Assembly: GCF_008271655.1 (NCBI RefSeq)
Contig: NZ_VKKX01000006.1
Coordinates: 1-48,818 of the forward strand
Direction of reading: 5' to 3'
From: Gemmobacter caeruleus
GTDB taxonomy: Bacteria; Pseudomonadota; Alphaproteobacteria; Rhodobacterales; Rhodobacteraceae
DNA length: 48,818 bases
Below the pieces are notes generated by a model. That model saw only the letters and a list, made by a program, of their open reading frames with translations. It ran no database searches and was not told where the DNA came from. Position 1 is the stretch's first letter. The number at the start of each line of letters is the position of its first letter. This document shows positions 1 through 48,818 of the stretch, one piece after another. The position numbers and the translations under genes are program-made.

Positions 1-53
1 GCCTGGCGCAGGATAGCAAGGATCTGCGCTTCAGTGTATCTGCTTGTCTTCAT
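1..53 (-). CDS. IS3-family transposase OrfA, N-terminal fragment (runs off window)
   Basis: The fragment reads MKTSRYTEAQILAILRQA. This matches the start of OrfA proteins of IS3-family elements, where it begins the helix-turn-helix that binds the terminal repeats. The start codon is ATG at 53-51, with an AGGAG-type ribosome site a few bases upstream. Only 17-18 codons are present, so the family is clear but the subgroup is not. Confidence 0.75.
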   Translation of the reverse strand, partial: MKTSRYTEAQILAILRQ

Positions 54-124
54 TCAGAATCTCCTCGTTCATCTTGCCGAGAAAATTCTACTTATGCAGC
101 CCCTTACTTTCGGGGGGGATTACC
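1..124 (-). mobile_element. IS3-family insertion sequence, left copy, 5' end only
   Basis: Positions 1-124 are identical to the reverse complement of 48692-48815, so the same element sits at both ends in inverted orientation. It contains a leader of about 70 nt and then the start of a transposase on the minus strand. The exact terminal base cannot be fixed: the two copies agree up to about position 124, which may include a few bases of shared target. The element runs off the window. Confidence 0.8.
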
Positions 125-759
125 CCTTCGACCTAGATGAAGATGAGGCACAGCAGGAAGAGTTCCGCCAACTCCTGAAAAGTTTCCAGCGGTTCTACGC
201 CTTCGTGGCACAGGTCGTATCGCTCAACGATGCGTGGTTGGAAAAACTCTACGCCTACACATCATGGTTGTCGCGCCTGCTGCCGTCGCGGGATGTGCCT
301 GCCGATATCACCATCACCGACGACATGCTGAACCTGTCCGCGTTCAAGTTGCAGAAGGGCGAAGAGGGCAGCGCATCGTTGAACCCAGGCGAGACGCGAA
401 CACTCGATCCGATCACCGAGTTCGGTGCGAACCCCTACACCGAGGAAGAAGAGAAATCGCTGTCCGAGATCATCGAGTCGTTCAACGAGCGGCATGGCAC
501 CCAGTTCTCACGCGAAGACTTCCTGCGCTTCGAACGGGTTACGCGCGATATCATGGACGAAGACATGACCGAGATGGTGCGGAACAACCCGGCAGACGTG
601 GTGTACAGCGCGTTCTCGCAAGCGTTCTTCCAAGGCATGGTGAAGATGTTCCAGCAAGACAATGAGATGCGGAACATCGTTATGACCGACAAGCAGGCAC
701 GGGAGCAGGCGACCCGGCATTTCTTCAAACGCGCCCAGCGCCATGCCAGAGGCGCTTGA
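124..759 (+). pseudogene. hsdR: Type I restriction endonuclease subunit R, C-terminal fragment cut by IS
   Basis: About 211 codons of the C-terminal helical region of HsdR, the ATP-dependent translocase/nuclease subunit of type I restriction systems. Recognisable features are the stretch NPYTEEEEKSLSEIIESFNE, then ERHGTQFSREDFLRF and a late NPADVVYSAFSQAF segment, all typical of the part of HsdR that docks on the methylase core. The nuclease and helicase domains would lie upstream but are replaced by the insertion sequence, which joins in frame at about position 124, so an open frame continues back to base 34. The fragment should be inactive. hsdM and hsdS are not in the window. Frame and family are well supported; HsdR identity rests on motif recall. 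Confidence 0.75.
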
Positions 760-1261
760 TCTATTCCGTCCGATGAGTTCTTCACGTGAGAGCAAGTCCC
801 CCATAAACCGCAAGCGCTTTTCTTTTGTGGGGTTCTTTGTGGGGTAAGTGCCAAAGTGGCGAAATTATATCAATAAAATCAATGGTGTATGGCGGAGTGG
901 AAGGGCCTGACGTCGAACCTTCTCCAAGTCAAGCCATTGAAAACACTACACACAGCCCTTTGCCAATCGGCCACAGGCGTGGACCTGGCTCGACCGACGA
1001 CTTGGATGCAGCCGACGACGATGCGCAAGGCAAACGGCTCAGTGAACCTGCTCGCACCAGGCTGGCTCGAGTTTTCGCCGGCCGCGCGGCGGCGCATCGG
1101 CTGCGTTCATTCGGGGCGTGTCGGAGGCCGGTTCACTCCGGCACGCCCAAACTTCATCTCGCGTTCTCGTCGTTCGGACGACAAGCTCCACGACCATGAC
1201 CTGTGGCAGCAGTTCCAAGGCCGTCCCGCTTCGAGAGAGGAGCGTGCGAGTTCCAGCCTGT
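760..1261. other. Gap without a convincing gene
   Basis: No open frame here has a plausible ribosome site and protein-like composition. The first 130 bases are AT-rich (around 810-890). The tRNA-like 16-mer at 890-905 follows directly, and the rest is GC-rich with overlapping random frames. It separates the truncated restriction gene from the minus-strand gene run. Confidence 0.5.
890..905 (-). other. tRNA-Ser 3'-end fragment, possible attachment-site core
   Basis: The plus-strand 16-mer TGGCGGAGTGGAAGGG is, on the minus strand, CCCTT-CCACTCC-G-CCA. That is the 3' half of a T stem, a seven-base acceptor strand, a G discriminator and CCA, as in the 3' end of tRNA-Ser. The rest of the tRNA is absent: the T loop and 5' T stem do not follow. 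Such 3' fragments are what site-specific integration into tRNA genes leaves behind. Attachment-site status is inference; no integrase is adjacent. Confidence 0.4.
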
Positions 1262-2128
1262 TCAGATCTCGCGGACATCCACTGTGACATCCAAAGAAAG
1301 CAGATCGGTGGGTCTACCGTGGAAACTGCCGGTCACCGGAGCAACCTGCTGGATCCGCCTCGCGACGGCGACCGGAATGAGATTGCTGGAGCCGACCGAT
1401 CTGTTGGTGGGGTCGAACGGGATCCAGCCCGCTCCGGGAACGAAAACCTCGACCCAAGCGTGCGTGGAACCGGCCTCCGACGATCCGGCCAGGTTCGCGG
1501 CGGGGTTGAACAGGTATCCGGACACGAGCCTGGCCCCGAAGCCAAGCGTCCGAACGGCTTCCGCGAACAGCACGGCGAAGTCCCGGCAGGATCCCCATCC
1601 CCTGTCGAGCGTCTCCAGCGGCCCCTGCGTGCCCTCCGTCTCCCGGCTCTGGTAGGAAATCTGGGCCGTGATGCCATTGCCGATATCTTTCAGCAGCGAA
1701 AGCGTATCCGTTGGACGTGCCATGACAAAGCTCTCGACCCACCGCGACAGCCGGCCGGTTTCGTCCGCATATTGTGGCATGGCCAGGGCGCCGAGATCGG
1801 TCGAATCGTCGGGTAAATAAACGAAAGGGTACGAGGCCGCGGCGGCGGCAATCGGGAAAACAGGCCAGACCGGAGCGCGCAGTTCCACACGTGCGCACGA
1901 CCGGATCGAAAGCATCGTCGTGTTGGTGACGAACTGTGCCGTCGCGACGGCATTGCCGGCAACGTCGTGTGACCAGTCGATGCGAGCTTCCGGACTGATC
2001 TCGAGGTCGAAGGACGTCAGGATGAGATCCCGGGTTTCCCGCGGACGGAGCATCAGCCTGTGCGGTCCGAGAGAAACCTCGGTTCCGTATCGATATCGTG
2101 TCGTATGAGTAATCGTGACGGTTGGCAT
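1262..2128 (-). CDS. Transglutaminase-like cysteine protease family protein
   Basis: A 288-residue protein with the two-part layout of bacterial transglutaminase-like proteins. The N-terminal beta-rich domain starts VTITHTTRYRYG, and the catalytic core follows. The triad is visible: Cys181 in GWGSCRDFAVL, His223 in STHAWVEVF and Asp239 in PFDPTNR. Family members are cysteine proteases, amidases or cross-linking enzymes; the substrate is unknown. I chose ATG 2128 because the N-terminal domain begins there and the preceding zinc-ribbon gene stops 8 nt upstream; an upstream ATG at 2272 would add 48 residues of poor composition. It is the last gene of a minus-strand run that also holds a second, divergent transglutaminase. 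Confidence 0.85.
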   Translation of the reverse strand: MPTVTITHTTRYRYGTEVSLGPHRLMLRPRETRDLILTSFDLEISPEARIDWSHDVAGNAVATAQFVTNTTMLSIRSCARVELRAPVWPVFPIAAAAASYPFVYLPDDSTDLGALAMPQYADETGRLSRWVESFVMARPTDTLSLLKDIGNGITAQISYQSRETEGTQGPLETLDRGWGSCRDFAVLFAEAVRTLGFGARLVSGYLFNPAANLAGSSEAGSTHAWVEVFVPGAGWIPFDPTNRSVGSSNLIPVAVARRIQQVAPVTGSFHGRPTDLLSLDVTVDVREI

Positions 2129-2136
2129 GGTGCGAC

Positions 2137-2352
2137 CTATGACGAGCGACCGCCCGAGCGCCGCCGGCCCTGTCCGCTGCCCTCGTGAGTTGCCGATCGC
2201 CAGACGGCCGATCCCTTGCAACGGGAACATATCCGTTCGCCGAACCCCTCGCTCCAGAAGGTCGATCTGCATCTCAGGCAGGCCCGCTCGGCGGCGATGT
2301 CGGCCATCGCCTTGATTGAGCCGAAAACGCTCTCCGCAGACTTGATCGTCAT
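2137..2352 (-). CDS. Small zinc-ribbon protein
   Basis: A 71-residue protein with two CxxC pairs: CLRC at about residues 25-28 and CSRC at about 42-45, separated by STFWSEGFGERI. This is a compact zinc ribbon. Similar small proteins with the pattern CLRC-x13-CxRCK are common in alphaproteobacteria and are uncharacterised; binding of nucleic acid or a partner protein is only a guess. Its ATG overlaps the stop codon of the upstream gene (ATGA at 2349-2352), so the two are probably translationally coupled. Confidence 0.75.
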   Translation of the reverse strand: MTIKSAESVFGSIKAMADIAAERACLRCRSTFWSEGFGERICSRCKGSAVWRSATHEGSGQGRRRSGGRSS

Positions 2353-2657
2353 TTCCGCTCCTCGCGTTTTCTCAATCGTTCCATGTCGCCAAGCGCGCGC
2401 TTAATGAGTTTCTGAATGCGTTCATCGCCAGCCTCGGGCGTCGCCGCGTAACGACCGAGCAGGAACCGCCATTCCTTCAGGACTTCGGCCCACGTCCGCG
2501 CCGGCTCCGCCAGCATCTGATCTTCGAGGCTTTCGAGGTGAGGTTGCTGCGGGAGTGCAGGTGGTGGCTGGCCGTTCGCAGGGCGCCGTCGCATTTCCGA
2601 CGCACGCTGTCCGGCAACGGACCTGCGGCCGTCGAGATCGATCGGGTCATAGGTCAT
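2349..2657 (-). CDS. Conserved hypothetical protein
   Basis: A 102-residue protein. The N-terminal third is proline- and arginine-rich, probably disordered. The C-terminal half is helical and charged, with the stretch WAEVLKEWRFLLGRYAATPEAG followed by basic residues. I do not recognise a functional domain. The start at MTYDPIDLDG (ATG 2657) was chosen because upstream in-frame sequence lacks protein-like composition. The stop overlaps the zinc-ribbon start by 4 nt, indicating an operon. Confidence 0.6.
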   Translation of the reverse strand: MTYDPIDLDGRRSVAGQRASEMRRRPANGQPPPALPQQPHLESLEDQMLAEPARTWAEVLKEWRFLLGRYAATPEAGDERIQKLIKRALGDMERLRKREERK

Positions 2658-2712
2658 TGCGGAATCCCGCCAATCCCACGGCGGACGGCAAACGATCCGC
2701 CCGGCACGGCTG

Positions 2713-3204
2713 TCATTCTCCGATGCCCGGGCACGCACTTCCGGACCGCGGGCCGGAAACATCCGTACTTATCCCGCAGCGGGGCTCTCCCGTCCTGGAC
2801 GGGTGGTCTTGCGCTGCCTGCCTTTGGTCGGACTGGGGAGAGTAGAGGGCGCGAAGGTCCTGCTCTGCCACGCCGTCGGCCTGCATGACAAGGCGGGTCA
2901 TCGGATCGGCCAGCATCTCCTCGAGGAAGAAATCCGTCAGCGCCTTGCCGGTCAGCTTATCCTTGGCGACCGCGTGCTCCAGTTCGGCGAGCGGTACGGT
3001 GAGCGTTCGGCTGAGCCCGGGATGCGAGGCGCGCGGATGCAGCCGGACGAGCACGGACGAGGTCCAGGTGCCCGGTTCGATCCAGTCCACAGGGCCCAGC
3101 AGCTGGGTCTCGATCTCGTATTCGCCCGGCAGAAGGGTCTCGTTGAAGCTCGGAAGCTGGAACGGTCGCAGGAATACGGCAGTCGTCTTGATCGAATTGG
3201 TCAT
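2713..3204 (-). CDS. Hypothetical protein related to the 6032-6346 product
   Basis: A 163-residue protein. Its first half, FLRPFQLPSFNETLLPGEYEIETQLLG, follows the same pattern as the product of 6032-6346 (PF-x-L, then LPxGxYE, a leucine-rich segment, an ATYLTVR-like strand and a helix ending in AxxxD). This suggests two copies of a small beta-sheet domain. The C-terminal 30 residues are polar and probably disordered. Start ATG 3204 has an AGAACC/GAGAA-type weak ribosome site; upstream in-frame sequence is arginine- and proline-rich and unlikely to be coding. Function unknown. Confidence 0.65.
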   Translation of the reverse strand: MTNSIKTTAVFLRPFQLPSFNETLLPGEYEIETQLLGPVDWIEPGTWTSSVLVRLHPRASHPGLSRTLTVPLAELEHAVAKDKLTGKALTDFFLEEMLADPMTRLVMQADGVAEQDLRALYSPQSDQRQAAQDHPSRTGEPRCGISTDVSGPRSGSACPGIGE

Positions 3205-3318
3205 CTCGGTTCTCCAGGATGGTGACTTGGGATGCCATGACGGGAACACCGGCAGAGCGGCCGGCCTCGCGAGCCGACGACGAACGAACACACCCGTCCT
3301 GCGATGGGACGCTACCGC

Positions 3319-4155
3319 TTAATCGCGAGACACAGGCGGCGCCTCGGCTGGGTCGTGTCTTGCATCCCAGGTCCACACCTCGAACTGCGTCAGGGTGTTA
3401 GGCCCGAATGTCTGGGTCAGAGGCACATCGGCCGCGTCCCGGCCACGGCCAATCAGGATGCGCCCTTTGCGCCGCGTGTTGTTGCGCGGGTCGAAGACCC
3501 ACCAGCAGCCGCCCAAATAGACCTCCATCCATGCCGCGAAGTCGCCCGGCGGATAGGGTTCGGGTTCGCCGATGTCGCTCAGATAGCCGGTGCAGTAGCG
3601 GGCCGGAATGTTCATGCACCGGCAAAACGCAATCGCCAGATGCGTGAAGTCCCGACAGACACCGTGCCGTCCTGCCAGCGTTTGCGACGCCGTGCGCGTC
3701 GCGTCGGCCTTCATGTAATCGAACGAGACAGCATTGTGCACGAAGTCGCAGATCGCCTGCACCCTCGCCCAACCCGGCTGTGTGTTCTCGAACAGGCGCC
3801 ACGCCTCTTCCGACAGAAGATCCGTGTCGCAGTAGCGACTGCCGAGAAGATAGGCCAGCGTCTCGAAGGGCAGATCCTGCACGGCCGCTTGCGTAGCGTT
3901 GGGCGCGACCGGATCGGGCAGTCCGCCATCCCGGAAAATCCCGTCCGTGGACACCGTGAAGTCGCCGGCCGGCGCCACCATCCGCGTACACCAGTTTCCG
4001 AAACCGTCGCGATAGCTTTCGAGCGGTACACTGGGCGAGGTCACAAGATAATCGGCGCGCTCCAGGTCGCCGAAGCGCGAATAGTGCACGTTCAACATGG
4101 CAATGAGTGGCGTCGGTTGGGTTAGCCGGTACTTCAGCCGGCATCCGATCCGCAT
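3319..4155 (-). CDS. Transglutaminase family protein, non-canonical active site
   Basis: A 278-residue protein beginning MRIGCRLKYRL, with a transglutaminase N-terminal domain followed by the core. Cys167 sits in GRHGVCRDFTHLAIAF. Asp222 is in WVFDPRNN. The usual HAW histidine is replaced: the segment reads DFAAWMEVYLGG. The downstream block IGRGRDAADVPLTQTFGP is characteristic of a subfamily common in alphaproteobacteria. Whether the enzyme is active without the usual histidine is unknown. The open frame continues upstream to 4890, but that part is a shadow of the neighbouring exported protein gene. No strong ribosome site is seen, so the start is less certain than the family. Confidence 0.8.
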   Translation of the reverse strand: MRIGCRLKYRLTQPTPLIAMLNVHYSRFGDLERADYLVTSPSVPLESYRDGFGNWCTRMVAPAGDFTVSTDGIFRDGGLPDPVAPNATQAAVQDLPFETLAYLLGSRYCDTDLLSEEAWRLFENTQPGWARVQAICDFVHNAVSFDYMKADATRTASQTLAGRHGVCRDFTHLAIAFCRCMNIPARYCTGYLSDIGEPEPYPPGDFAAWMEVYLGGCWWVFDPRNNTRRKGRILIGRGRDAADVPLTQTFGPNTLTQFEVWTWDARHDPAEAPPVSRD

Positions 4156-4195
4156 CCGGATGCCGGCGGCGTCGCCGTGGTCTGATCGGGGCGAT

Positions 4196-4978
4196 TTATC
4201 GTCCAAGTGCGCATTCTCCATCAGCAAGTTGAAAGCCGCGATCGCAGCTCCATGTGTTTCCGGATCGATCGAGATGCGCGTTTGCCGGAAGGTCGATCGC
4301 GACACAGGCGGTGTCGACGGTCTTAAATCCCCGCTCACAGCGCCATCCCGGCCCGTAGGACGCCGGGTCCAGAAATGCGTTCGCGGGAAGTGCCACAGGA
4401 TCGCAACGGCCGTCGATTTCAAAGAAGCCTCTTTCGCAGGCCCATTCGTCACCGTAGTCCGCATTCGTGAGATAGCCGTTCTCGGGAACCGCGATTGGAA
4501 CGCAGTCGCTGGAACTGGCCGTGAACCCGCGTTCGCAGGTCCATCCGGAGCCTGAGGTGTCGTCGGTGAGATAGGCGTTGTCTGGCAGGACGATTTGAAC
4601 GCAGGCCTCGCGCTCTTGCCGGAAACCGCGTTCGCATTGCCAATCGTCGCCGTAAGACCGGAGGAAGGCGTTGGCGGGCACCGGGATGGGATTGCAGGAC
4701 TTTCCGCCCACTTCCTCATACCCACGGTCGCACTCCCACCCCGTCCCATAGGAGCGCCCGGTTGGATAGGCATGCTCGGGGATATCAAGCGCGAGGCATT
4801 TGTTGCCTTCCACCCGGTAACCGAGATCGCAGACCCAGCCGCTGCCATAGCTGCGCGGCTGAGCGTTCTCGGGCATCGGGCCCGTGCCATCCTGCGCCAA
4901 AACTGGGAAGGCCAAGGACGCGATCACACCAGCTATTGCTGCCGTTCTCGCGATCAGCCTCGCGAGGGGATGTCTCAT
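4196..4978 (-). CDS. Exported seven-repeat cysteine protein
   Basis: A 260-residue protein with a signal peptide (basic start MRHPLARLIAR, hydrophobic stretch, cleavage near FPVLAQDG). The mature part is seven tandem units of about 31-34 residues with the pattern P-x-N-A-x-L, SYGxGW, x-C-x-x-GF/Y, then a second Cys. Each unit keeps exactly two cysteines, suggesting one disulfide per repeat in the periplasm or outside. ATG 4978 is preceded by AAGGAG at good spacing. An in-frame ATG at 5182 overlaps the upstream stop (ATGA), so a 68-residue N-terminal extension or a once-separate small gene cannot be excluded. Similar repeats occur in uncharacterised alphaproteobacterial proteins. Confidence 0.75.
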   Translation of the reverse strand: MRHPLARLIARTAAIAGVIASLAFPVLAQDGTGPMPENAQPRSYGSGWVCDLGYRVEGNKCLALDIPEHAYPTGRSYGTGWECDRGYEEVGGKSCNPIPVPANAFLRSYGDDWQCERGFRQEREACVQIVLPDNAYLTDDTSGSGWTCERGFTASSSDCVPIAVPENGYLTNADYGDEWACERGFFEIDGRCDPVALPANAFLDPASYGPGWRCERGFKTVDTACVAIDLPANAHLDRSGNTWSCDRGFQLADGECALGR

Positions 4979-5178
4979 CGCCGCTTGCTCCTTAACGGAC
5001 CAGATTCCGCAAGTTGCTGCGGGTGTCTTCGATAGCTCAAGCGTGAGCGTTCCGGTCAGCCGTCGGGTGCGTGCAACCGGTGTTAGGGAGGCCTTTGAGT
5101 TCGGTCCCGGCGGCATGCCTTCGTTCTCGGCCACCTGGATCGAGAAGTCCTGCGGAACTGTCGGATGAGTGCTACCGG

Positions 5179-5652
5179 TCATCGGGGCGACAGTTTGTGC
5201 AAGGCCGCAGCGGCAAGAGCATGTTCCTTCTGGTGGTAATCGCCGCGGAACTTGCCATCCACCTGCACCTCCCAGATGCCGTTTCTTTCGCGCACCTGAA
5301 CCCCACCTCGCTGCGCGGGCCGGTCCATAGAAGAACTCTGTCCGCCTTCGCTTCTCGGCGGCACGGGCTGCTTGTCGCTCACTTCTGGCTCCTTCTGATT
5401 GGGCGCGCGCGCTTCTCCGAGGAGCATCACGGCGCGAATGAATTCTTCCGCGTAGTCGTCGGTTTCGCGGTAGTCATGTTCGCGCCGGGCCATACTCATC
5501 GGCTCGACGAACCGTGCTCTCAAATGATCGATGAACCGCGGCTCCGTGCGGGCCATGTAGGCGATCAGAGCTTGCAGGATTCTTTCGTGCGCGAGCACAC
5601 GCCGTTCGATGTCGGTGGTCTCGGGGGACGCCATTCGCATGGTGTGGTTCAT
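5179..5652 (-). CDS. Conserved hypothetical protein
   Basis: A 157-residue protein. The N-terminal helical part (residues about 10-85) contains IERRVLAHERILQALIAYMAR and an acidic RETDDYAEEFIRAV helix. A disordered linker follows. The last 40 residues, VRERNGIWEVQVDGKFRGDY then a helix, resemble the small DUF2188-type fold (inference). The start overlaps the stop of the upstream membrane-protein gene by 4 nt; ATGs at 5640 and 5634 are alternatives. Function unknown. Confidence 0.6.
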   Translation of the reverse strand: MNHTMRMASPETTDIERRVLAHERILQALIAYMARTEPRFIDHLRARFVEPMSMARREHDYRETDDYAEEFIRAVMLLGEARAPNQKEPEVSDKQPVPPRSEGGQSSSMDRPAQRGGVQVRERNGIWEVQVDGKFRGDYHQKEHALAAAALHKLSPR

Positions 5653-6035
5653 CCTCCATCAACCGCGGTTCCAGCAGGCACCGGCGACCCATCGACATTG
5701 AGGGCTGCCAGGCAAGCTTGCGCGATATCCCGGTTCGGAGCATCGGTTCCGGGAACCGTCGCCCAGCCTGCCGACATGACAGCATCGCGCCGCTGATAGG
5801 TCGAGGCGGCCCGGATCGTCTCCATCTTGCCCGCCCGCGCCGGGTCGGAGCGCGCCATGTCGAGGCACACCGGGACCATGGAGGCGACGACATCGTTTCG
5901 GGACATCGCCATCGCCCTATCATTCGCGGTGCCGCCGGTCACCCAGCCGCCCCACGTGAAGCCGACCACGCCGACGAAAACCGCACCAACTACGGCGCCG
6001 TAGATACCGGGCTTGAGCCATTCGGGAGTGTTCAT
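5649..6035 (-). CDS. Small membrane-anchored protein of an uncharacterised alphaproteobacterial family
   Basis: A 128-residue protein beginning MNTPEWLKPGIYGAVVGAV. One hydrophobic segment (residues about 10-35) forms a membrane anchor, then GGWVTGGTA and a soluble domain with VPVCLDMA, SYQRRD-like (TYQRRDAVMSAGWATVPG) and AQACLAAL. The two cysteines may pair. I recognise the family as widespread and uncharacterised in alphaproteobacteria. It overlaps both neighbours by 4 nt (ATGA), so translation is probably coupled across three genes. Confidence 0.75.
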   Translation of the reverse strand: MNTPEWLKPGIYGAVVGAVFVGVVGFTWGGWVTGGTANDRAMAMSRNDVVASMVPVCLDMARSDPARAGKMETIRAASTYQRRDAVMSAGWATVPGTDAPNRDIAQACLAALNVDGSPVPAGTAVDGG

Positions 6036-6346
6036 GTTCTATCCTCCTGCGGGGAAAGCGCCGCATCGCTGTGATCGTTCCTCTTCGTTGCGCCCTGGTC
6101 CCGGCTCAGCGCCTCTTTCAGATCACTGTCAGAAATCGCCCGTAACTCTGTCCGTCCCGCATGACCGCCCCTTCCGCGCACCGTCAGGTAGGTCGCCGTC
6201 CGGCGATACGCCTCGAAGCTCAGCCCCTGAAGAAGCTCCTCTTCGACGAGAACCTCGTAGTCGCCCGCGGGCAGATCGCCCGGGTATCCCAGCAAGGTGA
6301 ACGGGTTCGAAAACGTCACCGTCGATCTGGTCGATCGCATGTTCAT
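6032..6346 (-). CDS. Small conserved protein, first gene of the minus-strand run
   Basis: A 104-residue protein with VTFSNPFTLLGYPGDLPAGDYEVLVEEELL, an ATYLTVRGRG strand, and a C-terminal helix ending SDSDLKEALSRDQ. Its fold pattern matches the N-terminal part of the 2713-3204 product, so the island holds two related copies. The C-terminal 20 residues are polar. It is divergent from the plus-strand gene at 6621, and any promoter for the minus-strand run should lie in 6347-6620. Function unknown. Confidence 0.7.
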   Translation of the reverse strand: MNMRSTRSTVTFSNPFTLLGYPGDLPAGDYEVLVEEELLQGLSFEAYRRTATYLTVRGRGGHAGRTELRAISDSDLKEALSRDQGATKRNDHSDAALSPQEDRT

Positions 6347-6620
6347 CTCTGGTCTCCGCGATGCTGGAAGATCCGTCGCTCACCACTGTTGACGGCCCCT
6401 TTGAGTGGGGGACGGACCAGTCGAACGATTTAGTGTCTTGTACCTCGGGATCGTCTTACTGGTGCTGACGCATGTTAGTCTTGGGCACCGAACCGGCTGC
6501 GACCTTCCCGGGTGGGCAGTCGTCCGCACTGACCTGTGTAAGGGCGGGGAGACCGACCTGCGCGCATCCTTTGGGAAACGGGGGCGATCTGCGTTCCTGC
6601 AAACCTTGAAAGGATTGGCA
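6347..6620. promoter_or_regulatory. Divergent intergenic region
   Basis: This 274-bp region separates the minus-strand run ending at 6346 from the plus-strand gene at 6621, so it should carry both promoters. I found no convincing -35/-10 pair or stress-sigma motif. The plus-strand frame is open through it but is not protein-like. The gene at 6621 has AAAGGA about 8 nt before its ATG. Confidence 0.35.
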
Positions 6621-7046
6621 ATGGCCGACCCCAGTGTTCTCAACCCGCACCCGCCCGAGTTCGATCGGTTTCTCCAAGCGTCCGTCGGCGAGGACCGGAA
6701 CGGCTATGCCGTGACCGTGCTCTCCACGCTTGCGCGGCTTGGCCTCGATCCATGGAAGGAAACCGCTGAACTGGTCACCTTAGGGCGCGACGCCGCGCAG
6801 CCACGACTGGGAACGCTGCTTGCCCGATTTCGGGACGTTCCTGCGCTCGCAAGCGATCACGGCAGGGTCGCACGAGACCTGAGCCAGCTGCTCCCCGAAG
6901 GCACGATTTCAGGCAACCTGAAGCGGTCTGCCGCGACGGTTGCGGGAGGCCGCCCCGGCACAGGCGGAGCGATTTGGGCGGTGCTCGCGATCATCTTTCT
7001 GCTGTTTCAGATGTTTACGGTTGGCGGGTCGGGATCAGGCGAATGA
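6621..7046 (+). CDS. Hypothetical protein with C-terminal membrane segment
   Basis: A 141-residue protein. Residues about 10-95 form a helical domain (FDRFLQASVGEDRNGYAVTV, then LARLGLDPWKETAEL and a LARFRDVPAL segment). The C-terminal stretch GAIWAVLAIIFLLFQMF is a transmembrane helix, so the protein is probably tail-anchored with the helical domain in the cytoplasm. ATG 6621 was chosen because the conserved part begins there and a ribosome site precedes it. The stop overlaps the next start by 4 nt. Similar proteins occur in alphaproteobacteria; role unknown. Confidence 0.7.
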   Translation: MADPSVLNPHPPEFDRFLQASVGEDRNGYAVTVLSTLARLGLDPWKETAELVTLGRDAAQPRLGTLLARFRDVPALASDHGRVARDLSQLLPEGTISGNLKRSAATVAGGRPGTGGAIWAVLAIIFLLFQMFTVGGSGSGE

Positions 7047-7456
7047 ACGTTTCCACTCAGACCACCGAGACGATAGGTCATGCGGCGCACAAATCCGGGA
7101 CGCTATCGCCGCGCGAACAGGGCGTTCTCTGGGACATCGAGGAACACTTCTGGACCAGTGGCGCCGACAACGCGCGGGCAACGACTGCGACCAACGCCGT
7201 CATGGTCTTCCCCTATCCGCCCGGCATCCTCCAGGGCGACCAGATCTGGACGCACCTTCGTGAAAGGACCGGCTGGCGCACCGTCGTCATGGCCGAACGG
7301 CGCGTGATGCGGTGTCGTGACATCGCCATTCTCACCTATCGCGTCTCGGCAGAGAAACCCGATGTGCCGATCTACAAGGCCCTCTGTGCCTCGACCTACC
7401 TCAACGATGACGACAGATGGCTGAGGATTTCCCACCAGCACACTGCGGTGAATTGA
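7043..7456 (+). CDS. DUF4440 / NTF2-like protein
   Basis: A 137-residue protein. After a short polar start it shows the alpha+beta pattern of SnoaL/NTF2-like proteins: helix LSPREQGVLWDIEEHFW, then NAVMVFPYPPGILQGDQIW, a strand-rich part with ILTYRVSA, and the C-terminal WLRISHQHTAV that is the hallmark of DUF4440. Members bind small ligands or act as simple enzymes; no ligand can be inferred. It overlaps the upstream gene by 4 nt, so the two form an operon. Confidence 0.75.
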   Translation: MNVSTQTTETIGHAAHKSGTLSPREQGVLWDIEEHFWTSGADNARATTATNAVMVFPYPPGILQGDQIWTHLRERTGWRTVVMAERRVMRCRDIAILTYRVSAEKPDVPIYKALCASTYLNDDDRWLRISHQHTAVN

Positions 7457-7673
7457 GATGCGCATGGGCAACCGACCTGCCACAGGCGCCGGGACTAACC
7501 TGCGTCAGTGCAGCGTGGCTCCGATGCTGGTTAGGTGAGACGTGCCCGCCGAATATTTGGTAGGGCATTTTTTTTCCGAGTACCTGAGAAGCGTGTGGGC
7601 GTGCCGAACGCCAAAAGGTCGGCATGTCGGCGCGCTTCTTATTTCTCGGAACGTCCATGAAAGGACAATCCCA

Positions 7674-7862
7674 ATGACTCCCGAACAGACCAAGACCGCC
7701 GAGAAGATGACCTCCGTGAAGGCCGCATGGGACAAGGCGCCCGCTGGTCCGAAGAAGGATGCGGCGCTGAAGCACTACCAAGCAGCCGAGAAGGCCAACA
7801 CCGCGAAGAACGACGCCGAGACCAACAAGGAACTCGATGCGGCGACCCACGCCCTCGCGTGA
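7674..7862 (+). CDS. Small helical protein
   Basis: A 62-residue, alanine- and lysine-rich helical protein (MTPEQTKTAEKMTSVKAAWD, then KDAALKHYQAAEKANTAKND). It has AAAGGA about 9 nt before the ATG. Short proteins of this type recur in alphaproteobacterial stress regions and are uncharacterised. A 217-bp gap with a poly-T tract lies upstream, so it may have its own promoter. A terminator-like hairpin follows. Confidence 0.6.
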   Translation: MTPEQTKTAEKMTSVKAAWDKAPAGPKKDAALKHYQAAEKANTAKNDAETNKELDAATHALA

Positions 7863-7887
7863 CTTTCGTCGTCTGACGTGAACACCG

Positions 7888-7925
7888 GGGCCGCCTGCCG
7901 AGCACGAGAGGGCGGCCCTCTTATT
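7888..7925 (+). terminator. Rho-independent terminator between convergent genes
   Basis: Stem GGGCCGCC (7888-7895) pairs with GGCGGCCC (7911-7918) and is followed by TCTTATTT. It lies just after the small plus-strand gene and touches the stop codon of the minus-strand regulator gene. Confidence 0.6.
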
Positions 7926-8655
7926 TCAGGAGCGGCCCGGTCTGGTCCAGATATGCCGGATCGAACTCGGCGAGATCCACAAGCCCGCCATAGTCGTGGA
8001 ACGTCACACGGCCGTCCCGAAAGGTCACCAGTCCACTCTCGCGAAGCTGCCGCAGGACGCGGTTCACGTGGACCGCGCTCAAACCCAGGGTATCGGCGAG
8101 GTGATACTGCGTCAGCGGGCATTCGAACCCTTCCTTGCTGCCCATGCCGACCAGCCCAAGTCTCGACCCCAGCTCCAGCAGGAAATGCGCCATTCGGGCG
8201 TCCGCATCACGCCGACCGATCCCGACGAGGTGCTCGACCACCATCGCCTCGTCCCGTGACGCCGCCCAGAGGATGGCGGTCGCCAGGCGAGGGGTCTGGG
8301 CGAACGCATCGAGAAGATCGCTTGTCAGCACTTCGGCGGCCTCGATGTCCACGATGGGTTCGAAGCTGTGGTCCGAGGTGCGCAAGAGAACGCTCCGCAA
8401 CCCCAGAAAATCCCCCGGCACCTGGAAATCCACGATCTGCCGCGTTCCGTCGGCCTGCAGCTTGTAGGAACAGACCCAACCCGCGGACAGAATGTAGGCT
8501 GCCCGAGCCGTCTGGCCCTGATGCACCATATCGCGCCCCGCGACAAAGGACCGGCGACGCTGGTGCAGTCGTTCAAGCACGGCCAGTTCGACATCAGACA
8601 GGGCGACGAAGGCCGAGAGCTTGCGGGTCAGGGGGCTGCGTTCTGTTGATTTCAT
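7921..8655 (-). CDS. Crp/Fnr-family transcriptional regulator
   Basis: A 244-residue protein with a cyclic-nucleotide-binding-type beta barrel (residues about 10-130), a long dimer helix and a C-terminal winged helix-turn-helix: YHLADTLGLSAVHVNRVLRQLRESGLVTF. It lacks the N-terminal cysteine cluster of FNR, so oxygen sensing through an iron-sulfur cluster is unlikely; the ligand is unknown. ATG 8655 follows GGAGG; an in-frame ATG at 8682 is possible. It is divergent from the small gene at 8805, and an inverted repeat at 8729-8748 lies between them. It may control its neighbours in this region (inference). Confidence 0.9.
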   Translation of the reverse strand: MKSTERSPLTRKLSAFVALSDVELAVLERLHQRRRSFVAGRDMVHQGQTARAAYILSAGWVCSYKLQADGTRQIVDFQVPGDFLGLRSVLLRTSDHSFEPIVDIEAAEVLTSDLLDAFAQTPRLATAILWAASRDEAMVVEHLVGIGRRDADARMAHFLLELGSRLGLVGMGSKEGFECPLTQYHLADTLGLSAVHVNRVLRQLRESGLVTFRDGRVTFHDYGGLVDLAEFDPAYLDQTGPLLK

Positions 8656-8728
8656 GGGGCCTCCGGGCGTGTCGTGATCCAAGAGCGGAAATCGGCCGGG
8701 ACACTGCTCTGGATCAGTCCAGCATAAG

Positions 8729-8748
8729 GTACTTCCTGCGAAAAGTAC
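8729..8748. promoter_or_regulatory. Inverted repeat, candidate operator
   Basis: GTACTT and AAGTAC are separated by 8 nt, giving a perfect 6-bp dyad in the 149-bp space between the regulator gene and the divergent small gene. The size suits a dimeric Crp/Fnr-type protein, but the half-sites do not match the Crp (TGTGA) or FNR (TTGAT) consensus. Confidence 0.35.
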
Positions 8749-8804
8749 GGATGCACCTGAGCCTCACCTTCCTCCGGTTCACGATGCCAAGGAAGGAAAC
8801 CCGG

Positions 8805-9041
8805 ATGTCGACCGCAAGCGAACATGCAGGCCAAGCCGCCCTTTCGATCTGTGAGGCGCTGCTGCTTGCCATGAACGATCGCGGACTGTTGCCGGAGCAC
8901 GAGATCGTGGGGGTTCTTCGTGACGCCGCAGCGACCCATGAGAACGCGGTCGGCACCGACCAGGAGACGGAAAACCACCGAGCTGTCGCGAACCTGATCA
9001 ACGCGATCATCTCCGGCGGTAATTCAGTTCGACGCTTGTGA
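8805..9041 (+). CDS. Small conserved hypothetical protein
   Basis: A 78-residue, helical and acidic protein (MSTASEHAGQAALSICEALLLAMNDRGLLP, then an EIVGVLRDAAATHEN segment). The start ATG is preceded by AAGGAAGG at suitable spacing. It lies between the Crp/Fnr gene (divergent) and groES (same strand), and belongs to a small family seen in alphaproteobacteria without known function. It may be under control of the divergent regulator. Confidence 0.65.
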   Translation: MSTASEHAGQAALSICEALLLAMNDRGLLPEHEIVGVLRDAAATHENAVGTDQETENHRAVANLINAIISGGNSVRRL

Positions 9042-9155
9042 AGTCTAGCTTCGTCGAACTGCGGGAGAAGTTATGGATATCAATTGATTGGAAGCCAAAA
9101 GATATCCTTTGAGACGCTATTGCAGAACCCCTGCTGAGCCATCATCTCAATGGCA

Positions 9156-9182
9156 TTGGCACTCCGGTATGGCGAGTGCCAA
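9156..9182 (+). promoter_or_regulatory. CIRCE operator (HrcA binding site)
   Basis: TTGGCACTC (9156-9164), a 9-nt spacer, and GAGTGCCAA (9174-9182) form a perfect 9-bp inverted repeat. This fits the CIRCE consensus TTAGCACTC-N9-GAGTGCTAA with one compensated change in each arm. It lies 54 nt before the groES start, where HrcA represses chaperonin transcription in other bacteria. hrcA itself is not in the window. Confidence 0.9.
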
Positions 9183-9236
9183 AGCACATCCGAACATCGC
9201 CATGCTCCCTTGGACATCCGAAGAAGGAGCACTTAC

Positions 9237-9524
9237 GTGTCGTTCACTCCACTCCACGACCGGGTTCTCGTCCGCCGCATCGAAGGTGACGCGAAGACCT
9301 CAGGTGGGCTCATCATCCCTGACACCGCAAAAGAGAAGCCGCAGGAGGGTGAGATCGTCGCGGTCGGCGCTGGCGCCAAGGACGAGGATGGCAAGCGCAT
9401 CGCCATGGACGTCAAGGCTGGCGACCGGATCCTGTTCGGGAAATGGTCGGGCACCGAAATCAAGCTCGACGGCGAAGACCTCATGATCATGAAGGAGAGC
9501 GACATTCTCGGCGTCATGGCCTGA
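9237..9524 (+). CDS. groES: Co-chaperonin GroES
   Basis: A 95-residue protein, the normal length for GroES, which caps the GroEL ring during ATP-driven folding in the cytoplasm. It begins with GTG (read as Met) in [23 protein letters not shown] precedes it by 8 nt. The mobile-loop region [20 protein letters not shown] and the C-terminal [13 protein letters not shown] are typical. Transcription is under the CIRCE element at 9156-9182. groEL follows after 44 nt. Confidence 0.96.
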
Positions 9525-9568
9525 CCCCGACAGCGACGCCGAAATTTCACTCTCAGGAGCACCCAATC

Positions 9569-11197
<1,629 letters not shown>

Positions 11198-11304
11198 ACG
11201 GCGGCGTCCCGCGGGCAGGAGCCCCCGGACACCAATCCACGGTGTTAATGAAAACAAACACCGAGCACTGCTTCAGAAAAAACTCAGAACCAGGAGGAAC
11301 CGAA

Positions 11305-11439
11305 ATGTCCAAAGGTGACAAGCAACGCGGGAACCGTGAGGCGAAGAAGCCCAAGAGGGTGAAGGAAAAGGTTGTTGCAACAGCCGACTTCACGAAGGGT
11401 AAAGCCTTGACCAATCTTGGCGAGCACAAGAAGAAATAG
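11305..11439 (+). CDS. Small basic protein
   Basis: A 44-residue, strongly basic protein (MSKGDKQRGNREAKKPKRVK, then a TADFTKGKALTNLGEHKKK tail). AGGAGG lies about 7 nt before the ATG. Proteins with the NREAKKPK motif are widespread and uncharacterised in alphaproteobacteria; the charge suggests nucleic-acid or ribosome contact (inference only). It lies 107 bp after groEL and may be co-transcribed with it. It is the last clearly bacterial gene before the prophage. Confidence 0.65.
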   Translation: MSKGDKQRGNREAKKPKRVKEKVVATADFTKGKALTNLGEHKKK

Positions 11440-11481
11440 TTAGCGGTCCGAGTGATTGCATATCACTGGAGACGGAGCCAG

Positions 11482-11589
11482 ATGGCAGAGGGATACACGG
11501 CGACTTGCTTCGTCGGAAAGCCTCTGGCTCGCCAGAAAACGACGATGAAGAGTTACCGGAGAGAGTGCGCGACATGCGTATTTGATTGA
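11482..11589 (+). CDS. Possible 35-residue small protein
   Basis: A short frame reads MAEGYTATCFVGKPLARQKT and ends RECATCVFD, with GGAG about 10-15 nt upstream. It has a CxxC pair near the end. It fills most of the gap between the bacterial region and the prophage end. Composition is plausible but nothing is recognised, and chance cannot be excluded. The prophage boundary probably lies in 11440-11600. Confidence 0.25.
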   Translation: MAEGYTATCFVGKPLARQKTTMKSYRRECATCVFD

Positions 11590-11600
11590 GAAGCCGCAAG

Positions 11601-11834
11601 TTAGCGAAAGCAACCTCGCGCCCGGTCTCGCATCACAGCATAGTCGCTCAACATCTCCGCGATCGCAGAGCCCTCCGGCAGCAGGGCCTGTTCCTTTGCC
11701 GCCCGCGCCAGGAACTCCCGGCCGTACTCGACCACAGGCGGGCACGTCGCGAGCCTGCCGTCCTCAGAACGAACCGTCGCGCAGCCGCTGAGCAAGCTCG
11801 TTGCGATCACGAGGGCGACGCGCCGCAGCCTCAA
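11601..11834 (-). CDS. Small lipoprotein, Rz1/o-spanin-like
   Basis: A 77-residue protein with a lipoprotein signal peptide: basic start, hydrophobic stretch, lipobox LLSGC with the lipidated Cys at residue 18. The mature part has two further cysteines. Position at the end of the prophage late genes and size suggest the outer-membrane spanin subunit (Rz1), but no inner-membrane Rz partner is seen, so function is inference. The start codon is TTG; it lies inside the end of the broken M15 peptidase gene. Confidence 0.55.
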   Translation of the reverse strand: MRLRRVALVIATSLLSGCATVRSEDGRLATCPPVVEYGREFLARAAKEQALLPEGSAIAEMLSDYAVMRDRARGCFR

Positions 11835-12060
11835 ACGCCGTCGGGTCGTGGTTCGTCATCGCAGTGTCGAAAGCGGCGCCCTCCATGTGATTCGAGCGGA
11901 TCGCGCCGGCGACGGCGCGATTGTGCTTAGGGCTGCGATAGGCCGAACGAACGATAAGCGGCTTGACCAGCCGGTTGCGCAGCGCCTGCGCTTTGTCGAG
12001 CGCCGGTCCTTTCACCGCAAGCTTGCTGGCGCCTGTTTTGAAAGATTCGGGATCAGTAGT
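11764..12060 (-). pseudogene. M15 peptidase (endolysin-type) fragment
   Basis: About 85 codons match the middle of phage D-Ala-D-Ala carboxypeptidase-like M15 proteins: PALDKAQALRNRLVKPLIVRS, AYRSPKHNRAVAG, and the zinc motif H-x-x-G-x-A-x-D in SNHMEGAAFDTA. The first part of the gene is missing (the sequence joins directly to the end of the tail-fibre gene). The C-terminal part with the second histidine motif is also missing, replaced by RRPRDRNELAQRLRDGSF and a stop. It cannot be active. The frame opens at 12072 only because it runs through the tail-fibre stop region. Confidence 0.7.
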
Positions 12061-13975
12061 CCGTCTCCACATACACCCCCGAGCAATCGTAAGCGACCGC
12101 CGCCGCCGTCGCGCCGTTGCTCAGGAACAGCCGCGGCGACAGGAATTGCGTCGCGGCGGGCAGGTCCGCGGTGACCTCTTGCTCGAAGACTGCACCGGAC
12201 ACCTCATCAACCACGCGCACCCAGACGGATGACCCGTTCGGCGGCGCGGCGATGAACAGGGTCAGCACCCCGCCCGTGGCGATGGCGAAGCTCGCGCCCA
12301 TGTCGGTCAGCGTCGGCGCGCCGGTGCCGTCGTTCGTGACGAGCTGCCAGCGGGTGTGGGTTCCGCGCTGGAAGCCGATGCCGATGCAGTTGATGGCTGC
12401 GGCGAGCGCCAGCGTCGTCGCCAGCGCGGCCGTGGACCCGTAAAGCCCGAAGAAGCCCATCCCGGTTGCCTGCAGCGTCGTCAGCGAAATCCGCGTCACG
12501 AAGGTCCAGCCGCCGAGCCCCGCTGCGTTCCCGCGCCAGCAGGCCCAGCCTGCGGATCGCTGGTCGGCCACCGAGTCTACGACCGCTGCCGAGGTCAGAC
12601 GCCAGCGGCGCATCGAGGCGGCCAGGTTCGTGGCGGCCAGCGTGGGGTGCGACACGGTGCCGACCGAGGTGACGGGCAGGCCTTCGCTGGTGATCGTCGT
12701 GCCGGTCGAAGGCGCCCAGTTGGCGATCCGGTTCACACCGAAATGCGGCTGCAGCGGAAAGTCCCGACCCGAGGGGCGCATGACGTCGATCCACGGCGCC
12801 CCGGCCCGGTTGCGGGCATAGACCGAGGCCTTGCCAGCGGGCGGCGGGGATGGCGCAGCGGCCAGTCCAGGCAGGACCGTCGGCTGCGGCAGTTCCACCT
12901 GGCCGCTGGTACGGTCGATCCGGACCGCATCCAAGAAGGCCGAGCCATCCGGGCTGACCTTGAAGCTGAAATCGTCGTTGCCAAGAAGCCCGATCAACGC
13001 CCGCGCCGAAAACCCGGTCTTGAAGGCGAAGGCGGCGTCGTTCGCCGGGGCCGCCTTGTTGACCGTCGCCTCGATGCCCGCGCCTGCGTTGTTCAGGAGA
13101 ACGGCCGGTGTGTTCACCGAAACCCGGTTGTAGCTGTCGGCCGTGGCCCCGCCGAGGCCCAGGATCTGCGCGGTCAGGTTCGCCTGGGGCATGCCGACCT
13201 GCGTGACGGCATTGGCGAAGGTTACCGTCGGCGTGTTGATGACGGTCGTGCCGCCCGCCCCAGCCGTGGTCGAGCCGATGTTGACAACCGTGGTCGATCC
13301 GGCGGCACCACCCGTTCCGAGGTTCACGGTCTTGGTCACGCCCGTGGTCGTGGCGCCGGTGCCCATGCCGTAAGTGGCGGTCGTCGTCGCCGTGCCGATG
13401 GTGGCGCTGGCCGCCGAGACGGTGACGGTTCCGGATGCCGTCAGCGTGCCGGAGAAGGTCTTGTTGCCGCTAAAGGTCTGCGTTCCTGCGAGAATCGCCA
13501 GTTCGCTGGATGTGTTGGGCAGCGAGAAGCTGCGGGTCGTCCCGGCGCTGATCCCCGCCAGCGAGAAGGTTGCCTTCTTCGTCGGATCGGTGTCGTTCAC
13601 CAGGCTGAACACGGCGTCCGACACGTCGCGCGGCTCGCCCACCACCTCCCAGGCGCTGCCGGTCCAGACGAGGAACAGCCCCTCGGCCGCGACCCAAGTG
13701 AGCCAGCCGGTGCGCGGCACCAGCCGGACCCACGCACCGTCCACCCAGAAAGCAATGTTCAGATCCCATCCAGCCCAGAGGCCGGTCGCGCCCGAGGCCA
13801 CGAGGTGCCGGTTGCCGTCGGCCGGGCTGGCCGGGGGCGCGGTGCAGGTACGATCGAGGACCGAGAGCTGCACCATGGCATCGAGCAAACGAAGCGCCTC
13901 GTTGTGGGTGACATGTTTCTGCGCCTGCGCCGCCAGGAGGTAGGGCAGGCCCAGATGGGTCGTGGTGTCGGACAT
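12053..13975 (-). CDS. DUF2793 phage tail fibre/appendage protein
   Basis: A 640-residue protein. The first 90 residues, MSDTTTHLGLPYLLAAQAQK then HVTHNEALRLLDAMVQL, define DUF2793, found in GTA-like tail clusters. Residues about 155-260 are a threonine/glycine/alanine-rich low-complexity stretch with repeated short T-x-T units, as in phage fibre shafts. The C-terminal 250 residues look like a receptor-binding or lectin-like domain with many short strands. It is the last structural gene of the late operon and probably decides host contact (inference). Confidence 0.8.
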   Translation of the reverse strand: MSDTTTHLGLPYLLAAQAQKHVTHNEALRLLDAMVQLSVLDRTCTAPPASPADGNRHLVASGATGLWAGWDLNIAFWVDGAWVRLVPRTGWLTWVAAEGLFLVWTGSAWEVVGEPRDVSDAVFSLVNDTDPTKKATFSLAGISAGTTRSFSLPNTSSELAILAGTQTFSGNKTFSGTLTASGTVTVSAASATIGTATTTATYGMGTGATTTGVTKTVNLGTGGAAGSTTVVNIGSTTAGAGGTTVINTPTVTFANAVTQVGMPQANLTAQILGLGGATADSYNRVSVNTPAVLLNNAGAGIEATVNKAAPANDAAFAFKTGFSARALIGLLGNDDFSFKVSPDGSAFLDAVRIDRTSGQVELPQPTVLPGLAAAPSPPPAGKASVYARNRAGAPWIDVMRPSGRDFPLQPHFGVNRIANWAPSTGTTITSEGLPVTSVGTVSHPTLAATNLAASMRRWRLTSAAVVDSVADQRSAGWACWRGNAAGLGGWTFVTRISLTTLQATGMGFFGLYGSTAALATTLALAAAINCIGIGFQRGTHTRWQLVTNDGTGAPTLTDMGASFAIATGGVLTLFIAAPPNGSSVWVRVVDEVSGAVFEQEVTADLPAATQFLSPRLFLSNGATAAAVAYDCSGVYVETDY

Positions 13976-13996
13976 GGGGGCTCCCGTGTGTTGGGA

Positions 13997-16900
13997 TCAG
14001 AATTGCAGCGTGACCGCTGCGGGCGTGCCGCGGCCGAGGCGGTTCGAAAGCTGGAAGATGCAGAGCGCCAGCGTCTGGCCGGGCCCGAGCGGCGCGCCCC
14101 AATCGGCGCTCTGCTGGGCGGCCGTATAGAGGACGGCGGTCGTGGTGCCGGTCAGCGTGCGCTTGACGGCAGCCCCGTCGAGGATCTGCACATCGTAGCT
14201 TTCCAGGTCCTCGGCCAGCGGCACCTCGACCTGCTCCCAGGCATCGGCCACCATCGCGCGGGATCGCCGCGTCCAGCGGATGGTCAGATCGCCCGGGCTG
14301 CGGGCCGTCCGCCATGGCTGTTCGACATGGACCGGCGCGAAGGGCACGAGGCCGCGCCCGGTCGGGTTGAAGCTCAGCGCGGCATAGCTCGCGTCGCTGA
14401 CAGAACGCGCGGCCGGGCCGACCCGCCAGTTCCACGGCAGGCCGAGGTCAGCTTCGGCGATGGGGAGCGCGGCCAAGGTCGCGTCCAGCACCACGACCCG
14501 CGCCCCGGCCGGGGCGGGATTGCCCATGGCCTGCTCCGTTCCGCGCTGGCCGCGCAGCAGGCGGGTCAGGCGGTACCGGCCGGGGGCGATCAGTTCGGCC
14601 GCGCCCGCCTGCACGATCTCCCACTGGCCAGCGGCACTCTCGACCGCCAGCGCATTCGCCCCGCCAAACAGCGCGACGTCCGTCACGCTTGCCAGGGTTC
14701 CGGACAGAAGATCGACCACCAGCGCGTTGCCCAGATCGAAGCGGGAGGTCGGCCCCGGAAAGAAGTCGAAGGCCAGCGTCCCGATCCGCGCCCGACTGCC
14801 GAAGGTGGTCAGGAGGTTGAAGCCATCGGTCGAGGCGCTGCGGAAGACGGCGATCTCGCCGGGCCAGGGGCTGGCATGGGCCGCGATCAGGGGGCGATGG
14901 GAGGGCTGGTCTTCTCTGATCTGCGGAATGTCCAGCATCATCACTTCCGGCGTGCCAAAGACGACGGGGCTGGCAAGTGAGGCAGGGCGGGGATCGCCGG
15001 GCGGCAGATCGTAGGCGGCACGGTCCTGGCGGACCGCCTCGATCCCACGCGCTTCGGCGTCGGCCATCGAAACGAGACGGAATTCCACCTCCCGGCCGTC
15101 ATGCGCGAGCCGGATGACATCGGCAGGGTCCAGCGCCAACCGCGAGGGCGGCAGGCGGAAGGTGGCGCTTTCCCGGCCGATCCAGGCTTCCATCAGCGCG
15201 CGGCGGCACCGGCGTTCCGCCTCCTCGGGCGGGATCGCCATCGGGAAGGACTCCGACGCGATGCGCGTGGTGTCGACCGTGATGCGGCGGGCTTCGACGA
15301 GGGCCGCATCATAATCCTCGTCCGCCCGGGCGACCTGCCACTTCAGCGCCTGCGGCAGTTCGGTCTCCTGTCCGCGAGTCAGTTCGAATGCCTCGCCCTC
15401 GCGGGTGGCGACGAGATCGTCGATGGCCAGCGTGGCGACCGAGGCGCGGCCGCGTATGATGAAGCGGATCACGCCTTCGGTCTCGATGGCATCGAACCCG
15501 AAGTGGCGGGCCAAAGTGGAAATCGATGCGCGGGGGCTTTCCAGCGCGCCGATCACATACCCTTCGACCGCGCCCCATAGGCCGCTTACGTCGATCAACG
15601 CCTCATCGAGCCCAGCGCGCAGGCAGAGGTGGCGCACGAGCGCGGCCAGCGACACCGCGCCCAGCCTGCCGGTCAGCCAGTGGCCAAGGCGCCAATTCGG
15701 GCCGTCCGTCCAGACCCCGGTAAGTTCCGGAAAGAACGGATAGGGCCGCGCGTCCCAAGTCCAGGCGGCGCATTCGGGGACATGGACCATCCGGCCGCCG
15801 TAGATGGCCGAAACCGGATTGTTGGCCGGGGTTTCCCACCAGAGATAGCTGGCTTCCAGATAGGCACGCTGGATCGCATCATCGCGCCAGCCGCGGGAGA
15901 ACCAGGGCGTGAAGCTCTCCGACGACTTCGGATCGAAGAAGACGTTCGGCTGGTTTGTGCCCCGGTCGATGGCGGGGCAGCCCAGTTCCGTGAACCAGAC
16001 GGGCTTTGATTGCGGCACCCATGCGGTCGGCGTGCCGCTCTCGACGCCGCCCGGGCGGTTGAAATGCGGGTTCGACCACCATGCGCGCAGATCCTTGTAG
16101 CGGAACACCCAAGGCTTGCCCGCAGCGCCGTCGGTGATCGGGGTGCGGATCTGTGCCGACCGGTCGGCGGCGCTGGCATAGAACCAGTCGAAGCCTTCGC
16201 CGCCCGCGATGTTGGCTTGGAGGTAGCCGCGATCATGGATGGCGGGCCAGCCTTGAAGGGCATCGGCATGGTCGAAGCCGTCGCGCCAGTCCGACAGCGG
16301 CATGTAGTTGTCGATGCCGATGAAATCGATGTTGGCGTCCGACCAGAGCGGGTCGAGGTGGAAGAACACATCCCCGGTCCCGTCCCCGGGTTGGTGGCCG
16401 AAATACTCGGACCAGTCGGAAGCATAGCCCACCTTGGTGCCCGCCCCGATGACGGTCTTCACGTCGGCCGCCAGTACCTTGAAGGCATTGACAGCCGGAT
16501 AGGCGCTGGCGCTCGACCGGATCGTCGTCAGTCCCCGCATCTCGGTGCCGATCAGGAAGGCATCGACCCCGCCCGCCACGACACAGAGATGGGCGTAATG
16601 CAGGATCATCCGGCGCAGGCCCCAATCGCCAGCGGGGCCGGTCCAGTTCACGGTGTCGCCCGTAATGGCGAATTGCGCCGGGGTGGCAGCGCCGAAGAAG
16701 CTGGAGACCTGCGTGGCAGCGGCGGCGGTCTTGTCGGCCGTCCCGGCATAGCCTGCCGCCGGGGAACAGGTGATCCGGCCCCGCCACGGGAAACTCGGCT
16801 GGCCCAGAGTGGCTGCATTCGCACTGTAGGGGTTCGGCAGCGTGTTCGACGCCGGAACGTCCATCAGCAGGAAGGGATAGAACGTCACCCGCAGCCCCCG

Positions 16901-17995
16901 CGCCTTCATCTCGCGGATCGCCTGCACCACCGCGAAGTCGGCAGGCGTGCCGCCATAGACCGGACGGTCCTCGGCATCGCGGCTGACGAGATGGGCGGCA
17001 GCGCGGGAGACGCCGTTGACCGTCCAGACCTTCGGGCTGGTAACCTTGGCCGCCACCTCGACGCCGGGCTTGATGGTGCAGTTGCCCGCGCGCAGGTCAT
17101 TGCCGAACCAGGCGACGACGAGGCTGGCGCTCTCCACGGCCGGGGCCATGGCCTGCAGCCGATCCAACGCCACGACGATGTCGGCCTCGTCGGGCAGCGC
17201 GTTCAGGTTCTCGGCCGAGGTCGTGCCGCCAGTGGTCTGGCCGAAGACAGTGGTCGTGGCGCCGACCGTCTTGCGCACGGCTTCGGTCGCATAGGTGAAC
17301 TCGCCCGAGGCCGGGATCATGGTCACCGCTTTGACCAGCCCCTCGGCCGAATCCGGGTCGGCCAGCGGCCGGAAGACCTCGAAGCTGAGCTGCGGCAGGC
17401 GGTTGCCATAGGTGGAAAGCGGCAGTTCCTCGAAGATGACGTAGGCGGTGCCGCGATAGGCGGGCGTGTTGGCCGACCCCATCTTCGCCGAAATGAACGG
17501 ATCGGCCCCCTGGGTCTCGTTCCCCGGATACCAGCGCCAAGTGATCCCCGTCATGTCGAGCGGCTTGCCGTCGGCCCAGATGCGGCCGATGCCGGTGATC
17601 GGCCCCTCGCAGAGCGCCACAGCGAAGCTGGCGTAGTAGAGGTATTCCGTCGTCTGGACCCGGCCGCCCCCACCGCCCTTGCCGCCACCCTGCGTCGTGG
17701 TCTTCGTCTCCTCGCGGAAATCGGTCGCCCAGATGATGTTGCCGCCGATGCGCATGCGCCCGTAGAGACGTGGGATGATCGCGCCCTCGGTCGCGGAGGT
17801 GATCCGCAGGCTGTCGAGCCGCTGGCCCTCGATCTTCTGCGCGGGCGCCAGCGAGGACACGATCCAGCTGTCGACCACCGAGCCGATGGTCGAGCCGATG
17901 AAGCCGCCGATGGCGGCCCCAGAAAAGCCGAGGATCGCACCGCCGAAGGCCCCGCCAATGGCGGAGCCGACAGCGCCGAGGACGAGCGTGGCCAT
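13997..17995 (-). CDS. Phage tail tip protein with GTA TIM-barrel domain
   Basis: A 1332-residue baseplate hub/host-contact protein like GTA Orfg15. The N-terminal 60 residues are glycine-rich and hydrophobic (MATLVLGAVGSAIGGAFGGA). Residues about 430-740 form the GTA TIM barrel of glycoside-hydrolase type, with acidic residues in IGTEMRGL and VWFTELGCPAID. A phage-tail_3 domain follows at about 800-1030, then a beta-rich C-terminal end. In GTAs this protein forms the spike hub and may cut cell-wall sugar. It follows NlpC/P60 and DUF2163 genes in the usual GTA order. Confidence 0.92.
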   Translation of the reverse strand: MATLVLGAVGSAIGGAFGGAILGFSGAAIGGFIGSTIGSVVDSWIVSSLAPAQKIEGQRLDSLRITSATEGAIIPRLYGRMRIGGNIIWATDFREETKTTTQGGGKGGGGGRVQTTEYLYYASFAVALCEGPITGIGRIWADGKPLDMTGITWRWYPGNETQGADPFISAKMGSANTPAYRGTAYVIFEELPLSTYGNRLPQLSFEVFRPLADPDSAEGLVKAVTMIPASGEFTYATEAVRKTVGATTTVFGQTTGGTTSAENLNALPDEADIVVALDRLQAMAPAVESASLVVAWFGNDLRAGNCTIKPGVEVAAKVTSPKVWTVNGVSRAAAHLVSRDAEDRPVYGGTPADFAVVQAIREMKARGLRVTFYPFLLMDVPASNTLPNPYSANAATLGQPSFPWRGRITCSPAAGYAGTADKTAAAATQVSSFFGAATPAQFAITGDTVNWTGPAGDWGLRRMILHYAHLCVVAGGVDAFLIGTEMRGLTTIRSSASAYPAVNAFKVLAADVKTVIGAGTKVGYASDWSEYFGHQPGDGTGDVFFHLDPLWSDANIDFIGIDNYMPLSDWRDGFDHADALQGWPAIHDRGYLQANIAGGEGFDWFYASAADRSAQIRTPITDGAAGKPWVFRYKDLRAWWSNPHFNRPGGVESGTPTAWVPQSKPVWFTELGCPAIDRGTNQPNVFFDPKSSESFTPWFSRGWRDDAIQRAYLEASYLWWETPANNPVSAIYGGRMVHVPECAAWTWDARPYPFFPELTGVWTDGPNWRLGHWLTGRLGAVSLAALVRHLCLRAGLDEALIDVSGLWGAVEGYVIGALESPRASISTLARHFGFDAIETEGVIRFIIRGRASVATLAIDDLVATREGEAFELTRGQETELPQALKWQVARADEDYDAALVEARRITVDTTRIASESFPMAIPPEEAERRCRRALMEAWIGRESATFRLPPSRLALDPADVIRLAHDGREVEFRLVSMADAEARGIEAVRQDRAAYDLPPGDPRPASLASPVVFGTPEVMMLDIPQIREDQPSHRPLIAAHASPWPGEIAVFRSASTDGFNLLTTFGSRARIGTLAFDFFPGPTSRFDLGNALVVDLLSGTLASVTDVALFGGANALAVESAAGQWEIVQAGAAELIAPGRYRLTRLLRGQRGTEQAMGNPAPAGARVVVLDATLAALPIAEADLGLPWNWRVGPAARSVSDASYAALSFNPTGRGLVPFAPVHVEQPWRTARSPGDLTIRWTRRSRAMVADAWEQVEVPLAEDLESYDVQILDGAAVKRTLTGTTTAVLYTAAQQSADWGAPLGPGQTLALCIFQLSNRLGRGTPAAVTLQF

Positions 17996-18029
17996 TGCGG
18001 AAACTCAAGGTTCGAAGGGTTGGGGGGAG

Positions 18030-18464
18030 TCAGCGTGCCGGAAACAGGAAGGCGAAGGCGATCTTGCGCGCCCAAGTCGGTGTCAGCGGTTCCTCGATCA
18101 CGCCCAGTCGCTCATAGGCGTGGAGGAAGGTGTCGGGGCCGGTGAGGATCCCGACATGCTTGGCGATGGCGCGCGGCACCATCCGGAACAGGATCAGCGC
18201 ACCGGGTGGCGCATCGGCTGGAGCGATCTCGGGCATCATCGCCCGCGCGCCGTCCGCCAGCACCTCGCGCGGGCCGGTCTCGCCCCAATCCCGGCTGTAG
18301 GGCGGGATGGGGAATGGCTCCGGCCCGACTACCTCGCGCCAGACGCCGCGCGCGAGGCCGAGGCAGTCGCAGCCGACCCCGCGCAAGCTCGCCTGGTCGT
18401 GGTAGGGCGTGCCGAGCCATGACCGCGCGACAGCGATGACGATGGCAGGATCGGCGGTCTTCAC
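18030..18464 (-). CDS. NlpC/P60 family tail peptidase (GTA Orfg14 type)
   Basis: A 144-residue cell-wall peptidase of the phage NlpC/P60 family. Catalytic Cys34 lies in GCDCLGLARG and His103 in AIAKHVGILTGP. In GTA and related phages this protein sits in the tail tip and opens peptidoglycan during DNA entry. Start is GTG at 18464, which overlaps by two bases the TGA of the duplicated DUF2163 tail immediately upstream, so translation may depend on that overlap. Confidence 0.92.
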   Translation of the reverse strand: MKTADPAIVIAVARSWLGTPYHDQASLRGVGCDCLGLARGVWREVVGPEPFPIPPYSRDWGETGPREVLADGARAMMPEIAPADAPPGALILFRMVPRAIAKHVGILTGPDTFLHAYERLGVIEEPLTPTWARKIAFAFLFPAR

Positions 18465-18576
18465 AGCACCGCCCCCTCATGGCCACCGTCCTTGGTCGCA
18501 TAGCGCAGCCCGTTCGGCGGGCAGACAGTCCCCCGGACTGTCTGCTTGCCCGCCTCACCCTGACCGGGAATGTGCG
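18461..18576 (-). repeat. Partial tandem duplication of the DUF2163 gene 3' end
   Basis: The minus strand here reads HIPGQ, a 17-residue insert, then LRYATKDGGHEGAVL and TGA. The intact gene just upstream ends HIPGQDAVLRYATKDGGHVG AVL and TGA. The duplicate follows the first stop after 2 nt and is out of frame with it. It keeps the TGA-GTG overlap with the NlpC gene, which the intact copy has lost. Confidence 0.75.
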
Positions 18577-19461
18577 TCACAACACAGCTCCCACGTGGCC
18601 GCCGTCCTTGGTGGCGTAGCGCAGGACCGCGTCCTGGCCCGGGATGTGCGGGAAGCCTCGGAAGTTGGCGACATTGGCGAACTTCGTGCCGCAGGTGGCG
18701 AGGCGCTTGTCGCAGCCTGCGCGGACCACGAAGGCATCCGTCGCCGTGATCGGGCGCACTGGCGCTTCCAGCAGGGTCAGGATCGCCACCCCGTCGACGA
18801 GGTCATGGGACAGCACCTCGACCCGCCGCCCGGCATTCGCGCCGGTCGACCATTCGACCAGGCCCGAGGCGAACCACCCCGCCGCGAAGCTGGCGAGGCC
18901 GGAGGCCGTGAATGCCCGGTCCCGCAGCACGTCGATCACCGCGCCGCTGCCCTTGAAGGCCGGGGCCTCGAGGTTCACGCCGCAGCGCGGATCGCCCAGC
19001 GCGGCATCGCAACTCGCCTGGAACGTGCGCCCGACCGTCTGGCCAAGGACATGGGCCAGCGACCGCACTTCCGCCACGAAGGCCAGCCGCCCGCGCCGGA
19101 TCTGGCCGATGGCGCCTTGGCGCAGGAGCACGCGTTGCGCCGGGCTGGCCCAGTTCACCCGCCAGACCTCGACCGCCGCATTGTCCCAGCGGCCGTCGAG
19201 GATGTCGGTCTCGGTGATCCGGTCCGACGACAGCACGCCTTGGGCATCCTGTGCATCGACCGAGAGGTCAGAGGCGGATCGCACCTCGGACGCCGTCAGA
19301 CCACTTTCCGGTTCGAACTCGGTGCCGTCGAAGGTGAGGGTCCGGTCATGGTCGGTGAAGCCGAAGGTCACGCCATCGGCCCGGGTGATGCGCCAGCACC
19401 AGGCGAGCGTCGTCGTCCCCTCGTCGAGATGCGCCTGCAGCGCGGGCGGGAGCGATTTCAT
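18577..19461 (-). CDS. DUF2163 tail protein (GTA Orfg13 type)
   Basis: A 294-residue protein of the DUF2163/BR0599 family, the baseplate protein next to the tail hub in GTAs. The start MKSLPPALQAHLDEGTTTLA, the segment TFGFTDHDRTLTFDG, the mid-part CDAALGDPRCGVNL and the C-terminal CDKRLATCGTKFANVANF are family marks. The last one includes cysteines that bind an iron-sulfur cluster or metal in solved GTA structures (recalled, not shown here). ATG overlaps the previous small gene's TGA by 3 nt. Confidence 0.92.
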   Translation of the reverse strand: MKSLPPALQAHLDEGTTTLAWCWRITRADGVTFGFTDHDRTLTFDGTEFEPESGLTASEVRSASDLSVDAQDAQGVLSSDRITETDILDGRWDNAAVEVWRVNWASPAQRVLLRQGAIGQIRRGRLAFVAEVRSLAHVLGQTVGRTFQASCDAALGDPRCGVNLEAPAFKGSGAVIDVLRDRAFTASGLASFAAGWFASGLVEWSTGANAGRRVEVLSHDLVDGVAILTLLEAPVRPITATDAFVVRAGCDKRLATCGTKFANVANFRGFPHIPGQDAVLRYATKDGGHVGAVL

Positions 19462-19553
19462 GGCCGGTCTCCCCGCGCCGCTGCCGCGCAGAGGGCGGCG
19501 ACGAAAACCCCGATCGCTCCGCCCACGACGATGCCCGCGAGAAACTCAATCAT
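19458..19553 (-). CDS. 31-residue membrane peptide
   Basis: A short gene (MIEFLAGIVVGGAIGVFVAA then LCAAAARGDRP) with one transmembrane helix. ATG 19553 overlaps the end of the upstream membrane-protein gene by 8 nt, and its TGA overlaps the start of the DUF2163 gene. The tight overlaps on both sides support it as real. Similar short glycine-rich membrane peptides occur in phage clusters; a lysis role is possible. Confidence 0.55.
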   Translation of the reverse strand: MIEFLAGIVVGGAIGVFVAALCAAAARGDRP

Positions 19554-19776
19554 CGCCGCGGAACCCGCGTTCGAGGCGGTCCCGCAGGCCGATCAGGCCG
19601 AGGCCGAGCGCGATCAGCGCGGCCGGGGAGGCATCACCCGAGCCAGACAGAAGCGTGATCAGCCGGGCGAGATCGGCGAGCGGACCGGCGGCGGGCAGCG
19701 CGAGGGAGGCGGCGCCGGTCGCGAAGGCGAGCAGCCCCGCCCACCAGGTGAGCGAGGTCGGACGGATGTAGCGCAT
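19546..19776 (-). CDS. Small membrane protein in the lysis region
   Basis: A 76-residue protein beginning MRYIRPTSLTWWAGLLAFAT, with two hydrophobic segments (residues about 10-32 and 50-66) and a charged C-terminus (RDRLERGFRGDD). It lies directly after the endolysin gene with a 4-nt gap. Position and topology suit a holin-like or accessory lysis protein, but this is inference. Confidence 0.6.
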   Translation of the reverse strand: MRYIRPTSLTWWAGLLAFATGAASLALPAAGPLADLARLITLLSGSGDASPAALIALGLGLIGLRDRLERGFRGDD

Positions 19777-19780
19777 GGGA

Positions 19781-20437
19781 TCAGGCCCTCCGGATCAGGG
19801 TGGTGAAAAGGCCGACCAGCTGTGCGAGCCAGCCGGGCGGGGTGTCGGGCTGCAGCGGCGCTTTGGGCCCCGGAGCGGTTGGCGGCCGGATCAGGTCCAG
19901 CGCCTCGGCCTCAGTCAGGCGGTGAACGGGGCGCGAGAAGTCCACACGGCCCCCGCGGTCCACGGCCCAGACCGGGATCGTCCCGCCGGGATAGCGGCCG
20001 TGGCGAAAGAGGTCGCGCTCGGCCTCGCGGCGCGGGATGATCGCGGCCGGCCGCCGCCAGTTCAGAAACGCGTCGGCGGCTGCAACGCGATTGCCCGCGT
20101 TGAGGGCCTTCGTCAGCGTGGCCCTGGCGATGGCGCCGGTATTGTAGTGGAACGAGACGAGCGCATCGAACTCGTGCGGCTCGAGTGGCACCTTCACGGC
20201 GCGGCGCACCTCGGCCTCGTAGGCGGCGAGGTCGGTGCGAAAGACTCGGAACGACTCGCGGATCCCCGTATCGATATCGCCGGGCATCCCGCGGAGCATC
20301 TTCGCCGGATCGGGCGGACCGGCGGCGGCCGTGTGGCCGATGCCGAAGGTCCAGACGGTCTTCACGTCGAGATAGGGTCCGGGCACGATTCCCTCGTGCC
20401 GGACGAGGGCCAGAAGGCCCCGGTCTGTCATGTGCAT
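19781..20437 (-). CDS. Phage lysozyme (GH24 endolysin)
   Basis: A 218-residue muramidase of the T4-lysozyme type that cuts glycan strands of peptidoglycan. The triad spacing is exact: Glu15 (RHEG), Asp24 and Thr30 in YLDVKTVWTFGIGHT (E-x8-D-x5-T). The segment LVSFHYNTGAIARATLTKALN is also typical. The C-terminal 50 residues are a proline-rich linker and a hydrophobic PGWLAQLVGLFTTLI stretch, possibly a membrane contact. No signal peptide, so release needs a holin. It sits within the tail genes, with holin-like genes just upstream. Confidence 0.92.
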   Translation of the reverse strand: MHMTDRGLLALVRHEGIVPGPYLDVKTVWTFGIGHTAAAGPPDPAKMLRGMPGDIDTGIRESFRVFRTDLAAYEAEVRRAVKVPLEPHEFDALVSFHYNTGAIARATLTKALNAGNRVAAADAFLNWRRPAAIIPRREAERDLFRHGRYPGGTIPVWAVDRGGRVDFSRPVHRLTEAEALDLIRPPTAPGPKAPLQPDTPPGWLAQLVGLFTTLIRRA

Positions 20438-20441
20438 GGGA

Positions 20442-20573
20442 TTACCTGAGGAGCGAGAGGACGAGGATCAGGGCGGCGATGGCTATGCCGACCGCCAAGC
20501 GGTGGCGGAATGCCAGACCGGGATCGCCCGGGTCGCAGCGGAGGGCGCGCGCGAGGCGGAGAAGGTCATTCAT
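20442..20573 (-). CDS. 43-residue membrane protein
   Basis: MNDLLRLARALRCDPGDPGL starts a short protein whose second half (LAVGIAIAALILVLSLL) is one transmembrane helix. The ATG overlaps the stop of the holin-like gene by 8 nt, and the endolysin starts 4 nt after its stop. The spacing supports a real gene in the lysis cassette. Function unknown. Confidence 0.55.
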   Translation of the reverse strand: MNDLLRLARALRCDPGDPGLAFRHRLAVGIAIAALILVLSLLR

Positions 20574-20916
20574 CGTCGGCCCCTCCTTTCGCGCCGCCGA
20601 GCCGGGCGAGGACGAGTTCGATGAAGGCCGGGCCGAAGACGCCCACGAGATAGGCGGCCGAGCCTGCCGCGCCGCCCGCGGGGATCGCCTGCGGCGGCAA
20701 GGCGAGCCAGGCGGTGACGAGCGCCATCGACAGGCTGCCCATCCCGGCCGCGATCAGCCCGCCGAGCAGGATGTGGCGCAGCGCATCGCGGAGGCGCATC
20801 CGCGTCGTCAACGCATTGGTCGCCCCTCCCAGCGCGCCCCAGGCGGCGAGGATCACCGCCGTCGATGCCGCGAGCTCGCGCAACACCGCCGCCAGAAATC
20901 CGGTTTCGTCGTTCAT
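20566..20916 (-). CDS. Holin-like phage membrane protein
   Basis: A 116-residue protein with three hydrophobic segments (residues about 18-35, 48-72, 78-103). It includes ILAAWGALGGATNALTTRMR and RDALRHILLGGLIAAGMGSL, a pattern found in phage holin-type proteins. It lies two genes before the endolysin, so it probably forms the lesion that lets the enzyme reach the cell wall. The start overlaps the DUF2460 stop by 4 nt. Confidence 0.7.
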   Translation of the reverse strand: MNDETGFLAAVLRELAASTAVILAAWGALGGATNALTTRMRLRDALRHILLGGLIAAGMGSLSMALVTAWLALPPQAIPAGGAAGSAAYLVGVFGPAFIELVLARLGGAKGGADDE

Positions 20917-21539
20917 GTGCGGATCTCCAGCAGCGGGATCGAGGTGATCGACCCGAGGCGTTCGAGGTCGAGGGTGACGTCGAGGGCGTCGGTGTCGAAG
21001 CGGACGGGCACGTCGAATTCAAAGCCTGCGGTGATGGCGACGCCCAAGGCCGGGGCGGTGGTGAAGGTGACGAGGCCGGTCGCGGTGGTGACCGACCAGC
21101 CGGAGGCCTGCGGCGTGCCGTTCAGGGCGATGGTCACTGTTCCGGCGACGGGCTTTGTGATGGCGCGCGTCCAGGACTGCGCGCCGGAGGTGTAGCGTTT
21201 GACGAGCTGGAACTGCGTAGCCGACCCGTTGCCGGTGCCGATGGGCTGATCCAGCGGCGAGGGCATGCGCGACGGCAGGCAGGACTTGAAGTCGGCCCAG
21301 TCCTTGAAGCGGAAGCCATGCAAGCGGCCGTTCCTCGCCTCGAAGAAGGCCACGACCGCTGCCAGATCGTCGGCGCGGCGGATGCCGTAGGCCACGTCGT
21401 AGCGGCGGCGCGAGTTGGCCCAGCTGGCGTTGCGTTCCTCGGCTCCGCTCGCCAGTTCGACGATCTGCGTGCGCCGTTCGGGGCCACCGCGCGCGCCACG
21501 GCTGATGTTGTCCGGAAAGCGGACCTCGTGAAATGCCAT
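20913..21539 (-). CDS. DUF2460 tail protein (GTA Orfg12 type)
   Basis: A 208-residue distal tail protein of the DUF2460 family. MAFHEVRFPDNISRGARGGP at the start, then WANSRRRYDVAYGIR and NGRLHGFRFKDWADFKS, are diagnostic. In GTAs the protein forms the first ring below the tail tube. It follows the tape-measure gene, as usual. The next gene in a GTA would be DUF2163; here a lysis cassette of about 1.5 kb has been placed between them. Confidence 0.94.
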   Translation of the reverse strand: MAFHEVRFPDNISRGARGGPERRTQIVELASGAEERNASWANSRRRYDVAYGIRRADDLAAVVAFFEARNGRLHGFRFKDWADFKSCLPSRMPSPLDQPIGTGNGSATQFQLVKRYTSGAQSWTRAITKPVAGTVTIALNGTPQASGWSVTTATGLVTFTTAPALGVAITAGFEFDVPVRFDTDALDVTLDLERLGSITSIPLLEIRT

Positions 21540-21548
21540 ACTTGGTCC

Positions 21549-23990
21549 TCACATCCCCCTTCGGCCCAGCGAGACAGCGCGGGCGATGTCACTCGCGACC
21601 TGCGTGCGGGATTGCCGAAAGCTCTCGGCGTCACGGGCGTTGATCGTGACGTTTACGGTCGAGGCGCCCGCCTGGCCGTAGCCTGCGGCTTCGCGCCGGG
21701 AGAGGACGCGCTCGCCACGTTGCAGGATCGCGGGCACCTCGTCGGGGCGCAGCCCGGCCCAACCGCCGTTGTGCATGCGCGGGGCACCCACAAAGGCCAG
21801 CGCCGGGACCATCCGGCCGGGGCCTGGGGCGCCGACCGTGCCGCCCGCATGCAGGATGTTCGCGAAAATCCCACCCGCGCCGCCGAGGGCGCCGGAAAGG
21901 GCGTTGGCGATGGGGCCGAGGATGAAGCGGCGGGCCGCCAGCTTCGCCAGATCGGCGATCATTGATGTGACGAGATCGCGGAAATCGAGCTTGCCCGTCT
22001 TCACGAAGTCGCCGATGGCGTTCTCGGCGCTCTGGAAAGCCCCGACCAGCGCGCTGCCGATATCCCCACCGATGTCGCGTGCCTTGGCGGCATAGTCGGC
22101 GAGGGCCGCCGTGACGGCCTGCCAGCCGGTGAGGGCCTGCTCGGCTCCGGCGGCCGTGTCGGCCCCTGCCTGCCGCCCGGCCGCACCGGCGCGACTTGCC
22201 GCCCCGCCGGTCTCGTCCATCTCTTCGCCCAGCGCCCCGGCTGCGGCAGCTGCGTCTGCCAGCGCAGTCTCGGCATCGGCCCCCGTGCCGGTCACGGCAT
22301 CCTTCAGCGCCTGCCAGCTGGCCAGCGGCCGACCGGCGGCATCGGCGAGCATGCCGGCCGCTTCGCGATAGCCATCGGCCCGGGCGCGGGCATCCTCGGC
22401 CATGACGCCAAGCCCGAGGTCGGGCGGTTCGAGGTAGGTGCGTGCCAGCGCGGCGGAGAAGGCATCCGCGGCGGCAGCCCCTGCGGCCGTTGCCGCGCCC
22501 TCGAACGGGTTGCCGATCCGCCCCAGTTCCACCGGATCGAGGATGCCGATCCGCACCCCACCTTCGCCGGTGGCCCATTCGGGCAGCAGCGCGAGGGCCG
22601 CGTTCAGGGTCTCGATGAAGCTGTTGATGCGCGTGACGACGCCGTTGAGCATCGCCTCGACGCCGGAGATCAGCCCGTTCGCCGCCTGGAAGGCGAAATC
22701 GCCGATCGCTCCGGGCAGGCTGCCCCAGATCGCGACGGCGGCGTCATACGCCCCCTGGAAGATCGCCGCCGTCCGGTCGCCGAAGCTGACGACGCCCGCG
22801 ATGGTGCCCTCCAGCGCCGTGAGACTGGCCGCTTTCAGCCCCTGCCATCCGGCCGCCATCTTCGCGAGGGCCGCATCCAGCGACAGACCGATGCGCGACC
22901 ATACTTCTTTAGCCAGATCGCCCAGCAGCCGGAACGCCTCGCCCACGCCACCGACACGGGCCACCAGCTGCCAGAACTGATATACCAGTTCGCCAGCGCC
23001 GACGATCAGCGCGCCGATGCCGGTCCGGATCAGGGCACCGCGCAGGAACACCAATGCCGTGGCAAGGCCCCTTACCGACAGGGCCGCAGCCGCCATCCCA
23101 GCCACCCAGCGCCCCGCCATGACCGCTGCGAAGGTCGCGGCATAGGTGGCCAGCCGCCCGAGGTTGTCGAAGAGCGCCGTGATCGCCTGCCCGATCGGGC
23201 CGGTCGCGCGCGCCAAGTCGGCGAGTTTTGTGGCGACAGTCTCCAGCGCCGGGGCGACGGCCACGGTCAGGCGGTTCACGAGGCCGGTCCAGATCAGGCT
23301 CAGCCGCGCGATGGCATCACCCGTGCGTTCGATCTGCGCCGCATCCGCCGCGCTGACCGCCACCCCGAAGTCCTGCACGTCGCGGGCGGCGTCGCGCAGC
23401 GTGGCACTGTCGATCCGCAGGAAGGCCAGCGCCGCCCGGTCGCCGAAAAGGTCGGAGGCCACTGCCGCCCGCTCGGCCTCGGGCACGAAACCGTTCAGCG
23501 CGTCCTGGATCGCGACGATGCGCTGGTCGAGCGGCAGGGCCTGCAGTTCCGCCGCCGTCAGGTTCAGCCGCCGCAGCGCGCCGACCGCCGCGCCCGATCC
23601 GCTGGCGGCCTCCGACAGCCGGGTGGTCAGCTTCTTCGTCGCCTGCTCGATCTCGCCCATCGAGACGCCCGCCAGCTCGCCGGCCCAGGTCAGGGTCTGG
23701 ATGCTCTCGACGGTCGTCCGCATCGACTGCGCGAGTTTGGCCTGCGCGTCGATGTTCGCGAGCCCCGAGCGGATCATCGCCACCCCGGCCGCCGCAGCAG
23801 CCGCAGCGACAGCCGCCAGAGCGATCCCGGCCCGGCGCGCGAAGCTGGCGAGGCGCGTGTTGGCCAGTTCCATCTCGGAAGACAGGCGACCGAACCCGCG
23901 CGAGCCGGCCTCACCGATGCCTTCCAGTTCGGCGCGCACCTGGCGGCCGCCCACGGCGGCAAGCCTGACGGAGACGCGTCTCTCGGCCAT
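21549..23990 (-). CDS. Phage tail tape measure protein
   Basis: An 813-residue protein that sets tail length. The N-terminal 80 residues (VSVRLAAVGGRQVRAELEGI, then a long alanine-rich helix) and the NIDAQAKLAQSMRTTVESIQ segment are typical of tape measures. Several hydrophobic helices lie at about 270-345, and an alanine-rich coiled part at 500-640. The C-terminal block LVTSMIADLAKLAARRF and GRMVPALAFVGAPRMHNGG is common in lambda-type tape measures. It follows the frameshifting chaperone gene pair, as in most long-tailed phages. Confidence 0.92.
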   Translation of the reverse strand: MAERRVSVRLAAVGGRQVRAELEGIGEAGSRGFGRLSSEMELANTRLASFARRAGIALAAVAAAAAAAGVAMIRSGLANIDAQAKLAQSMRTTVESIQTLTWAGELAGVSMGEIEQATKKLTTRLSEAASGSGAAVGALRRLNLTAAELQALPLDQRIVAIQDALNGFVPEAERAAVASDLFGDRAALAFLRIDSATLRDAARDVQDFGVAVSAADAAQIERTGDAIARLSLIWTGLVNRLTVAVAPALETVATKLADLARATGPIGQAITALFDNLGRLATYAATFAAVMAGRWVAGMAAAALSVRGLATALVFLRGALIRTGIGALIVGAGELVYQFWQLVARVGGVGEAFRLLGDLAKEVWSRIGLSLDAALAKMAAGWQGLKAASLTALEGTIAGVVSFGDRTAAIFQGAYDAAVAIWGSLPGAIGDFAFQAANGLISGVEAMLNGVVTRINSFIETLNAALALLPEWATGEGGVRIGILDPVELGRIGNPFEGAATAAGAAAADAFSAALARTYLEPPDLGLGVMAEDARARADGYREAAGMLADAAGRPLASWQALKDAVTGTGADAETALADAAAAAGALGEEMDETGGAASRAGAAGRQAGADTAAGAEQALTGWQAVTAALADYAAKARDIGGDIGSALVGAFQSAENAIGDFVKTGKLDFRDLVTSMIADLAKLAARRFILGPIANALSGALGGAGGIFANILHAGGTVGAPGPGRMVPALAFVGAPRMHNGGWAGLRPDEVPAILQRGERVLSRREAAGYGQAGASTVNVTINARDAESFRQSRTQVASDIARAVSLGRRGM

Positions 23991-24017
23991 GGGATCGGGA
24001 CTCCGGGTGGAATGGGG

Positions 24018-24682
24018 TCAGTCGCGGTTGGCCGCGATCTGCTCGTTGACGCGGCGGACCATCACCGCCTCGAGGGCGGGCAGCAGTTCGGCGATGGCGG
24101 GCGGGGGGATTCCGAGGGCCGCGCCCAGCGCCAGCGCCGCGCCCATGTCCCAGCCGATCACCGCGCCCGGGATGACGCGCATCTGCCCGCCAAGGCGCTG
24201 CGCCAGGTCCCAGACCTGCGCGCCTTCGAGCGTCAGCGGCCGGTTCAGCCGTGCGGGGCAGTCGGGACAGGGCCCTGCGCAGGCCGCGCAGTAGCCTTCG
24301 CCCCCGCCGAAGGACCAGTCGGCAAGGGCGATGAGGCGTTTTTTTCCGCGTCCAGCAGGAGAGCCTTGGCGACGTAAGAAGTCTGGAACGCCTCGAAGGC
24401 GGGCCAGATGTCGAGGAGCGCGTCGATGGCCTCGAGGCTTGGCTCGATGGGATTGCCATTGGCATCGCCGATCCCTTCCCACTCGATGATCGCGCGCCGC
24501 GCCAGTGCTTTGGCCATGGCGAGCGCGGCTTCCTCGGTCGCGGCCCCCTCAGGCAGATCGGCAATCGCCGGATCGCCCCGCGCGGCCACCATCAGCGCGG
24601 TGGTCAGCGGGCGGAGCCGGACACGCACGCCGGGGATGAGGTCGCACCACTGCGGCGCGTTGGTGAGGTCGAGGGTCAGCAT
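24018..24682 (-). CDS. Tail assembly chaperone GT-type fusion made by -1 frameshift
   Basis: Reading starts at ATG 24682 and shifts to the -1 frame at the AAAAAAC site (24344-24338), giving about 221 residues. The added part begins RLIALADWSFGGGEGYCAAC, has a cysteine cluster CxxCxxxCxxC, and ends EAVMVRRVNEQIAANRD just before the tape-measure gene. In lambda, G and GT are made this way from one start and load the tape measure. The second frame has no start of its own near the junction and reads as protein throughout. Confidence 0.8.
24245..24682 (-). CDS. Tail assembly chaperone, zero-frame product
   Basis: A 145-residue protein starting MLTLDLTNAPQWCDLIPGVR. Residues 1-112 form the mostly helical domain, with EGIGDANGNPIEPSLEAIDA and FQTSYVAKALLLDAE. 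After the slippery site the zero frame continues only 30 residues of low-complexity NASSPLPTG-type sequence. It lies between the tail tube and tape measure genes, the standard position. The upstream in-frame ATG at 24733 falls in the preceding gene and is not used. Confidence 0.85.
   Translation of the reverse strand: MLTLDLTNAPQWCDLIPGVRVRLRPLTTALMVAARGDPAIADLPEGAATEEAALAMAKALARRAIIEWEGIGDANGNPIEPSLEAIDALLDIWPAFEAFQTSYVAKALLLDAEKNASSPLPTGPSAGAKATARPAQGPVPTAPHG
24338..24344 (-). promoter_or_regulatory. Programmed -1 frameshift slippery heptamer
   Basis: A-AAA-AAC with zero-frame codons GAA AAA AAC (codons 113-115 of the chaperone). It is the canonical X-XXY-YYZ type and joins two frames of which the second is clearly coding. 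It lies in a run of seven A on the minus strand. Confidence 0.85.
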
Positions 24683-24693
24683 GGCGTGCCTTC

Positions 24694-25632
24694 TCAATAG
24701 GTTGCGACGGTGTTGACGAGGACGGCGGTGCACATCCGGGCGGGGCTGGTGGCCTTCGCGGCCTGCCAGTCGAAGGTGGCCTGGATCCCCTGCGGGCCTG
24801 GGATCTCGATCCGGGGACGCGGCAGGTAGACTGCGTGCGCCGTGAAGGTGAAGCTGGCTTCGGCACCGAGGCTCCAGGCGAAGACCAGTTCGCAGGGCGT
24901 GCCGTCGATGGCCTGCGTGATCAGCGCGGTGTCGGCAAAGCGCACCTCCACCCGACCGGTCAGCGCGGCCATGCCGGGATCGGCCCCCTCGATGCGTCCG
25001 TCCGAGCGGATGGTCTCGATCCGGTCGAGGCCGTTGGAGTAGGTCACTTCGGCCGAGATGACGTTGCCAAGCGGCGTGCCGTTCCGGGTGATCGCGCCGT
25101 TGAAATGCCCGAACCGCTGCAACGCCAGCGCGGTCGGCGTGCCTGCGGCCGTGGTCGCGGCGACGTTCTCGCCCTGCGCGACAAGCCGGGCAGTCGCGGT
25201 CAGCAAACCGGACCGCGCCATCTGCCAGGACAGCTGGTCACAGACACAGCCGGTGTACATCGCATAGCGCGGCACCTCGGGCATGGCCGTCTCGATGGCA
25301 ATCGACGGCAGCGTCCAGTTGCCGGACTGGAAGGTGTGGGTCTTGGGCGTGGTGCCGGTCGTCGTGGGCTGACCGAAGGCCGCCTTCAGCCAGAGCCCGA
25401 AGTTCTCGACATCGATCGGCACCACCACATCGCCATCGGCGGTGACCGCGTCCTTGATCGGGGCCAGCGGGTCGCGCCCCTGGCCCAGAAGTTCCGAGGC
25501 GATCAGCGGCTGTTCGGAGCCGAGCGTGGTGCTGGCGAAGGGCACCGTCCGGTAGCCCGTGGCGGGCGCGGTGCCATAGACGGTCTCGAACGCAAGCGCC
25601 ATCTGCGCCCGCGCCCCATGGGCTCGTGCCAT
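24694..25632 (-). CDS. Phage tail tube protein
   Basis: A 312-residue major tail protein. MARAHGARAQMALAFETVYG at the start, GDVVVPIDVENFGLWLKAAF and the paired beta-rich halves (residues about 1-150 and 170-300) are typical of tube proteins of this phage group. Many short strands and a late EIPGPQGIQATFDWQAAK segment fit a beta-sandwich. It precedes the tail chaperones and follows the tail completion gene, the usual order. Confidence 0.85.
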   Translation of the reverse strand: MARAHGARAQMALAFETVYGTAPATGYRTVPFASTTLGSEQPLIASELLGQGRDPLAPIKDAVTADGDVVVPIDVENFGLWLKAAFGQPTTTGTTPKTHTFQSGNWTLPSIAIETAMPEVPRYAMYTGCVCDQLSWQMARSGLLTATARLVAQGENVAATTAAGTPTALALQRFGHFNGAITRNGTPLGNVISAEVTYSNGLDRIETIRSDGRIEGADPGMAALTGRVEVRFADTALITQAIDGTPCELVFAWSLGAEASFTFTAHAVYLPRPRIEIPGPQGIQATFDWQAAKATSPARMCTAVLVNTVATY

Positions 25633-25656
25633 CGTTGTCTCCTGTGGTGAGTGGGA

Positions 25657-26076
25657 TCAGGCCAGCGGATCGGCCGTGGAATAGTGCAAGATAACCGGGA
25701 TCACCGCCGCCTTCAGGCTGGCGGCACCCTCGACCGGCAGATCGACCGGGCGCGGGGCTTCCGCCTCGACCCAGTCGCAGAGCCCGCCCAGCGTGCGGTC
25801 GGCGGCAAGCGCCGCGCCGATGCTGGCGCAGAGAGTATCGAAAGCGGCGTCACGCGCGGCCCCCTGCACGACCGTCTCGATCTCGGCGCGGTGCTGGTAG
25901 TGGTAGCGCAGCGGCGACAGCGTCACCTCGGGATCCCCCGGCTCGCCGTCGCGCAGGATCAGGAGGCCAGTGGCAGGGACTCGTTCGGGCAGCGCGTCAC
26001 CGCGCAGGGCGGTGGCGGGCAACGCCGAAAGCCGCGCGTGCAGCGCGGCGAGGATGGTTTCGCGGGGGGTGGGCAT
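25657..26076 (-). CDS. Phage tail completion/minor tail protein
   Basis: A 139-residue protein (MPTPRETILAALHARLSALP, then PATGLLILRDGEPGDPEVTL and YHYQHRAEIETVVQG). Homologues are often mislabelled acyl-CoA transferase, but context and pattern fit the tail terminator/completion role, capping the tail tube before it joins the head. ATG 26076 was chosen; the frame extends 28 residues further without a better start. The next head-tail gene is separated from it by the transporter insertion. Confidence 0.75.
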   Translation of the reverse strand: MPTPRETILAALHARLSALPATALRGDALPERVPATGLLILRDGEPGDPEVTLSPLRYHYQHRAEIETVVQGAARDAAFDTLCASIGAALAADRTLGGLCDWVEAEAPRPVDLPVEGAASLKAAVIPVILHYSTADPLA

Positions 26077-26168
26077 TGCTCGAGCCAATTGCGATAGTTG
26101 ATCGGAAGGTGCACGAAACTTCGTCCGATTTTCGGGCACGTGCGGCCGTGGCCGTTTCATGATTTGCC

Positions 26169-26930
26169 GTGGAGGCGCAGAGAGTATTGGACACAGAAGT
26201 ATTCTGGCTTGCCGGCGTCTTTCTCGTAATTGCTGTGATCTACGCGGCCGTCGGACAGGCAGGAGCGTCCGGCTATATCGCGATCATGGCACTATTCGGC
26301 TTCGCGCCGCTGGCCATGAAAACGACCGCGCTCGCCCTGAATCTCATGGTGGCCGCAATCGGCACGGCCTGGTTCATGAAGTCCGGCCGATTGTCATGGC
26401 GCAACATCTATCCATTTGCCGTTCTGGGCTTCCCGTTCTCGATGCTTGGTGGGTCGATCCAGTTGGCGGAAGGGGTGTATTACCCTATCGTCGGTGCAAT
26501 CCTGGTGCTTTCCGCGTTGCAGATGGCACGATCAGCGATGAAAAGACCCGCAGGAAACGTCGCACCTCCCAAGACGCCGCCATTCTTGGCTGCTCTGGCG
26601 ACAGGGGCGCTGATAGGCTTCGTATCGGGAACGACAGGGACCGGTGGCGGTGTTTTTCTCGCGCCAGTGATTCTTGCGATGAGATGGGGCACGGCGCGTC
26701 AGACGGCCGCAACAACAGCGGTCTACAATCTGATGAATTCTGCGGCCGCCCTGATCGGTGCCTACGCCTATTGGGATCAGATCCCCGCATCGCTGCCCTT
26801 GTGGCTTGCGGCAGTCGCGGTTGGGGGCACAGTTGGCGCGTTCGTCGGAAGCCGATACCTCTCGGACCGCTGGCTGCGAGGCATCCTGGCCGCGCTGCTG
26901 CTGGCATCGGGGGTCAAGTTGCTATTGTAG
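26169..26930 (+). CDS. TSUP-family (TauE/SafE) membrane transporter, inserted gene
   Basis: A 253-residue polytopic membrane protein with about eight hydrophobic helices. It shows the paired TauE/SafE pattern: VFLVIAVIYAAVGQAGASGY in the first half and GALIGFVSGTTGTGGGVFLA in the second, each with a glycine-rich re-entrant motif. The family moves sulfite, sulfonates or other small anions across the inner membrane; the substrate here is unknown. GTG 26169 starts the frame; a TTG at 26187 after GGAGG is an alternative. It runs against the late operon, has lower GC than its neighbours, and its end overlaps the DUF6441 gene by 17 nt. It is a likely prophage cargo gene. Confidence 0.88.
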   Translation: MEAQRVLDTEVFWLAGVFLVIAVIYAAVGQAGASGYIAIMALFGFAPLAMKTTALALNLMVAAIGTAWFMKSGRLSWRNIYPFAVLGFPFSMLGGSIQLAEGVYYPIVGAILVLSALQMARSAMKRPAGNVAPPKTPPFLAALATGALIGFVSGTTGTGGGVFLAPVILAMRWGTARQTAATTAVYNLMNSAAALIGAYAYWDQIPASLPLWLAAVAVGGTVGAFVGSRYLSDRWLRGILAALLLASGVKLLL

Positions 26931-27591
26931 TCCTGCGCCCCTGAGCGGGTTTTACTTCGTCGCAAAACTTTCCCTCCACCCAGTTCGCCACGATCAGCCC
27001 CGGTACGGCATCGTGGGCCCGCTCCGCATCCCGCGCCAGGTCCAGCCGCTTCGGCAGCTTGACCTGCGGCACCAGCAGGAAGATCGGCGCGGTCACGAGG
27101 CCACGGCCGGTCTTCGACCATGATGCAACAGCGCGGCCCTTGGTGTTCAGCCGCCCCTCGGCCACCAGCAAACTCGGGCCCCGGCGGCGATAGATGAACC
27201 GTAGGCGCAGGCCAGTGCGGCGTTCCCATTCGCCGGGGGTGATCCGGCCGCCGCGCAGGGACTTGCCTGCAGCGGGTGTGGGGATCGCCAGCCAGAAGCC
27301 GCTTTTCGAGCGGATCAGCGGGCCCGTGTCGTGGGCGCCGACGATGACCGGGGCGTTGGACCAGACCACGGTCGCCGCGTTCAGGCTGGGTTTGGCCTTG
27401 GGGAACTGTTCCGACCGGATGGTGCGGGCAAGCCGGGCCCCGAGCCCCGCGCTGGTGATCTGCAGCCGCCACGCCGCCTTCAGCCCGGTCCCGGCCTCGC
27501 GGATTGCAGCCGACACGGCCCGCTCGCCCGCTGTCACCTCCGCCGCCATCATCGCGACGATGTCGGGATCGATGTCGAGCTTCAGTTTCAC
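26914..27591 (-). CDS. DUF6441 phage protein with altered C-terminus
   Basis: A 225-residue protein of the DUF6441 family found next to head-tail genes. The start MKLKLDIDPDIVAMMAAEVT, then AIREAGTGLKAAWRLQI and RSKSGFWLAIPTPAAGKS, are family marks. It probably serves at the neck or tail completion step. The final residues (about FCDEVKPAQGRRTTIAT) lie in DNA that belongs to the end of the inserted transporter gene, so the natural end was probably replaced when that gene arrived. Confidence 0.75.
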   Translation of the reverse strand: MKLKLDIDPDIVAMMAAEVTAGERAVSAAIREAGTGLKAAWRLQITSAGLGARLARTIRSEQFPKAKPSLNAATVVWSNAPVIVGAHDTGPLIRSKSGFWLAIPTPAAGKSLRGGRITPGEWERRTGLRLRFIYRRRGPSLLVAEGRLNTKGRAVASWSKTGRGLVTAPIFLLVPQVKLPKRLDLARDAERAHDAVPGLIVANWVEGKFCDEVKPAQGRRTTIAT

Positions 27592-27899
27592 GCTGGCCTC
27601 AGATCGACGGTCCAGACCAGGCGCTCGCGGTCGCGGACGGGTTCGCCCTGGATGAGGAAGGCCTCGCCGTCGATCTCGATGCGATCGCCGGGGCGCGGGG
27701 CTTGCACTTCGGCCACGCGCAGGTCGATGCGCGTGGTTTCGGACCAGAGCCGCGCATCGCCGAAGTCGGTGACGGCATCGGCGCGCCGGGCGATTATGCG
27801 CACGAGGACCGGCGCGCCGCCATCGGAGATGTAGACGGCGGCGCGACCGATGTTCGGATCGGCGAAGAGCGCGCCGACGGCGGCGGCGAAGGCGCTCAT
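27588..27899 (-). CDS. Phage head completion protein
   Basis: A 103-residue protein, MSAFAAAVGALFADPNIGRA then a beta-rich part with GDRIEIDGEAFLIQGEPVRD. Size, position after the decoration gene and pattern fit head-tail connector proteins of the gpFII/stopper type. The frame continues upstream to 28907, but that part shadows the ParDE genes. Its start ATG and the DUF2190 stop share one base at 27899, and its own stop overlaps the DUF6441 start by 4 nt. Confidence 0.75.
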   Translation of the reverse strand: MSAFAAAVGALFADPNIGRAAVYISDGGAPVLVRIIARRADAVTDFGDARLWSETTRIDLRVAEVQAPRPGDRIEIDGEAFLIQGEPVRDRERLVWTVDLRPA

Positions 27900-28234
27900 C
27901 AGAAGGCCCCGTTCAGCCGCACCCGGCCGATGGTGTCGCCTGCGCCGCCCGCCACCGCGACCACGGCCACGCCAATCAGGGTGTTCGAGGTGGTGGTCTT
28001 GGTCGCTTCCTTTGCAGTGTTGTCCCAATAGACCTTGTCGCCTGCGGCCCAGGCTTGCGATGCAACCTTCTTCAGGTCGTAGACGCCGGTGAGCGCGGCC
28101 TCGACCGCCTCGCCGACGGCGGCGGTGCCCGCGGCGACGCCGAAGATGGAGCCGATAAGCAGGCCGTCGCCCGAGGTGACGGCATAGGGCGCGGTCAGGG
28201 TGATGGTGTTGCCGGGCTGGACGTAGTTTTTCAT
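27899..28234 (-). CDS. DUF2190 phage capsid-associated protein
   Basis: A 111-residue protein of the DUF2190 family (MKNYVQPGNTITLTAPYAVT, DGLLIGSIFGVAAGTAAVGE, AGDKVYWDNTAKEAT). Members sit next to major capsid genes and are thought to decorate the head, sometimes misnamed recombinase A-like. ATG 28234 is preceded by AAAGGGAC. In other phages it directly follows the capsid gene; here the ParDE pair stands between them. Confidence 0.88.
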   Translation of the reverse strand: MKNYVQPGNTITLTAPYAVTSGDGLLIGSIFGVAAGTAAVGEAVEAALTGVYDLKKVASQAWAAGDKVYWDNTAKEATKTTTSNTLIGVAVVAVAGGAGDTIGRVRLNGAF

Positions 28235-28304
28235 CGGGGTGTCCCTTTTGTGACAGTTGCGCGTGGTGCGAATTTTTCCTACCTTTGCGGCAGGAGGATC
28301 GGAC

Positions 28305-28544
28305 ATGGCCGGAAAGATCAGCATTTCCATCACCGACGAGCATGCCGCGCTCTTGCAGGAGGCCGTGGGCAGCGGCGCCTATGCCTCGTCGAGCGAGGTG
28401 GTCCGCGAGGCGCTGCGCGAGTGGCGCGCAAGGCGGGTTGTCGGAGCGCTCTGGGACGAAGGGCTCGCCAGCGGACGCGCCGAGCCTGGCACGACCATGG
28501 CGGACATCAAGCGCGAGGCGCGCAGCCGCCGCAGCCTGTCCTGA
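28305..28544 (+). CDS. parD: ParD-type antitoxin (ribbon-helix-helix)
   Basis: A 79-residue protein. The N-terminal part KISISITDEHAALLQEAV and SSSEVVREALREWRARR is the ribbon-helix-helix of ParD antitoxins, which bind their own promoter and the toxin. AGGAGG precedes the ATG. The toxin gene follows after 6 nt. The pair lies on the plus strand inside the minus-strand structural operon. Confidence 0.88.
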   Translation: MAGKISISITDEHAALLQEAVGSGAYASSSEVVREALREWRARRVVGALWDEGLASGRAEPGTTMADIKREARSRRSLS

Positions 28545-28550
28545 CCCTTC

Positions 28551-28838
28551 ATGGCCCGGGTGTTCTTCACGCGGGCGGCCCGCGACGACCTGATCGACAT
28601 CTGGACGCATATCGCCGGGGACGATCCGGCGGCCGCAGACCGCGTGCTCGACAGGCTCGATGAGGTCGCCAGCCATCTGGCGGACAATCCGCAGATGGGT
28701 CCGGCCCGGGACGATATCCGCCCCGGGCTGCGCTATCTGGTGAGCGGCTCCTATCTGCTCTTGTACCGCATCGTCGGCGACGACATCGAGATCGTCCGCG
28801 CCGTGCACGGGCGGCGCGACCTCTACGGCCTCATCTGA
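28551..28838 (+). CDS. parE: ParE/RelE-superfamily toxin
   Basis: A 95-residue protein with the ParE fold: FFTRAARDDLIDIWTHIAGD, AADRVLDRLDEVASHLADNP, GLRYLVSGSYLLLYRI and the late VHGRRDLYGLI. ParE toxins poison DNA gyrase. The stop is 2 nt from the stop of the convergent capsid gene, so there is no room for a separate terminator. It probably stabilises the prophage. Confidence 0.9.
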   Translation: MARVFFTRAARDDLIDIWTHIAGDDPAAADRVLDRLDEVASHLADNPQMGPARDDIRPGLRYLVSGSYLLLYRIVGDDIEIVRAVHGRRDLYGLI

Positions 28839-28840
28839 CC

Positions 28841-30874
28841 TTACGCGCCCGGGTTCTTGTAGAGGCCGCGCCAGTCGATGGCCTTGGCGCCGAAGTCGAG
28901 GCGGCACTTGATCTCGACGCCGTCGACGTCGAAGCCGTTACGGGTCTCGATGTAGGCGCCCTGCTGGCCCTCGAGATAGGCGTATTCGATGGTGTCGATC
29001 TGGTTGGGGCTCGCGGCCAGATACCAGGAGGTGGCGCTGGCCGCGTCGAGGCGCGGCTCGCTGATGGGCGAGAGGGTGCGGATCGACTGCGGCACCACCT
29101 TGGCGCTGTCGGCGGGCACGAGGTTCTGGGCCACCAGCTGCTCGGCCTTCAGTTCGAGGGCCGCGGGGACGATCAGGAAGGCGGGCCGGATGTTCAGCAC
29201 CGTCTTCTTGTCGAGGCCGGTCTGTAGTGCCATCGCCGCCCGCGCCGCGCCGACGCTGGCGACATCGAGCGCCGCGCCGGTGCCTGCGAGATTCTTGTGC
29301 GTGGTGTGGAACAGCGCGTTGCCGTCGGCCATCGCCGGGTTCGCGGTGATGATGCCCCAGACGACGTCCGACTCCAGCTGGGCGATGGAGTTGCCGTACA
29401 TCGCCGGGATCCGGGTGAAGGCGTCGAGATCGTCGTTGATCAGCACCTGACGGGTGATGGCGACGACCCGGCCATAGGTCTTGACCTTGTAGCTCTCCTT
29501 GCTCTCGCCCAGCGTGCCGCGCTTGAACTCACCGCTTTCGCCCACTTCGAGGAGTTGCGGTGCCTCGCCCAACTGGACCCGGTGCATCGACTTGAAGTCC
29601 GTGGCGAGCACCTGGCGGCAGAAGAGCGCGAAGGTGCGGGGATAGGCGTCATAGGCCTGCCGGAGGGTCTTGTTGGTCACGGCCGACAGGATCTCGGGGA
29701 AGTCCGAGGTCGAGTGCAGGGCCCGCGTCGCCACCTCGTCGCGCGAGAGGCCTCGCGTGTTGACCCCGGCATTGCCGAGGCTTTCGCGGGCCAGTTCCAG
29801 CAGTGTCATGCCGCGATACTGGCGCGCGGCATCCTCCAGCGGGAAGAGCGTCGGACTGTAGCGATGCAGCAGCGCGTTCGCCACCGCGTCGCGGCGGGTG
29901 ATGCGCTCGTCCCGGCCGCCGAGCGGGACGGAGACATGCGGGAAGGTCCGGGTCTCGTCCGATTTCGCGGCGACCTGGTCGAGGATGAGGCGGCGGGATT
30001 CGTCCACGCTGACGCCGCGCTTGACCAGATCCTCGGCGAAGCTGCGCTCGAGGTTCAGGCGGCCGGTCAGATCGTAGATCGTGGATACACGATCACGCTC
30101 CGCTTCGCGGGCGCGGGTCGCGATGGCCTCGCTGTCGGGCGAAGGTGCCGGTTCCGGCATACGTGCGGTCGGCGGTTCGGGGTTCGCCGGAGCCGCGACG
30201 GGCGGCTGGCGGGTCTCGGTCAAGGCGGGGACATCCCCGGCCACATTGGTCGTGCTCTCAGGCATGGATGCCTCCTTTTGCATGCGGTTGTCGACGATCT
30301 CGACGGGATAGCTGGCCTGATCGGCCGCGCGGACCTGCGCGCGGGGATCGGCGGGAACGGTCACGAAGCTGACCTCGAGCGGGGTCCAGCGTTCGACGAT
30401 GCGCTGCTCGACCTCGCCCCTCGCGGCGGGCTCGACCACCTTCACCCGCTCGATGGAATAGCCGACCGAGACGTTGCGGATGATGCCGTCGCTGATCAGC
30501 CCGAACATGCGGTCGGCGGCCTGGTCGAGCCCTTCGCGGGGAAAGCGGATGGTGGCCTTGCCTTCCTTGCCCTCGATCCAGGCGCGTTCGACCACGCCCA
30601 CCTGCGAATGCGAGGACCAGACCGAATGGCTGTCGAGCGCCGGGGCCCCGGCGTTGAGGCGGGTCAGGTCCACCGCCCTGTCGCTGACCTCGAGGATTTC
30701 GTCGAAGGGCACGGAGGTGTCCCAGCCGATCCAGCGCCGCCGCCGGACGGCCGCGCCGGTGGTGAATACCACATCAACCGAACGCGCCTCGGAATTCACG
30801 GTCGCGGGCAGGATGGGCGCGCGCCGCAGCTGCATTGGCAGGGCGACCGGGGCCGCCATCATCGTGTCGGGCAT
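28841..30874 (-). CDS. Prohead protease-major capsid protein fusion
   Basis: A 677-residue protein. Residues about 15-215 are a HK97-type prohead protease (VDVVFTTGAAVRRRRWIGWD, SVWSSHSQVGVVERAW, GIIRNVSVGYSIERVKVVE, ending WTPLEVSFVTVPADP). A proline-rich linker with an internal Met (KEASMPEST) follows. Residues about 290-677 are the major capsid protein, with TYGRVVAITRQVLINDDLDA and DSAKVVPQSIRTLSPISEP. In most phages these are two genes. The linker may be where the protease cuts itself free, leaving the shell protein (inference). Confidence 0.92.
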   Translation of the reverse strand: MPDTMMAAPVALPMQLRRAPILPATVNSEARSVDVVFTTGAAVRRRRWIGWDTSVPFDEILEVSDRAVDLTRLNAGAPALDSHSVWSSHSQVGVVERAWIEGKEGKATIRFPREGLDQAADRMFGLISDGIIRNVSVGYSIERVKVVEPAARGEVEQRIVERWTPLEVSFVTVPADPRAQVRAADQASYPVEIVDNRMQKEASMPESTTNVAGDVPALTETRQPPVAAPANPEPPTARMPEPAPSPDSEAIATRAREAERDRVSTIYDLTGRLNLERSFAEDLVKRGVSVDESRRLILDQVAAKSDETRTFPHVSVPLGGRDERITRRDAVANALLHRYSPTLFPLEDAARQYRGMTLLELARESLGNAGVNTRGLSRDEVATRALHSTSDFPEILSAVTNKTLRQAYDAYPRTFALFCRQVLATDFKSMHRVQLGEAPQLLEVGESGEFKRGTLGESKESYKVKTYGRVVAITRQVLINDDLDAFTRIPAMYGNSIAQLESDVVWGIITANPAMADGNALFHTTHKNLAGTGAALDVASVGAARAAMALQTGLDKKTVLNIRPAFLIVPAALELKAEQLVAQNLVPADSAKVVPQSIRTLSPISEPRLDAASATSWYLAASPNQIDTIEYAYLEGQQGAYIETRNGFDVDGVEIKCRLDFGAKAIDWRGLYKNPGA

Positions 30875-30878
30875 GGCC

Positions 30879-32390
30879 CTATTCCTTCTCGGTTTCAGAT
30901 GAGGGGGCGGCCGGTTCCGTGGCCGGATCGCCCGCCTGCGCGCTGCCGGTCTTGGTGACGCGGCGCGGATCGCTGTCGAGCACGAGGCCGAGACCATCGA
31001 GCTTGGCGTTGGTCGCAGCGATCTCGGCCAGCACGGCGTCCGGGTTGTGGCCCTGCCGGGCGATGGCCTGCGCCAGCGTCATCGTGCCGGTCCGGATCGC
31101 CAGCAGATCGGCCATCGCATCCTTGTAGGGATCGACGGCATCGAACTTCGGCGGCGACCATTCCACCGGGACATCCGGCGTCGGGATCTGCCCCGCCGCC
31201 CATGCGGCCTCGGTGAACCAGCGCCAGACCGGCGCGCAGAGCATCGGGATGAAGAGCTGCCACTGCACGGCGTCGATCATCCGGCGGAACTCGACGAGCC
31301 CGGCCCGGATCGAGGAGTAGTTGACCTGGCTGAGATCGCCGGTCAGCAACTCGTAGGGCACCCGGAACCCCGCCGAGATCGTGTGCAGGCTGGCCCTCTT
31401 GTATTCGCCATAGCCGCCGGTGGCAGCGGGCTGGTTGAACCGGATGTCCTTGCCGCCGCGCGCATAGGCGATCAGCCCCGGTTCGAACTGCTCGACCCTG
31501 TTGCCATCGGCATCGACCACGGCGGGCGCGATGCCCTGCTGCGCCTCGTCGTCGCCGAAGACGATGGCCGTGACGCAGGCCTCGGTCTTCTTGCGCACCA
31601 GTTCGGCCACCTCGTAGTCGTCGAGGTCGCGCAAGCTGCGGATTACCGGTGCGCCCCAGGGAACGCCGCGCGCCTGCGTGCGCTGCTTCTCGTAGACATG
31701 GGCGATTTCGGTCGCGGGGACCGGTCGCGATCCGAGCCCGCCCTGCAGCGCACCCCAGGCATCGCCGGGATGCGCGGCGTGCAGCCAGTAGGCCCGGCGT
31801 TTGCCCATCGGATCGAACTCGATGCCCTGAACGATGCGGGCGGAACTGGCGTCGCTCCGCTTGGCCCCATCAAGTAAATCGGCCTCAAGCACCTGCAATT
31901 GCAGCGGCACCGACAAACCATCCGACGACCGCCGCAGCCTGCGCCGCACCAGCACCTCGCCCGCCTCGACCATTTCGCGGCAGATCAATGTCTGCAGCCC
32001 GTAGAAATCCAGCTGGCCGTCAGCGTCGCAATCCGCCGTCCAGCGGGTAAACAGGGCGTCTACCTTGCGATCCAACTTGTCGTCGCCACTCGCGGCACGG
32101 GGCATGATGCCGCTGCCCACGATGTTGTTCACCAGCACCGCCACGGCCTTGGCCGCATGCGGGTTGTTGCGCACCAGATCGCGCATCCGGTCGCGCAGCA
32201 GTGCCCCGGCCACGCCGATCTCGGTGTCTGCCGAGGATCCCGGGGCGCGCCATCCGTCCGTGCGCCGCCCCTTGGACGCCCCGTCATAGCCGCGTGTCAG
32301 GGTCTCGAAGGCCTGCCGCGCCAGCACGCGCCGGGCGGCGGCGCGCGGGGCGACTGAGGCAATGGCATGATCCATCCAGTTCGCGGGCAT
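30879..32390 (-). CDS. Phage portal protein, lambda family
   Basis: A 503-residue portal of the lambda GpB family, forming the ring through which DNA enters and leaves the head. The marks are MRDLVRNNPHAAKAVAVLVN, NIVGSGIMPRA, MVEAGEVLVRRRLRRSSDG, and GFRVPYELLTGDLSQVNYSS with IRAGLVEFRRMID. The ATG overlaps the gpW stop by one base (TGATG). The capsid fusion gene starts 4 nt after its stop. The last 40 residues are acidic and probably disordered. Confidence 0.95.
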   Translation of the reverse strand: MPANWMDHAIASVAPRAAARRVLARQAFETLTRGYDGASKGRRTDGWRAPGSSADTEIGVAGALLRDRMRDLVRNNPHAAKAVAVLVNNIVGSGIMPRAASGDDKLDRKVDALFTRWTADCDADGQLDFYGLQTLICREMVEAGEVLVRRRLRRSSDGLSVPLQLQVLEADLLDGAKRSDASSARIVQGIEFDPMGKRRAYWLHAAHPGDAWGALQGGLGSRPVPATEIAHVYEKQRTQARGVPWGAPVIRSLRDLDDYEVAELVRKKTEACVTAIVFGDDEAQQGIAPAVVDADGNRVEQFEPGLIAYARGGKDIRFNQPAATGGYGEYKRASLHTISAGFRVPYELLTGDLSQVNYSSIRAGLVEFRRMIDAVQWQLFIPMLCAPVWRWFTEAAWAAGQIPTPDVPVEWSPPKFDAVDPYKDAMADLLAIRTGTMTLAQAIARQGHNPDAVLAEIAATNAKLDGLGLVLDSDPRRVTKTGSAQAGDPATEPAAPSSETEKE

Positions 32391-32599
32391 CAGCGATCCC
32401 CACGGGAGAAGCCTGCCAACCCGGCCACAGGCAGCGGCCGTGTGGCCCCCGCGATGTCACGTTCGATGGTCCGAATCCGGCCGAGCAGATCTTCGGCCGA
32501 TCCGTAATCGACCGACTTGCCATCATAGCTGACGCGGGTCGTGCCGCTGGCATAGGCCCGGCGCAGGGCGGCAAGTTCGGTTTCCGTCCAGTCTGCCAT
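32390..32599 (-). CDS. Head-tail joining protein, gpW-like
   Basis: A 69-residue protein: MADWTETELAALRRAYASGT, then VSYDGKSVDYGSAEDLLGRI. The pattern of a helix, a beta hairpin and a second helix is that of lambda gpW. It lies between terminase and portal, the same place as in lambda. ATG 32599 follows the terminase stop by one base. Confidence 0.88.
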   Translation of the reverse strand: MADWTETELAALRRAYASGTTRVSYDGKSVDYGSAEDLLGRIRTIERDIAGATRPLPVAGLAGFSRGDR

Positions 32600-32600
32600 C

Positions 32601-34616
32601 TCAGAACCATCCTCCGCGCCGGCCAAGCCAGTCCGACTGCCGTTTTCCCTGGGGTGCGGTTTGCGGTCGATTGACCCGCCCCGCGCCATCCATTTCCGTT
32701 GGCGCGGCCCCGAGTTGATCCTCGAGATCGCGCCATTTCTCGTCGGTCCAGCGATCCGCGCCCGCGATCCAGGCGGCGGCGCGGGCATAGACCCGGCAGT
32801 CCAGCGCCTCGTTGCGTTCGCGCAGCTTCTGCCATTCCAGCCGGGCGAAGCCGCGTTTGGTCCGCACCGTCACCAGTTGCTCAGCCACAAACTGCTTCAG
32901 CCATTCATTCTCGACCCAATGCGGCAGATGCACCGATCCCGGCGGGAACGCCGCCCCCTCAGCCATGTCTTCCTCGGTCAGGCGCTCCAGCCGCAGGAAG
33001 CGATAGGTCTCGGCCTTGAAGGTCGACACCGCCACAGTCCAGAGACGCGCCCCGCGCCGCAGACGTTTGCCGCCCTCGGTCGCATCGACAAATGTCGGCC
33101 CCGATACCGGGCTCGAACGGTTGAACCCCTCGACGCCCTTGACCGGCGAGACCTGCGCGAAGCCCTGCGCCCGCGACCAGGAATAGACCGCCGGGGCCTC
33201 GTAGCCGGTGTCGATGGCGAGCCGAGCGATGCGCAGCTGCGCGCCGCGTTCGTGCGGCCAGCTTCTGTCTAGCAGCGCGGTCAGTTCCGACCATGCGTCG
33301 TGCCGATCCGGCCCGCCCTCGATCACGACGTGATCGACCAGCCAGCTTTCCAGCCCACGCCCCCAGGCCCAGACGTCGACCTCGATCCGGTCCTTCTGCA
33401 CATCGGCCCCGGCGGTCAGGAACAGCCCGCCCGCGGGCACGGTGCCGGGTGACCAGCGCTCGCGCCGGTCGTAGAGCCGCTGCCAGTCGGGCGCTTCCCC
33501 GGTCTCGACCCAGGTCTCGCCAAGGATCGTGTTGCGGAACGCCTTGATCGCCTCGTCCGACCCTTGGGCCGCGTCCCATGCCCGCACGATCCGCTCCCAG
33601 CTCAGCCAACCGATCGGCGAATAGAGCGCCGAGAGGTGATACCCGACCGTGGTCGGATCGGCGGCCGTGGCGGTCGCGCGCCATTCGCCGCCCTCAAGCA
33701 TCGCCGTCTTGTGGTGTTCCGCGATGGGCGTGTCGCAGCCCTCGCAATGATACTCCGCCGTCTCCGGGCGGCCCTTCTGCCAGCGCAGCCGGTCGAACTT
33801 CAGCCACTGCATCACCCCGCAATGCGGGCACGGCACGAAGAACCGCCGCTGGTCGGACGCCTCGAACTCGCGCTCGATCCGGCTCAGCCCCCGGATCGTT
33901 GGCGTCGAGACCAGCAGCACCTTGCGCCGGTGGGCGAAGGTCAGCGACCGGGCTTCGGCCAGCGTGACCGGATCGCCTTCCTCGTCGGCCGACGCCGGAT
34001 AGGCGTCGACCTCGTCGAGGAAGATGTACCGCGCCGGAGTGGACCGGAGCCCCACCGCCGAGTTCGCGCCCGTCATGATCAGGATGCCGCCCGCGAATTC
34101 CTTCGACAGCATCGTGTTGCCCGCATCACGGGATCGCGCCGGTTTGACCCGCTCCCGCAGTTCCGGGCTCTCGTCGATCAGCGGGTCGATCCGCTGGCGC
34201 GAGTTGCGCTTGGCCAGTTCCACCGTCGGCTGGACCGCCAGCATCGGCCCCGGCGCCTGGTGGATGGCGAAGCCGATCCAGTTGTTGCCGGCCTCGGTCG
34301 CCCCGACCTGCGCGGCTTTCATGAACACGATCCGCTGCGTGGGATCGCCCGGCGACAGCCGGTCCATGATCTCGCGCATGTAGGGCGTGCGCACCGTGCG
34401 GTATCGCCCGGGTTCGGCCGATGCGCGGCCCGACAGCATCCGATGCCGGTCCGCCCATTCCGAGACGGTCAGGTCCGGGTCGGGTCGCAGCCCGTTGTCC
34501 CAGGCGCGCAGGATCTCGCCCGCGCCGTCGAAGTCCGTCAGGCCGCCGGAATCATCGTTGTCATCACCGGAAGTCGGGCCGGACCTCGGCGAGTTCGTCG
34601 AGGTTGGCGCGTACAT
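32601..34616 (-). CDS. Terminase large subunit, GpA family
   Basis: A 671-residue DNA-packaging motor of the lambda GpA family. The ATPase part (about 60-320) includes QRIVFMKAAQVGATEAGNNW as the Walker A-like loop and ARYIFLDEVDAYP as Walker B. A CPHC / CEGC zinc pair lies at about 260-290. The nuclease part (about 390-600) has FLTAGADVQKDRIEVDVWAW and LAIDTGYEAP. The start overlaps the small subunit by 53 nt; no better start is seen. The C-terminal 40 residues are polar. Confidence 0.95.
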   Translation of the reverse strand: MYAPTSTNSPRSGPTSGDDNDDSGGLTDFDGAGEILRAWDNGLRPDPDLTVSEWADRHRMLSGRASAEPGRYRTVRTPYMREIMDRLSPGDPTQRIVFMKAAQVGATEAGNNWIGFAIHQAPGPMLAVQPTVELAKRNSRQRIDPLIDESPELRERVKPARSRDAGNTMLSKEFAGGILIMTGANSAVGLRSTPARYIFLDEVDAYPASADEEGDPVTLAEARSLTFAHRRKVLLVSTPTIRGLSRIEREFEASDQRRFFVPCPHCGVMQWLKFDRLRWQKGRPETAEYHCEGCDTPIAEHHKTAMLEGGEWRATATAADPTTVGYHLSALYSPIGWLSWERIVRAWDAAQGSDEAIKAFRNTILGETWVETGEAPDWQRLYDRRERWSPGTVPAGGLFLTAGADVQKDRIEVDVWAWGRGLESWLVDHVVIEGGPDRHDAWSELTALLDRSWPHERGAQLRIARLAIDTGYEAPAVYSWSRAQGFAQVSPVKGVEGFNRSSPVSGPTFVDATEGGKRLRRGARLWTVAVSTFKAETYRFLRLERLTEEDMAEGAAFPPGSVHLPHWVENEWLKQFVAEQLVTVRTKRGFARLEWQKLRERNEALDCRVYARAAAWIAGADRWTDEKWRDLEDQLGAAPTEMDGAGRVNRPQTAPQGKRQSDWLGRRGGWF

Positions 34617-35160
34617 GTTTCTCCAGCACCTTCTGCATCGCGGCTGGCTCCACGGTGATCTGCTGGCCCGTCGCGTCGCGGCACGAGGCCGAGAGCTCGG
34701 CCGCCATCAGCGCCGACGCGCGCGCGGGCCACGTCACCCATGCGTCCCGTTCCTCCCGCGCCAGCCGGAAAACCAGCGCCAGCGCGCGGGCCCGCTCGAT
34801 CAACTCCCCCTTCAGCTTCTGCAGACGGATGCGCCGCTCCTGCGCCTTCAGCACCTCGTTCGCGGTCTTCGCCTGCAGGAAGGTCGTGCCGCCACCGACC
34901 GCCGGGACTGCCAGACCCTGTTCGCGGAGCGTGTCTCCGACCGCTGCCACCGCCGCCTCGGGGACGGGCTTCATCTTGGGCGCGGGCGGCTTTCTCGTCT
35001 TCGATGGGTCCGTCGTCTCGGCACGTCTGGCGTCGCTGGCCGCCGCGTTGATGCTGCCGTCGGGATAGAGGACCAGGCGCTCGGCGGTCTTCGCTTTCTG
35101 GATCGCGCCCCGCGACAGCCCGACATGCGCGGCGTACTGGCGCTCGCTCATGCCCTGCAT
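34564..35160 (-). CDS. Terminase small subunit, Nu1-like
   Basis: A 198-residue protein. The N-terminal winged helix-turn-helix SERQYAAHVGLSRGAIQKAK would bind the packaging site. A middle disordered part is followed by helices (LKAQERRIRLQKLKGELIER) that fit the oligomerisation and large-subunit contact. It directly precedes the large terminase gene. The region upstream (35161-35271) is divergent and holds a hairpin. Confidence 0.85.
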   Translation of the reverse strand: MQGMSERQYAAHVGLSRGAIQKAKTAERLVLYPDGSINAAASDARRAETTDPSKTRKPPAPKMKPVPEAAVAAVGDTLREQGLAVPAVGGGTTFLQAKTANEVLKAQERRIRLQKLKGELIERARALALVFRLAREERDAWVTWPARASALMAAELSASCRDATGQQITVEPAAMQKVLEKHVRANLDELAEVRPDFR

Positions 35161-35191
35161 CGATAGCTCCGATTATCATTCAGAATCATGT

Positions 35192-35210
35192 GCTTATCGA
35201 GTTGATAAGC
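35192..35210. promoter_or_regulatory. Inverted repeat in divergent region, candidate operator
   Basis: GCTTATC and GATAAGC form a perfect 7-bp dyad with a 5-nt loop, 32 nt before the small terminase start and 62 nt before the plus-strand gene at 35272. On the minus strand a GATAAT hexamer (35177-35172) could be a -10 box; no good -35 is seen. The site could control late transcription (inference). Confidence 0.4.
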
Positions 35211-35271
35211 GGCGCGGACAGAGCGAACTTCCCTTCAACGAAGCGATGCAACTCACCAAGGAGCCACCCCG

Positions 35272-35496
35272 ATGACCCGCCGCGCGACCGACAACACGAA
35301 AGCCCTCGACGCCTTCATCGCCGCCAAGTCCGAGATCGACGCGATGCTGGAGCGGCTCGCCGCCCTCAGCGCCGACCACTTCGAGACCAGCCCCGACGCG
35401 ATCAACTGGGGCCATGTCGGCACCCTGAACCACTACCGCGCCAAGCTGCGCGAGATCACCGACATGGCCTTCAGGGAAGGCGAACACGCCGAGTGA
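35272..35496 (+). CDS. Small conserved phage protein
   Basis: A 74-residue helical protein (MTRRATDNTKALDAFIAAKS, EIDAMLERLAALSADHFETS, INWGHVGTLNHYRAKLREIT). It recurs in prophages of this group next to a DUF3489 gene, as here. AAGGAG lies about 9 nt before the ATG. It is on the plus strand, opposite to most prophage genes. Function unknown. Confidence 0.75.
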   Translation: MTRRATDNTKALDAFIAAKSEIDAMLERLAALSADHFETSPDAINWGHVGTLNHYRAKLREITDMAFREGEHAE

Positions 35497-35586
35497 GACG
35501 ACCCGCTCCCGGTCCCGCCCGCCGACTGGCGGGCTCGACCTCGTAGAAGGGCCCGCATCCCGCGCGCCCCGATACGGGAGACGACG

Positions 35587-36158
35587 ATGACCCAGCTTTC
35601 CGACACCCAAGCCCTGATCCTGAGCGCCGCCGCCCAGCGACCCGAGCATATTGCCCTGCCGCTGCCCGAGAGCCTGCGGGGTGGCGCCGCCGCCAAGGTG
35701 GTCGGCGCGATGCTCTCCAATGGGCTCCTGCAGGAGGTCGACGCAGACCTGCGGAAGGGCGAACCAATGTGGCGTGAGACCGGCAACGGCCATGGGACCA
35801 CGCTGGTCGCCACCGATGCAGGGCTCGCCGCTATCGGCATCGAGCCCGAGGACGCGAACACCGCGCCCGTGGGCGCGACGGACGCGCCGACCGACGAGCC
35901 CGTGCCCGACACCGCCAGCGAACCAGAGCCGCGCCCAAGGCGCGCACCCCGCGCGAGGGCACCAAGCAGGCCAAGCTGATCGCCATGCTGCGCGCACCGG
36001 ACGGCGCGACCATCGAGGAAATCATGGCCGCGACCGGATGGCTTGGTCACACGGTGCGCGGCGCGATGGCCGGGTCGCTGAAGAAGAAGCTCGGGCTCGA
36101 GGTGACCTCCGACAAGGTCGAGGGGCGCGGGCGCGTCTACAAACTCCCCGCCGCCTGA
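35587..36158 (+). pseudogene. DUF3489 protein gene with frameshift
   Basis: The first frame (35587 to about 35930) encodes MTQLSDTQALILSAAAQRPE and a following small helical domain. It then runs into arginine/proline-rich sequence and stops at 35979. From about 35928 a different frame continues with the conserved DUF3489 half: REGTKQAKLIAMLRAPDGAT, EEIMAATGWLGHTVRGAMAG and a VYKLPAA end at 36158. DUF3489 is a winged-helix-like domain, probably DNA-binding. A single frameshift near 35925-35935 in a GC-rich stretch explains it; a sequencing error is possible. Confidence 0.75.
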
Positions 36159-36211
36159 CGCGCCGGACCCCGACAAGCTGATGGCCGCCGTCCCTCCGGG
36201 GCGGCGGTCGA

Positions 36212-36436
36212 TCATCTGGCGCTCCGCATCCAGATCGCCTCGAACACCCGCCGCAGGACGTAGGACCGCGCGATGCTCACCACCGTGAACACCGCGCCCA
36301 TCTTCAGGTTCTGCGCCAGCGTCGTGTGCAGCCCGAAGACCGGGAAGATCAGGATCTGCGTGACGACAGCGACGCCATAGCCGACGATCACGTTGGCCAC
36401 GGACTCGACCAGCGACATGAGGCGGCTCTGCTTCAT
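36212..36436 (-). CDS. DUF7220 phage membrane protein
   Basis: A 74-residue protein with two membrane segments: SLVESVANVIVGYGVAVVTQ and LKMGAVFTVVSIARSYVL, ending RRVFEAIWMR. It belongs to a small family (DUF7220) common in phages of alphaproteobacteria. Its ATG (36436-36434) overlaps the TGA of the second-frame ORF inside the methyltransferase gene, not the methyltransferase stop, which is 13 nt further up. Confidence 0.8.
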   Translation of the reverse strand: MKQSRLMSLVESVANVIVGYGVAVVTQILIFPVFGLHTTLAQNLKMGAVFTVVSIARSYVLRRVFEAIWMRSAR

Positions 36437-36987
36437 GCTGGCACCCCGTCATCCATCGGCCAACAGTTCAGCTGCCAGAGTTCGCAGCGCATGCGCAGCA
36501 ACCAGGGGGACCACGCCGTTGCCACAGAGGCGAAGCCGGTCCACCCGGTGGGCCAGCCCATCAGCGCCTCGACGAACAGCGGGTTCAAGGTCCGGCGCGC
36601 ATCGGAGGTATCGCGCCCAGCCATCGGCGTCGTGAGGACCTGGCGGCCAAGCAGGCCGTTCACCGGCGTGTTCGCAAGGCTCGTCGCCCCGTCCTTGTGG
36701 TCGCGGGCCGTCGGCGTCATCCACAGTCCCGCCGAATGGGTCAGGTCGGCTGAGCGGCGGTTGCCAGCACTCGGCTTGCAGCCATCGTTCGCCATCGGCG
36801 TCGGCCAGAGCGCTGCCGTCGTCGCGAGGTTCATCCCGTGCTGACCGGCTTCCTGCGACGGAGTCGGCTTCGTCTGCCGGTTCTCGTTGGCACTGGCCCT
36901 CGGCGTCGGCCAAAGCCGCATCATCTCCGTCCGGTTGCCGCCACTCGAGCGGGTGCCAGAGCAGGCGCGCGGGGTCGGCCAGATCAT
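36433..36987 (-). CDS. Second-frame ORF overlapping the cytosine methyltransferase gene
   Basis: A 184-codon frame on the same strand as the methyltransferase. It carries repeated WPTPxA units (WPTPRACSG, WPTPRASANEN, WPTPMANDG, MTPTARDHKDG, TTPMAGRD) and then LNPLFVEALMGWPTGWTGFA with a basic, tryptophan-rich end. The late motif is one I know from small phage proteins annotated beside cytosine methylases. The TGA overlaps the next gene's ATG as ATGA, the coupling used throughout this prophage. The frame is open back to 37962; ATG 36987 is the first start before the repeats and its ribosome site is poor. Whether it is made alone or by frameshifting is unknown. Confidence 0.5.
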   Translation of the reverse strand: MIWPTPRACSGTRSSGGNRTEMMRLWPTPRASANENRQTKPTPSQEAGQHGMNLATTAALWPTPMANDGCKPSAGNRRSADLTHSAGLWMTPTARDHKDGATSLANTPVNGLLGRQVLTTPMAGRDTSDARRTLNPLFVEALMGWPTGWTGFASVATAWSPWLLRMRCELWQLNCWPMDDGVPA

Positions 36988-37546
36988 CCCCCTCGCGGAT
37001 CGCGAGGATGAACAGCCGCTCGCGCTTGTGGGGCGCGCCGACTTCCGCCGCCGTGAAGAGGCCTGCCGCAAGGCGGTAGCCCATGCCGACCAGTCCTGCG
37101 GCGACTTCGGGGAAGCCGAGGCGGAGATGATGGGCGACATTCTCGAGGAAGACGAAGGGCGGCTCAACCTCGCCGATGATGCGGGCGACATGCGGCCAGA
37201 GGTGGCGCGGGTCGTCGGCGCCCCGGCGCTTGCCCGCGACGGAGAACGGCTGGCACGGATAGCCCGCAGTAACGATATCCACCGCGCCACGCCACGGGCG
37301 GCCGTCGAAGGTTCCAACGTCGTCCCAGACAACAGCCTGATCCAGGGACGCATCTTCCATCCGCGCCACGAGAGCTGCTGCGGCGAAGGTTTCCCGTTCG
37401 ACATGGCCCACAGCACGATATCCGGGGATGGCGATGGCGAGCCCGAGGTCGAGACCGCCCGCGCCGGAGCACAGGGAGAGGCCGAAGAGGCATGCGTCTC
37501 CGGCCCCGGAAGCGTCTCCGGAGGAAGGTACAGCCAAGTCATGCAT
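36449..37546 (-). CDS. DNA (cytosine-5-)-methyltransferase
   Basis: A 365-residue C5 cytosine methylase. Motif I is LSLCSGAGGLDLG (about 23-35), motif IV GYPCQPFSVAG with catalytic Cys98, motif VI FLENV (133-137), motif VIII KRERLF (174-179) and motif X CGNGVVPLVAAHA near the end. Between VIII and X lies an unusual repetitive stretch with LADAxGxR-type units (LADPARL, LADAEGQ, LADADGE). The target sequence is unknown; phage enzymes of this kind protect DNA from restriction. ATG 37546 follows the upstream stop as TGACATG; an in-frame ATG at 37597 is less likely. Confidence 0.93.
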   Translation of the reverse strand: MHDLAVPSSGDASGAGDACLFGLSLCSGAGGLDLGLAIAIPGYRAVGHVERETFAAAALVARMEDASLDQAVVWDDVGTFDGRPWRGAVDIVTAGYPCQPFSVAGKRRGADDPRHLWPHVARIIGEVEPPFVFLENVAHHLRLGFPEVAAGLVGMGYRLAAGLFTAAEVGAPHKRERLFILAIREGDDLADPARLLWHPLEWRQPDGDDAALADAEGQCQREPADEADSVAGSRSARDEPRDDGSALADADGERWLQAECWQPPLSRPDPFGGTVDDADGPRPQGRGDEPCEHAGERPAWPPGPHDADGWARYLRCAPDLEPAVRRGADGLAHRVDRLRLCGNGVVPLVAAHALRTLAAELLADG

Positions 37547-37547
37547 G

Positions 37548-38888
37548 TCACGCGGCGGGTTCGGGTTGGGGTTCGTGTCTGGCCCGGGTTTCTCCAAGCC
37601 GCTCGACCGTCACTTGCGCGAAAGTCCGGCCGTCTCCGTCGAGGATTGCGTCGCGGCCGGTCTCGGCCTGCCAGCGTTCCACGGCGACATCGACATAGGC
37701 CGGACTGATTTCCATTGCGAAGACGCGACGGCCATTGGCCTCGCCCGCCATGATCTGCGAGCCCGAGCCTGAGAACGGCTCGTAGCAGAGGCCGCCTCGG
37801 GCAACGTGCTGGCGCATCGGGATCCCGAAGGCGTCGAGCGGCTTCGGCGTCGGATGGTCGGGCCGGTCGTCCTTTGCGAAGCTGGGCAGCGCCCATGTCG
37901 ATGGCAGCGTTTCCTCGGCCACCTTCGGCGGGCGGTTCGGGCGGCGCCAGCCCATGAAGCAAGGCTCGTGCTTCCAGAGGTAATGCGACCGGGTCAGAAC
38001 CCCGCGGTCCTTCACCCAGATGATCTGTTGATGGACGAAGGCACCCGCCTTTTCCCAGCAGGCTTCCAGCATCGCCTGGCGGCGCGAGGCGTGCCAGCAG
38101 TACCAGGCCGCGTCTTCGGCGATGGCCTCGGCGACCGCCGCAGCGATGAAGCCGTCGTAGAGTTCCGCACCCTGCGAGCTGTCATCCCAGGTCGTGCCGT
38201 AGGACGCAGACCAGTCCTTGTTGCGGGTAGGATGGTTCGAGCCGTCGTAATCCACCAGATACGGCGGGTCGGTGGCGAACAGGATCGCCCGCTCGCCATT
38301 CATCAGACGGCGCACATGGGAGGCGCTGGTGCTGTCACCGCAGAGCAGGCGGTGGTCGCCGAGTATCCACAGGTCACCAGTGCGCGAGGCCGGATTGCGC
38401 GGCGGTTCGGGGATGGTCACCGGCGGCACGGAGCCCCCGGCGCCACCTTCTTCACCGTCGTCTTCCGCGACGTAGGCCAGCAGCTTGTCGAGTTCGCCGT
38501 CCGAGAAGCCGACCAGCGACAGGTCGAAATCCTCGGCCAGCAGATCGTTCAGTTCCGCCGACAGCAGCGCCTCGTCCCAAGTGCCGAGTTCCGTCAGTTT
38601 GTTGTCCGCGATCCGGTAGGCCCGGCGCTGCGCCTCGGTCAGGTGCCCGAGCACGATGACCGGCGCCTCGGTCAGCCCGAGCTGCGTGGCGGCCAGCACG
38701 CGTCCGTGGCCCGCGATGAGCTCGCCGTCCTCGGCCACGAGGCAAGGCACGGTCCAGCCGAACTCGGCCATGCTGGCGGCGATCTTTGCGACCTGGTCCG
38801 CGCCATGCGTTTTCGCATTGCGGGCGTAGGGCTGGAGCTTGGCCAGCGGCCACATCTCGACCGCGTCCGGGGCGAAGGTCAGCGTCAT
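37548..38888 (-). CDS. ParB-like nuclease domain / DNA adenine-type methyltransferase fusion
   Basis: A 446-residue protein. Residues 1-140 form a ParB/Srx-type domain (LQPYARNAKTHGADQVAKIA, GELIAGHGRVLAATQLG). Residues about 170-430 are an amino-methyltransferase: catalytic DPPY at 207-210, and the cofactor motif EPFSGSGSQIMAGE at 370-383. Order (catalytic motif before cofactor motif) indicates the beta class that methylates adenine N6 or cytosine N4. Such fusions are common in phages and may modify phage DNA. It lies directly before the cytosine methylase, giving two modification enzymes in a row. Confidence 0.92.
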   Translation of the reverse strand: MTLTFAPDAVEMWPLAKLQPYARNAKTHGADQVAKIAASMAEFGWTVPCLVAEDGELIAGHGRVLAATQLGLTEAPVIVLGHLTEAQRRAYRIADNKLTELGTWDEALLSAELNDLLAEDFDLSLVGFSDGELDKLLAYVAEDDGEEGGAGGSVPPVTIPEPPRNPASRTGDLWILGDHRLLCGDSTSASHVRRLMNGERAILFATDPPYLVDYDGSNHPTRNKDWSASYGTTWDDSSQGAELYDGFIAAAVAEAIAEDAAWYCWHASRRQAMLEACWEKAGAFVHQQIIWVKDRGVLTRSHYLWKHEPCFMGWRRPNRPPKVAEETLPSTWALPSFAKDDRPDHPTPKPLDAFGIPMRQHVARGGLCYEPFSGSGSQIMAGEANGRRVFAMEISPAYVDVAVERWQAETGRDAILDGDGRTFAQVTVERLGETRARHEPQPEPAA

Positions 38889-39304
38889 GGTCGGGTGGTT
38901 TCCGATGTTCAGGTGGATGCCGATGGCTTCCGGACTCCGGATGCCGGGCTGGACTCCCAGCGGGGTCCAGTGGCTACCAGCGGTGTCCGGTCGAAAGGCC
39001 AGCGTTTATTGGTGTTTGCGTGGGGTCAGGTGGATCCGGCTTCCGGGTGGCTTCCCAAAAATCCGGCCCTGACGCTGGCGATGTCCCGCGCTTCGCCCGC
39101 CAGCATACGAATGTCGCCAGGAAGGAACCGCAAACTCCCTCGGGGTGAACCCCGGCCGGACCCTCGCTGGATACCGGGGTCCTGAAGGCCCCCGTCGACG
39201 CAAAGGGGAGAGCAAGCCTTCCAGCGCACTCTCCCCATCTTGCCTTCGGAATAGCATGGATCTGTTGCAGATGTCGAAGGGAAAAGTGTTGCAACACATT
39301 GGAG
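38889..39304. other. 416-bp hairpin-rich gap
   Basis: No frame here looks like protein. Several inverted repeats are present: TGTTGCA/TGCAACA with 20 nt between (about 39262-39295), GGGGAGAG/CTCTCCCC (about 39207-39236), CGGGGT/ACCCCG (about 39139-39152), and TCCGG-ACT-CCGGA (about 38930-38942). It may hold a promoter, a structured RNA or a replication signal; none can be assigned. A frame starting at 39315 that overlaps the previous stop is open to 38974 but has poor composition. Confidence 0.4.
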
Positions 39305-39685
39305 TCACTGCGCATTCAGCCGCGCAGCGATCTTGGTCAGCGCCAGCTGCCAGCGACGCCAGGCGGTCGTGCGGTCGCACCCCAGCTCGCCGCTGATCTG
39401 CTTCCACGGCACGCGGGCGGCACGAGACCAGACGAGCTTGCGCTCCGCCTCCTCGATCCAGAGCACCCAGTCGAAGGTCTGCTCGAGCCGGGTGATCGCG
39501 GCGGCTGAGGGCCAGACCCGCATCGGCTGCGGCTCCATGGCCGCGATCTCGCGGCTCGTCCGCACGATGTCGGGCCAGGTGTTGAAGTAGCCCTGCGCCT
39601 TCACCGGTGGCAGCTTGCGCAGTGTGCGGAACGCCTCCTCGAAATGATCGGCGACGCAGTCGGCGGTCCATTCGCGATCAGCCAT
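39305..39685 (-). CDS. DUF6362 phage protein
   Basis: A 126-residue protein of the DUF6362 family. The marks are ADHFEEAFRTLRKLPPVKAQ, GYFNTWPDIVRTSRE and a late VPWKQISGELGCDRTTAWRR helix-turn-helix. The last part suggests DNA binding, and homologues sit near methylases and terminases, so a packaging or late-gene role is possible. Its start overlaps the upstream gene by 8 nt. Confidence 0.8.
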   Translation of the reverse strand: MADREWTADCVADHFEEAFRTLRKLPPVKAQGYFNTWPDIVRTSREIAAMEPQPMRVWPSAAAITRLEQTFDWVLWIEEAERKLVWSRAARVPWKQISGELGCDRTTAWRRWQLALTKIAARLNAQ

Positions 39686-39878
39686 GGCGCGCCTCCTTGG
39701 CGGAAGGACGCGGGCCGTAGAGCTTCTCGCCCAGCTGGCGGACCAGTTCACGCTCCGGCCAGGTGAGGCGGTCGTCAACGGCGGAGACCGCGAGGACGCC
39801 CTGTTCGTGCCAGCCCTCGCGCTTGACCTGCTCGGGATCCCGGCGCCGACCGCCGTAGCCATGGGGATGCCATCTCAT
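39678..39878 (-). CDS. Small conserved phage protein
   Basis: A 66-residue protein: MRWHPHGYGGRRRDPEQVKR, EGWHEQGVLAVSAVDDRLTW, then PERELVRQLGEKLYG. I recognise the pattern from alphaproteobacterial prophages, always next to DUF6362 and a RuvC-like gene. It overlaps both neighbours (4 nt and 8 nt). Function unknown. Confidence 0.75.
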   Translation of the reverse strand: MRWHPHGYGGRRRDPEQVKREGWHEQGVLAVSAVDDRLTWPERELVRQLGEKLYGPRPSAKEARHG

Positions 39879-40414
39879 GCGACACCCCCGTTCGTCTCGA
39901 TGGCCCAAAGCAGGATGGCGATGGCGTCGGCCTCGTTGTCGTCGGCGGGGCTGAAACCGCGGGCGCGGACGGCGGCGATCATCGCAGCCTTGTCGGCGTT
40001 GCCCTTGCCAGCGGCGTGACGCTTGATCGTGCCGACCGGGACGCCCTCGTAGGGCACGCCGCGCAGCTCGGCCCATGCGGTAAGCGTGGCCATGAGCCCG
40101 CCGTAGATGTGGCTCGCATCGGTGCCCGCGTGGCGGCGGACTTCCTCGAACCAGATCGCGGCGACGGGCCCGGACAGCCGGTCGATCTCGGTCATCCAGT
40201 TGGTGAAGCGCAGGTAGCGCATGCCGCCGCCGTCGAAGCGCCCCGGGCGCAGCGAGACGGTGCCGCTGGTGATCAGACCGTCGTGGCCGCGGATCGCCCA
40301 GCCGGTCGAGGTGCCGAGGTCGAGTGCGAGGATGCAGCGGTTGCGGGGGGCGCCGAGCGGCAGCGATTCAAACCTTGCGCCGTCGCAATTCGGGATCAGA
40401 GTCGGCTGAGCCAT
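39875..40414 (-). CDS. RuvC-like Holliday junction resolvase
   Basis: A 179-residue protein of the RNase H-fold resolvase group. Acidic positions fit the active site: Asp in ILALDLGTSTGWAI, Glu in AIWFEEVRRH, and Asp residues in SPADDNEADAIAILLW. Such phage enzymes cut branched DNA before packaging. AAGGAG precedes ATG 40414. A 340-bp region with palindromes lies upstream, so this gene probably opens a transcription unit. Confidence 0.85.
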   Translation of the reverse strand: MAQPTLIPNCDGARFESLPLGAPRNRCILALDLGTSTGWAIRGHDGLITSGTVSLRPGRFDGGGMRYLRFTNWMTEIDRLSGPVAAIWFEEVRRHAGTDASHIYGGLMATLTAWAELRGVPYEGVPVGTIKRHAAGKGNADKAAMIAAVRARGFSPADDNEADAIAILLWAIETNGGVA

Positions 40415-40754
40415 GATGGGTCTCCTTTGCCGGTGGCCTGTGGTGGTGGAAGACGACGGCGGTCTGGTGCTTGGCGGTACGGGGCCGCCGTCGTCGGATC
40501 GGAAAGCACAAGGGAGCGTCACGGCGGCGCGCGCGGCTGGCCCGGACGTATGGGAGGAGTGGCCAACCCTGTGGGGTGGCCCTCCCATACGTAGTATGGG
40601 GGTTTGACACCTAACTGTTCCAGGGAGGGCAAGTGGCTGAAATCATTGCGGAATAAGACTTCATGAAGTCTTCGGGCATGAGTCAGGGACCTAACTCTTA
40701 TTTGCCCGTAACCCGTTGATTTCGTTGAGTGCACAGTTGGCGCTGTCATATGAG
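40415..40754. promoter_or_regulatory. 340-bp regulatory gap with palindromes
   Basis: No convincing gene. The region carries a 45-nt cruciform (40547-40591), a further partial copy of its arm (GTATGGG at about 40594-40600), an inverted repeat CGACGGCGG/CCGCCGTCG (about 40453-40493) and two copies of ATGAGTCAGG (about 40679 and 40750). It should contain the promoter for the genes from 40414 downward, and possibly an origin, but no -35/-10 pair is clear. Confidence 0.45.
40547..40591. repeat. 45-nt interrupted palindrome
   Basis: Arms CGTATGGGAGG and CCTCCCATACG pair perfectly over 11 bp. Inside, CCAACCC and GGGGTGG pair with one mismatch around a TGT loop, giving a two-storey hairpin or cruciform. 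It lies in the gap before the resolvase gene. Confidence 0.7.
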
Positions 40755-43076
40755 TCAGGCCTCACTCATATGAGTGAGGTCGTCCTCCAGCCCCTCCGGG
40801 TAGACCCAGACGGCGGGGTTTTCGACCTGCAGGCAAAGCCCGGATTGGGGGCATTTGAAGTGGCTGGGCAGGACCGGACGGGCGGTCGTGGTGACCTCGC
40901 CGGTGTTCGGATCGACCTCCTCGACGGGCGCGCCGAACTGCATCCCCTCGACGCAGAGGTAGCCGAACCGTGACCGTGTGACGGGGAAGCCGAACCCCGA
41001 GGGGTCGCGCAGGAACTTCACGAAGCCCTTGGTCGCCAGCACGCTTAGGCGCTCGCGAATGGTGTGCTTGCTGCCCAGACCGCCACGGTTCTCGAAGGTC
41101 TCGGCGAACTGCATCGCGGTGTAGAGGCGCTCGCCCGCCGCCTCATCCAGCAGCATGCCGAGGATGACGTCGTGCTTGCGCAGCCGTTCGGCATCGAGTT
41201 TGGCGCCGACCTCCTTGCGCACCAGGCGCTCGTTCAGCGGGTTCAGTTCGACCCATTCGCCCTTCACCTTGTCGATGAGCTTGCCCGGCAGCGCGGGGCC
41301 GTTCCGCAGTTCGATTTCCAGCCTGCGGACGGTGCTGTCCTCGTCGGGCCGGTGCATGAGCAGCCCCGAGGTGTAGAAGCCCCGCAGCGCGCTGGCGCCG
41401 GAGAGCGCGAGAAAGGGATCGTCCTTTACCTGATGCTTGGTGGCCTTGCGGGTGTGGTGAGCGAGGATGACGCCCGCGTCCGGATTGACGGCATCGCGGA
41501 GAAGCTCCACCCGGTCCTTCAGGAAGAACATCATCGCGGAGTTGTCGTTCTCGCCACCCCCCTCGGGCCCGCCGTCGAAGAGGTTGCGGATCGGGTCGAT
41601 GACGATGATGTCGGGCGACGCGTCGGGAGATGCGGCCCGGATCGCCTCGGCTACGCGGGCGACGCCTTCCGCGTCGAGCAGCAGCTTCAGCTTCGGCGTG
41701 GCGATGAAGGTGTCGCGCGCGGCGGCGATCACGGCGGCGGGCAGCGCGATCTGCTGCATGCGCTCGCGCAGATAGTGATACTGGATCTCGGCTTGAAGGT
41801 AGAACACGCGCAGCGGCCGGGGCGGCGTGAAGCCGAGGAAGGGCACGCCCGCCGCCATGTGCACGAGCCAGGAAATGAGGAAATCGCTCTTGCCGACCTT
41901 CGGCGCGCCGCCCAGCACGAGGAGCCCGCCCGGGGTCAGCACGCGCGGTCCGATGATATCCTCCGGCATCGGACTAGTGTCGTCGAGGAGCGCGCCGAGG
42001 CTGAATGTCGGCAGCGGGCTGGCCGGGGCACCCGCGTGGGCCGCGCGCAGGAGCGGCGGGCCGTTGCGCTTCACATGCAGCGCCCAGAGCCGCTCGGACT
42101 CGGCCTGCAGCCGATCGAGCGGCCAGGACGGGCGCAGCATGGCGGCGTTGTAGCCGCAGATCGCCTCCCAGCCCGCGAACGGGTCGAGGCGGCCCTCGTG
42201 CACCAGGCGCACGTAATGGCCGATGGCGGCACTGGCCCCCTGGAAACGGGACCAGTCGTCGACCGCGCCTTCGCGCACTGGCGTGGTGAGCACCGCGTCG
42301 ATGCCGGGCTTCAATGCTGGTGCGGCGACGTCGCTGGCGAAGCCCACGCCGGGCAGCGGCGGCATGTCGGCGACCTTTTCCGCGAAATCCGCAAGATCCA
42401 CTTCGACCGAGCGATGTTCGCGGATCTGCACGAGGCGCTGGTGGCCGTGCTTGTGATAGACGGTGCCGGGCACCCGGATCGGCTGGTGCGCCGAGCGGAA
42501 ATGCGTGTCGCCGCCGACCTTCACGGCGATCTCGCCGCGCAGGCGGCAGAGGGTGGCGAGATCCTCGCTCTCGGCGGGCTCGGTCAGTTTCCACCAGACA
42601 TGGAGCTTCGCGGCACCCTCCGCCGTCCGCCCGCCGCTCTCGATGATCAGCGTGGGCACGCCGAGGTGGCGGGTGACATGGTCCAGCTTCGCCGGGATAT
42701 CGCCCGCGTCGAGATCGACGACGATGGCCTGCATCTGCAGCACATCGGCGGCGCGGGCCTGGCCCTGTTCTTCGACCGTGCCGGGGATGACATAGACAGC
42801 GGCGCCCTCGCGGTTCGCCCATGCGGCGAAGGTCGCGAGTTTCCCTGGCGCGCTGCCGTCGGCCGGGATCCAGATGTTGTGCGGTTTGCCGTCCCGGCCC
42901 TGACCCTTGTCGACGAAGCCGCGGAGCGGGATCAGCCCCTCGCACCAGCTGAGCACGGTGTCGAGGAAGACGGCGATCTGCTCGGGGTCGGGGTCGCAGC
43001 CGAACGGGTTCTCGGACGGCGGCCCATCGTTGAAGTCCATCCACGGGTTGAAATGCAGGATGCCGTCGTCGCTCAC
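40755..43076 (-). CDS. Phage primase/helicase: RepB-type primase domain plus AAA ATPase
   Basis: A 773-residue replication protein. Residues about 95-230 form a RepB-like primase with the metal motif DLD at 121-123 and HQPIRVPGTVYHKHG. Residues about 365-590 are a RecA-fold ATPase: Walker A GAPKVGKS (390-397), Walker B IIVID (490-494), and LAHHTRK at 539-544, as in RepA-type helicases. The C-terminal part may be a winged helix. GTG 43076 overlaps the upstream TGA (GTGA). The frame continues to 43712, but that is a shadow. The 20-bp palindrome at 40760-40779 falls in its last codons. Confidence 0.88.
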   Translation of the reverse strand: MSDDGILHFNPWMDFNDGPPSENPFGCDPDPEQIAVFLDTVLSWCEGLIPLRGFVDKGQGRDGKPHNIWIPADGSAPGKLATFAAWANREGAAVYVIPGTVEEQGQARAADVLQMQAIVVDLDAGDIPAKLDHVTRHLGVPTLIIESGGRTAEGAAKLHVWWKLTEPAESEDLATLCRLRGEIAVKVGGDTHFRSAHQPIRVPGTVYHKHGHQRLVQIREHRSVEVDLADFAEKVADMPPLPGVGFASDVAAPALKPGIDAVLTTPVREGAVDDWSRFQGASAAIGHYVRLVHEGRLDPFAGWEAICGYNAAMLRPSWPLDRLQAESERLWALHVKRNGPPLLRAAHAGAPASPLPTFSLGALLDDTSPMPEDIIGPRVLTPGGLLVLGGAPKVGKSDFLISWLVHMAAGVPFLGFTPPRPLRVFYLQAEIQYHYLRERMQQIALPAAVIAAARDTFIATPKLKLLLDAEGVARVAEAIRAASPDASPDIIVIDPIRNLFDGGPEGGGENDNSAMMFFLKDRVELLRDAVNPDAGVILAHHTRKATKHQVKDDPFLALSGASALRGFYTSGLLMHRPDEDSTVRRLEIELRNGPALPGKLIDKVKGEWVELNPLNERLVRKEVGAKLDAERLRKHDVILGMLLDEAAGERLYTAMQFAETFENRGGLGSKHTIRERLSVLATKGFVKFLRDPSGFGFPVTRSRFGYLCVEGMQFGAPVEEVDPNTGEVTTTARPVLPSHFKCPQSGLCLQVENPAVWVYPEGLEDDLTHMSEA
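40760..40779. repeat. 20-bp perfect palindrome
   Basis: CCTCACTCATATGAGTGAGG is fully self-complementary. It covers codons at the very end of the primase gene (the product ends DDLTHMSEA). A second GTCATATGAGTC-type near-palindrome lies next to it at about 40745-40756. It is a candidate operator or recombination/replication site. Confidence 0.65.
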
Positions 43077-43840
43077 CGCTCCAGCCTCCAGCAGCGCTCG
43101 GCCCACGAGCAGAAGCGGCATTCGAAGAAGTCCGGCGTCGTGGCGATGCGCGGCAGCAATTCGCCCGCGTCGGTCGCCTGAAGGATCCGCACGCCCCGGT
43201 CGGACATGCGCTGCGCGAGATCGGCGTCGAAAGGTACCAGTTCGTGGTGCATCTCGGCCGTGTCCTTGTTGATCGCGGTGAAGAGCGCGGGCGCGGCCGA
43301 GATGCCGGGTACCGTCCCTTCCATGTAGGCCTGGTAGACCGCGATCTGGGCGGCGTAGACCGGCTTGGACTTGGTCACGCCGTCCTTCACGCAAGCGCGC
43401 CAGTTCTTCGCGTTCATGGTCTTGCATTCCCAGAGGGCGGGAACGGCGAGACCGAAGCCTTCGGGGCCCGCGGCGATGATGCCGTCGACATGACCGCGGA
43501 TGCGCCCGCCCGCGACCGAGAACCCGAACTGGCCGCCATCGGGCCGGTTGCCCTTGCGGGTGTAGAGGTCGAAGCCCGCGCCGCGCAGCCAGGCGACCGC
43601 CAGATCCTCGAGCGCATGGCCGATGGCGAAGATGCGCAGCGACTGGCCGCTGAAGTCCTGGCCCTCGTCCTTCGGGGTCGCCGTAAACTCGAACTGCAGG
43701 GCCCGCTCGCAAACATGGCCGAGGCGCGAGCCGCCGAGATAGTCGCGGGGCGGCCGCGTGGCCTGATCGGCGGTGAGCGCCTGATCGACGGCGGCATTTA
43801 CCCGCTCGGCGAAGCTGGGGCGATGGTTGTAGTCCAGCAT
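43073..43840 (-). CDS. PD-(D/E)XK nuclease, Cas4/RecB-like with cysteine cluster
   Basis: A 255-residue nuclease. The active-site pattern is GHVDG (Asp119) followed by WECK (Glu138, Lys140). Four cysteines, Cys44 in GHVCERALQ and Cys241, 244 and 250 in ECRFCSWAERCW, match the iron-sulfur cluster of Cas4/AddB-type nucleases. It probably processes DNA ends for phage recombination with the Sak4-like ATPase. Its stop overlaps the primase start by 4 nt, and its start shares a base with the DUF6511 stop. Confidence 0.88.
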   Translation of the reverse strand: MLDYNHRPSFAERVNAAVDQALTADQATRPPRDYLGGSRLGHVCERALQFEFTATPKDEGQDFSGQSLRIFAIGHALEDLAVAWLRGAGFDLYTRKGNRPDGGQFGFSVAGGRIRGHVDGIIAAGPEGFGLAVPALWECKTMNAKNWRACVKDGVTKSKPVYAAQIAVYQAYMEGTVPGISAAPALFTAINKDTAEMHHELVPFDADLAQRMSDRGVRILQATDAGELLPRIATTPDFFECRFCSWAERCWRLER

Positions 43841-44250
43841 CAGAACGGCACCTCCGGGGTCTGCGCCCGGGCGATGTCGGACATGGCCTCGCGGAAGCCC
43901 TCGACGGCTTCCTCGATCAGCGCGCGCACCTGTGCCTCTGTCAGGTCGGCGAGCGTGGTGGCCCAGCCGATCTCGTCCATCAGCAGCGCCACGCGCTTCA
44001 TGGTGGCGGTGATCGCGGCGCGCTCTTCCTCGGTCAGGTCAACCATGGCGAAACGCTCCTTGGCCAAGCGCGTCCAGAAGGACTGGCAGGGCATCGAGCA
44101 GAACCAGACCGATGGCCGGGGCCGCTTCGAGCGGTGCGGATCGAACCAGCCAAAGCCACGCGTGGGTTGCTGGCAGACAGCACAGAGCGTCCCACGCGGA
44201 TGCCAAAGCCGCCGCCGGTCCTCGACCATGATGGGGGTGATGGAGGCCAT
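43840..44250 (-). CDS. DUF6511 phage protein with zinc-binding cysteines
   Basis: A 136-residue protein. The N-terminal part has CAVC (CAVCQQPTRGFGWFDP) and a second pair C-x3-C in VWFCSMPCQSFW, a likely zinc site. The C-terminal half is helical and acidic (LTEEERAAITATMKRVALLM). The family is common in phage replication regions of alphaproteobacteria, between a helicase and a nuclease as here. Function unknown. Confidence 0.75.
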   Translation of the reverse strand: MASITPIMVEDRRRLWHPRGTLCAVCQQPTRGFGWFDPHRSKRPRPSVWFCSMPCQSFWTRLAKERFAMVDLTEEERAAITATMKRVALLMDEIGWATTLADLTEAQVRALIEEAVEGFREAMSDIARAQTPEVPF

Positions 44251-44253
44251 GGG

Positions 44254-45957
44254 TCATGCCGCCCTCCGTTCGGGCCGGGCGGCCGTGTCGATCAGCTGGC
44301 GGATGGCGCGCTTGTTGAAGCCGAAGGTCATCAGCGCGGAGGCGCGATAGCGCGTCAGGCCGAAGTCATGGCGGCACTCGGGCGGCAGGTACTGCAGCTG
44401 CTTTTCGGTCGGCGGCTGGCGCAGCCAGGAACGGGTCTTGAAGGCGCTCTCGTCGGTCTCGTGCGTGTTCAGCCAGTCGTCGGCCTGCGCGAGGCAGACG
44501 GTCCGTTCGCCCACGCCCAGCAGATGCGGGCGTTCGCCCTTCGCCCCGCCGATGGCGTACCAGACTCCGTTCAGCCAGAAGATGCCGCCCCAGGCCGCGA
44601 AGCCCGTGGCCATAAGCGCGTCGTCCGTGCCGTAGAGGTCGACCCAGGCGAAGCTGGACCGCTTCAGCAGGTCGATCTCGGTCATCATGAAGTCCGAGAG
44701 CGGCGCGGCGGTCCCGCCTTCGCCCGCATCCAGATCCTCGCGGGGGAACGCCTCACCGCAGAGCGGGCATTCGGTGGCGGCCAGCGGAATATCGGCGCCG
44801 CAGCCGGGGCAGGATTTTGTCGGGGCGTCACCAGCCTCGGTCTTGCCGTCGAGATCGACATCCTGTTCCAGCGTGCCGTGGATCAGGCTTGAGGTGCCGA
44901 AATCCAGCACGATGCAGTCGGTCTTGACGATGCCGGGGTGTTCCTCGGGATCGACGGTGCGCAGCCCGCGCCCGACCATCTGGATCATCGTGGACTTGTA
45001 GGAACTGGGGCGCAGCAGCACGACGCAGGAGGTGGGCGGGTGGTCCCATCCCTCGGTCAGCACCGCCACGTTGACGACGACGTGAATGTCGCCCGCCGCG
45101 TAGTCGGCGAGGATCGCCTTGCGGGTCTCGGCCGCCAGATCGCCGTGGATCAAGGCGGCGGAAACGCCCGCCGCCCTGAACGCGTCGGTGACGTGTTCGG
45201 CGTGCGCGACGGTGGAGCAGAACACCACCGTCTGCCGGTCGCCCGCCTTTTCCTTCCAGTGCCGGATCACCTCGTCGGTAACGGGGGCGCGGTCCATGAT
45301 GCCCGCCACCTCCGCCATGTCGAAATCCGACATGGTCTTGCGGACCGAGCGCAGCTCGTCCTGCACGCCCACGTCGATGACGAAGGTGCGCGGCGGCACC
45401 AGGTGGCCCGAGGCGATCAGCTCGCTCAGCCGCACCTGATCGGCGACATTGTCGAAGACCTCGCGCAGCCCCTTCCTGTCGCCCCGGTTCGGGGTGGCCG
45501 TGACCCCGAAGATACGGGCGTCGGGATTGGCCTCGCGCACACGGTCGATGATGCGGCGATAGCTGTCGGCCACGGCATGGTGCGCCTCATCCACGACCAG
45601 CAGGTCGAGACGCGGCATGTCGGCCAGGTTCGAGGCGCGCGCCAGCGTCGGCACCATGGCGAAGGCAACCTGGCCGCCCCAGGACTTCTCCGTGGCGTCG
45701 ATCACCGAGGTGGCGACGCCCGGCACCACGCGCTGGAACTTGGCGCGGTTCTGCGCCGTCAGCTCGTCGCGATGGGCGAGCACGCAGGCCTTGGCCCCCG
45801 AATTCTTAGACATGGCGCCGATCATCTCGCCGGTGACCGCCGAGAGCATGATGGTCTTGCCAGCACCCGTGGGCGCCACGCCCAGCGTGTTGCCGCGGGA
45901 GGCGAGCGCAGCCACGCTGCGCTCGACGAAGGTCTTCTGGCGGGGGCGCAGGAGCAT
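44254..45957 (-). CDS. DEAD/DEAH-box superfamily 2 helicase
   Basis: A 567-residue helicase. Motif I is APTGAGKT (28-35), motif II DEAH (123-126), motif III VTATP, and the C-terminal lobe has VFCSTVAHAEHV and QMVGRGLR (motif VI). A zinc pair CPGC / CPLC lies at about 395-415. The architecture resembles the RecG/UvsW-like or type III restriction-like helicases of phages; it probably remodels replication or recombination forks. ATG 45957 was chosen, with GGGGGAGA upstream. Confidence 0.9.
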   Translation of the reverse strand: MLLRPRQKTFVERSVAALASRGNTLGVAPTGAGKTIMLSAVTGEMIGAMSKNSGAKACVLAHRDELTAQNRAKFQRVVPGVATSVIDATEKSWGGQVAFAMVPTLARASNLADMPRLDLLVVDEAHHAVADSYRRIIDRVREANPDARIFGVTATPNRGDRKGLREVFDNVADQVRLSELIASGHLVPPRTFVIDVGVQDELRSVRKTMSDFDMAEVAGIMDRAPVTDEVIRHWKEKAGDRQTVVFCSTVAHAEHVTDAFRAAGVSAALIHGDLAAETRKAILADYAAGDIHVVVNVAVLTEGWDHPPTSCVVLLRPSSYKSTMIQMVGRGLRTVDPEEHPGIVKTDCIVLDFGTSSLIHGTLEQDVDLDGKTEAGDAPTKSCPGCGADIPLAATECPLCGEAFPREDLDAGEGGTAAPLSDFMMTEIDLLKRSSFAWVDLYGTDDALMATGFAAWGGIFWLNGVWYAIGGAKGERPHLLGVGERTVCLAQADDWLNTHETDESAFKTRSWLRQPPTEKQLQYLPPECRHDFGLTRYRASALMTFGFNKRAIRQLIDTAARPERRAA

Positions 45958-45971
45958 CGCCGGTCTCCCCC

Positions 45972-46592
45972 TTACTGCGCCCAACTCGGCCGACCGGCGG
46001 CGCCAGGGGCGGACGCGGGCTGGCTGGGCTGGGAGGCCGTTGTGGGTTGCTGCGGGACGTGACCCTGCGCTGGAGCATTGCCGAACTGCAGGCCCGCCTT
46101 ACCCATGACCGCGGCATAGTCGCTGTGGTCCGGCGTGACGGCCGCCCTGATCTCGTTCTTGTCGTCGCCGTTGGCATCCGTGCCGACATCGATCCGGGCG
46201 ACGAACTCGATCCCGTCGAGATCGGCGAAACCGCCGATCCGCCGTGCGGCCTGAGCCTGCGGGGTCTGATCCTTGTCCGAAATCCCGCGCGCCGAGTTCA
46301 ACATGCCGCGGATGAGGCCGCGCCCCATGTTGCCCCAGTCCGGGCCCTTGGGGCTGTAAAGCCCGATGAGCGTGAAGATCTTGCGACGGGCATACTGCCC
46401 CTCGGTCACGGTGAACTCGCCGTTCAGGTAGACAGCACCCGTCGAGCCGCGCGTGGCGTAGCCGCCAGTCCAGCCCTGCGAGGCGTCGTCGAAGCCGCCG
46501 GGGCGGATGGTCAGGCGCACCTTGGCCAGCGTGCCCTTGGGGATCAGGTTGGTGTTCGACTGCGCGTCGTTGAAATCGTTCCAGGAACCCAT
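45972..46592 (-). CDS. Probable phage ssDNA-binding protein
   Basis: A 206-residue protein: MGSWNDFNDAQSNTNLIPKG, a beta-rich core with TVTEGQYARRKIFTLIGLYS and IEFVARIDVG, and a disordered proline/glutamine-rich tail. The core plus flexible tail, and the place between a Sak4-like ATPase and a helicase, fit the ssDNA-binding proteins that work with Sak4. I do not recognise a named family with certainty. GAAGGAGG precedes the ATG. Confidence 0.6.
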   Translation of the reverse strand: MGSWNDFNDAQSNTNLIPKGTLAKVRLTIRPGGFDDASQGWTGGYATRGSTGAVYLNGEFTVTEGQYARRKIFTLIGLYSPKGPDWGNMGRGLIRGMLNSARGISDKDQTPQAQAARRIGGFADLDGIEFVARIDVGTDANGDDKNEIRAAVTPDHSDYAAVMGKAGLQFGNAPAQGHVPQQPTTASQPSQPASAPGAAGRPSWAQ

Positions 46593-46611
46593 GGGGAACC
46601 TCCTTCTCTGA

Positions 46612-47487
46612 TCAGGATTGCGGGTTGGGTTGATCGGCCGGCGCCGGATCGGCGGGCGGCGGGGTGTAGGTCAGCCGGGCGGAGGCCGGGCTCACGGGCG
46701 TCCGGATCTTCGCCATCAGACGGCCGAGATGCGGCTCCTCGATCCGGTCCAGACGCCCCGAGCGGTCCTTGGCCGGAAAGCCCCAGGGGTTGATCGTCTG
46801 GCAGACGAAGGCCCGGTAGGGCTCGCCGCCCTCGGACTTCAGTTCCGCCATGGTGATCACCTCGTCGACGATCCCCGGCAGTTCGAGCCCGGTCTTGGAA
46901 CCGTCGATCTGCGGCTGGAAAACCTTGCGGTTGAAGTCGTCCAGCCTCTCGTCGAGGATCCCGACGAACCACACGTTCTTCGCCCGCGTGTGCTGGAGAT
47001 GCGTCAGCCAGGCGATCATCTCCCGGCCGTGGAGGCCGTAGGCGCCGCGCACATCCGGCTTCCCGGTCTTTTCCGAAAATGCCTCGGGCTGCCCCTTGCA
47101 CCAGCCGAAGCACAACCGCCCCGCCACGGTGATCGAGTCCACGAAGATCGTGTCGTAGCGGTCGAGTGCGGCGGGATCGCCGAACTTCTGGCAGACGGCG
47201 GCATGATGCGCCGGGCTATAGGGTTGCTCGTCGCGCAGCGCCGGGTTGGGCCCGCCGATGAACACCGCGAAGTCCCGGCATTCGGTCCAGGTCCGCGGCC
47301 GGATGCTGTCGCCCGCCCAGCCCTCGATGGCGAGATCGCCCGCCTCGAGATCCATGAACAGCGTGCGGTCCGGATCGAGGGTCCAGAGCAACGAGGTCTT
47401 CCCGATGCCGGATTTCCCGAAGATGCAGCCCTTGACGCCGCGCTGTTCGGCAAGCCGCTGATCTGCGCTTATGATGGGGAGGGGCAT
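46612..47487 (-). CDS. Sak4-like RecA-fold ATPase (phage recombinase)
   Basis: A 291-residue ATPase. Walker A is GKSGIGKT (24-31), Walker B DTIFVDS (112-118). The core is a minimal RecA fold (AAA_24). Proteins of this length next to an ssDNA-binding protein are single-strand annealing recombinases of the Sak4 type. The C-terminal 35 residues are proline-rich. Its start overlaps the previous stop by one base. Confidence 0.85.
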   Translation of the reverse strand: MPLPIISADQRLAEQRGVKGCIFGKSGIGKTSLLWTLDPDRTLFMDLEAGDLAIEGWAGDSIRPRTWTECRDFAVFIGGPNPALRDEQPYSPAHHAAVCQKFGDPAALDRYDTIFVDSITVAGRLCFGWCKGQPEAFSEKTGKPDVRGAYGLHGREMIAWLTHLQHTRAKNVWFVGILDERLDDFNRKVFQPQIDGSKTGLELPGIVDEVITMAELKSEGGEPYRAFVCQTINPWGFPAKDRSGRLDRIEEPHLGRLMAKIRTPVSPASARLTYTPPPADPAPADQPNPQS

Positions 47488-47975
47488 CAGTGTTCCTCCC
47501 CGACATGATGAATTAGGCGAAACTTCTGCTTTCCGGTCCGGACGGTGCGCGCGTCTTCAAAGACGGAGCGGATATGGGTCGGCCAAGCGGAATACTTGCG
47601 CTCAGACACATCGAAGGAGACGTCGACGTATTGTGCCGGATCGTCGCCGGCTTCACGGATGCGCTCGACCAAGGCAGCAAGACGGACCTGATCCCAATCG
47701 ACGCGCTTGGGCAAATCTGCGACGATCGTCACGGTGCTATCGTGGAACCGGATCGTGCCGGTGTTCTTGCCCTCGACACGGCGCATGTCTTGCGCCCGAT
47801 CACCGAATTTCAGAGCGACGGCCCCATCGATCCAGTCGCAGAGGGTCTTGGCATTCCGCAACTGCTCTTCAGCCTCCAGGCGGAGGCGAGCGATTTCCTC
47901 GCTGGGCAGCGTGGCAATTGCTCCCAACTGCATGCTGCGCAGATCACTGAGGGTGATACGGTTCGGGATGGTCAT
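47487..47975 (-). CDS. Conserved phage protein of the recombination cluster
   Basis: A 162-residue protein. After a helical N-terminal part (LPSEEIARLRLEAEEQLRNA, KTLCDWIDGAVALKFGDRA) comes TIRFHDSTVTIVADLPKRVD with WDQVRLAALVERIREAGDDP and a KYSAWPTHIRSVFEDARTVR segment. I recognise this layout in many alphaproteobacterial prophages next to Sak4; function unknown. ATG 47975 chosen; 47993 is an alternative. Confidence 0.75.
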   Translation of the reverse strand: MTIPNRITLSDLRSMQLGAIATLPSEEIARLRLEAEEQLRNAKTLCDWIDGAVALKFGDRAQDMRRVEGKNTGTIRFHDSTVTIVADLPKRVDWDQVRLAALVERIREAGDDPAQYVDVSFDVSERKYSAWPTHIRSVFEDARTVRTGKQKFRLIHHVGEEH

Positions 47976-47985
47976 GACCGCCACC

Positions 47986-48195
47986 TCACGCAAACTTCAT
48001 GGCGGGCTTGTCGGCCGTGCTCGCGCGCATCTGCGCACGTTCGAAGGCTTCGACATCCTCGAGCCGATAGACGACCCGACCTCCAAGTTTGACAAAACGC
48101 GGACCCTCGCCGGTCCAGCGCCACCGCTCGAGGGTGCGATGCGAGATGTTCCAGCGATCGGCGAGGTCGATCTGGTTCAGATGCCTGAGTGACAT
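47986..48195 (-). CDS. AlpA/excisionase-type small DNA-binding protein
   Basis: A 69-residue protein with the MerR/AlpA-like winged helix: LNQIDLADRWNISHRTLERW, then GEGPRFVKLGGRVVYRLEDV. Such proteins act as excisionases or as activators of phage genes. It is the first gene of the minus-strand early cluster, and GGAGG precedes ATG 48195. No integrase lies beside it in this window. Confidence 0.85.
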   Translation of the reverse strand: MSLRHLNQIDLADRWNISHRTLERWRWTGEGPRFVKLGGRVVYRLEDVEAFERAQMRASTADKPAMKFA

Positions 48196-48325
48196 GCTGG
48201 CCTCCGTTGAATTGCTTTGCGTTACATCCAGCGGCGCCGAAGCACTTGGACATACGAGCATTTTCAACGGGTTAGAGATTTTCCGATATGATCAAGGATG
48301 ATTTTTCTTGTGACGCCGGCACACG

Positions 48326-48350
48326 AAAAAGCCCCGATAAATCGGGGCTA
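48326..48350 (-). terminator. Rho-independent terminator
   Basis: AGCCCCGAT (48330-48338) and ATCGGGGCT (48341-48349) form a perfect 9-bp stem. On the minus strand it is followed by TTTTT, so it ends transcription of the truncated gene at 48401-48694 before the prophage early region. The gap 48196-48325 is AT-rich and probably holds the early promoter, but I cannot place it. Confidence 0.85.
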
Positions 48351-48400
48351 GATGAAGGCTTCTGTGACGTGAGGCCTCGTCGTTCGTGACGTCGCCGGTT

Positions 48401-48694
48401 CTAGGGGGTACCGGCTACTGGGCTGACTGCCAGGATATCTGCGACGGCGATTTCGCGGCAACAGGGGTTGAGTCGGTATCCGGCGCGTTCCCTGGTCTGT
48501 ATGAACGTGTCCTGATCCATGGGAATCCCCATAGTCACATTCAGTGACTCGATGGCCTCCCGCAGCCGCCTCAGCTGTTGACGCATCGACTGCTCGGAAA
48601 TGCTGAGTTGATCCGCCAGGTCCGGCGCTGGCAAGAACGGCACCTCCGTTTGGCGCTTCTTGGCAGATCTGAAAGCTTCGATCAGCGCAGCGGT
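48401..48694 (-). pseudogene. Winged-helix protein, C-terminal part cut by IS
   Basis: About 98 codons remain. The sequence PDLADQLSISEQSMRQQLRR, LREAIESLNVTMGIPMDQD, then IQTRERAGYRLNP follows the winged-helix pattern of OmpR/PhoB-type DNA-binding domains, whose last strand ends in GYRL. The N-terminal part of the gene is replaced by the insertion sequence, which joins in frame so that an open frame runs to 48772. A terminator follows. The original protein may have been a regulator; I do not recognise it. Confidence 0.55.
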
Positions 48695-48818
48695 AATCCC
48701 CCCCGAAAGTAAGGGGCTGCATAAGTAGAATTTTCTCGGCAAGATGAACGAGGAGATTCTGAATGAAGACAAGCAGATACACTGAAGCGCAGATCCTTGC
48801 TATCCTGCGCCAGGCCGA
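48692..48818 (+). mobile_element. IS3-family insertion sequence, right copy, 5' end only
   Basis: Identical in reverse complement to 1-124 over 124 bases, and points out of the window on the plus strand. The end carries a run of seven C followed by GAAAGTAAGG. The rest of the element lies beyond the window. Confidence 0.8.
48763..48818 (+). CDS. IS3-family transposase OrfA, N-terminal fragment (runs off window)
   Basis: Begins MKTSRYTEAQILAILRQA, the same as the left copy, with AGGAG ahead of the ATG. Only 18 codons are present. Confidence 0.75.
   Translation, partial: MKTSRYTEAQILAILRQA

Follow-up and report, generated by a model that had tools for sequence, protein, structure and literature searches.

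Can one run of bases be kept by selection in two reading frames of the same strand, and if so, do the two frames encode unrelated proteins or parts of a single enzyme? The question is raised by a prophage cytosine methyltransferase gene in the window, the 48,818-nucleotide stretch of Gemmobacter caeruleus DNA analysed here, for which an earlier note made from the sequence alone had proposed that two overlapping same-strand frames are both conserved, either through overprinting or through a frameshifted C-terminus. Substitution rates specific to each class of change, the avoidance of stop codons relative to codon shuffles and a survey of relatives selected on the methyltransferase frame all bear out the conservation of both frames. 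We argue below that the locus most probably encodes a split cytosine-C5 DNA methyltransferase, written as two nearly co-extensive genes in frames 0 and +1. Dual coding, the conservation of the second start codon, the avoidance of stops and the breadth of the family can be read directly from the relatives, and it is with these that most of the following is concerned.

Throughout, frame 0 is called alpha and the +1 frame beta, and positions within the locus are given as idx, the distance from alpha's first base (window position 37546, minus strand), so that the window position equals 37546 - idx. The beta gene is almost co-extensive with the alpha frame, and alpha consists of motifs I-VIII and X with an unconstrained spacer in between (Table 1). 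The two start codons form an ATGCATG that sits directly past the TGA of the upstream gene, which ends 1 nt ahead of alpha's ATG. At the other end, the TGA of beta (36435-36433) shares an ATGA with the ATG of the downstream gene (36436), and the TGA of alpha (36451-36449) lies 13 nt ahead of that ATG. The LADP/LADA units of alpha (36982, 36913, 36808) and the WPTP units of beta (36981, 36912, 36807) are read from the same bases, one nucleotide apart. The shared bases of the repeats, the ATGA overlap and the earlier stop of alpha had all been described correctly from the sequence. The upstream gene joins a ParB-like N-terminal part to an N4/N6-methyltransferase, such that two methyltransferase genes are stacked at this place.

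Table 1. Features of the alpha/beta locus and its neighbours, in window coordinates
Feature	Position	Strand	Evidence
Upstream gene: ParB-like + N4/N6-methyltransferase	37548..38888	-	PF01555, phrog_498
ATGCATG: alpha start 37546 and beta start 37542, 4 nt apart	37540..37546	-	
alpha: predicted C5-cytosine methyltransferase subunit, 365 aa	36449..37546	-	PF00145, phrog_363, AF2
beta: 369-aa gene in the +1 frame with WPTP repeats and a motif-IX-like block	36433..37542	-	phrog_1008, frame-specific constraint
beta N-terminus TWLYLPP, beta-constrained, alpha-free	37519..37539	-	substitution rates idx 7-28
alpha-constrained segment, motifs I-VIII; beta largely kept open	36983..37486	-	rates idx 60-540
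alpha motifs I, IV, VI, VIII	I from 37489; IV 37258-37241; VI 37150-37136; VIII 37030-37010	-	
Nearly invariant block right after the constraint switch	36959..36981	-	per-position diversity idx 565-587, 121 sequences
beta-constrained segment: WPTP/WMTP/LTTP units, then LNPLFVEALMGWPTGW (36588-36541)	36536..36981	-	rates idx 591-945
alpha motif X region, LCGNGVVP 36529-36506	36452..36535	-	substitution rates
Downstream gene, DUF7220	36212..36436	-	PF23858 E 1e-34

Alpha is readily recognised as a cytosine methyltransferase, matching PF00145 (E 4e-31, residues 23-189) and phrog_363 (E 5e-57), and its catalytic core with motifs I-VIII is present, the elements PCQ, ENV and KRERLF being found in the sequence; for the motif numbers I-X and for the usual pattern of motif IX we use what we take to be the standard scheme. 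In its AF2 model, whose fold matches M.HaeIII and M.HhaI, the catalytic part is confident and pLDDT lies under 50 at residues 197-307, inside the beta-constrained segment. The best stretch of the alpha profile on M.HhaI covers chain residues 12-217, which is the N-terminal part only. A recognition domain and motif IX were sought in the alpha chain, and no LxP...MGxP block was seen in its sequence; the middle of the chain is unconstrained and predicted to be disordered over the low-confidence residues. Single-chain C5 enzymes normally carry their recognition region and motif IX where alpha is unconstrained.

The full beta protein matches phrog_1008 (E 4e-19, beta residues 92-336, profile 42-280 of 329). 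The shorter shifted piece delimited in the earlier note matches phrog_27243 as well as phrog_1008, with no match in Pfam or NCBIfam. The possibility that phrog_1008 is a family of single-chain enzymes was dropped, as it turned out to be the beta family itself. For full-length beta there is no match in Pfam or the PDB and none of its profile to solved structures, and AF2 gives beta alone a pLDDT of 49 with no confident fold, a model too poor for a structure search. The motif-IX-like LNPLFVEALMGWPTGW conforms to the usual motif IX pattern, though a profile comparison matched it to no solved enzyme; across 54 sequences its residues L134, P136, L142, M143, G144 and P146 vary hardly or not at all. 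Because beta has no Pfam or PDB match and its lone model is poor, the role that we assign to it, that of recognition region plus motif IX, is a probable one drawn from pattern and from complementarity with alpha. The recognition-like repeats that had been noticed in the shifted frame are indeed present, as the WPTP units of the beta-constrained segment.

Relatives were gathered by similarity to the shifted protein, with 80 loci from viral contigs and 80 from titled genome contigs (mostly Rhodobacteraceae by name, e.g. Gemmobacter, Tabrizicola and Paracoccus), and this choice of the 160 loci by beta similarity means that the sample favours an intact beta; 394 family genomes, 68 of which had a match, supplied further beta-similar loci. 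A complete alpha is present in 156 of the 192 collected loci; 59 of these alphas are as long as the window's and 97 differ from it in length. The relatives fall mainly into two length classes, since 93 of those 97 have 84 additional nt, and as this number is divisible by three both frames are preserved. After deduplication there were 43 sequences of window length and 77 of the longer class, in which each nearest-neighbour substitution was classed by its effect in each frame; paired rates below refer to the 43-set and the 77-set in that order.

Between idx 60 and 540, changes that are silent in alpha and alter beta occur at 0.144/0.148, against 0.036/0.032 for changes that alter alpha and are silent in beta. 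In the middle of the gene (idx 591-945, or -1029 in place of -945) the relation is inverted, with 0.211/0.224 for beta-silent, alpha-changing substitutions and 0.020/0.028 for the reverse, so that the sign by which the earlier note would have recognised a by-product of the methyltransferase repeats, a shifted frame broken by stops or with a dN/dS near 1, is not what idx 591-945 displays (0.020 vs 0.211). Beta-silent changes that would make an alpha stop are held to 0.009/0.018 there; alpha is thus free in sequence and yet open to about idx 945. An LNP...GW block in this segment is constrained in both frames, and the constraint around motif IX likewise falls on both. Alpha is constrained again in the motif X region, where alpha-silent, beta-changing substitutions reach 0.151/0.128 vs 0.021/0.037 for the reverse. 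The freely varying codon position moves from alpha's third to beta's third at window position ~36982 and is back by motif X, and in the window's own sequence the base composition of the codon positions shifts in the same sense. The first flip is sharp, with alpha third positions variable to idx 563 and fixed right after, and with a 23-nt block (idx 565-587) that shows hardly any variation among 121 sequences. The return to alpha constraint is gradual, spread over ~idx 900 to 1020 in the window-length set.

Upstream of the switch, most of the beta frame is weakly constrained in the window's clade. Alpha-silent changes in this clade go down to 0.045-0.047 at idx 120-186 and 405-480, a drop that fits beta constraint at these two places. 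It was also observed that alpha's silent positions vary unusually little at 37426-37360 and 37141-37066, where rare codons persist (e.g. CTT at idx 474 in 121/121), which may reflect constraint on beta.

Both frames avoid stops. When the synonymous codons of the other frame are shuffled, 75 alpha stops are expected in the middle of the 43-set and 215 in that of the 77-set, and 0 and 2 are seen; the third frame there has more stops than predicted (208 vs 173 and 379 vs 322) and is interrupted by a stop within the overlap in 43/43 and 77/77 sequences. In three segments upstream of the switch, beta stops number 0, 2 and 0 in the 43-set vs 26, 14 and 0.3 expected, and 2, 0 and 1 in the 77-set vs 52, 18 and 1.6, although the depletion is unspecific in part: the third frame, too, is about 1.4-3.6 fold under prediction there. 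Three of 120 sequences have a beta stop ahead of the switch (L005, L120 and L095), and two more have one at idx 1, ahead of beta's ATG. Two beta stops at idx 823 and alpha stops in L030, L166 and L174 also break the pair in some relatives.

Where beta begins bears directly on what it is. The shifted frame had been described from 36987 onward, and while it is open there as claimed, its extent had been misjudged, as the gene starts at 37542: the beta-frame ATG at idx 4 is found in 152/152 loci and in 121/121 distinct loci, though the base that precedes it (idx 3) varies, and a start codon at 36987 is possible in at most 6/121 relatives (idx 560 = T in 6/121). The codons that follow belong to beta, for in the window's clade beta-silent, alpha-changing substitutions at idx 7-28 occur at 0.123 vs 0.013 for alpha-silent, beta-changing ones, over a beta N-terminus that reads MTWLYLPP. 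With the +4 ATG and a beta-coded N-terminus found, the start at 36987 was dropped, as were the conserved in-frame codons at idx 406 and 475; just upstream of the constraint switch the relatives share no conserved beta start codon. In 102/102 relatives examined, a TGA is found no more than about 8 nt ahead of the start pair. No clear Shine-Dalgarno sequence precedes ATGCATG in most of the contexts listed (GAGG occurs in a minority), and restart by coupling is assumed on that account. A three-sequence, three-family comparison for the window type gave z about 4 in codons 100-186 and no excess of beta conservation in codons 1-55.

The same architecture recurs in a divergent family of 22 loci, which has the start geometry [G/A]TGAATG in 22/22, a beta N-terminus of MAWCHVPGTDCPSAQ or close variants, and, in 21/22, a +1 frame that encodes LNPLFVGWLMGWP or differs from it by one letter. 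It exhibits the same constraint flip, with 0 alpha stops seen vs 39 expected; constraint on its N-terminus is not decisive, as idx 7-33 holds 6.5 beta-silent vs 6 alpha-silent changes (0.112 vs 0.073). Two loci of this family lie in the window's own genome (L002, C13:9750-10247, and L003, C4:44538-45104). A search of 388 family genomes with alpha only gave strong matches in 47, of which the best 30 loci were kept, 29 with a complete 5' end. The NTGNATG pair, and with it the +4 ATG, is present in 29/29 of these, and by motif search both frames are intact in 25/29, alpha to motif X and beta to motif IX. Among the other four, two have an intact alpha only, one an intact beta only, and one (L407) long ORFs in which neither motif was found.

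Beyond this group, viral contigs were scanned with four alphas, three of which returned 137 loci in total; the scan with the alpha of a Synechococcus phage found no relatives. The ORF that matches the beta profile lies in the +1 frame in 97 of the 137, in the +2 frame in 2 and in the same frame in 1; 34 have no beta-profile hit and 3 no alpha hit. The 34 comprise 11 Lactobacillus-type relatives, 8 of which among those listed carry a 184-aa +1 ORF ending in MGFPKGWTDLK plus one residue, one locus (L246) with an ORF ending in MGFPEGWTAA, 16 without motif X (two weakly matching ORFs of 447 aa, the other 14 being short, ~190-200 aa), and 6 that end at a contig edge. Loci L248-L261 hold shorter cytosine-methyltransferase-like ORFs without motif X, and the representatives listed (e.g. 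L248, L251, L252) have a +1 ORF of 135 aa with strong anti-Shine-Dalgarno pairing ahead of its ATG. A motif-IX block in the alpha frame was seen at a sole viral locus of the 137 (L225 1459-2397), in which motif X was not found.

In most of the viral loci listed, which range from 39 to 63% G+C, beta begins ~0.17-0.2 kb inside alpha. Taking the first start codon of the +1 ORF in at least 90 loci, some of them short or truncated, mean anti-Shine-Dalgarno pairing is -5.9 vs -2.5 for background, and it is below -4 in 73% vs 24%. For 12 pairs drawn from 25 loci of the Lactobacillus clade, weighted changes that create a beta stop number 9.5 before beta begins (about 119 sites), 0 within the N-terminal half of beta (about 195 sites) and 1.5 within the WPTP-IX part (about 129 sites). 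In a second clade the N-terminal half is likewise free of them (0 on about 74 sites); its WPTP-IX part has 7 on about 72, from pairs that are far apart and were aligned on alpha. Across 19 divergent alphas, beta is more conserved than alpha and codon usage account for, its identity or similarity exceeding codon shuffles with z 12-26 in codons 60-160, values that relatedness can inflate and for which codons 1-45, at z 0.8-2.5, serve as control; codons 45-60 give -0.1 for similarity and 4.4 for identity.

Annotation in the records inspected has mostly caught one half of the pair. Of five annotated phage records from outside Paenibacillus, four list alpha but not beta, and the fifth lists a piece of beta but not alpha. 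In Komagataeibacter phage phiKX1 (L194 1756-3402) a 549-aa methyltransferase ORF is unannotated and the annotation covers the beta piece only. The Paenibacillus larvae phage records listed have two features under the match in some cases and one in others, and both of the records examined annotate alpha and beta. Two rows for DNA-cytosine methyltransferases appear in the accessible part of PMC6070908.

Could two conserved frames be had without a split enzyme? Beta might be made and selected as an independent protein, such as a regulator or an anti-restriction factor, laid over an otherwise complete methyltransferase, and its lack of any recognised domain and of a confident lone fold would suit such a role. 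We hold this to be improbable, since alpha has no constrained recognition region or motif IX, beta has repeats and a motif-IX-like block at just that place with alpha's motif X following, and the two occur together in 25/29 loci selected on alpha. The data support two proteins from overlapping frames, but a new function overprinted de novo is not borne out; the frames look like the parts of one enzyme. Nor does the locus resemble a product of GC-rich codon usage, in which CTG GCC GAC GCC reads LADA and the next frame WPTP, and in which GC-rich frames lack stops. The repeats do share bases and the G+C of alpha is 0.69, but phage loci with a G+C of 39-50% contain the same pair, the silent position moves from one frame to the other, the many alpha stops expected from codon shuffles are missing in relatives, and the beta-stop counts of the Lactobacillus clade contradict it also; we regard the chance of this explanation as negligible.

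Other readings would draw one chain from both frames. A programmed +1 frameshift near 36982, joining the N-terminus of alpha to the WPTP frame, would account for a sharp constraint switch followed by a nearly invariant 23-nt block, and for the want of a conserved beta start codon just upstream. It was set aside because the +4 ATG and a beta-coded N-terminus were found, the latter in the window's clade, and it now seems very unlikely: fewer beta stops than expected lie upstream of the switch (0 vs 26, 2 vs 14), if partly for unspecific reasons, beta has a separate ATG of its own inside alpha in other phages, often with a Shine-Dalgarno sequence, and the product of a shift would be without motif X. 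The frameshifted C-terminus that the earlier note had offered is not supported. A single chain that changes frame several times (beta, alpha, beta, alpha), always tracking the constrained frame, would mirror the alternation of constraint along the gene. We give it hardly any credence, as such a chain has no need of an alpha free of stops in the middle, where beta is constrained, a gene with three or more programmed shifts is implausible, and beta in other phages forms an ORF to itself, bounded by its own start and stop.

Under the split-enzyme reading that we prefer, and as the conserved sequence suggests, ribosomes that end the upstream gene at its TGA would restart at either of the two ATG codons 4 nt apart and so produce both chains. 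Motif X and the catalytic, SAM-binding core (motifs I-VIII) would come from alpha, and motif IX with the recognition-like WPTP region from beta. Each chain would have a stretch of little sequence importance in which the code of the other dominates and selection keeps stops out, and the two would assemble into one DNA-methylating enzyme, its subunit assembly, methylation activity and target being what we infer. We lean, with the balance tipping only a little in its favour, to the further view that NTGNATG behind one terminating ribosome is a device for splitting initiation between the frames, which would set the subunit ratio of one enzyme, and that in each protein a long stretch is under selection chiefly to remain free of stops, the DNA there being taken up by the other protein. 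If this device reading is true, few functional gene overlaps in bacteria would be as complete as this one, which would extend over the prophages of many genera.

Phage methyltransferases of a widespread group seem to depend on a second protein encoded in another frame of their own gene, and in most of the records inspected one of the two proteins has no annotation. Recoding alpha for expression would abolish beta and, were the model true, yield an inactive product, and target prediction from alpha would use the wrong frame. The switch of the silent position, together with stop avoidance without conservation of residues, also makes this a clean natural case of information sharing in overlapping genes.

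How does the pair compare with systems already known? PHROG 363 and 1008, matched by the window's alpha and beta respectively, are both labelled DNA methyltransferase, and the entries listed make no mention of an overlap. Among the matches listed in a literature search, the accessible text holds no description of this alpha/beta overlap, and the accessible parts of PMC8008677 and PMC5009743 do not describe it. In the Paenibacillus larvae phage pairs (Kiel007 KIEL007_52/_53 and Shelly SHELLY_55/_56, the Shelly record carrying the note 'g55 internal gene') beta is likewise nested in alpha, but the annotated beta begins about 0.2 kb inside alpha and not at +4. M.EcoHK31I reportedly consists of chains of 309 and 176 aa, the smaller read in another frame inside the large gene. 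Unlike that small gene, as it is said to lie, beta here has 369 aa and starts 4 nt after alpha. By constraint and motifs, under the numbering we assume, alpha carries I-VIII and X. The large subunit of M.EcoHK31I (YGGCCR) carries the same set and its small subunit motif IX, according to the accessible part of PMC3404938, which also speaks of inactive C5-enzyme fragments able to complement. That part places the predicted recognition domain of M.EcoHK31I in the large subunit, whereas the corresponding part of alpha is unconstrained and the conserved repeats are on beta. It describes M.AquI (CYCGRG) as likewise a C5 enzyme split into two subunits, but with motifs IX and X on the small one, whereas X lies in the alpha frame here and is constrained there. 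By analogy, the pair is best read as a split enzyme of the M.EcoHK31I type, with I-VIII and X on alpha and a putative IX on beta; what is new is that the overlap is nearly complete, that the start codons are paired and that the family is broad.
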